From the NCBI GenBank assembly GCA_021158345.1, contig JAGGUV010000068.1, positions 1 to 34,535 of the forward strand: 34,535 nt of DNA, given 5' to 3'. This document shows, piece after piece, positions 1-34,535 of this stretch. The notes below the pieces were generated by a model that saw only the letters and a list, made by a program, of their open reading frames with translations, ran no database searches and was not told where the DNA came from. This DNA is from Bacteroidales bacterium (GTDB lineage Bacteria; Bacteroidota; Bacteroidia; Bacteroidales; AUK083). Position numbers and translations under genes: made by a program. Numbering within the stretch: the first letter of the stretch is position 1; the number at the start of each line of letters is the position of its first letter.

Positions 1-1014
1 AAAAATGCAGATAACATCTTTTTGCAGCCTGGTGATAAATTAAATGTTTATGATAATAGTCAATTTGTCAATGTTGGTGCAGTACGTGTATTTGGGGCTG
101 TAAAAAAACCTATGGAATTTACTTTCGATCCCAGTCTTAAAATTCAAGATGTTCTCACTGCTGCCGGGGGCTTTACTGTTGGAGCAGCACAAAATAGAAT
201 AGAGGTATTCCGCACTATTCTTTCACCTACTGAAAAAGCTCGTCTTGAGATGATTACAGTAGAAGTTGATTCAAATTATCAGGTTATTAAACCAAATAAT
301 TTCAATTTGCAACCATATGATCAGATAGTTGTTAGGTTAACACCCGACTTTACTCTGGGACGATTAGTGGAAATTTCTGGAGAAGTTAAATATCCAGGCA
401 AATATGTATTAAAATCAGATCAGACCCATCTTAGTGAGGTCATAAATATGGCAGGCGGTCTGCTGGAAGATGCAGATGCTAAGGGTAGCAGATTGTTCCG
501 TACTTTTAACAACCGTGGAAATATCACAATGGATATTGATAAAGCTATACATAAACCTGGGGACATCAGATTTGATCCTATTTTATTTGAAGGAGATGTG
601 ATTAATATTGAACGCCGCGAAAATACTGTTGCAATCCGTGAATACGGTACAAGGCTTGCCGATTATCCAAGTCCACTTGCAAACAATGGAATCATTAACA
701 TTGTATATCAGGGGAATAAATCTGCTCGTTGGTATATCAAAAATTATGCCGGTGGTTTTGACCCTAATACAGACAAAAAAAGTGTTACTGTTTCATTAAA
801 AAATGGACAGGTGAAGAGTACTAAAAAAATTCTTTTTGTTTTCCGGAAATATCCAAAAGTAGAAACAGGTTCAATAATTAGCATGAAAATGAAACCTCCA
901 AAAGAGAAAAAAGATAAGAATAAAGAAAAAACTGATTGGCAGGGAATTTGGTCATCAACACTTTCAGCAGTTACAACGGCGCTTACTATACTTGTATTAT
1001 CTAAACAACTTTAG
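1..1014 (+). CDS. SLBB-domain polysaccharide export protein (5' partial)
   Basis: The reading frame is open from base 1, so the gene begins upstream; the first in-window start-like codon (TTG at 22) lies mid-domain and is not the real start. The protein carries at least two SLBB-type modules: one around 'VRVFGAVKKPMEFTFDP...DVLTAAGGF' and a second around 'VEISGEVKYPGKYVL...EVINMAGGL'. These are typical of Wza-like outer-membrane export proteins that carry capsule or exopolysaccharide across the periplasm and outer membrane. The C-terminus is Lys-rich and ends in a hydrophobic segment (WSSTLSAVTTALTILVL), as is usual for Bacteroidota members of this family. The Wzz-type gene follows 89 bases downstream on the same strand, supporting an exopolysaccharide operon. 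The family call is firm; the exact glycan is unknown. Confidence 0.85.
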   Translation, partial: KNADNIFLQPGDKLNVYDNSQFVNVGAVRVFGAVKKPMEFTFDPSLKIQDVLTAAGGFTVGAAQNRIEVFRTILSPTEKARLEMITVEVDSNYQVIKPNNFNLQPYDQIVVRLTPDFTLGRLVEISGEVKYPGKYVLKSDQTHLSEVINMAGGLLEDADAKGSRLFRTFNNRGNITMDIDKAIHKPGDIRFDPILFEGDVINIERRENTVAIREYGTRLADYPSPLANNGIINIVYQGNKSARWYIKNYAGGFDPNTDKKSVTVSLKNGQVKSTKKILFVFRKYPKVETGSIISMKMKPPKEKKDKNKEKTDWQGIWSSTLSAVTTALTILVLSKQL

Positions 1015-1103
1015 TAAAAATTTAAAACGGCAATGCTGAAATAAAATACTATAAAAATTCTATTTAACTTTTTAAAAATAAAATTTTATAAACTATAAAA
1101 ATA

Positions 1104-2261
1104 ATGACAGATTTTCAAAATAATCAACAACCTCAGACACAATTGTCTCAAGAAGAAGAGATCGATATAATCGCTCTCGCCAAAACAGTATGGGATAAAC
1201 GAAAAATTATCATCAAAATAACAGTTGTTTTTATGATTATAGGACTTTTTGTAGCTATATTCACACCTAAACAATATTCATCAACTGCTATATTGGTTCC
1301 ACAGACAAGCCAGAGTAATAGCAAAATGGGCGGACTTTCTTCATTGGCTGCCATGGCCGGTTTTAATCTTGACATGGGCAAAAGCGGCACAGAACTTAAT
1401 CCAATGGTTTATCCTCAAATAGTACAAAGCATACCTTTTAGAAAAGAATTAATACAGACAAAACTAAATTTTAAAGGTATTGATCACCAAATCAGCTTTT
1501 ATGACTATTACACTAATCCTGATTATGCTAAATCAAATGTATTAGGTTTTGTAAAAAAATTTACAATCGGTCTGCCTGGAACAATAATTAAAGCTATTCG
1601 GGGGAAAAAAGAAGAAACCGATTATGTAATTACAGATCAAAAACAATTAATTAAACTATCAACTGACGAACAAGATTTAATTGATGCTATTGGGAAAATG
1701 GTCTATTTAAATGTAGAAGACAGAAAAGGGTATCTTACTTTAACATCAATTATGCCAGAGCCATTAGCAACAGCCCAAATGGGTCAGAAAGCCTTAGAAC
1801 TCTTACAAAAATATATTACAAAATTTAAAATCGAAAAAGCACAAGAACGCCTTAAATTTATTACCGAACGTTATAATGAAAAGAAAATGGAATTTAAGCA
1901 GGCACAATTAAACTTAGCTCTTTTTCGTGATAAAAATAAAAATATTATTACAGAAATAGATAAAACAGAAATTGAACGTTTGCAAAGTGAATATCAACTT
2001 ATTTTTAATGTTTATTCTGATCTTGCCAAACAGTTAGAAGCTGCACGCATACAGGTAAAAGAAGATACTCCTGTATTAACAATTATTGAACCTATTACAA
2101 TTCCAACGGAAAGTTTCAAACCAAAAAGAAAACAAATTTTACTTATCTGGACATTTATTGGCTTAATTATTGGAATCGGTTGGGTATTTGGCTTTGAATA
2201 CTTCAAAAAAATTAAAAAAAAATGGAATGAGAATAAAGAAGCAGAAGAAGATGTAGAATAA
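1104..2261 (+). CDS. Wzz/GumC-type chain-length determinant protein
   Basis: 385 residues. The N-terminus 'EEIDIIALAKTVWDKRKIIIK' followed by a membrane segment (about residues 35-53) and 'PKQYSSTAILVPQ' is the classic start of Wzz polysaccharide co-polymerases. A long periplasmic region follows, with a predicted coiled-coil stretch around residues 240-320 (rich in Lys, Glu and Gln). A second membrane segment lies at about residues 345-365 (ILLIWTFIGLIIGIGWVFGF), close to a basic/acidic cytoplasmic tail. No tyrosine-kinase domain is fused. Such inner-membrane proteins set the chain length of O-antigen or exopolysaccharide and cooperate with the SLBB export protein encoded just upstream. The spacing and shared strand imply one operon. 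The polymer made cannot be told from this window. Confidence 0.85.
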   Translation: MTDFQNNQQPQTQLSQEEEIDIIALAKTVWDKRKIIIKITVVFMIIGLFVAIFTPKQYSSTAILVPQTSQSNSKMGGLSSLAAMAGFNLDMGKSGTELNPMVYPQIVQSIPFRKELIQTKLNFKGIDHQISFYDYYTNPDYAKSNVLGFVKKFTIGLPGTIIKAIRGKKEETDYVITDQKQLIKLSTDEQDLIDAIGKMVYLNVEDRKGYLTLTSIMPEPLATAQMGQKALELLQKYITKFKIEKAQERLKFITERYNEKKMEFKQAQLNLALFRDKNKNIITEIDKTEIERLQSEYQLIFNVYSDLAKQLEAARIQVKEDTPVLTIIEPITIPTESFKPKRKQILLIWTFIGLIIGIGWVFGFEYFKKIKKKWNENKEAEEDVE

Positions 2262-2457
2262 TTAATTTTCTGTTCTTTTTATCTTTACGGATACTATTCT
2301 GATGATAAACAAAAAAAATCATTATTTAAACGCATATTTAGCTAAATAATATTTTGATGTGCCCCGAAAATATTATGGCCGGACAATTCCCTTAGTTGTT
2401 ATTGTAAGAAAGTACTTGTATTTTATTTATAGACACTTTTTGAATGTAGAAAATAAA

Positions 2458-4014
2458 TTATAAATTTATATAATGCACTTCAAAATTTTGAGATGAATAT
2501 TCTTTTATAACATCCAATCTGGCTTTTAAAGCTTCTTTATTAGTTTTATATCCTAAAACTCTGTATCCCTGATTTATCAGACTCCAGATTTTTTTGTCAG
2601 ATGTTATTTGTTTATTAAATCTTATCTGCAGGTCATAATCTTTTACAGTATAAAGAACATTGCTGATATACAAATTTAAACCTTTTTCATAGTCCGGGTC
2701 AGGATTACAAAAACAAGAAGAATACACAAAATAATATTTAGGTAAAATTCTTTTAACAACTGTAGCTTTTGTATTAAAGACTTTTTTTTCAGGTTTATAA
2801 GCTTGTTTTATAATTTTTTTCTGTAAATTATAAAGATTGTTTTTATAAACTTTAGTAATAAGAAAACAATTATCTGTCAAACCTGAAAGCAGTATGTCAA
2901 TATCCCCGTCATTATCATAATCGCCCCACTGTGCAGAGCTGTAACATACACCTGTTAAGCCGGAATTGATTTCAACAAAAGTATTGTTTCTATCGTTTCT
3001 GTAAACTTTAGAGATAATAATATTATTTTCGGTTTTTCCTGTGATAAGAATATCAAGGTCACCGTCATTATCATAATCGCCCCAATCGCAACTGCCGTAT
3101 TTTACTCCTGTTAGATTTGCATGAATATCAGAAAATATATCATTCCCATTATTTCTGTATATTTTTGTAATGCAGTAATTTTCATTAACTTCACCTGTAA
3201 GTAAAATGTCAATATCTCCGTCATTATCATAATCGCCCCAGTCAACGGAACTATTTTTAACACCTATAATATTTGCATGAATATCACTAAAATTAGTGTT
3301 AGTATCATTTCTATAAATTTTTGTGATAATATTTTCATTATAGCCTTCACCTGTAAGCAAAATGTCGAAATCTCCGTCATTATCATAATCACCCCAGGTT
3401 ACAGCACCATTGGTAATTCTTATTAATGGAATATTCAAATTTATAAATTTGTTATTTCTTTGATTGCGATAAACCCCTGAAAAAAAATTGCCCGCATTAT
3501 CCTCACCACAGATTACAATGTCATCATCACCGTCCCTGTCAAAATCAGCTACATCCATTGAGGATTTTTTTAAAGGTAAAATACCCGATTTAAAATATTT
3601 AAAGTATTTTCTGTTAATATTAGAATAAATACCTGAAAAAATTTTGTTATTGTCAGTTTCACCTGTAAGTAAAATATCAATATCCCCGTCAATATCAAAA
3701 TCAGAGCACACAACGTCACCTTTGCAAATTTTTTGTATTTTTTTATTAACAAATACAAAATTGTCATTTTTATTATTTTTGTATGTCATGGTAATGATAT
3801 TGTTGTTAATATCTTCACCGCAAACAAAAATATCGAGGTCAGCATCATCATCATAATCAATCCATGCAACTGAAGAATTCATTAGTTTATATAATTTTGC
3901 ATGAATATCAGTAAATTGCTGTGCAAATGATAAATTAAAAAGAAAGAAAAAAATAATAGTTATTATTATTTTTTTTAATAAAAGCTCTTTTTGATTTGAA
4001 AGGTTTATTTTCAT
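2458..4014 (-). CDS. Secreted seven-repeat FG-GAP/VCBS propeller protein
   Basis: 518 residues from the ATG at 4014; an in-frame TTG two codons earlier is less likely. A hydrophobic signal peptide ends near 'LNLSFAQ', so the protein is exported. Residues about 51-414 are seven consecutive repeats of exactly 52 residues, each opening with a D-x-D-x-D-G-D-x-D calcium-loop motif ('WGDYDNDGDIDILLTGE' and variants) and continuing with a 'KIYRN...F.DIHANL.GV' segment. Half a repeat ('FTDIHAKLYKLMNSSVA') precedes the first. Seven such blades suggest a closed beta-propeller of the integrin/FG-GAP type. A separate C-terminal region of about 115 residues follows, ending 'GYKTNKEALKARLDVIKEY', perhaps SPOR-like (weak). 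Ligand unknown. It is convergent with the Wzz gene and not part of that operon. Confidence 0.8.
   Translation of the reverse strand: MKINLSNQKELLLKKIIITIIFFFLFNLSFAQQFTDIHAKLYKLMNSSVAWIDYDDDADLDIFVCGEDINNNIITMTYKNNKNDNFVFVNKKIQKICKGDVVCSDFDIDGDIDILLTGETDNNKIFSGIYSNINRKYFKYFKSGILPLKKSSMDVADFDRDGDDDIVICGEDNAGNFFSGVYRNQRNNKFINLNIPLIRITNGAVTWGDYDNDGDFDILLTGEGYNENIITKIYRNDTNTNFSDIHANIIGVKNSSVDWGDYDNDGDIDILLTGEVNENYCITKIYRNNGNDIFSDIHANLTGVKYGSCDWGDYDNDGDLDILITGKTENNIIISKVYRNDRNNTFVEINSGLTGVCYSSAQWGDYDNDGDIDILLSGLTDNCFLITKVYKNNLYNLQKKIIKQAYKPEKKVFNTKATVVKRILPKYYFVYSSCFCNPDPDYEKGLNLYISNVLYTVKDYDLQIRFNKQITSDKKIWSLINQGYRVLGYKTNKEALKARLDVIKEYSSQNFEVHYINL
2773..3864 (-). repeat. Seven tandem 156-base coding repeats (52 residues each)
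   Basis: The DxDxDGDxD blocks recur at constant 52-residue steps (protein residues 51, 103, 155, 207, 259, 311 and 363 from the ATG), with no insertion or deletion between units. Units 4 to 7 are most alike ('WGDYDNDGD' identical in all four); units 1 to 3 are more diverged (for example 'WIDYDDDAD', with G replaced by A). The repetition is also visible in the DNA as recurring 'ccgtcattatcataatc' blocks. Confidence 0.9.
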
Positions 4015-4110
4015 TTTCAAGGATTTTTATTAAAATTAAGATTAAAAATAATATATTTTTATGAGATATAGCGAGAAAAACATTTAAAAATAAAAAACAT
4101 AAAAAAATAC

Positions 4111-4140
4111 TTTCAAATTAAATTTATAACTTTACCTTTG
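4111..4140 (+). promoter_or_regulatory. Bacteroidota-type promoter for the methylmalonyl-CoA operon
   Basis: The -7 box TACCTTTG (4133-4140) matches TAnnTTTG exactly. A TTTC at 4111-4114 sits 18 bases upstream as a candidate -33 element. The ATG at 4159 follows the box by 18 bases, giving a predicted leader of only about a dozen bases. The promoter overlaps an in-frame TTG (4138), which argues against that codon as a start. Confidence 0.6.
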
Positions 4141-4158
4141 CAAAAAAAAATTTATAGT

Positions 4159-4563
4159 ATGAAAATCACTCATATTGAACACATTGGAATAGCAGTAAAA
4201 AATCTTGAGGAAAGCATAAAATATTATGAAAAAGTACTTGGATTAAAATGTTATTCTATAGAAGAAGTTAAGGATCAAAAAGTAAAGACAGCCTTTTTTA
4301 AAGTTGGTCAAACAAAAATCGAACTTTTAGAATCTACTGATTCTGAGGGTCCTATTGGAAAATTCATTAGTAAAAATGGAGAAGGGTTACACCATATGGC
4401 TTTTGCAACTGAAGATGTTGATGCCAGTTTAAAAGAAGCAGAAGCAAAAGGCATACGTGTAATTGATAAAATTTCAAGAAAAGGCGCCGAAGGATTAAAT
4501 ATTGGATTTTTACATCCTAAATCAACTTTTGGTGTGTTAACAGAACTTTGTGAAAAAAAATAA
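4159..4563 (+). CDS. mce: Methylmalonyl-CoA epimerase
   Basis: 134 residues, the usual family length, starting at ATG 4159 rather than the upstream in-frame TTG, which lies inside the promoter. It interconverts (R)- and (S)-methylmalonyl-CoA between methylmalonyl-CoA mutase and the decarboxylase. The single glyoxalase/VOC fold is shown by '[27 protein letters not shown]'; expected metal ligands are His8, His79 (GLHHMAF) and Glu129 (LTELCEKK). It is the first gene of a five-gene operon; the decarboxylase alpha subunit begins 23 bases after its stop. Known biology of the family and this gene order place it in succinate-to-propionate fermentation. The partner mutase is not in the window. Confidence 0.93.
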
Positions 4564-4586
4564 ATCAACAATATATTAAAAATATC

Positions 4587-6146
4587 ATGAATAGTCAGGA
4601 TAAAATAAGAGAACTTATTGAAAAAAGGAATACCGCAAGACTTGGAGGAGGAGAAAAAAGAATAGTATCTCAGCATAACAAAGGAAAATATACTGCTCGG
4701 GAACGTATTGACATGTTGTTGGACGAAGGAAGTTTTGAAGAATTTGATATGTTTGTAACTCATCGTTGCACAAATTTTGGTATGGAAAAAAACAAAATTC
4801 TCGGCGATGGAGTTGTAACAGGTCACGGAACTATTGACGGCAGGATTGTTTACATCTTCTCACAGGATTTTACTGTTTTTGGAGGTTCATTATCTGAAAC
4901 TTTTGCACAAAAAATATGCAAGGTAATGGATCAGGCTATGAAAGTAGGAGCTCCTGTAATTGGCCTTAACGATAGCGGCGGCGCTCGTATTCAGGAAGGC
5001 GTTAACAGTTTGGCAGGTTATGCCGAAATATTTGAAAGAAATATTTTAGCTTCAGGTGTTATTCCTCAGATATCAGCAGTTTTTGGACCTTGTGCTGGTG
5101 GTGCTGTTTATTCCCCTGCTTTAACCGACTATATTATTATGAAAGAAAAAGCCGGTTATATGTTTGTTACAGGTCCTAAAGTTGTTAAAACTGTTACAGG
5201 CGAGGAAATTACTACTGAAGAATTAGGTGGTGCTGATGTACATTCATCTAAATCAGGCGTTTCTCATTTTAAAGTAGAAAATGAAGAAGAAGGCTTACTT
5301 TTGATTAGAAAATTATTATCATATCTTCCTCAAAACAATATGGAAGACCCTCCTGTAACAAAATGTACTGATCCTATCGACAGAGTTGAAGAATATTTAA
5401 ATGATATTATCCCTGAAAATCCAAACAAACCTTATGATGTTAAAGATATTATTTCTTTAATCGTTGATGATGGAGAATTTTTGGAGGTACATAGAGACTA
5501 TGCAAAAAATATTGTGGTTGCTTTTAGCCGTTTAAACGGAATGCCTGTTGGTATTGTTGCAAATCAGCCTAATTATTTGGCAGGAGTTTTAGATATTGAA
5601 TCATCAAGGAAAGCTGCTCGCTTTGTCCGTTTTTGTGATGCTTTTAATATTCCTATTTTAACATTAGTTGATGTACCCGGATTTTTACCTGGTAGCGGAC
5701 AAGAACATGGAGGAATAATTGTAAACGGTGCAAAACTTATGTTTGCTTATGGCGAAGCTACAGTTCCTAAGGTTACTATTACATTAAGAAAATCTTATGG
5801 TGGAGCTCACGATGTTATGAGTTCAAAACAACTAAGAGGAGACATTAATTATGCATGGCCATCAGCAGAAATTGCTGTTATGGGTGCTAAGGGTGCTATC
5901 GAAGTTCTGGAAGGTAGAAAAATTAAGACAATAGAAACTCAGGAAGAAAAGAAAGAATTTATTGCTAAAGCAGAAAAGGAATACAATGAAAAATTTGCTA
6001 ATCCTTATCAGGCAGCAAGCTATGGTTATATTGACGATGTTATTGAACCAAGAAATACAAGGTTTAGAATAATTCGTGCTTTCCAAACTTTATCGACTAA
6101 GCGTTTAAGCAATCCACCTAAAAAACATTCTAATATACCTTTATAA
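4587..6146 (+). CDS. mmdA: Methylmalonyl-CoA decarboxylase alpha subunit (carboxyltransferase)
   Basis: 519 residues, full length for the acyl-CoA carboxyltransferase family. The protein moves the carboxyl group of (S)-methylmalonyl-CoA to biotin on the small carrier subunit. Visible landmarks are '[21 protein letters not shown]', the N-terminal crotonase-like motif '[20 protein letters not shown]', '[16 protein letters not shown]', and the C-terminal half with '[22 protein letters not shown]' and '[12 protein letters not shown]'. The same family includes propionyl-CoA carboxylase beta subunits; the assignment as decarboxylase rests on the adjacent OadG-, biotin- and OadB-type genes and on the absence of a biotin carboxylase gene. 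It acts at the cytoplasmic face of the membrane complex. Confidence 0.9.
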
Positions 6147-6157
6147 ACAAATCAGTT

Positions 6158-6529
6158 ATGATGAATATTTTAAATAATAATATATTAATGTCAATTGCAA
6201 GTCAGGGTGGCTGGACTATTGCAATTGTAGGATGGCTCGTAGTTTTTATTGCTCTTACTGTTTTAGTTATTATCTTTATTAATATTCCTAAATTAATAAA
6301 TATTAAACTGAAAGGGAAATTGTTAAAAGAAGGAAAAATAAAAAATGAAGATGAAGATTTAAATATTGATGCAGATGTTAACGCTGCTATCAGTACAGCT
6401 TTATTTTTATATTTTAATGAGCTTCATGATGAAGAAAGCAATATTGTAACAATTAAAGATATATCTAAAAAATATACTCCTTGGAGTTCAAAAATTTTCG
6501 GTTTTAATAATATTTTACCAAGACATTAA
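6158..6529 (+). CDS. OadG-type membrane subunit of sodium-pumping decarboxylase
   Basis: 123 residues, small and poorly conserved as usual for this family. One transmembrane helix lies at about residues 18-42 (GGWTIAIVGWLVVFIALTVLVIIFINIPKL), followed by a charged cytoplasmic tail that includes an acidic stretch (KNEDEDLNIDADVNAA) and 'AISTALFLYFNELHDEES'. In known complexes the gamma or delta subunit anchors the carboxyltransferase to the beta channel subunit. Two adjacent ATG codons (6158 and 6161) could serve as start. The gene lies between the carboxyltransferase and the biotin carrier, 11 and 4 bases away. The call rests on topology plus position; sequence similarity alone would be weak. 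Confidence 0.82.
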   Translation: MMNILNNNILMSIASQGGWTIAIVGWLVVFIALTVLVIIFINIPKLINIKLKGKLLKEGKIKNEDEDLNIDADVNAAISTALFLYFNELHDEESNIVTIKDISKKYTPWSSKIFGFNNILPRH

Positions 6530-6533
6530 AAAA

Positions 6534-6959
6534 ATGAAAAAATTCAGATTTAAAATTAAAGGCATCACTTACGATGTTGAAATAAAAAGCTTTGAAAATA
6601 ATGTTGCAGAAATAGATGTTAACGGTACTACTTATAAAGTTGATGTTGATGTTGAAGTTAAAAAAACCAAAACACCTACTTTATTACGAAAGGAAATATC
6701 GAGAAAAATTGGTGAGGGCAAAATAAAGAAAACAGAAAGTACTGGTGTTACACCTATCAAAGCTCCTTTACCAGGAAGCATTATTAAAATATTAGTTAAT
6801 GAAGGTGATACTATTAATAAAGGAGATAATTTGCTTATCATGGAAGCCATGAAAATGGAAAATAATGTGTTAGCAGAAAAATCCGGAATTATAAGAACTA
6901 TTAAAGTAGCTGTTGGAGATACTGTACTTCAAAATGATGTTTTATTGGAAATTGAATAA
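6534..6959 (+). CDS. Biotin carboxyl carrier subunit of methylmalonyl-CoA decarboxylase
   Basis: 141 residues. The C-terminal biotinyl domain (about residues 74-141) contains the canonical biotinylation motif 'EAMKMEN' with the target lysine at position 107, preceded by 'IKAPLPGSIIKILVNEGDTINKGDNLLIM'. The first 45 residues form a separate small beta-rich region (KFRFKIKGITYDVEIKSFENNVAEIDVNG is typical), joined by a Lys-rich linker. The carried carboxyl group is picked up from the alpha subunit and released at the beta subunit, driving Na+ export. The gene starts 4 bases after the OadG-type gene and ends just before the beta-subunit gene, so translation is probably coupled. Confidence 0.93.
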   Translation: MKKFRFKIKGITYDVEIKSFENNVAEIDVNGTTYKVDVDVEVKKTKTPTLLRKEISRKIGEGKIKKTESTGVTPIKAPLPGSIIKILVNEGDTINKGDNLLIMEAMKMENNVLAEKSGIIRTIKVAVGDTVLQNDVLLEIE

Positions 6960-6994
6960 TAACAATGTATTTTAGCATATTAAACAATTATAAA

Positions 6995-8635
6995 ATGAAA
7001 AAAATATTATTTATAATATCATTATTTTTATTTCTATCTACTAATAGTTTTTCTGAAAATTCCGGGCAAGTATCAAATCTTACAAAAGGAAAATGGTTAA
7101 ATAAATCCTCGGGCTATATTCCAAATCCAACTGGTAATTCTGATAGAAATGTTAAAAGAATTAAGGTTATAGAATTTAATAAGGATCATTCTTTTTATAT
7201 GGACTCAGTAAAAATGGTTTTTACAGGGAAATGGGAAATAATTAATGAGTCCAAAAATGAAAATGAATTTAAGATAATTTTACATTTTGATAAAAAAATT
7301 ATTACTCATTTTCACAAAAAACTTGACCCAAATGCTTTAAATTCAGCATATGATACAGAAAAGGAAACACTAAAGCTTGGTGATAGAGAATTATTATATA
7401 AAGACAATATTTTATATAATAGCAAGGCTGAGATATACAAAAATTATAGTGGTGCAATTGCAGGAATAATCACATTTTATGAATTTTCAGGTTTTAATAA
7501 TGTGACTTCCGGTAACCTGATAATGATATTAGTAGGAATATTTTTTATATTCTTAGCAATTCGTTTCAATTATGAACCTTTATTATTAATACCTATTGGT
7601 TTTGGTATTTTAATAGGGAATATACCTATGTTTCAGGCAGTAGATTTTAATTTGAAATTAGGAATTTATGAGCCGGGAAGTGTTATGAATTTCTTTTATC
7701 AGGGTGTTGTTCAAGGCTGGTATCCTCCATTGATTTTCCTTGGTATTGGAGCTATGACAGATTTTTCATCATTAATTTCAAATCCTAAGTTAATGTTATT
7801 AGGAGCAGCAGCACAAATTGGTATCTTTGCAACCTTCTTAGGTGCTTTATATCTTGGTTTTGCCCCACCTGAAGCCGGTGCTATTGGAATTATTGGTGGT
7901 GCTGACGGACCTACTGCTATCTTTCTTTCATCTAAGTTAGCTAATGGTCTTAATGTTATGCCTAACGGACAAGTAGTGAAGAATTTAATCGGGCCTATTG
8001 CTATTGCAGCATATTCATACATGGCTTTAGTCCCTGTTATTCAGCCTCCTATTATTAAACTTCTTACTTCTAAAAAAGAAAGAAAAATACATATGAAACC
8101 GCCCAGAGCTGTTTCTAAACTCGAAAAAATTATGTTCCCGATTGTAGCTCTTTTAATTACAGGTTATATTGCTCCTACTTCATTACCTTTATTAGGGATG
8201 TTATTTTTTGGTAATTTAATGAAAGAATGCGGTGTTACTAATCGCTTAGCCGAAACTTCCAGCCATGCTATTATTGATATTATAACAATTTTGTTGGGGT
8301 TAACTGTTGGAGCTTCTACTCAGGCTGATGTATTCCTTACACCATCCTCAATATTAATATTTATTTTAGGAGCATTATCATTTATGGTTGCTACTGCTGG
8401 TGGTGTTATTTTTGCAAAAATAATGAACTGGTTTTCTCCCAAAGACAATCCTATTAATCCAATGATTGGAGCAGCAGGTGTTTCAGCCGTTCCTGACAGT
8501 GCACGAGTGGTTCAAAATATGGGCTTAAAAGCAGATCCTTCTAATCACTTGTTAATGCATGCTATGGCACCTAACGTCGCAGGAGTTATCGGTTCTGCTG
8601 TTGGTGCCGGTATCTTGCTTAGCTTTTTATTATAA
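6995..8635 (+). CDS. Na+-translocating decarboxylase beta subunit with extra N-terminal domain
   Basis: 546 residues from ATG 6995, where a clean signal peptide begins (MKKILFIISLFLFLSTNSFS); an upstream in-frame ATG at 6965 would add ten residues that spoil it. From about residue 160 on it is a normal OadB/MmdB: 'GFNNVTSGNLIMILVGIFFIFLAIRF', 'EPLLLIPIGFGILIGNIPMF', 'GIIGGADGPTAIF' with the essential aspartate at 304, and the C-terminal 'AAGVSAVPDSARVVQNMG'. Biotin decarboxylation here is coupled to Na+ export. Unusual is the block at residues 21-155: soluble, beta-rich, with repeated 'GKW' motifs, expected outside the cytoplasmic membrane. It looks somewhat lipocalin-like, but I cannot name it. 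It is the last gene of the operon. Confidence 0.9.
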   Translation: MKKILFIISLFLFLSTNSFSENSGQVSNLTKGKWLNKSSGYIPNPTGNSDRNVKRIKVIEFNKDHSFYMDSVKMVFTGKWEIINESKNENEFKIILHFDKKIITHFHKKLDPNALNSAYDTEKETLKLGDRELLYKDNILYNSKAEIYKNYSGAIAGIITFYEFSGFNNVTSGNLIMILVGIFFIFLAIRFNYEPLLLIPIGFGILIGNIPMFQAVDFNLKLGIYEPGSVMNFFYQGVVQGWYPPLIFLGIGAMTDFSSLISNPKLMLLGAAAQIGIFATFLGALYLGFAPPEAGAIGIIGGADGPTAIFLSSKLANGLNVMPNGQVVKNLIGPIAIAAYSYMALVPVIQPPIIKLLTSKKERKIHMKPPRAVSKLEKIMFPIVALLITGYIAPTSLPLLGMLFFGNLMKECGVTNRLAETSSHAIIDIITILLGLTVGASTQADVFLTPSSILIFILGALSFMVATAGGVIFAKIMNWFSPKDNPINPMIGAAGVSAVPDSARVVQNMGLKADPSNHLLMHAMAPNVAGVIGSAVGAGILLSFLL

Positions 8636-8719
8636 TTTGTAAATATCTTTTTCAAATTATACATAATTATCAAGAATATTTATTAATCAGAAAATATAAA
8701 AAATATAAAAATAGAAATT

Positions 8720-10126
8720 ATGGATAAGACACAAGAATATAAAATAAAAGATATTTCATTGGCTGGCTGGGGAAGAAAAGAAATGGAAATAGCAGAGAAA
8801 GAAATGCCAGGTTTAATGTCATTAAGAAAAAAATATTCTGAAACAAAACCTTTAAAAGGTGCAAGAATAACAGGCTCATTACACATGACAATACAGACAG
8901 CTGTATTAATTGAGACTTTACGTCAGCTTGGAGCTGACATAAGATGGTCGAGTTGTAATATTTTTTCAACACAGGATCATGCTGCTGCTGAGATTGCCAG
9001 AATTGGAATACCTGTTTTTGCCTGGAAAGGTGAAAGTATTGAAGAATATTGGGAAAATTTAGTTGAGTCATTAAGTTTTCCCGGTGGCAAAGGCCCAAAT
9101 CTTGTTGTTGATGATGGCGGAGATGCTACTCTTATGATTCACAAAGGTTATTATTATGAAGAAAACCCTTCGCTTTTTGATAAAAAACCCGAAAATCACG
9201 AGGAAGCTGTTCAGCTTCAGATATTAAAAAAAGAATATCAAAAAGATAAAACAAAATGGCATAGAACTGTTAAAGAATGGAAAGGCGCTTCCGAAGAAAC
9301 TACTACCGGTGTTCACCGACTTTATCAGATGATGGAAAAAGGTACTTTACTTGCTCCTGCTATTAATGTTAACGATTCTGTTACAAAATCAAAATTCGAT
9401 AATTTATACGGTTGCCGTGAGTCTCTCGCTGATGGTATTAAAAGAGCTACTGATGTTATGATAGCTGGAAAAGTTGTTGTTGTTTGCGGTTACGGTGATG
9501 TTGGAAAAGGCTCTGCAAAATCAATGCGTGGCTTAGGTGCAAGAGTTATTATTACTGAAATTGACCCTATTTGCGCTTTACAGGCTGCTATGGAAGGCTA
9601 TGAAGTTAAAACTCTTGAGGAGGTTGTTGACCAGGGCGATATTTTTGTTACTACTACAGGTAACCGTGATGTCATCACTGCTGAGCATATGTCGAAGATG
9701 AAAGATCAGGCTATTGTTTGTAATATCGGTCATTTTGATAATGAAATCCAGGTTGATGAATTAAATCATTTTCCCGGCATAAAAAAAATTGTTGTGAAAC
9801 CTCAGGTTGATCAGTATCTTTTCCCTGACGGACATTCTATTTTCTTACTTGCCGAAGGCAGACTTGTTAATTTGGGCTGTGCAACAGGACATCCTTCTTT
9901 TGTTATGAGTAATTCATTTACAAACCAAACTCTTGCTCAAATAGAATTATGGAATAATGATTATAAAATTGACGTTTACAGATTACCTAAAAAATTAGAC
10001 GAAGAAGTAGCACGTTTACACCTTGAGCATATTGGCGTTAAACTTACTAAAATGACAAAAAAACAGTCTGAATATATTGGATTTCCTGTTGAAGGTCCTT
10101 ATAAACCTGATCATTATAGATATTAA
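8720..10126 (+). CDS. ahcY: S-adenosylhomocysteinase
   Basis: 468 residues, normal for bacterial AdoHcy hydrolases. It splits S-adenosylhomocysteine into adenosine and homocysteine, removing the inhibitory product of SAM methyltransferases. Recognisable stretches are the N-terminal '[20 protein letters not shown]', '[21 protein letters not shown]', '[14 protein letters not shown]', the NAD-binding loop '[18 protein letters not shown]' (residue 255 region), '[14 protein letters not shown]' and the C-terminal lysine/tyrosine tail '[10 protein letters not shown]' that contacts NAD in the neighbouring subunit. It stands alone on the + strand, 84 bases after the decarboxylase operon, and is followed by a strong terminator. 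No SAH riboswitch is seen upstream. Confidence 0.97.
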
Positions 10127-10147
10127 TATTTTTAAGTATAAAATTTT

Positions 10148-10186
10148 AAAAAGGCGTTTTTAAACAAATAAAAACGCCTTTTTTTT
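10148..10186 (+). terminator. Rho-independent terminator, probably bidirectional
   Basis: A 15-base inverted repeat (10148-10162 and 10169-10183) with the GC core GGCG/CGCC, a six-base loop and a T-run after the right arm. It ends ahcY. Because the left arm begins with an A-run, it can also stop the convergent lipoprotein gene read from the right. Confidence 0.93.
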
Positions 10187-10244
10187 CGTCATTATTACTT
10201 TGTTTATTAATTGATTTTACTATTTAATGACAATTAATGACCAT

Positions 10245-10679
10245 CTAATTATAAACATGCAATCTTATTCCATCGAAATTAGTTCTGTATTGCAGTAAAG
10301 GAATAGTGGCAGGACCTTCAAATGGCATACCATCGAGCAAAAGAAATTTTGATCCGCATAATGAATCAATGCCAATAGGCGTTCCTTGTTCCATAATTTC
10401 TATTATTGATTCCGGCTCATCAGGGTCATAAGTACATGTCCTGTCAAAAGCCATAAATTCGTCAGTGCTTTTTCTGTAAATTATTATGCCTTTGTTGCCG
10501 CCTGTAACATATATCGAATTTCCTATTGTGTTTATGTTCTCGTATTGCAATGAGTTAGGCTCTATATAGAAATTTACATATACGTATGGAACAACTTTGT
10601 TTTGTGTGTCTTTACAAGAATTTGAAAAAAATATCATTATTAATAACACTGTAAATATTATGTATTTGCGAGATTTCAT
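10245..10679 (-). CDS. Rieske-fold-like lipoprotein lacking histidine ligands
   Basis: 144 residues from ATG 10679. That start is chosen because it gives a compact lipoprotein signal (MKSRKYIIFTVLLIMIFFSNSC, lipid cysteine at 22) and because a -7 box overlies the region just upstream of the longer ATG at 10700. The mature part 'GIIIYRKSTDEFMAFDRTCTYDP' ... 'DSLCGSKFLLLDGMPFEGPA' ... 'LLQYRTNFDGIRLHVY' resembles the Rieske [2Fe-2S] fold as found in many small Bacteroidota lipoproteins. A real Rieske cluster needs C-x-H and C-x-x-H; here the corresponding places read C-T-Y and C-G-S-K, so both histidines are absent. A classical cluster is therefore unlikely. Function unknown; probably periplasm-facing. 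Confidence 0.65.
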   Translation of the reverse strand: MKSRKYIIFTVLLIMIFFSNSCKDTQNKVVPYVYVNFYIEPNSLQYENINTIGNSIYVTGGNKGIIIYRKSTDEFMAFDRTCTYDPDEPESIIEIMEQGTPIGIDSLCGSKFLLLDGMPFEGPATIPLLQYRTNFDGIRLHVYN

Positions 10680-10697
10680 ATATGTTTTTTTATCGTT

Positions 10698-10728
10698 CAA
10701 AACTATAAAATTTATTTTACATATAAAG
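10698..10728 (-). promoter_or_regulatory. Promoter of the Rieske-like lipoprotein gene
   Basis: Read on the minus strand, the -7 box is TAGTTTTG (10705-10698, exact TAnnTTTG), with TTT at 10727-10725 about 19 bases upstream as -33 element. The ATG at 10679 lies 18 bases after the box; the alternative ATG at 10700 would be inside it. Confidence 0.6.
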
Positions 10729-10899
10729 ATTAATTTTCTTTCTCCTTAATTCAAAATAAAATATTTTTATTTGATTAATCAGGCAATGAATTATTTTTTT
10801 GCTATACTTTTAATAAAAAATGTATTTTTACTTATTATAATAATGAAACATAGATAAATTTATTTGTTTAACTGCGGTTTTTTTATAAAATACACATAT

Positions 10900-11796
10900 A
10901 TGAAAAATAAATTTAGACCTTTTTATTTAATACTGTTTTCTTTTATCATTTTTTTAATATCCTGTGAAAAAACGTTAAAGTATAATTTTGATATACCTGA
11001 AAACGAGAAGAAAATAGTTGTAAATTCAGTTTTATGTCCTGATAGTCTTGTGAAGGTAAACATCAGCAAAAGCATGTCGATACAGGAAAATAATAATTCT
11101 TTTCAATATCTTGATAATGCAGAGGCAAAGCTTTTTGAAAATGATGTTTTAATAGAAACATTGCATTATACTAAAAACGGGAATTATTTTTCTTCTGATT
11201 TTAAACCTGAGGAAAATAAAAAATATGAAATTAAGGTTAGTGTTCCAAATATGAATAATGTAGATGCAAATACTGTAATCCCTGCAAAAACAAATATTAT
11301 TTCTGTTGACACACTTACTGTTATTGATCATGAATATGAATATGATGAAAAAAAATTAGAGTTCAATATTAAGTTTAAAGATAATATTGAAATAGATAAT
11401 TATTATCAGATTGAATGCCGTTATTCATATAAAGAAATTTATGGTGATGAAGATGTTTTTTATAAAGATTATATTGAGGCAGATGAAGAGATATTAAATA
11501 TTCAAAATATTGACGGTACAATTTTATTAGAAGATAAAATTATAGCGGGAGAGGATTTCAATCTTAAATTTCAAGTTCCAATATATATTTTTACAGAACA
11601 GATTAAGGAATACAGAATATATTTAAATTCTATAAGTAAAGAATATTATTTATATTTAAGAACAAGGTCAGCTCAGGAAGAAACAGAAGATAATCCTTTT
11701 GCAGAGCCTGTTCAGGTTTTTAATAATATTAATAATGGCTGTGGAATTTGTGGCTCTTATTCTTCAGATGTTAAATCTTTTATTTTTAATTATTAA
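10900..11796 (+). CDS. DUF4249-like lipoprotein, partner of the TonB receptor
   Basis: 298 residues from ATG 10900 (a start at 10864 would add 12 residues ahead of the signal). A lipoprotein signal 'FYLILFSFIIFLISC' leads to 'EKTLKYNFDIPENEKKIVVNSVLCPDSLVKVNISKSMSI', the typical opening of the Bacteroidota DUF4249 family: a short conserved leader, then immunoglobulin-like beta strands ('EAKLFENDVLIETLHYTKNGNYFS'). A Cys pair 'NGCGICGSYSSDVKSF' lies close to the C-terminus. Members of this family are regularly encoded next to a TonB-dependent receptor, as here (the receptor starts 15 bases downstream). They are presumed surface or periplasmic partners of the receptor, though the role is unproven. 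No SusD-type gene accompanies the pair. Ligand unknown. Confidence 0.72.
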   Translation: MKNKFRPFYLILFSFIIFLISCEKTLKYNFDIPENEKKIVVNSVLCPDSLVKVNISKSMSIQENNNSFQYLDNAEAKLFENDVLIETLHYTKNGNYFSSDFKPEENKKYEIKVSVPNMNNVDANTVIPAKTNIISVDTLTVIDHEYEYDEKKLEFNIKFKDNIEIDNYYQIECRYSYKEIYGDEDVFYKDYIEADEEILNIQNIDGTILLEDKIIAGEDFNLKFQVPIYIFTEQIKEYRIYLNSISKEYYLYLRTRSAQEETEDNPFAEPVQVFNNINNGCGICGSYSSDVKSFIFNY

Positions 11797-11811
11797 GTTT
11801 AAAATATTTTT

Positions 11812-14166
11812 ATGAAGAAGTTTTTAATTACAGCCTTTTTAATTTGTTTTTTTACAAATATTTATTCTCAGAAATTTACTATAAGCGGTTTTCTTGAAGA
11901 TAAAGTTACCGGTGAAAAATTGATTGGAGCTAATGTTTTTGATGCTGAAACTTATTCAGGTACAATTTCAAATTCTTATGGTTTTTATAGTCTTACCTTG
12001 AAGAAGAATAAATATAAAATTATATTTTCTTTTGTAGGCTATCAAAAAGAAATTTTGGAAATTGATTTGAAAAATGATACTGTGATAACAGTTTCTTTAA
12101 GTCCGAGTCTTGAGTTAGAGGGAGTGACAATAAGAGGAGAATCTGTAAAAAATATTGTTGAAAATTCACAAATGAGCAGCATAAATATACCTGTAAAAAC
12201 AATAAAATCTTTACCTGTTTTATTAGGTGAGATTGACATAATAAAAACAATACAATTATTACCCGGCGTTCAATCAGGTACTGAAGGCACAAGCGGTTTT
12301 TATGTCAGGGGAGGAGGCCCCGACCAAAACCTTATTTTACTTGATGGTGTGCCTGTTTATAATGCTAATCATTTGTTTGGATTTTTTTCTGTCTTTAATG
12401 CTGATGCCATTAACACTGTTGACTTAATAAAAGGCGGATTTCCTGCCCGTTATGGTGGCAGATTATCTTCTGTTTTAGATATAAGAATGAAAGAAGGTAA
12501 TAAAGAAAAAATTCATGGTCAGGGAAATGTCGGGATAGTATCTTCTAAACTTAGTATTGACGGTCCAATAAATGATAAAACAACTTTTATTGTTTCTGCC
12601 CGGAGAACTTATATTGATATTCTTGCTCAGCCGTTTATTAGATTAGAAGCCAGAGATTTAGACAAATTTTATGCAGGTTATTATTTTTATGATTTAAATG
12701 CTAAAATAAATTATGAATTTTCAGATAAAAGCAGACTCTATTTGAGTTCATACATGGGTAACGACAGGGCGTATTTTAATTCAAAAGATTCGTATAATTC
12801 AGATTATGAAGAAAATAAGTTTAAACTGCAATGGGGAAATATTACAACTGCTTTACGTTGGAATTATATTCTTAACAAAAAACTTTTTAGCAATACTACT
12901 TTAACATATTCGAGATATAAATTCCTTACAGGAATACAAACAGAAGAAGAATACGATAATTCATTAGAAAAATTTAAATTCGATTATACTTCTGGGATCA
13001 ATGACCTTGCAGCTAAAATAGATTTTGACTTTATGCCAAACCCTAATCAATACATAAAATTTGGTGTTAATAATATTTATCATACTTTCAATCCCGGCGT
13101 TAATGCTTTTAAATATTCAGATGACTCTGATGTAGATATTGACACAACTTTTGGCAATAATAAAATTTATGCTAATGAATTTTCAGCTTATTTTGAGGAT
13201 GACATTAAATTTAATGCATTGTTAAGAGCAAATATCGGTCTGCATTTTTCCGGATTTTTAGTAAAGGGGAAATATTATAATTCATTACAGCCGAGAATAT
13301 CATTGCGTTATATGATAAACGAAAAATTGTCTGTTAAGGCTGCCTATACACATATGACCCAATATATTCATTTGTTGTCAAACACTTCAATAGGTCTGCC
13401 AACAGATTTATGGCTACCTGTTACCGATACTATTAAACCTCAAAAGTCTGTTCAGTATGCTTTAGGATGTTTTTATAATCTCAATGATAAATATAATATT
13501 TCTGTAGAAGCATTTTATAAGACAATGCAAAATTTAATAGAATATAAAGAAGGAGCTAGTTTTATATCACAAAACGACAGCTGGCAGAATAAAGTTGAAT
13601 TAGGTAAAGGCTGGTCGTATGGACTGGAATTTCTTATTAAAAAAGATTTGGGAAAAACAACAGGTTGGATAGGATATACACTTTCATGGGCTGAAAGACA
13701 GTTTGAAAATATTAGTTTTGGAAAGAAATTTCCTTATAAATACGACAGAAGACATGATATTAGTATTGTTGTAACTCATAAATTTAATAAAAAAATTGAT
13801 GTGGGACTTACATGGGTTTATGGTACTGGTAATGCTATCACTTTGGCAAAAGAAAAATATCTGCCATATAATGAAAAAACCATTTACAACTATTATCAAG
13901 ATATCCAATATATTGGGAAAAGAAATAATTTTAGAATGCCTGCTTATCACAGATTAGATGTAGGCGTTAATTTTCATAAACAAAAAAAATGGGGACAAAG
14001 AACCTGGAGTATAGGATTATATAATGCTTACAACAGGCAAAATCCTTTCTTTGTGTATTTTAGCACAGAATATTATGACACCATTGTTAATAACGGGAAA
14101 AAAGTTTTGAAGCAAGTAAGTCTGTTCCCGATTATTCCTTCGATAAGCTATAGTTTTAAATTTTAG
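11812..14166 (+). CDS. TonB-dependent outer-membrane receptor
   Basis: 784 residues. A signal peptide (MKKFLITAFLICFFTNIYSQ) is followed by a carboxypeptidase-regulatory-like beta domain at about residues 22-105 ('ISGFLEDKVTGEKLIGANVFDAE...YGFYSLTL'). The plug domain follows at about residues 125-235, with 'IIKTIQLLPGVQSGTEGTSGFYVRGGGPDQNLILLDG' and 'IKGGFPARYGGRLSSVLDI'. The rest is a 22-strand-type barrel ending in phenylalanine (ISYSFKF), as needed for barrel assembly. Such receptors import a ligand across the outer membrane using the TonB proton-motive system. The upstream lipoprotein gene shares the operon. The substrate is not evident: there are no polysaccharide-degrading enzymes, and no siderophore, cobalamin or thiamin signature at this end of the window. 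Confidence 0.92.
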   Translation: MKKFLITAFLICFFTNIYSQKFTISGFLEDKVTGEKLIGANVFDAETYSGTISNSYGFYSLTLKKNKYKIIFSFVGYQKEILEIDLKNDTVITVSLSPSLELEGVTIRGESVKNIVENSQMSSINIPVKTIKSLPVLLGEIDIIKTIQLLPGVQSGTEGTSGFYVRGGGPDQNLILLDGVPVYNANHLFGFFSVFNADAINTVDLIKGGFPARYGGRLSSVLDIRMKEGNKEKIHGQGNVGIVSSKLSIDGPINDKTTFIVSARRTYIDILAQPFIRLEARDLDKFYAGYYFYDLNAKINYEFSDKSRLYLSSYMGNDRAYFNSKDSYNSDYEENKFKLQWGNITTALRWNYILNKKLFSNTTLTYSRYKFLTGIQTEEEYDNSLEKFKFDYTSGINDLAAKIDFDFMPNPNQYIKFGVNNIYHTFNPGVNAFKYSDDSDVDIDTTFGNNKIYANEFSAYFEDDIKFNALLRANIGLHFSGFLVKGKYYNSLQPRISLRYMINEKLSVKAAYTHMTQYIHLLSNTSIGLPTDLWLPVTDTIKPQKSVQYALGCFYNLNDKYNISVEAFYKTMQNLIEYKEGASFISQNDSWQNKVELGKGWSYGLEFLIKKDLGKTTGWIGYTLSWAERQFENISFGKKFPYKYDRRHDISIVVTHKFNKKIDVGLTWVYGTGNAITLAKEKYLPYNEKTIYNYYQDIQYIGKRNNFRMPAYHRLDVGVNFHKQKKWGQRTWSIGLYNAYNRQNPFFVYFSTEYYDTIVNNGKKVLKQVSLFPIIPSISYSFKF

Positions 14167-14246
14167 ATTTTAACGAAAACAAATAATATTTATTGTCCTG
14201 TAAATCAGGTGTAAGCTTATAATTAAAATTTGATTTTTCTAAAAAT

Positions 14247-14277
14247 TTTTAATTTTTTCTATAAAAGATTACTTTTG
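14247..14277 (+). promoter_or_regulatory. Bacteroidota-type promoter of the fumarase gene
   Basis: The -7 box TACTTTTG (14270-14277) is an exact TAnnTTTG, with a T-run (14247-14250) 19 bases upstream in the -33 position. The start codon at 14295 follows by 17 bases, so the predicted leader is very short and A-rich. Confidence 0.6.
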
Positions 14278-14294
14278 TAAAAAAAATAAAATAT

Positions 14295-15659
14295 ATGGCC
14301 ACAAGGACAGAAAAAGACACTCTCGGTAAAATAGCAGTTAGTGCTGACAAATATTGGGGAGCACAAACACAACGCTCTTTAGAAAATTTTAAGATAGGCT
14401 CTGAAAAAATGCCTCTTGAAATAATTTATGCTTTTGCCATACTTAAAAAAGCTGCTGCTATCACTAATAATAAATTTGGTGTCCTCTCTGATAGTAAATG
14501 CAATTCAATAGTTGAGGTCTGTGATGAGATTTTAAAAGGACTTTTAAACGAACACTTCCCTTTGAAAATCTGGCAGACAGGCTCAGGCACTCATACAAAT
14601 ATGAATGTAAACGAAGTAATTGCTTTCAGGGCAAATATGTTAAATAAAAATATTAGTATTCATCCTAACGACGATGTAAATAAATCACAATCTTCTAACG
14701 ACACTTTTCCCACTGCCATGCATATTGCTGCTTATAAAATTTTATCTGAAAGCACTATACCTGCATTAAAATTATTAAAAGACTCTTTTGAGAAGAAATC
14801 TAATGAATTTAAAAATATCATAAAAACCGGCAGGACACATTTAATGGATGCCACTCCTTTGACATTGGGGCAGGAGTTTTCAGGATATAAAACACAGATA
14901 GAGAATAATATTAAAAACATTGAAAACACTTTATTGCGTTTATCAGAGATAGCTCTTGGTGGCACAGCTGTTGGCACAGGCTTAAACACACCAAAAGGCT
15001 TTGATAAATCAGTAGCAGAAAAAATTGCCGGTATCACAGGATATCCTTTTGTAACAGCTCCCAACAAATTTGAAGCTCTTTCTGCTAATGATGCCATTGT
15101 TGAAGCTTCCTCGGCTTTGAAAAACACAGCTGTAAGTCTTATGAATATCGCTAACAATATCAGATTATTGGGTTCAGGTCCCAGATGTGGTATTGGCGAA
15201 ATAATTCTACCTGCTAATGAACCGGGGTCTTCAATTATGCCGGGAAAAGTAAATCCCACACAATGTGAAGCTATGACAATGGTTTGTGCTCAAGTTATTG
15301 GCAACGACTTAACAATCAGTATCAGCGGTATGCAAGGACATTTTCAATTGAATGTTTTTAAACCTGTTATAATATATGATTTTCTTAATTCAGCCCAACT
15401 TATTGCTGATGCATCTATCTCTTTTGCAAAAAATTGTATTCTCGGAATTATCCCTAATTATAAAAATATCAAAAATCATCTTAATAATTCATTGATGCTT
15501 GTAACTGCATTAAACACTCACATAGGATACGAAAAAGCTGCTATTATTGCTCAAAAAGCTCATAAAGAGAATTTAAGTTTGCGTGAAGCTGCTATTAAGT
15601 CAGGTTTCGTTACTGAAAAAGAATTTGACTTGTGGGTTAAACCCGAAAATATGGTTTAG
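14295..15659 (+). CDS. fumC: Class II fumarate hydratase
   Basis: 454 residues, full length for the iron-independent class II fumarases. It reversibly hydrates fumarate to malate; in a succinate/propionate fermenter it runs toward fumarate. Landmarks: N-terminal '[25 protein letters not shown]', substrate loop '[16 protein letters not shown]', '[22 protein letters not shown]', '[20 protein letters not shown]', '[11 protein letters not shown]', and the superfamily signature '[17 protein letters not shown]', which carries the catalytic serine loop. Aspartase and argininosuccinate lyase belong to the same superfamily, but the 'LNTPKGF' and '[14 protein letters not shown]' contexts fit fumarase best. 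It is a single-gene unit with its own promoter. Confidence 0.93.
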
Positions 15660-15709
15660 GCTTTTTTAGAAGGTTCTTTTGCAATACATCATCAATAAAT
15701 AATTATTTT

Positions 15710-16867
15710 ATGAATATCAATAAAATTATATATATATTTTTTTCATTTTTAATAATCTCTTGCAGCAGCAATAATAAAAAAGCTGAAAAATATAAAGAAG
15801 ATTTAATAGCACAGACTGATACTATTTTCAAAGAAATCAGTCAGGAAAGGATAAATAAAAAGTCAAAATATGTAGATAGAATATTTTCGCGATTATACAA
15901 AAAAAGACTTTTTAACGGAACGGTTTTATATGCTGAGCAAGGACAGATAATTTATAAGAAGGCTTTTGGATATTCAAATTTTCGAAAGAAAGAAAAGCTG
16001 ACAACTGCATCATCATTTCAATTAGCATCGGTTTCAAAATTATTTACTGCTATTTCAATTATGCAGCTAAAAGAAAAAGGAATTATTGATTATGATAAAG
16101 ACATCCGTAATTATATTAAGGATTTTCCTTATGAGGGAATAACAGTGAGGTTATTATTAAATCATCGATCAGGTCTGCCCCGTTATATGTCGTTAGGCGA
16201 TAAATACTGGAATAAAAAATTACCCATGTCCAATCAGGATATGCTTGATATGTTTATAAAATATCATCCTAAACCATATTTCAAACCTGACAGGATGTAT
16301 AATTATATTAATACTAATTATGCTTTGTTAGCTTTAATAGTTGAAAAAACAACTAAAATTCCATTTGATGAATATGTTAAAGAAAATATTTTTGAACCTT
16401 TACATATGAATAATTCCATTGTTTATTCAAAAGTAAAAGATCCTGAAATACCAAATAAAGTAACAGGATATATTGCTACAAAAAGAAGAGGTTATGTAAT
16501 AGCAGACAATGACTGGATGAATGGTATAATCGGAGATAAAGGAGTATATTCCTCTGTTGAGGATATGTTTAAATTAGACAGAGCATTATTTACAGATAAA
16601 TTATTAAAACAAAGCACTTTGAAGGAAGCAATTATTCCCGGAGGTCATCATAAGAAAATCAGAGATAATAAAATGTATTATGGTTTTGGTATGAGGATAA
16701 AAAGCAGAGGGGAGAACAAATATGTTTATCATTTTGGCTGGTGGAAAGGCTTCAGAACTTATTATATAAAAAATATTACTAATAAACGCACAATAATAGT
16801 TTTGTGTAACCGTCAAAAATATTTCAGTTCACGTATTTTATGGAAAATTATTAATAATAAGTTGTAA
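15710..16867 (+). CDS. Beta-lactamase-fold serine hydrolase lipoprotein
   Basis: 385 residues. A lipoprotein signal ends at 'FLIISC' (lipid cysteine 18). The class C beta-lactamase/D-Ala-D-Ala carboxypeptidase fold is shown by the three catalytic motifs: SxxK as 'ASVSK' (Ser107, Lys110), YxN as 'YNYINTNYALL' (Tyr199, Asn201) and HxG as 'HFGWWKGF' near residue 344. 'FAGYSNF'-like and 'LLNHRSGLPRY' segments are also typical. Family members include peptidases, esterases and penicillin-binding-like proteins, and substrate cannot be read from sequence; antibiotic resistance should not be assumed. Expected to sit lipid-anchored outside the cytoplasmic membrane. The stop lies only 2 bases from the convergent response-regulator stop. 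Confidence 0.85.
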   Translation: MNINKIIYIFFSFLIISCSSNNKKAEKYKEDLIAQTDTIFKEISQERINKKSKYVDRIFSRLYKKRLFNGTVLYAEQGQIIYKKAFGYSNFRKKEKLTTASSFQLASVSKLFTAISIMQLKEKGIIDYDKDIRNYIKDFPYEGITVRLLLNHRSGLPRYMSLGDKYWNKKLPMSNQDMLDMFIKYHPKPYFKPDRMYNYINTNYALLALIVEKTTKIPFDEYVKENIFEPLHMNNSIVYSKVKDPEIPNKVTGYIATKRRGYVIADNDWMNGIIGDKGVYSSVEDMFKLDRALFTDKLLKQSTLKEAIIPGGHHKKIRDNKMYYGFGMRIKSRGENKYVYHFGWWKGFRTYYIKNITNKRTIIVLCNRQKYFSSRILWKIINNKL

Positions 16868-16869
16868 TT

Positions 16870-17562
16870 TTATTCTTCAACATTCAGTTTAAATCCAATT
16901 CCATGAATATTCAGCAATTTTATTTTAGGGTCTTCTTTTAAATATTTTCTTAATTTAACAATATACACATCCATACTTCGTGCATTAAAATAGCTGTCGT
17001 CTTTCCATATTTTGTTAAGAGCAAGGGTGCGTGTTAAGACATCGTTTTTATTTTCACATAAAAGTCTAAGAAGTTCTGCTTCTTTTGAAGTTAATTTTTG
17101 TTTATTATCATTACGGCTGAGTGAATATTGATTATAATCGAAAGTATATTCACCAATTTTATAAATTTTGTTTTTAGGCTTTTTGTTAAGATTTGTTCTA
17201 TGTAAAATAGCCTTAATTCTCATCAAGAGCTCTTCCATGCTAAAGGGCTTAGTAAGATAATCGTCAGCACCAATTTTAAAACCTTTGAGTTTATCTTCTT
17301 GCATTGCTTTAGCAGTAAGAAAGAGTATTGGAATTTTTTCGTCCATACTTCTGATATCTTTAACAAGAGAAAAGCCGTCTTTTACAGGCATCATAACATC
17401 AATAATACAAAAATCAAAATCTTCTTCTTTATAAGCTTCAAAAGCCTTTTGCCCGTTAACGCATAATCGTGCCTGATAACCTTTTGCTTCAAGATAAGTT
17501 TTAAGGATATCACCTAAATTTGGATCGTCTTCTGCTAAAAGTATTTTTATTTTTTTTTGCAT
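16870..17562 (-). CDS. OmpR-family response regulator
   Basis: 230 residues. The receiver domain (1-120) has the acidic pocket 'LLAEDDPNL', phospho-acceptor Asp55 in 'FCIIDVMMPVKDGF', Thr83 ('FLTAKA') and Lys105 ('DYLTKPFS'). The C-terminal winged helix (about 133-228) contains 'LTSKEAELLRLLCENKNDVLTRTLALNKIW' and 'SMDVYIVKLRKYLKEDPKIKLLNIHGIGFKL', typical of OmpR/PhoB DNA-binding domains. The cognate kinase gene lies 20 bases upstream on the same strand. The sequence and gene order recall the RprY/RprX pair of Bacteroides, but orthology is not proven. No operator site was recognised. Confidence 0.93.
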   Translation of the reverse strand: MQKKIKILLAEDDPNLGDILKTYLEAKGYQARLCVNGQKAFEAYKEEDFDFCIIDVMMPVKDGFSLVKDIRSMDEKIPILFLTAKAMQEDKLKGFKIGADDYLTKPFSMEELLMRIKAILHRTNLNKKPKNKIYKIGEYTFDYNQYSLSRNDNKQKLTSKEAELLRLLCENKNDVLTRTLALNKIWKDDSYFNARSMDVYIVKLRKYLKEDPKIKLLNIHGIGFKLNVEE

Positions 17563-17582
17563 GATATTTATTTTTATTTCTT

Positions 17583-19025
17583 TTAAACTTTATTTATTAA
17601 AGGTAAAAACGCTTTAAATTTTGACCCTTTTTTCAATTCACTTTCAACGCTAATGCTACCATTATGTTTAGTAATAATTGCCTTTACATAGCTCAATCCC
17701 AGACCAAAACCTTTAACATCGTGGATGTTACCTGTAGGAACTCTGTAAAGGTCGTCAAAGATTTTTTTCTGGTTTGCTTTTGATATTCCTATTCCATTAT
17801 CTTCAACAGAAATTAATATCCCGTTATCAATATTTTGAGTCTTAATTTTGATAATAGGATTTTCAGGAGTATATTTATTGGCATTATCAAGCAAATTATA
17901 AATAAGATTTGTTATATGAATTTTATCGCCTTTAATAATATGGTCATCAGCTAATAATTCAGTATTAATTTCTCCTCCTTTATTTTGTATTTGTATTTCT
18001 ATATTTTTAACGATTTTGTTAATAATTTCATGAATATCTAAATTTTCTTTATTAAGCTTTAATTGTCCTTTTTCAATAACAGCAGTCTGAAGAACTTTTT
18101 CTGCCATAGTGCCGAGACGCTTATTTTCTTCGCTAATAATATTAATATATGAATTATACATCTCCCTTGATTTTTTAATATCATTATCGTTTAAGGCTTC
18201 ACAGGCAAGGGATATAGTAGATATTGGAGTTTTAAATTCATGTGTCATATTATTTATAAAATCATTTTTCATCACAGACAATTTTTTTTGTTTAAAAATT
18301 GTTGAAATTGTGTATGCAAAGGAGGTAATTATTATCAAAATAAAGATAATACTTAAAGACAATAGCCCCCACATTTGTTGTATAAGAAATTGCTTTTTGT
18401 TTGGGAAAAATATCATTAAATATTCAGGAGATCTGAAAATATCATTAGGATATAAATTAAATGAAAAACTTTTTTTCAATAATTCGTTTTTATAATTGCC
18501 GGTTTTTTCAATTGTCATTTTTCTTTTTGCGGAATTATAAATACCAAATTCAAATTTTGTGGTTATGTTTTTTTGTTCTAATTCATTAAATATTAACGAA
18601 TCAATAATATTTTTACTAGCCCAATCTTCTATGTATTTTTTACTGTTAATATTCAAAAGGTCATTAAAAACCTCCATAGCTAAAGAAGATTTTTTGTTCA
18701 TCCTCTCAATTTCTTTGTTAGCCCTTTCAAGATAATTTAAGTCTGAATTTAGAATTTCTTTATTATAGGCTCTGTTAAGCGAATCTAATGACTTGATAAA
18801 AGTATTTTCTTTATGGAAATAGTCTATCTTTTGTTTCAGCTCATTAGCAGCTTCAATTTTTTGAAGTTTATAAACAACAATATTCATTGCCTCGCTAACA
18901 CTTCTATTAAAATAGGATTCCTTTACCCTTATGGCATTATTTATCCAAAATGATTGAACTGCTATTAACCCAATCAGTGATATTGTTGTTAAAATTATTA
19001 TGTATCTAATTATTTTTTTGTTCAC
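17583..19025 (-). CDS. Membrane sensor histidine kinase
   Basis: 480 residues, beginning with GTG at 19025 directly ahead of the first membrane segment. TM1 (about 8-29) and TM2 (about 218-242) bracket a 190-residue extracytoplasmic sensor domain rich in helix-forming Lys/Glu stretches. The dimerisation box has the phosphorylated His262 ('FINNMTHEFKTPISTISLACEAL'). The ATPase domain shows the N box 'LIYNLLDNANKYTPEN', 'VEDNGIGISKANQKKIFDDLYRV' and 'GFGLGLSYVKAI'. No HAMP domain is obvious. It phosphorylates the regulator encoded just downstream. Signal unknown; resemblance to RprX of Bacteroides is suggestive only. Confidence 0.92.
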   Translation of the reverse strand: MNKKIIRYIIILTTISLIGLIAVQSFWINNAIRVKESYFNRSVSEAMNIVVYKLQKIEAANELKQKIDYFHKENTFIKSLDSLNRAYNKEILNSDLNYLERANKEIERMNKKSSLAMEVFNDLLNINSKKYIEDWASKNIIDSLIFNELEQKNITTKFEFGIYNSAKRKMTIEKTGNYKNELLKKSFSFNLYPNDIFRSPEYLMIFFPNKKQFLIQQMWGLLSLSIIFILIIITSFAYTISTIFKQKKLSVMKNDFINNMTHEFKTPISTISLACEALNDNDIKKSREMYNSYINIISEENKRLGTMAEKVLQTAVIEKGQLKLNKENLDIHEIINKIVKNIEIQIQNKGGEINTELLADDHIIKGDKIHITNLIYNLLDNANKYTPENPIIKIKTQNIDNGILISVEDNGIGISKANQKKIFDDLYRVPTGNIHDVKGFGLGLSYVKAIITKHNGSISVESELKKGSKFKAFLPLINKV

Positions 19026-19067
19026 AATTAATAATAATTTGATTATTATTTTTAAACGAATTATTTA

Positions 19068-19075
19068 CAAATATA
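19068..19075 (-). promoter_or_regulatory. Candidate -7 box of the two-component operon
   Basis: On the minus strand the sequence reads TATATTTG, an exact TAnnTTTG, 42 bases upstream of the kinase GTG. No clear -33 element is seen. Confidence 0.4.
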
Positions 19076-19137
19076 ATTATTGATTACGTAATTTTATGAT
19101 TTTTAACAAACTTTAACGAATTTAAAAAATTTAATTA

Positions 19138-19145
19138 TATTTTTG
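19138..19145 (+). promoter_or_regulatory. Candidate -7 box of the 25-residue-repeat gene
   Basis: TATTTTTG fits TAnnTTTG, 28 bases before the ATG at 19174. TTTA at 19112-19115 could serve as -33. It is divergent from the kinase promoter 60 bases away. Confidence 0.45.
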
Positions 19146-19173
19146 TTGAAGTTTTAAAAAAGAAAATTTCATT

Positions 19174-19572
19174 ATGTTTGATTATCCTGCAAAAATATTA
19201 TTAGCTTTTGGAGAGACATTTTCGGGTAATGAAAAAATTTTTAATTGGTTGTTAAAAAACGGTTATCCTGAGTTAGCTGCTCTTTCGGCTGCTATCAGAG
19301 GTAGCGAAGAATCTTCTCAATGGCTTAGAAATAATGGTTATCCTGAACTTTCTGCATTGGATGCTGCTATTGATAAAAATCAAGATGCTAAATTTTGGCT
19401 CTTAAAAAATAAATATAAAAATCTTTTGCTGTTTGCCGATGCTTGTAATAATAACGAAAGAGCAATAAAATGGTTTATTAAAAATGATTTAAAAATTTTT
19501 CTTTTACTTGCAAAAAAGATTAATGATTTTAGGGATAATCAGATTTTTGATGTACATAAAATTCATTTCTAA
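19174..19572 (+). CDS. Small cytoplasmic protein of 25-residue helical repeats
   Basis: 132 residues; I do not recognise a named family. Tryptophans fall at residues 25, 50, 75 and 100 exactly, marking four repeats of 25 residues with the pattern W-L-x-x-N-G-Y-P-E-L-x-A-L-x-A-A-I followed by a polar turn. The N-terminus 'YPAKILLAFGETFSGNEKIFN' is the last part of a further unit. Each unit looks like two short helices (a helical hairpin), as in ankyrin-like or other solenoid proteins, with the last two units diverging ('WLLKNKYKNLLLFADA', 'WFIKNDLKIFLLLAKK'). No signal peptide or membrane segment, so probably cytoplasmic and binding a protein partner. It has its own promoter and is divergent from the two-component operon; no functional link is shown. 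Confidence 0.7.
   Translation: MFDYPAKILLAFGETFSGNEKIFNWLLKNGYPELAALSAAIRGSEESSQWLRNNGYPELSALDAAIDKNQDAKFWLLKNKYKNLLLFADACNNNERAIKWFIKNDLKIFLLLAKKINDFRDNQIFDVHKIHF
19246..19542 (+). repeat. Four tandem 75-base coding repeats (25 residues each)
   Basis: Units begin at Trp25, Trp50, Trp75 and Trp100 with no length drift. The first two units are most similar ('WLLKNGYPELAALSAAI' against 'WLRNNGYPELSALDAAI'). The final unit is shortened by the protein end. Confidence 0.85.
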
Positions 19573-19630
19573 TATAAGCCTATAATCAATTTTAAATAAC
19601 GGCAAAGCAAAATAAAAACCCGGTAAAAAT

Positions 19631-20284
19631 TTAATCTTTTAAATTATAAGCACTGTCAAAGAAATCAAACTCAAAAATCACTGATTTTTTAAATGCTTCA
19701 AGCATATTTTTTTTAAGCTCTTCTGTTGCAAGCTCTGCATTTTTGTTTACAATATCAATTAGTTTCTGATTATAAATTTCAAATTCATCGCCTGAATATG
19801 TGTCAATCCATTTTTGATATTTATTGTTTTTTTTTGAATTTTTAACAATTGATAATCCCACTTCGCGATAAACCCAAAAACATGGTAAAAGTGCGGCTAA
19901 TGATTCTTCATAAGTTTGTGATTTTGCTGTTGACAATAAAAAATTAGTATATGCTTTATTAATTTTACTGGCTTTTTTGTTTAAAACAATATTAAAATAT
20001 CCAATAAATTCTTCATGTAAAAGATGTTCTATTTCCAGACCGTCTCTGGCCATATCAAGCAGAAATTTCATCTCGTCTACATCTTCGGCTTTAACAGCTG
20101 TTATTGCCAAAGCTCTGGAATCTTCAATTATATAGATGCTGTCTTGTGAAATATATTCATTAAACTTTTCTTTTGATAAAATGCCTTTTGACAATTCAAC
20201 ACAAAAAGGATGAGAGATTATTTTCTCAATATCTTTCTCGGCAGACTGCCATAGCTTATCTGTAAACAATATTTTATCTTTCAT
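19631..20284 (-). CDS. tenA: TenA aminopyrimidine aminohydrolase (thiaminase II)
   Basis: 217 residues. The TenA signature 'ALLPCFWVYREVG' places the nucleophilic cysteine at position 135 and Tyr139 after it; Glu205 ('SVIFEFDFFDSAY') is the other expected catalytic residue. TenA enzymes hydrolyse 4-amino-5-aminomethyl-2-methylpyrimidine, a thiamin breakdown product, to hydroxymethylpyrimidine (HMP), and can split thiamin. The ATG lies 4 bases after the thiD stop, so the two are translationally close, matching the pathway order: TenA makes HMP, ThiD phosphorylates it. Last gene of the TPP-controlled operon. The all-helical fold and length are normal for the family. Confidence 0.93.
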   Translation of the reverse strand: MKDKILFTDKLWQSAEKDIEKIISHPFCVELSKGILSKEKFNEYISQDSIYIIEDSRALAITAVKAEDVDEMKFLLDMARDGLEIEHLLHEEFIGYFNIVLNKKASKINKAYTNFLLSTAKSQTYEESLAALLPCFWVYREVGLSIVKNSKKNNKYQKWIDTYSGDEFEIYNQKLIDIVNKNAELATEELKKNMLEAFKKSVIFEFDFFDSAYNLKD

Positions 20285-20288
20285 TTTT

Positions 20289-21098
20289 TTATTCCCAAAA
20301 TTTATAAAAGTGATGTACAGGACCGTGTCCCTTGCCTATTTTATAATCAGCACCAAGTTTTATTGCATTGTCAATATAATTTTTAGCTTCTTTAATAGCT
20401 ATTGGCAAACTATAGCCTTTTGCTAAAAATGATGCTATTGCCGATGATAAAGTGCAGCCTGTGCCATGAGTATTATTTGTTTTTACCCTCTTGGTTTTTA
20501 GTTCGATAGTTTGATTTGTTTCTCTGTCGTAAAAAATATCGGTCAGTTCTTCTTTATCAAAATGACCGGCTTTTAACAAAACCGATCTTGCTCCGAAATC
20601 TGTCAGCTGTTTTGCAGCCCGGGCAAGGTCATTATTATTTTTTATTTTAGTATTTAATAAAATTTCGGCTTCAGGAATATTAGGTGTAATAACCTTAGAT
20701 AAGGGAAACAGCTCTTTAACGAGAGTTTCAATAGCATCATCCTGCAATAATTTATCGCCTGAAGTGGCAACCATTACAGGGTCTAAAACAATATTTTCGA
20801 TATTATATTTCTTTAATGTTTCTGAAACTGTTTTAATGACTTCGGAAGAATGCAACATTCCTATTTTAATAGCATCAGCACCAATATCGTCAAGTACTAC
20901 TTTTATTTGTGTTTCTATTGTTGATACGGGAACAGGGTGGATATCAAAAACTCCCTGAGTATTTTGAGCCGTGATAGCTGTTATGGCAGACATACCAAAA
21001 CATCCGAGTGCAGACATTGTTTTCAAATCTGCCTGAATACCTGCTCCACCACCACTGTCAGAGCCTGCTATTGTTAAAACTCTTTTATGCTGTTTCAT
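20289..21098 (-). CDS. thiD: Hydroxymethylpyrimidine (phosphate) kinase
   Basis: 269 residues, normal for ThiD. It phosphorylates HMP to HMP-P and then HMP-PP, the pyrimidine donor for ThiE. Ribokinase-fold landmarks: 'VLTIAGSDSGGGAGIQADLKTMSALGCFGMSAITAITAQNT' at the N-terminus, 'DAIKIGMLHSSEVI', 'NIVLDPVMVATSGDKLL', 'LITPNIPEAEILL'-like 'VITPNIPEAEILL', and the C-terminal anion hole/base 'TNNTHGTGCTLSSAIASFLAKG' with the catalytic cysteine/aspartate region of the family. It is separated from thiL by 82 bases, in which I find no clear promoter, and is 4 bases from tenA. Confidence 0.95.
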   Translation of the reverse strand: MKQHKRVLTIAGSDSGGGAGIQADLKTMSALGCFGMSAITAITAQNTQGVFDIHPVPVSTIETQIKVVLDDIGADAIKIGMLHSSEVIKTVSETLKKYNIENIVLDPVMVATSGDKLLQDDAIETLVKELFPLSKVITPNIPEAEILLNTKIKNNNDLARAAKQLTDFGARSVLLKAGHFDKEELTDIFYDRETNQTIELKTKRVKTNNTHGTGCTLSSAIASFLAKGYSLPIAIKEAKNYIDNAIKLGADYKIGKGHGPVHHFYKFWE

Positions 21099-21180
21099 GT
21101 GTTTATATCTTTTTATAATTTTTTGTTTTTATATTTATTATGATTTTTGCAATTAAGATAAAAATCTCGCTAAAATATTA

Positions 21181-22185
21181 CTACTTAAAATGATTATATC
21201 CTTTTTTATTAAGGTCTATATTTTTATTATTTTTAAAAAAATAAATTTCAGGACTGCCTTCAATAATTCTCCCGATTTTAAATAATTGACGATTAAATTT
21301 TGTTTGAAAATTTTGTGCAATTTCTTGAAATTTTTCTTTATCAACAGTTAAAAGTAAACAATAATCTTCGCCACCTGAAACAGAAATATCATAAATATTC
21401 CAATTATTTTTTTCTGAAATATTTTTTAATTCATCAGAAAGAGGAATATTTTCTAGATTTATTTCTGCAGCACATTTCGAAGCGTCAAGAATATGTTTCA
21501 AATCAGAGCTAATACCATCGGACACATCCATCATAGCATTAACACCTTTTTGAGATGCCAGCCACTGACCGGCAAAAATCTCAGGTTCAGGCATAAGATG
21601 CTTTTTTAATAAATATTTAGCATCATCTTCATTGTCAGGAAGATTATTAAGAATAACATTTAAACCTCCGGCAGAGTCACCCAAAAAATCAGTAACGCAA
21701 ATAATGTCATTATTTTTTGCTCCTGACCTGTATTTTGTTTTTTTGTTTTCTATTTCACCAACAACACAAATATTTATCACCAGCATATCAGGCGATTTAG
21801 TTGTATCGCCGCCAAGCAAAGGCACATTATATTTTTCAGATAATTTTTGATATCCTGAAATAAATTCATCTAACCATTCTACATCAGTATTTTTTGGAAT
21901 ACCTACAGACAAAAAAGAAGAATTTGCTATACCGCCCATAGCAGCAATATCGCTTAAATTTACTGCAAGACTTTTATATCCCAATTCAAAAGCTGAAATT
22001 TTTTCTTTTTTAAAATGAACATCTTCAACTAAAAGGTCGGTTGTGATAATAAACGATGTGTTTTTATTTTTAGGAATAACTGCACAATCATCACCAATAC
22101 CTTTCTGACCGTTTTTTATCAGGTCATTAAATTTATCAGAAAAACGTGCAATAAAACCAAATTCTCCTATTTTGTTTAGTTTCAT
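21181..22185 (-). CDS. thiL: Thiamin-monophosphate kinase
   Basis: 334 residues. It phosphorylates thiamin monophosphate to thiamin pyrophosphate, the last step and the riboswitch ligand. Family features: N-terminal 'EFGFIARF', metal-binding 'GIGDDCAVI' (residues 30-37), 'ITTDLLVEDVHFKKEKIS', 'LAVNLSDIAAMGG', 'LLGGDTTKSPDMLVINI', 'AMMDVSDGISSDLKHIL' and 'SGGEDYCLLLTV'. The first bases of its ATG overlap the thiE stop as ATGA, a sign of coupled translation. Because ThiL uses only the monophosphate, the pathway here depends on ThiE condensation; no thiamin pyrophosphokinase gene is present in the operon. Confidence 0.95.
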   Translation of the reverse strand: MKLNKIGEFGFIARFSDKFNDLIKNGQKGIGDDCAVIPKNKNTSFIITTDLLVEDVHFKKEKISAFELGYKSLAVNLSDIAAMGGIANSSFLSVGIPKNTDVEWLDEFISGYQKLSEKYNVPLLGGDTTKSPDMLVINICVVGEIENKKTKYRSGAKNNDIICVTDFLGDSAGGLNVILNNLPDNEDDAKYLLKKHLMPEPEIFAGQWLASQKGVNAMMDVSDGISSDLKHILDASKCAAEINLENIPLSDELKNISEKNNWNIYDISVSGGEDYCLLLTVDKEKFQEIAQNFQTKFNRQLFKIGRIIEGSPEIYFFKNNKNIDLNKKGYNHFK

Positions 22186-22835
22186 TTATTTTTATTATTT
22201 AAAGGTGTAACAACCTGTTTTTTCAGTTTTTTTGTAGCAAGATAAGGGTCATCAGCGGAACAAATAGCTGAGACAACAGAGATTCCATGAGCCCCGGCAT
22301 TAATAATATCTTTTGCATTTGTTAAATTAATACCGCCAATACCCACCATTTTATGTTTTGATATTTTTGCAATATCTCTAATTCCCTGCAATCCAAGCTG
22401 AGTGTTTATATCAGTCTTGGTAGGAGTTGAAAAAATTGGGCTTAAACCAATATAGTCAAGGTCTTCAAATTTGTTTGCCTCTATAGCTTGTTCCAAATTT
22501 TCTACTGACAATCCAATAATAGCGTCAGCTCCGAGAATTTGTCTGGCAATTTCATAAGGCATATCGCTTTGTCCGATATGCAATCCATCTGCTTCTACAG
22601 CAAGGGCTATATCCAGCCTGTCGTTTATTATTAATGGAATATTTTTATCTTTTAGAATGTTTTTTACTTTTACAGCTAATTCATAAAATTTTCTTGTGGA
22701 GCAATCTTTTTCTCTTAACTGCACCATTGTTACGCCTCCTTTCACAGCCTGTTCAATAATATATTCCAGACTTCTACCCTTTGAAAGTTTTCTATCTGTA
22801 ACAAGATAAAGGCTTAAATCAATATTTTTTTTCAT
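22182..22835 (-). CDS. thiE: Thiamin phosphate synthase
   Basis: 217 residues from ATG 22835; an ORF start at 22901 would run back into thiM and add a non-homologous tail. ThiE joins HMP-PP and thiazole phosphate into thiamin monophosphate. The TIM-barrel landmarks are 'LYLVTDRKLSKGR', 'GGVTMVQLREKDCSTRKFYELA', 'IPLIINDRLDIALAVEADGLHIGQSDMPYEIARQILG', 'IIGLSVENLEQA', 'DYIGLSPIFSTPTKTD' and 'MVGIGGINLTNAKDIINAGAHGISVVSAI'. The diphosphate- and Mg-binding aspartates (ND, QSD) are present. It starts 10 bases after the thiM stop and its stop overlaps the thiL start. Confidence 0.95.
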   Translation of the reverse strand: MKKNIDLSLYLVTDRKLSKGRSLEYIIEQAVKGGVTMVQLREKDCSTRKFYELAVKVKNILKDKNIPLIINDRLDIALAVEADGLHIGQSDMPYEIARQILGADAIIGLSVENLEQAIEANKFEDLDYIGLSPIFSTPTKTDINTQLGLQGIRDIAKISKHKMVGIGGINLTNAKDIINAGAHGISVVSAICSADDPYLATKKLKKQVVTPLNNKNK

Positions 22836-22845
22836 ATGTTTAAAA

Positions 22846-23640
22846 TTAATACAAAAATATGTCTTTAATTTCTTTTTCAGAGAGATTAAACAAAGTATCA
22901 ATAAAATTCAATTGCAAAGAGCCTGGACCTTTTGAAAATTTAGCAGCAATTTCACCTGTAATTCCCATAACAGCCATGGCATTAGCAGCAGCAATCAAAT
23001 AATTTTTGTTGACAGCAGCAAAGGCACCTGTAATAGCTGTGGCAGTGCAACCCATTCCAGTAACTTTTGGCATCATATCATTACCATTTTTTATCTCAAT
23101 TACATTTTTACCATCAGTAATATAATCGGTTTTACCGCTAACAGATACAATAGAATTTGTTTGCAAAGCAAGTTGTTTAGCTGATTCTACAGCTGAGCCA
23201 GAAGATTCCATACTGTCAACGCCTTTAGTTTTAGTACCGGCTTTAACAATACTCATAATTTCAGAAGCATTTCCACGAATAATATCAGGTGAAGCTTCAT
23301 TAATTATCATATTACAGACATTGGTTCTATATTCAGTAGCCCCTGCTCCAACAGGGTCTAAGATAAAAGGTGTTTTCAGAAGTTTGGCTTGTTTAGCAGC
23401 TATCAACATTGATTCGACCCATTTTTCGCTTAAAGTTCCAATGTTAATAACCAATGCTGAAGCAATGCCTGTCATATCTTTTACTTCTTCTTTAGCATGA
23501 GCCATAACAGGAGAAGCTCCAATAGCAAGTAAAGCATTAGCAGTATTATTCATTACCACATAATTAGTAATGTTATGTACTAAAGGGGATTTCTTTCTTA
23601 TCTTTTTTAAATCATTAGAAATAGAATTTACTGTTATCAT
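22846..23640 (-). CDS. thiM: Hydroxyethylthiazole kinase
   Basis: 264 residues, normal length. It phosphorylates 4-methyl-5-(2-hydroxyethyl)thiazole, the salvaged thiazole half of thiamin. Visible features: 'SPLVHNITNYVVMNNTANALLAIGASPVMAHAKEEV', 'LVINIGTLSEKWVESML', 'FILDPVGAGATEYR', 'IIRGNASEIMSI', and 'VTGMGCTATAITGAFAAV' with the catalytic cysteine region. As the second gene of the TPP-switch operon it is 25 bases after the methyltransferase. It provides the thiazole partner that ThiD/TenA provide for the pyrimidine, so the operon covers salvage of both halves. Confidence 0.96.
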   Translation of the reverse strand: MITVNSISNDLKKIRKKSPLVHNITNYVVMNNTANALLAIGASPVMAHAKEEVKDMTGIASALVINIGTLSEKWVESMLIAAKQAKLLKTPFILDPVGAGATEYRTNVCNMIINEASPDIIRGNASEIMSIVKAGTKTKGVDSMESSGSAVESAKQLALQTNSIVSVSGKTDYITDGKNVIEIKNGNDMMPKVTGMGCTATAITGAFAAVNKNYLIAAANAMAVMGITGEIAAKFSKGPGSLQLNFIDTLFNLSEKEIKDIFLY

Positions 23641-23665
23641 AGTATTTTGATTTTATATTTATTAA

Positions 23666-24367
23666 TTATTTTATTGCACAAATTGCCACATAGTCACCTG
23701 AATCATAACCAGGTTTAGGTTCTTCAACTTCATTATTTGAATATAATGGATGTTTAGTTAAGGTTTGAGCAAATTTTAAATTATTAAAACCTGTTTTTTT
23801 AAGGATATCTATTTTTTCAGATGTTGTACGCCACTTAGCTTCTTTTACAAATTCTATTGGATAAGGATTCAGAGGTTGAATATCTGATAAAAGTTTGTGA
23901 TTCCAAGTTCCCAAAGTCATAGCAAGATTATAAATAAGAGCATAAGAGCTTTCTTTTGGCACATCGAGGACAATAATTTTCCCTCCAGATTTAAGAGCAT
24001 TATAAGCATTAAGAAAAGCTTTTTCAAGATTTTTTATATAGCTCGGAGTACCATTTAAAACAATAGTATCATATTTATTTTTACCGAGGTAAGTGTTTTC
24101 AGCAGTACCAATTTTAACATTTAGTCCTCTTTTACGAGCTATTTCAGCCATACCTTCGGAAGGTTCTATGCCGTTTTTAATAATAATATTAAAATTTTTC
24201 TCTAAAAGCATTTCAAATAATCCGCTACCACAACCAATAGAAATTGTATTTCCGGGATTGTCAAGGAAATAAGCCAGCAATTTTAATTCAGATTCTAATA
24301 AATTTTTATTTTTTAAAAACCAAGAATCATAGTCTTCTGCAAATTTGTCAAATGTAATTTTTCCCAT
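23666..24367 (-). CDS. SAM-dependent methyltransferase under TPP-riboswitch control
   Basis: 233 residues. It is a class I SAM methyltransferase: motif I 'TISIGCGSGLFEMLL' (residues 41-55), acidic loop 'NGIEPSEGMAEIARKRG', 'YDTIVLNGTPSYIKNLEKAFLNAYNALKSGGKIIVLDVP', and a YD.WF-type N-terminus ('FDKFAEDYDSWFLKN'). Substrate unknown; no thiamin enzyme I know has this sequence. It is the first gene of the thiamin salvage operon and directly follows the riboswitch expression platform: the A and U of its AUG are the last two bases of the 42-base palindrome. thiM begins 25 bases after its stop. It could modify a thiamin precursor or analogue, or be unrelated cargo. The methyltransferase call is firm; the link to thiamin rests on position. 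Confidence 0.85.
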   Translation of the reverse strand: MGKITFDKFAEDYDSWFLKNKNLLESELKLLAYFLDNPGNTISIGCGSGLFEMLLEKNFNIIIKNGIEPSEGMAEIARKRGLNVKIGTAENTYLGKNKYDTIVLNGTPSYIKNLEKAFLNAYNALKSGGKIIVLDVPKESSYALIYNLAMTLGTWNHKLLSDIQPLNPYPIEFVKEAKWRTTSEKIDILKKTGFNNLKFAQTLTKHPLYSNNEVEEPKPGYDSGDYVAICAIK

Positions 24368-24407
24368 AATAAAAGCCGTTTTATACGTATAAAACGGCTT
24401 TTATTAT
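24366..24407 (-). promoter_or_regulatory. Riboswitch expression platform: perfect 42-base palindrome over the start codon
   Basis: Every base from 24366 to 24386 is the reverse complement of 24387-24407. As RNA on the minus strand it folds into a 19-bp stem with an ACGU loop and a GCC/GGC core. The 3' arm ends with U-rich sequence and then the AUG, of which A and U are in the stem. The 5' arm (24400-24391) can instead form ten pairs with AAAACGGUUU at 24448-24439, the 3' strand of aptamer stem P1. TPP binding would free it to close the hairpin, ending transcription (weak U tract) or hiding the start codon, or both. Confidence 0.85.
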
Positions 24408-24438
24408 ATTAGAAAATTTTTCAAGATCTAAAAAAGTT

Positions 24439-24525
24439 AAACCGTTTTCCTACGCTGTTATTATACATATCAGGTTAAAGGGTGTGTTCTCAGCCTTTTT
24501 TTTTGATTGGCACCCCTAACAGTTT
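24439..24525 (-). ncRNA. TPP riboswitch (THI element) aptamer
   Basis: On the minus strand the conserved blocks appear in order: AGGGGUGCC, GGCUGAGA, ACACCCUUUAACCUGAU and ACAGCGUAGGA. P1 is AAACUGUU (24525-24518) with AACGGUUU (24446-24439), eight pairs with one G-U. P2 is GGGU/ACCC. P3 is only GCC/GGC with an A-rich loop. P5 has UGU/ACA where the usual sequence is UGG/CCA, a compensatory change that keeps pairing. It precedes the methyltransferase-thiM-thiE-thiL-thiD-tenA operon and is expected to lower expression when TPP is plentiful. Confidence 0.95.
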
Positions 24526-24529
24526 TTTA

Positions 24530-24537
24530 CAAAATTA
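24530..24537 (-). promoter_or_regulatory. Candidate -7 box of the thiamin operon
   Basis: Minus strand TAATTTTG (24537-24530), exact TAnnTTTG, ends five bases before the P1 stem. Transcription would start essentially at the first aptamer base. No clear -33 element is visible. It lies between the ribonucleotide reductase stop and the aptamer, so the operon can be started independently of the upstream gene. Confidence 0.5.
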
Positions 24538-24576
24538 AACTTTTTAGTATAAGTTATAATAAAAATACATTAAAAA

Positions 24577-27258
24577 TTATTCGCATTTTGAATATCCACA
24601 GCTTTTGCATATTAAACAACCGTCTTTGTAAATAAGACCATCTTTATCCCCACAGTTAGGGCATTCTTTTCCTGCAGCAGTACCGTCAGGGATATATTTT
24701 TTCAAAGCCCTTACAACACCATTCTTCCATGTATTAATAGTATCTGAATTAAGATTGAGATCTAAAATTAAATCAACAGCAAAAGGCAGAGGCATTCCAT
24801 GACGGAGAATACCAGAGATAAGTTTTGCATAATTCCAGAATTCTTTGTTAAAAGACCGTGAAAGTCCTTCAATTGTAATTTTATAACCCTGTTTATCAAG
24901 AAATTGAAAGTCATAACGAGCATGTTCCTGAGGGTTTTTAGCTTTCTCTTTAATTACCCATCCTTTAGTAACCCAAGGTGGTAAATAAAAATCATCTGCA
25001 TCACCTGTAAAAATCTCATAAGGTTTGCCATCAAGAAGACCGACAACAGCAATCCATTTATCATAATCATTTTGAAAACGAATAATTTCAGCGTTTAATT
25101 TTTTTGGTCTTTTAGGTGCTCTGGTATCATTAAATTCTTTTTTAGAATCATTTTTTTTATCGTTAACAAGTACGCCGGCACGTGAACCCTCACGGTATAT
25201 TGTCATACCCTTACAACCACTTTCCCATGCTGTTTGATATATTTCACTTACAAGACTTTCTGGAGTATTTTCCGGAACATTAACAGTAACACTTATTGAA
25301 TGGTCAACCCATTTTTGTATAGCACCTTGCATTTTTACCTTTTTTAGCCAGTCTACATCTTTGGATGTAGCTTTATAATAAGGTGATTTTTTAACAATAT
25401 TATTAAAGTCTTCATCATTTAAATTAAGAACTTCTTCAATATCATACCCTTTAACTTTTAACCATGTTTTAAAATTGTGATGAAGGACTCTAAATTCTTC
25501 CCATGAATCTCCTGTTTCATCAACAAAATCAATTTTAGTATTTTTATCATTAGGATTGACTTTTTTTCGACGTTTATATGAAATCATAAAAGCAGGTTCA
25601 ATGCCGGAGGTTGTTTGAGTACAAATACTAACACTACCTGTGGGAGCAACAGTAAGCAGAGCAATATTTCTACGACCTGTTGATGCCATTTTATAATATA
25701 GTTCAGGATATTCTTCTTTAATACGAAGTATCATAGGATTGTTTTTTTCTTTGTTAAAATCAAAGATAGGAAATGCTCCTCTTTCCTGAGCCATATTAAC
25801 AGAAGAAGAATAAGCTTCAAGAGCTAATAATTTATGCACTTCTGTAGAAAATTTTATTGCATCATCTGAACCATATCTTGAGCCAAGAGCAGCAAGCATA
25901 TCGCCTTCAGCAGTAATTCCTAATCCTGTTCTACGTCCCTGAACTGCTTTTCTTTTAATATTCTCCCATAATTTTCTTTCTATTCTTTTTACTTCATCAT
26001 CTTCAGGATCAGAATTAATTTTATCAAGAATTTTATCAATTTTTTCTATTTCCAAATCTATAATATCATCCATTATGCGTTGTGCATAATGAACATGTTC
26101 TGAGAATAATTTTGAGTTGAAACTGGCATTTTCTGTAAAAGGATTTTCAACATAAGAATACAGATTTATTGCAAGTAATCTACAACTATCATAAGGGCAA
26201 AGAGGTATTTCTCCACAAGGATTAGTAGAAACGGTTTTAAAGCCCATATCAGAGTATGAATCAGCAACAGATTCCTTAGTAATAGTATCCCAGAAAAGTA
26301 TTCCGGGCTCAGCGGATTTCCAAGCATTATGAATGATTTTATTCCATAATTTTCTGGCATTAATTTTTCTTATAATTTTAGGATTATCAGAATCAATAGG
26401 AAATTGTTGAGTATATTCTTTATCTTCAATGACAGCTTTCATAAACTCGTTATCAATTTTAACAGATATATTGGCACCTGTAACTTTTCCAAGTTTCATT
26501 TTAGCGTCAATAAAATCTTCTGCATCAGGATGTTTTATTGAGATAGAAAGCATTAAAGCACCCCTTCTGCCATCTTGAGCTACTTCTCTGGTAGAATTTG
26601 AGTATCTTTCCATAAAAGGGATAATGCCTGTTGAGGTGAGAGCAGTATTATTTACTTTGCTGCCTTTGGGTCTTATAAATGAAAGATCATGTCCTACTCC
26701 TCCTCTTCGTTTCATCAATTGAACTTGTTCTTGATCAATTTTTAATATGCCTCCGTATGAGTCAGAAGACGTATCATTACCTATTACAAAACAATTAGAC
26801 AAGGAAGAAACCTGGAAATCATTTCCTATTCCTGCCATTGGACTGCCTTGTGGTATTATATATTTAAAATCTTTTAATAAATTATAAATTTTCTCCTCAC
26901 TCATGGGAGAAATATATTTATTCTCAATACGTGCAATTTCTTTGGCTAATCTTCTATGCATATCATCCGGTGTTAATTCAAATAAATCACCTTCGCTATT
27001 TTTTAAAGCATATTTTGATACCCATACATTAGCTGCTAATGTGTCTCCTTTAAAATATTCGGTTGATTTTTCTATCGCCTCTTTTTCAGAATATTTTTGT
27101 CTGATTGTTTCTTGTTTCTCTTCCCGCATTAATTCTTCTTCATTATTATTTATTTTTGGTCTTTCCCGTTCTTCTAAAATTTTATTATGAAAAGTTTCAG
27201 TTTTTTCCTTCCTTGTTATATTTAAATTTTTTAAAGATGTAAATAGATTTTCGTTCAT
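24577..27258 (-). CDS. nrdJ: Adenosylcobalamin-dependent (class II) ribonucleotide reductase
   Basis: 893 residues. Reduces ribonucleotides to deoxyribonucleotides using a radical made from adenosylcobalamin, with no oxygen needed. Seen: 'QGSPMAGIGNDFQVSSLSNCFV' (redox Cys156), the radical-cysteine motif 'STNPCGEIPL' (Cys348), the second redox Cys359 ('DSCRLLAINL'), 'TVAPTGSVSICTQTTSGIEPAF', 'YREGSRAGVLV' and a C-terminal Cys cluster 'ECPNCGDKDGLIYKDGC' plus 'CKSCGYSKC' serving as zinc ribbon and reducing shuttle. The first 65 residues are a Glu/Lys-rich extension without clear domain. There is no nrdB or nrdG-type partner, in keeping with class II. No cobalamin riboswitch is visible in the 238 bases upstream. 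Confidence 0.95.
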   Translation of the reverse strand: MNENLFTSLKNLNITRKEKTETFHNKILEERERPKINNNEEELMREEKQETIRQKYSEKEAIEKSTEYFKGDTLAANVWVSKYALKNSEGDLFELTPDDMHRRLAKEIARIENKYISPMSEEKIYNLLKDFKYIIPQGSPMAGIGNDFQVSSLSNCFVIGNDTSSDSYGGILKIDQEQVQLMKRRGGVGHDLSFIRPKGSKVNNTALTSTGIIPFMERYSNSTREVAQDGRRGALMLSISIKHPDAEDFIDAKMKLGKVTGANISVKIDNEFMKAVIEDKEYTQQFPIDSDNPKIIRKINARKLWNKIIHNAWKSAEPGILFWDTITKESVADSYSDMGFKTVSTNPCGEIPLCPYDSCRLLAINLYSYVENPFTENASFNSKLFSEHVHYAQRIMDDIIDLEIEKIDKILDKINSDPEDDEVKRIERKLWENIKRKAVQGRRTGLGITAEGDMLAALGSRYGSDDAIKFSTEVHKLLALEAYSSSVNMAQERGAFPIFDFNKEKNNPMILRIKEEYPELYYKMASTGRRNIALLTVAPTGSVSICTQTTSGIEPAFMISYKRRKKVNPNDKNTKIDFVDETGDSWEEFRVLHHNFKTWLKVKGYDIEEVLNLNDEDFNNIVKKSPYYKATSKDVDWLKKVKMQGAIQKWVDHSISVTVNVPENTPESLVSEIYQTAWESGCKGMTIYREGSRAGVLVNDKKNDSKKEFNDTRAPKRPKKLNAEIIRFQNDYDKWIAVVGLLDGKPYEIFTGDADDFYLPPWVTKGWVIKEKAKNPQEHARYDFQFLDKQGYKITIEGLSRSFNKEFWNYAKLISGILRHGMPLPFAVDLILDLNLNSDTINTWKNGVVRALKKYIPDGTAAGKECPNCGDKDGLIYKDGCLICKSCGYSKCE

Positions 27259-27496
27259 TTTTAAAATTTTTAATGTAGCAATAAATGTATCTTGTTGAAA
27301 ATGAAAGCTTAATGAAAAAAATTTTTGAAAAATTTAGTTTAACGAATTTATAATACAATGAACTTAAAAGCAAAAACAGTTATTAACATTTTTAACAGTA
27401 TTGTTTATAATTTGTTGAGTTAAAAATCATTAAAAAATGATAAGATTTTTTTTACAGAGTAAAAGGTTAATTTACAAAAGGATAAAAGGGAAAAGT

Positions 27497-30400
27497 CTAA
27501 AAATCAAGGCTTAATGAAATATAAAAACGAGGTTCAGGTTTCTTGTTTTCTTCTATACCCCACGCCCAGTCAGCTCTTACAAAATATCCTAATAAACGTG
27601 TCCTTAATCCAAAACCATAACCTGCAACTAATGGAGATTTTTGTGTTTGTATCTTTATTTTAATAGGTCCCTGATAAATATATTTTGTGTTCCAGATATT
27701 TTCTTCTGAGTATGGATTGAAACCATTCCATGCTGATCCTACATCTGCAAAACCAACTATCTGAAAATTGTTAAAAAAATCTGATTTTATTGGCCTGTTG
27801 GCAAAATATTTAAATATTGGAAATCTTAATTCGCTGTTAATGACAAAAAAACTTGTCCCATTTCTTATATTTTGTTTAAAACCGCGTAGGTTTGTTGCTA
27901 AGCTTTGATATGTATAATTTTTACTGTAATCAACTTCTATATTTCTATTAAATTTTGGATTTATCCAATTGTCAACACCACCGAGATAATAAATTAATTT
28001 ATTCTTCCCAAAAGAAGTGCTTGTGGCAAATCTGTTTGCCCAAATAAATGTACGATGAATTTTTTGATAATTTCTAAAATCAAAACCTAAAACAAATAAA
28101 TTTTTATTGGTTTTTTCTATTGTCTGATAATATTCAAACCAAAGTTTATATCTTGTTCCGTAATAAATATTTAATGCAGGCGAACTTGTATTGTCAAAAA
28201 TATATTCGGTTTTAACACCAGTCCAGTATTCGTGTTTGTCAGGAATAAGAAGATTATATCGGTCTGTTGAAAGGTATGATAATCTTTCGTCCCTAACTGT
28301 TACACTACCTTTTATGCATGACACCTGGCTAAATGGCCATTTTAAAATATAATAAAATTCATTTGAAACGTGTTTTATTAATGAATATTCCTGGCTCTCC
28401 TGCATTATTTTTCTGTGATAAACATATTCTTTATTTAGCCTTTTTTTATAATTGCTATAGCTTAAAACATATTCATTGTTTTTTAAATCTGACGATAATT
28501 TTATTCCACCTGTAATCCTGTAATCTTCTAAAAGATCGGAAATGCCAACTTTAAAGAACCCGCTAAATCCTGGGCTCAAATATATAGGAGTCTTTCCTCC
28601 TGTAAAAGGCTGATATGAATAATTCAGAAAAGCAAAATCCATTTGTGTGAGCATCTCGTTAATGGAATATTCCACATCATAATTCAACTTTTTCGGAAGA
28701 ATAAATTTTAATGGTCGTTTTTGACTTTGATATAATGATTTGTTTTTTTTGGTTTTAACGAGTTTAAAAAAATGTGGTTTTTTACTTATTGTAGAATTAA
28801 TTTTTTTATCAGCAAATGTCTTTGTTTTATGGATTTTTTCTTTTGTCCATACATTTGAAAACCTTTTCTTTTTCTTACGCGAAATTTTTGGTATAATGCT
28901 GTCTGCATCTGTAATAAATATTTTTTTGTTGTTTGTGTCTGTAACAATAGTGCTTATTCTTTCATTGATTATTTGTTTGGGCTTTTTTATAAAATTTGTT
29001 CCAAAATTTGTTGTTTCAAGATTGGTTTTTGATAAATTATTAACTAAAGGCAAATCATAAGCATACATATTATATTTACTTTTATTAAATATAATTTCAG
29101 TAATTTTTGATACAGAAGGAGTAATATTTTGCTCAAGAATATTCCGGGAATAATTAGTAACAGCCCATGATTTTGTAAAATATCTGTAATGTATTGTTGT
29201 GTCGATAAATGAAATTGTACTGTCGAAATGTGCGATATAACGATTATAAATACCATTATTATCAGCAAGATATGTTATGTTGTCATCATCGTATTTTTGA
29301 GGCATAGTTTCATTAACAAATGGTGTGTTAGTAATTTTTTTCAGAGTATTTTTTTTCTCCGCAAAATCATACAAATAAATATCTTTAAACTTTGTAATGT
29401 TAATTATGCTGTCTTTGTTATCGGAAAGTAATAATTTATTACCGCGATTCGATGAAAAGACAATGTTTTTTGAATCGTTAATAAACCTCGGATTTAAATC
29501 ATCAAAAATGTCATTGGTTATCTGTTCATAAGAATTTGCTGCAATATCATAAATAAAAATATCTGATTTGCCTTTTTTTACAGCAGAAATCACAAAATAT
29601 TTTGCATCATCCGAATATGAAAAATCAAGTATTTTTTCAAATTGATATAAATATCTTTTATCAATTTTTTTTGTTTTGGGATTATAAAAGCAAAGAAATA
29701 TTTTTCCTTTATCTTCAATAATAAAAGAGAGTATTTGGCCTGAAGGATGCCATGCTAAAATAGGGTATGATAAATCATTTTTTTCTTCAAGTTTATACCC
29801 TGCTTTAAATATTTTTTTTCTTTTTTTTGTATTAACATTATAAATATAAATTTTATATTGGCCTGATTCATTTGTTGTATATGCTAAATATTCTCCCTTA
29901 GGGTTATATTTTAACTGAGAATAGATTTTGTTTTTATTAAATTTTTTAAGCACAAAATTATCAGAAGACACATCGGAATAATCGCCATTTTCTGAATATT
30001 TATCATAATAATATTTATACCAATTATTAATTAAAGCTTTGTATGGGACATTTAAAACTAATAAAAAACCATCTTTAATATTTCTGTTGGCTTTAATAAT
30101 ATCAATAATATTTACCACAGTTGATACTCCGTAAATGTCACCAATATATTTCCATAATGAATGACCTGCATATAATGCATCTTTGCCTGTGAGTTTATTA
30201 ATTTTTTTGTATCTCCCTGACAGAATTCCATCTTTAACATTATTGTCAATATCATTATTCCAATCTTCAGACAAAAATGATATCAGACCTTTTTTATACC
30301 AATCGGGAAAAATGATTAAATTGGTGTTTTTTATCTTTGACCCCATACTGCTGCCGTATAGTATCTGATTTACAGTTAATTCGTAAATACCGGAACGTAT

Positions 30401-30847
30401 TTGTTTTTCAAAATCATTATGATCGCCATTGAAATATAAGAAAATTTTATTGCCGATAATATGGGTTATTCCTCCAATATTGTAGTGCGCATCAACTTCT
30501 AATCCAATATTGCTTTGTTTCAGGTCGGTTAAATTATTATAAACAATAAATTGTATTTTGTCTTCGAGTTTTACATTTAATTTTCTTTCACATTCCTTTA
30601 GGGCTGAGTTAGCATATTTTGCTGTGTATATTGCCAGATTTTTTCCGTTCAAATAAAAATAAATATCAAATTTATCAAATTTATAATATGTCCAAAAAAA
30701 ATCATTATACTGAACTCTGTTTTTGCCAAAATCTATCTGAGAACCATTATAATACTGAGCTAAAACCGGAAATTTATTTAGGCATAAAAATACTATTATT
30801 ATTATTTTTAAATGTTTTAAAACATTTTTATTTATGCCTGAGCTCAT
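27497..30847 (-). CDS. Pseudo-peptidase / TolB-like propeller / Omp85-like barrel fusion
   Basis: 1116 residues from ATG 30847; the open frame reaches 30895, but that is inside the promoter. A signal peptide ends near 'FPVLAQ' (residue 31). Domain 1 (about 45-290) resembles the peptidase-MA-like gluzincin domains found ahead of propellers in Bacteroidota, but where HELTH is expected it reads 'YELTVN' (155-160), and the usual 'EGLAEY' helix reads 'KKGLISFLSE', so catalysis is unlikely. Domain 2 (about 305-590) has TolB/PD40 blades ('YNPKGEYLAYTTNESGQYKIYIYNV', 'FVISAVKKGKSDIFIYDI', 'NDSKNIVFSSNRGN'). A basic linker follows. The C-terminus (about 780-1116) is an Omp85/surface-antigen barrel: 'LATNLRGFKQNIRNGTSFFVINSELRFPIFKY', 'VGFADVGSAWNG', ending 'FYISLSLDF'. 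Role unknown, probably outer-membrane. Confidence 0.8.
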   Translation of the reverse strand: MSSGINKNVLKHLKIIIIVFLCLNKFPVLAQYYNGSQIDFGKNRVQYNDFFWTYYKFDKFDIYFYLNGKNLAIYTAKYANSALKECERKLNVKLEDKIQFIVYNNLTDLKQSNIGLEVDAHYNIGGITHIIGNKIFLYFNGDHNDFEKQIRSGIYELTVNQILYGSSMGSKIKNTNLIIFPDWYKKGLISFLSEDWNNDIDNNVKDGILSGRYKKINKLTGKDALYAGHSLWKYIGDIYGVSTVVNIIDIIKANRNIKDGFLLVLNVPYKALINNWYKYYYDKYSENGDYSDVSSDNFVLKKFNKNKIYSQLKYNPKGEYLAYTTNESGQYKIYIYNVNTKKRKKIFKAGYKLEEKNDLSYPILAWHPSGQILSFIIEDKGKIFLCFYNPKTKKIDKRYLYQFEKILDFSYSDDAKYFVISAVKKGKSDIFIYDIAANSYEQITNDIFDDLNPRFINDSKNIVFSSNRGNKLLLSDNKDSIINITKFKDIYLYDFAEKKNTLKKITNTPFVNETMPQKYDDDNITYLADNNGIYNRYIAHFDSTISFIDTTIHYRYFTKSWAVTNYSRNILEQNITPSVSKITEIIFNKSKYNMYAYDLPLVNNLSKTNLETTNFGTNFIKKPKQIINERISTIVTDTNNKKIFITDADSIIPKISRKKKKRFSNVWTKEKIHKTKTFADKKINSTISKKPHFFKLVKTKKNKSLYQSQKRPLKFILPKKLNYDVEYSINEMLTQMDFAFLNYSYQPFTGGKTPIYLSPGFSGFFKVGISDLLEDYRITGGIKLSSDLKNNEYVLSYSNYKKRLNKEYVYHRKIMQESQEYSLIKHVSNEFYYILKWPFSQVSCIKGSVTVRDERLSYLSTDRYNLLIPDKHEYWTGVKTEYIFDNTSSPALNIYYGTRYKLWFEYYQTIEKTNKNLFVLGFDFRNYQKIHRTFIWANRFATSTSFGKNKLIYYLGGVDNWINPKFNRNIEVDYSKNYTYQSLATNLRGFKQNIRNGTSFFVINSELRFPIFKYFANRPIKSDFFNNFQIVGFADVGSAWNGFNPYSEENIWNTKYIYQGPIKIKIQTQKSPLVAGYGFGLRTRLLGYFVRADWAWGIEENKKPEPRFYISLSLDF

Positions 30848-30892
30848 AAAATTATCTGAAAAATTATTAATTGTAAAAAAAATAATGCTGTA

Positions 30893-30920
30893 CAAAATTA
30901 AACAATATTTTTTATTTCAA
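30893..30920 (-). promoter_or_regulatory. Promoter of the barrel-fusion gene
   Basis: Minus strand: TTG (30920-30918), a 17-base spacer, then TAATTTTG (30900-30893), which is an exact TAnnTTTG. It fits the TTG-N17-23-TAnnTTTG form known from Flavobacterium. The gene start at 30847 follows by 45 bases. Confidence 0.55.
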
Positions 30921-30932
30921 TAGATAATAATG

Positions 30933-30963
30933 TTTTATCGTTTAATGTCTTTTTCTATCTTTG
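30933..30963 (+). promoter_or_regulatory. Promoter of the MBL-fold hydrolase gene
   Basis: TATCTTTG (30956-30963), exact TAnnTTTG, with TTTT at 30933-30936 19 bases upstream. It is divergent from the barrel-gene promoter some 15 bases away. It shows that the long open frame starting at 30930 cannot be translated from that start. Confidence 0.6.
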
Positions 30964-30986
30964 TTTTTTTAAAAATCAATAATGTA

Positions 30987-31631
30987 ATGATAAACATTAA
31001 AACCTTTGTCTTTAATTTCATACAGACAAATACTTATGTTTTGTATGATGAAACAAAAGAATGTGTAATAATTGACAGTGCATGTAATGAAGATATAGAA
31101 AGAGAAGAATTAAAAAATTTTATAACAGAACATGGTCTATTGCCAAAAAGATTATTGAATACACATTGTCATGTTGACCATGTTATTGGCAACCAGTTTA
31201 TTATTGATAATTATAATATTGGATACGAAGCTCATGCTGACGGAAAATTATTTTGGGAAATGGCTTCGGAATTTGGTTCTGTTTTTAATTTTAAAATTAA
31301 CGATTTTCCAAAACCTGTTAATTTTCTTAAACATGGTGATAAAATAAATTTTGGCGTATCAGAGCTTGATGTTGTTTACACTCCCGGACATGCTGATGGC
31401 AGCATTTGTTTTATTAACAGAAAACAAAAATTTATTATTGTCGGTGATGTATTATTTAAAGATAGTATTGGCAGAACCGATTTGCCAACAGGAAATTATG
31501 ATGTGCTAATTAAAAGTATTAAAAATCAATTGTTTACTTTGGATGATGATTTTATCGTTTATACAGGCCATGGTCCTTCAACGACAATTGGATATGAAAA
31601 GAAAAACAATCAGTTTTTAAAAGGCATTTAA
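30987..31631 (+). CDS. MBL-fold metallo-hydrolase, glyoxalase II-like (YcbL type)
   Basis: 214 residues from ATG 30987, chosen because the promoter lies just upstream and the family begins 'MINIKTFVFNFIQTNTYVLYD'. The metal motif HxHxDH is intact ('NTHCHVDHVIGN'), followed by 'YTPGHADGSICFI' and 'IIVGDVLFKDSIGRTDLPTGNYDVLIKSI' and the last ligand 'VYTGHGPSTTIGYEKKNN'. These short proteins lack the C-terminal substrate-binding domain of true glyoxalase II and are usually grouped with YcbL; hydrolysis of S-lactoylglutathione or another thioester is plausible but unproven, since Bacteroidota often lack glutathione. Single-gene unit, cytoplasmic, convergent with the glycosyltransferase. Confidence 0.88.
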   Translation: MINIKTFVFNFIQTNTYVLYDETKECVIIDSACNEDIEREELKNFITEHGLLPKRLLNTHCHVDHVIGNQFIIDNYNIGYEAHADGKLFWEMASEFGSVFNFKINDFPKPVNFLKHGDKINFGVSELDVVYTPGHADGSICFINRKQKFIIVGDVLFKDSIGRTDLPTGNYDVLIKSIKNQLFTLDDDFIVYTGHGPSTTIGYEKKNNQFLKGI

Positions 31632-31639
31632 TTTTTGTT

Positions 31640-32623
31640 TTAAAAATGTTTATTAATAATTTGAATAATTTCATTTTCATTGATATTATTCATGCAATTA
31701 AAATGTTTTTTGGGACATTTTTTAAATCCTATTTTAGTACAAGGTCTGCATTTTAATCCTTTTGTTTCAAAAATTATAGATTTGTTTTCATTTGTCAGAT
31801 AAGGATACATGCCGAATTCAGGAACTGTGTTTCCCCAAACAGAAATTATTTTTTTATTGAAAGCTGCTGCAATATGCATTAAACCTGTATCATTTGTAAT
31901 TACAATATCTGCTTGTTTTATTATTGAAGCCGATTGATTAATATTATATAATCCGCATACATTTATCACATTATTACCTGTCTGTTTTTTGATATAATCG
32001 CCTCTTTGCTTGTCTTCCTTGCCTCCTAAAATTATTGCAGGCTTATTTATTTTATTGCAGATATTAATTATTTTTTGACTGGGAAAAAGTTTTGTAAAAT
32101 GATTTCCTCCTATAACAAAAGCAATGTAGCCATCATTTAATTTTGATGATAATGTCGAAAGATTTATTTCATCATTTTCAGGAATAAAATAATCAAGTCC
32201 TGCATTATCATTTTTGACATTTAATTTTTTTACAGTTTTAAAATACCTGTCAACAATATGAATTTTTGGGAGTAAGTTAATCTTAAAATTTACAAGTATC
32301 CATTTTTTAATATTTAATTTATTAAAAGCCGAATAAGGTTTTCTTAATTTAAAAATAACATATTTTGTCCTTATATTTTTATGAAGGTCTACAATAAAAT
32401 CATAGTTTTCTTTTTTAAGTTCAGGGATTAATGCGCTTAATTTTTTTTCGAGAGAAATGATTTTATCAATATACGGATTTTGTTTTAATACAGGTACAAA
32501 CTGTTTTTTAGTAAGATAATGTATTTCTGAATTTTTTAATTGTTTTTTTAAACATCTGATAACAGGTGTTGTTAAAACGATATCTCCTATTGAGCTGAAT
32601 CTTATAATGAGTATTTTTTTCAA
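31640..32623 (-). CDS. Glycosyltransferase family 9 (heptosyltransferase-like)
   Basis: 327 residues. The N-terminus 'KKILIIRFSSIGDIVLTTPVIRCLKK' and the C-terminal half 'YIAFVIGGNHFTKLFPSQKIINI', 'PAIILGGKEDKQRGDYI', 'ADIVITNDTGLMHIAAAFNKKIISVWGNT' identify GT9 transferases that add heptose or another sugar to lipopolysaccharide core at the cytoplasmic face. A Cys-rich end 'GLKCRPCTKIGFKKCPKKHFNC' is common in Bacteroidota members. The start is TTG at 32623: it gives the family's exact N-terminus and no ATG lies nearby in frame. With a -7 box at 32646-32639 the mRNA would be almost leaderless. Sugar donor not determined. Confidence 0.85.
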   Translation of the reverse strand: MKKILIIRFSSIGDIVLTTPVIRCLKKQLKNSEIHYLTKKQFVPVLKQNPYIDKIISLEKKLSALIPELKKENYDFIVDLHKNIRTKYVIFKLRKPYSAFNKLNIKKWILVNFKINLLPKIHIVDRYFKTVKKLNVKNDNAGLDYFIPENDEINLSTLSSKLNDGYIAFVIGGNHFTKLFPSQKIINICNKINKPAIILGGKEDKQRGDYIKKQTGNNVINVCGLYNINQSASIIKQADIVITNDTGLMHIAAAFNKKIISVWGNTVPEFGMYPYLTNENKSIIFETKGLKCRPCTKIGFKKCPKKHFNCMNNINENEIIQIINKHF

Positions 32624-32638
32624 AAAATTTTTTTTTTA

Positions 32639-32646
32639 CAAAAATA
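32639..32646 (-). promoter_or_regulatory. Candidate -7 box of the glycosyltransferase gene
   Basis: Minus strand TATTTTTG (32646-32639) fits TAnnTTTG; the TTG start follows after 15 bases. No -33 element is obvious in the A+T-rich upstream DNA. Confidence 0.4.
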
Positions 32647-32693
32647 AAAAATATTAAAAGCAGTTAATATTAATTATTTAATAATTTTATAAA

Positions 32694-33464
32694 ATGGTTT
32701 TTGTAGATACACACACACATTTATATCTCGATGAATTTGATGAAGACAGGGAAAAAGTCTTAAAAAATGCTTTTGATAAAAAAGTAAATTATCTGCTTTT
32801 CCCTAATGTTGACACAACAACTATTGATAAAATGCTTGAAGTGTGTAGTATTCGTCCTGATAATTATTTTCCGATGTTAGGATTGCATCCTAGTTCTGTT
32901 AAGAATAATTATAAAAACGATTTAGAAAAATTAGAAGAGTATTTTTTAAAAAATAAATTTTATGCAATAGGAGAAATAGGTATTGATTTATATTGGGATA
33001 AAACTTTTATTAAAGAACAGGAGATTGTTTTTAAACATCAAATTTTACTTGCAGAAAAATACGACTTGCCTGTAGTAATACATTCAAGAAATTCTTTTAA
33101 CGAAATTTATAATATTCTTTTGGAAAATAAAAATTTGAATTTAAGAGGTGTTTTTCATTGTTTTACAGGAACACTCGAACAAGCTGAAAAAATTATTGCT
33201 CTTGGCTTTAAACTGGGAATTGGCGGAGTTGTTACATTTAAAAATTCAGGTCTTGACAGAGTTGTTAAGGAAATAGATTTAAAAAATATTTTATTAGAAA
33301 CAGATTCTCCATATCTCACTCCTGTTCCATTCAGAGGAAAAAGAAACGAAAGTGCAAATATTTATTATATTGCAAAAAAAATTGCCGAGATAAAAAATTT
33401 TTCTCTTGAACAAATTGCTCAGGCTACAACTAATAATGCTGTTGAACTTTTTAAATTTATATAA
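32694..33464 (+). CDS. tatD: TatD-family metal-dependent DNase
   Basis: 256 residues, normal for TatD hydrolases. Metal ligands are seen in 'FVDTHTHLYLDEFDEDRE' (HxH), 'YAIGEIGIDLYWDKTFIKEQEIVFKHQ' (Glu), 'LPVVIHSRNSF' (His), 'GVFHCFTGTLEQAEKI' (His) and 'ILLETDSPYLTPVPFRGKRNES' (Asp). Such proteins are cytoplasmic TIM-barrel 3'-5' nucleases linked to DNA repair or quality control, and they do not belong to the Tat export machinery despite the name. The asparaginase ATG follows the stop codon directly (TAA then ATG), so the genes are co-transcribed and likely translationally coupled. tatD-asparaginase pairing is, to my knowledge, common in Bacteroidota. Confidence 0.93.
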   Translation: MVFVDTHTHLYLDEFDEDREKVLKNAFDKKVNYLLFPNVDTTTIDKMLEVCSIRPDNYFPMLGLHPSSVKNNYKNDLEKLEEYFLKNKFYAIGEIGIDLYWDKTFIKEQEIVFKHQILLAEKYDLPVVIHSRNSFNEIYNILLENKNLNLRGVFHCFTGTLEQAEKIIALGFKLGIGGVVTFKNSGLDRVVKEIDLKNILLETDSPYLTPVPFRGKRNESANIYYIAKKIAEIKNFSLEQIAQATTNNAVELFKFI

Positions 33465-34493
33465 ATGCAAAATTCATCATCAATATTAATAATATATACA
33501 GGTGGTACAATTGGAATGATTAAGGACAATAAAACCGAAGCCTTACATCCTTTTAATTTTTTAGATATAAATGAAAGAATACCTGAATTAAAAAATTTAA
33601 ACAATAAAATTGATTTTTATTGTTTTGAGCCTTTGATAGATTCATCAAATACTAATCCAGGATTCTGGATAAAATTAGCAACAATTATTGAAAATAATTA
33701 CGAAGATTATGATGGTTTTGTTATTTTGCATGGTACTGATACTATGGCGTATTCAGCGTCAATATTAAGTTTTATGCTCGAAAATTTAAATAAACCCGTA
33801 GTATTTACAGGGTCACAACTGCCTTTAGGAGTAATTCGTACCGATGGAAGAGAAAACCTAATTACAGCAATTGAAATTGCTGCTGCCAAAATTGATGATA
33901 CTCCTATTGTCCCTGAAGTATGTATTTATTTTGAAAATAATTTATACAGAGGAAATCGCACACATAAATTTAATGCTGAAAATTTTGATGCTTTTTTATC
34001 AGGTAATTATCCTGTACTTGCTGAGGCAGGTGTACATATTAAATATTTTCAGAATAATATTAGAAAACCTAATTTTAAAAAACTTAAAGTTCATAAATCA
34101 TTAGATGTAAATATTATAATTTTGAAATTATTTCCCGGTATCAATGAAAATACTGTAAAAGCAATTTTAAACGTCAAAAATTTAAAAGCTGTAATTCTTG
34201 AGACTTACGGTTCAGGAAATGCACCTACTGATAAGTGGTTTATTGATTTGCTTGAAGAAGCAATAAAAAAAGGAATAATAATTTTAAATGTAACTCAGTG
34301 TAAGGGAGGAACAGTAGAGATAGGAAAATATGAAACGAGTGTTGATTTAGGCAGAATAGGTGTTATCAGTGGTTATGATATTACAACAGAATCTGCAATA
34401 GCAAAACTGATGTATTTGTTAGGTGAAAAATTTAATTTGAATGAAATAAAAAAATTATTACAGAAATCTTTAAGAGGAGAAATATCAAGATAA
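33465..34493 (+). CDS. ansA: Type I (cytoplasmic) L-asparaginase
   Basis: 342 residues, matching the cytoplasmic type I family. It hydrolyses asparagine to aspartate and ammonia. Nucleophile loop 'ILIIYTGGTIGMIKD' has the catalytic Thr15; the second triad is in 'FVILHGTDTMAYSASIL' (Thr91-Asp92); 'VVFTGSQLPLGVIRTDGRENLITA' and 'YGSGNAPTDKWFIDLLEEA' are further type I hallmarks. There is no signal peptide. The gene begins on the base after the tatD stop. Aspartate produced could feed fumarate through malate or aspartase, which fits a fumarate-reducing lifestyle (inference). After the stop only 42 bases remain in the window, with no terminator seen. Confidence 0.93.
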   Translation: MQNSSSILIIYTGGTIGMIKDNKTEALHPFNFLDINERIPELKNLNNKIDFYCFEPLIDSSNTNPGFWIKLATIIENNYEDYDGFVILHGTDTMAYSASILSFMLENLNKPVVFTGSQLPLGVIRTDGRENLITAIEIAAAKIDDTPIVPEVCIYFENNLYRGNRTHKFNAENFDAFLSGNYPVLAEAGVHIKYFQNNIRKPNFKKLKVHKSLDVNIIILKLFPGINENTVKAILNVKNLKAVILETYGSGNAPTDKWFIDLLEEAIKKGIIILNVTQCKGGTVEIGKYETSVDLGRIGVISGYDITTESAIAKLMYLLGEKFNLNEIKKLLQKSLRGEISR

Positions 34494-34535
34494 AATATAT
34501 GAAATTACAATTAATTGATTTACAATAAATAGTAG

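Follow-up and report, generated by a model that had tools for sequence, protein, structure and literature searches.

Among vitamin pathways, thiamin salvage has been mapped well. Two kinds of described gene arrangement come closest to the locus considered here. The first comprises the TenA/YlmB operons for the salvage of base-degraded thiamin in Bacillus and other organisms, which share with the operons described below a TPP switch, tenA, thiD, thiE and sometimes thiM, as well as the logic of regaining HMP, but for which no methyltransferase has been described in the searchable literature. The second comprises the bacimethrin clusters of Clostridium botulinum, Paenibacillus and Microcystis, in which a methyltransferase is found with thiD-, thiM- and thiE-type genes under thiamin control (PMC5627462, PMC12345177). 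This bacimethrin enzyme is the sole described methyltransferase in thiamin-related operons that was found in the searchable literature. These clusters are defined by a thymidylate synthase (CMP hydroxymethylase) and thiaminase I and make an antivitamin, whereas TenA is the constant partner in the operons reported here. Neither thymidylate synthase nor thiaminase I was recognised by eye around the methyltransferase gene in our locus or in nine related operons, and assignment to a bacimethrin-type cluster was therefore rejected at the level of gene lists.

The window, which is the whole stretch of 34,535 nucleotides of Bacteroidales DNA that was analysed, contains a gene for a methyltransferase (MT) followed by five thiamin genes (Table 1). 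Gene order, a common strand and small gaps (25 bp between MT and thiM, a 4-bp overlap of thiE and thiL, 82 bp between thiL and thiD, and 4 bp between thiD and tenA) fit a single operon, MT-thiM-thiE-thiL-thiD-tenA. The initial annotation had placed a methyltransferase open reading frame at 23666-24367 ahead of salvage genes, and this description holds: the coordinates are exact, thiM, thiE, thiL and thiD score over curated cut-offs, and tenA is present. The true start of thiE probably lies downstream of the listed TTG. The tenA product reaches 127 bits against TIGR04306 (E 7.5e-37), 3 bits short of the curated cut-off of 130. The active-site cysteine of thiaminase II, which marks the cysteine type, is kept in the tenA copies of the MT operons, and Cys135, Tyr139, Tyr163 and Glu205 are invariant in these copies and throughout an alignment of 11 TenA sequences. 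Elsewhere in the window, an S-adenosylhomocysteine hydrolase was recognised by eye on the opposite strand, 13.5 kb from MT (8720-10126, +). A further cluster (4138-8635, +) resembles, by eye only, a methylmalonyl-CoA decarboxylase-type sodium pump, with genes for an epimerase, a carboxyltransferase, a small subunit, a biotin carrier and a membrane beta subunit.

Table 1. Features of the methyltransferase operon and its leader in the window.
Feature	Position	Strand	Basis or remark
TPP riboswitch aptamer RF00059	24430..24527	-	cmscan 63 bits vs gathering 54.3, full-length
Perfect long hairpin, 20 pairs, AAUAAAAGCCGUUUUAUAC/GUAUAAAACGGCUUUUAUU	24365..24410	-	fold of 24360-24530
MT, class I SAM-dependent methyltransferase (predicted)	23666..24367	-	233 aa, ATG start; operon's first gene
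thiM, hydroxyethylthiazole kinase	22846..23640	-	TIGR00694 4.1e-91, over cut-off
thiE, thiamin-phosphate synthase	22182..22901	-	TIGR00693 7.6e-66, over cut-off
thiL, thiamin-phosphate kinase	21181..22185	-	TIGR01379 3.1e-95, over cut-off
thiD, HMP / HMP-phosphate kinase	20289..21098	-	TIGR00097 5.8e-104, over cut-off
tenA, thiaminase II, cysteine type	19631..20284	-	TIGR04306, PF03070 3.7e-36, alignment

The two features that define a TPP-riboswitch-controlled thiamin salvage operon, an upstream TPP aptamer and downstream thi salvage genes on the same strand, were both found. The leader of 171 nucleotides (24360-24530) folds at -45.4 kcal/mol (z = -5.3 vs shuffles), and its 20-pair hairpin has a U-rich end and touches the MT start codon with its 3' side. 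A consensus terminator scan did not flag this hairpin, which is a probable expression platform acting on either transcription or translation. As judged by eye, the 3' closing strand of the aptamer (GAAAACGG) could pair with CCGUUUU of the 5' arm of the hairpin and so serve as an anti-hairpin. Such pairing of the closing-stem strand with the hairpin arm would follow the usual logic of TPP off-switches. The genome of the window has two TPP switches, the second of which (L034, G000:C129, 1514-1610, 63.2 bits) lies upstream of a gene for a 791-aa TonB-dependent receptor that follows directly (1656-4031) and probably imports thiamin or a vitamer across the outer membrane.

Five generic methyltransferase models of Pfam recognise the MT protein above their cut-offs, PF13489 best of all (4.3e-11), and no curated NCBIfam model does so. 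Together with these domain models, an invariant glycine-rich SAM motif I (GCGxGLFE), an invariant E68-P69 for the acidic residue after strand 2, and a fold match to 1vlm establish it, at the level of sequence and fold, as a class I SAM-dependent methyltransferase. The 1vlm protein (Thermotoga maritima TM1293), an uncharacterised class I methyltransferase that appears in the PDB as a 'possible histamine N-methyltransferase', is its closest solved relative both by sequence (107 bits) and by fold (E 3.7e-17, TM 0.70); the two share a short N-terminal YDxWF region and the SAM site at an identity of about 35%. The nearest curated models are the carboxyl O-methyltransferases BioC and Tam, which have the same fold. 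MT scores 31 bits with BioC (cut-off 185) and about 27 bits with Tam (cut-off 320), so that membership in either family was rejected, as was membership in UbiE or any other curated family, where scores are likewise far under the NCBIfam cut-offs.

All orthologues carry an inserted lid (about residues 150-170) in which W155, P165 and Y169-P170 are invariant, and in the alignment C46, E52, N105-G106, W179, H206-P207 and Y226 are further orthologue-invariant residues that have no counterpart in the outgroup. The TM1293-like outgroup, drawn from Bacteroidota and archaea, differs from MT in lying away from thi genes and in being without the lid insertion, 1vlm itself standing outside this residue alignment. 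The nearest relatives lack the aromatic lid set of W155, P165, Y169-P170, W179 and H206-P207 or differ in it, and by this alignment the invariant aromatic lid insertion separates the MT family from its nearest, TM1293-like relatives. An AlphaFold prediction, for which the input alignment consisted of the window copy and one locus, was fairly confident in the core and put the lid region at pLDDT < 50, and the substrate pocket was therefore not interpreted. We would guess that a closed aromatic pocket of MT might suit a small heteroaromatic substrate.

In the order, MT orthologues are patchily distributed. When a profile of four orthologues was run against 393 genomes of the order with a threshold of 1e-45, ten orthologues from nine family codes were recovered, all with E <= 1e-102, and no other match appeared down to 1e-45. 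These bacterial copies are 54-64% identical to the window copy. Among 395 genomes of the class no further orthologue turned up, the matches being distant relatives with an E of 6.5e-24 at best, and among 296 genomes of the phylum there was, the window itself aside, no match stronger than 2e-31; a scan of genome contigs with a single-sequence query gave one locus. Plasmids yielded only distant relatives of at most 36% identity and viral contigs yielded none, so that carriage by phage or plasmid was rejected. Outside the bacteria, orthologues were found at 1e-66 or better in 10 of 229 genomes of the Thermoproteota class reached from Metallosphaera javensis, and a sample of the phylum added three more. 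Some archaeal copies look frameshifted or interrupted (L070, 740-1440, -; L056; L063, about 8672-9379, -); the copy in G490 lies in two frames, that in G657 has an in-frame stop near its start, and a weak match in G666 is a relative in advanced decay whose subfamily is uncertain. In the tree, from which 1vlm was left out, MT orthologues stand apart from the TM1293-like outgroup (100/100), and the ten bacterial copies form one clade (100/100) nested among the archaeal copies. This topology suggests, among the groups sampled, one transfer between archaea and Bacteroidales with an inferred direction.

According to the initial annotation, homologues might be expected beside thi genes or under TPP aptamers in other genomes. 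Such an association, rather than its absence, is what the order displays: MT lies inside a thi operon in all ten genomes, by which a chance neighbour was rejected, and a TPP switch is found upstream in nine. The exception is the operon of G008, where no switch was detected even at E 5. The related proposal that MT is the first, most directly regulated gene is true of seven of the nine operons with a TPP switch and fails for G973 and G1232, in which the gene is internal and follows thiF. Four layouts occur. The commonest, TPP-MT-thiM-thiE-(thiL)-thiD-tenA, is that of the window, G972, G1192, G954 and G951, and of G013 as far as the contig end in thiD. The others are TPP-..thiE-thiG-thiH-thiF-MT-tenA-thiD (G973 and G1232), TPP-MT-thiM-thiE:tenA fusion-thiD-thiE-thi4 (G1169) and MT-tenA-thiD (G008). 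Across these layouts thiM, thiE, thiL, thiG and thi4 vary, and the constant partners of MT are thiD (10/10) and tenA (9/10). A 439-aa thiE-tenA fusion is encoded at L088 (6235-7554, -), in an MT operon that also has thi4, the gene for a sulfide-dependent thiazole synthase. At L087 and L089, MT-tenA-thiD come after thiF in thiG-thiH-thiF operons of genomes without thiC, and these organisms would make their own thiazole and scavenge the pyrimidine.

The link with TenA extends from gene order to gene content. A member of the TenA family is present in 9 of 10 order genomes with MT as against 1 of 30 without it, and the Fisher p of 3.6e-7, which ignores kinship, is too small because the bacterial copies form one clade and the ten operons are therefore not ten independent observations. 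The tenth MT genome, G013, in which no TenA was found, has a completeness of 79%, and the contig with its MT operon stops inside thiD. The sole genome among the 30 that has TenA and no MT, G019, runs thiM-thiE-tenA-thiD without the methyltransferase, from which it follows that MT is accessory to TenA and dispensable for the pathway. Most of the archaeal genomes compared have TenA irrespective of MT (10/10 with MT vs 26/30 without, p = 0.56), and co-occurrence is therefore uninformative in archaea. Archaeal gene neighbourhoods provide a thiamin link that is real but thin. A thi gene lies near MT in 3 of 13 loci: a divergent tenA is 35 bp away in the archaeon G473, and thiC is about 2.6 kb away in two closely related Metallosphaera-related genomes. 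At about 10 of the 13 loci no thi gene is nearby, and with so weak a link the ancestral role of MT may be broader. In two other Thermoproteota genomes MT is directly downstream of a methionine adenosyltransferase gene, an arrangement in line with real use of SAM; at L134 (5703-7745) and L136 (7907-9959) the two genes are on the same strand with a gap of about 120 bp.

Taken as a whole, these comparisons support an undescribed methyltransferase family that is linked with thiamin salvage and with TPP switches and that probably provides a missing step of vitamin B1 salvage. On balance, we favour the view that MT is a SAM-dependent accessory enzyme dedicated to the salvage of the thiamin pyrimidine through TenA. 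Operons that lack thiM and have de novo thiazole genes nevertheless keep MT-tenA-thiD, which, of the candidate roles in the initial annotation (these also include detoxification and an uptake role), favours the pyrimidine (HMP) side over the thiazole side, and the substrate of MT would thus be a pyrimidine-side compound. Similarly, G973, G1232 and G1169, which have the de novo thiazole genes thiG-thiH-thiF or thi4, are all without ThiC, so that the pyrimidine is their missing half. When TPP is low, the riboswitch would permit expression of the operon, and MT would methylate a pyrimidine-side breakdown product of thiamin, a vitamer or an inhibitory relative. TenA and ThiD would then convert the pyrimidine to HMP and HMP-PP, which ThiE would join to a thiazole obtained by ThiM salvage or by de novo synthesis. 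Methylation would thereby widen or protect the substrate range of TenA and would not be needed for conversion of amino-HMP to HMP. In a more specific version, which is weakly held, a methylated nitrogen or sulfur on the 5-methylene would form a cationic leaving group resembling the thiazolium of thiamin, and the TenA cysteine might, speculatively, displace it. Neither a methyltransferase acting in TenA salvage nor methylation of a thiamin pyrimidine vitamer in the course of salvage was found in the searchable literature, outside of which lie most subscription papers, and priority is accordingly uncertain. It is conceivable, if rather doubtful, that the SAM-dependent step gives organisms without ThiC access to a pyrimidine source beyond the reach of any known enzyme, through either a TenA substrate activated by methylation or a route to HMP independent of ThiC, and that it was exchanged between Thermoproteota and Bacteroidales.

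The main rival, to which we assign a low but real likelihood, is that MT serves in detoxification, methylating and thereby inactivating antivitamin analogues before ThiD or TenA can make poisonous thiamin analogues from them. The targets might be bacimethrin, another analogue of HMP, or a toxic by-product of salvage such as a thiol or an amine. Detoxification would explain the company of ThiD and TenA, the TPP control, the patchy distribution (10 of 393 genomes) and the dispensability seen in G019, and its case is helped by the release of antivitamins such as bacimethrin in nature (PMC12345177). However, TPP-repressed regulation and the tight tenA link also fit a salvage step, and no gene for analogue export or resistance stays with MT. 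In addition, such antivitamins are not known from the places where the Thermoproteota with orthologues live, which counts against this explanation. The genomic evidence does not separate detoxification, which we still regard as improbable, from salvage.

A substrate from the thiazole branch, or thiamin as such, is unlikely; examples would be S-methylation of the ring-opened thiol or formation of an ester on a thiazole carboxylate. The presence of thiM next to MT in 7 of 10 operons speaks for this reading, as do the carboxyl O-methyltransferases among the weak nearest curated families (BioC 2.1e-7, trans-aconitate 3e-6), but these matches fall far under the cut-offs, and in G973, G1232 and G008 the MT operon is without thiM yet has tenA and thiD. 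With thiM missing in 3 of 10 loci, a thiazole role was rejected as the common denominator.

Even less likely is the making of HMP independently of ThiC, with SAM as methyl donor to a pyrimidine precursor. ThiC is missing from 9 of 10 bacteria and 7 of 10 archaea with MT, and operons with thiG-thiH-thiF or thi4 and without thiC carry MT-tenA-thiD instead. However, most relatives without MT also lack ThiC, so its absence is not specific: ThiC is present in 66 of 191 such relatives (MT versus ThiC absence, p = 0.17), and the archaeal proportions are 3 of 10 with MT and about 68 of 216 without. MT as a substitute for ThiC was rejected on these grounds. Furthermore, TenA is a salvage enzyme, and a polar class I methyltransferase would not be an obvious means of installing the C2-methyl of HMP. 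Finally, an unrelated housekeeping or passenger gene acquired by chance with a tenA-thiD cassette would agree with the nesting of a single bacterial clade in archaeal sequences and with the position of most archaeal copies away from thi genes, but is hardly credible given that tenA and thiD have been kept through four layouts, nine families and 54-64% identity and that at least one archaeal copy has a tenA neighbour.

A conserved methyltransferase under TPP control and tied to TenA would imply either that a circulating thiamin vitamer or damage product has been overlooked or that cells protect the pathway from analogues by a novel means. Many bacteria with MT are without thiC and must scavenge pyrimidine, and the activity of MT would therefore bear on which organisms supply others with vitamin B1.
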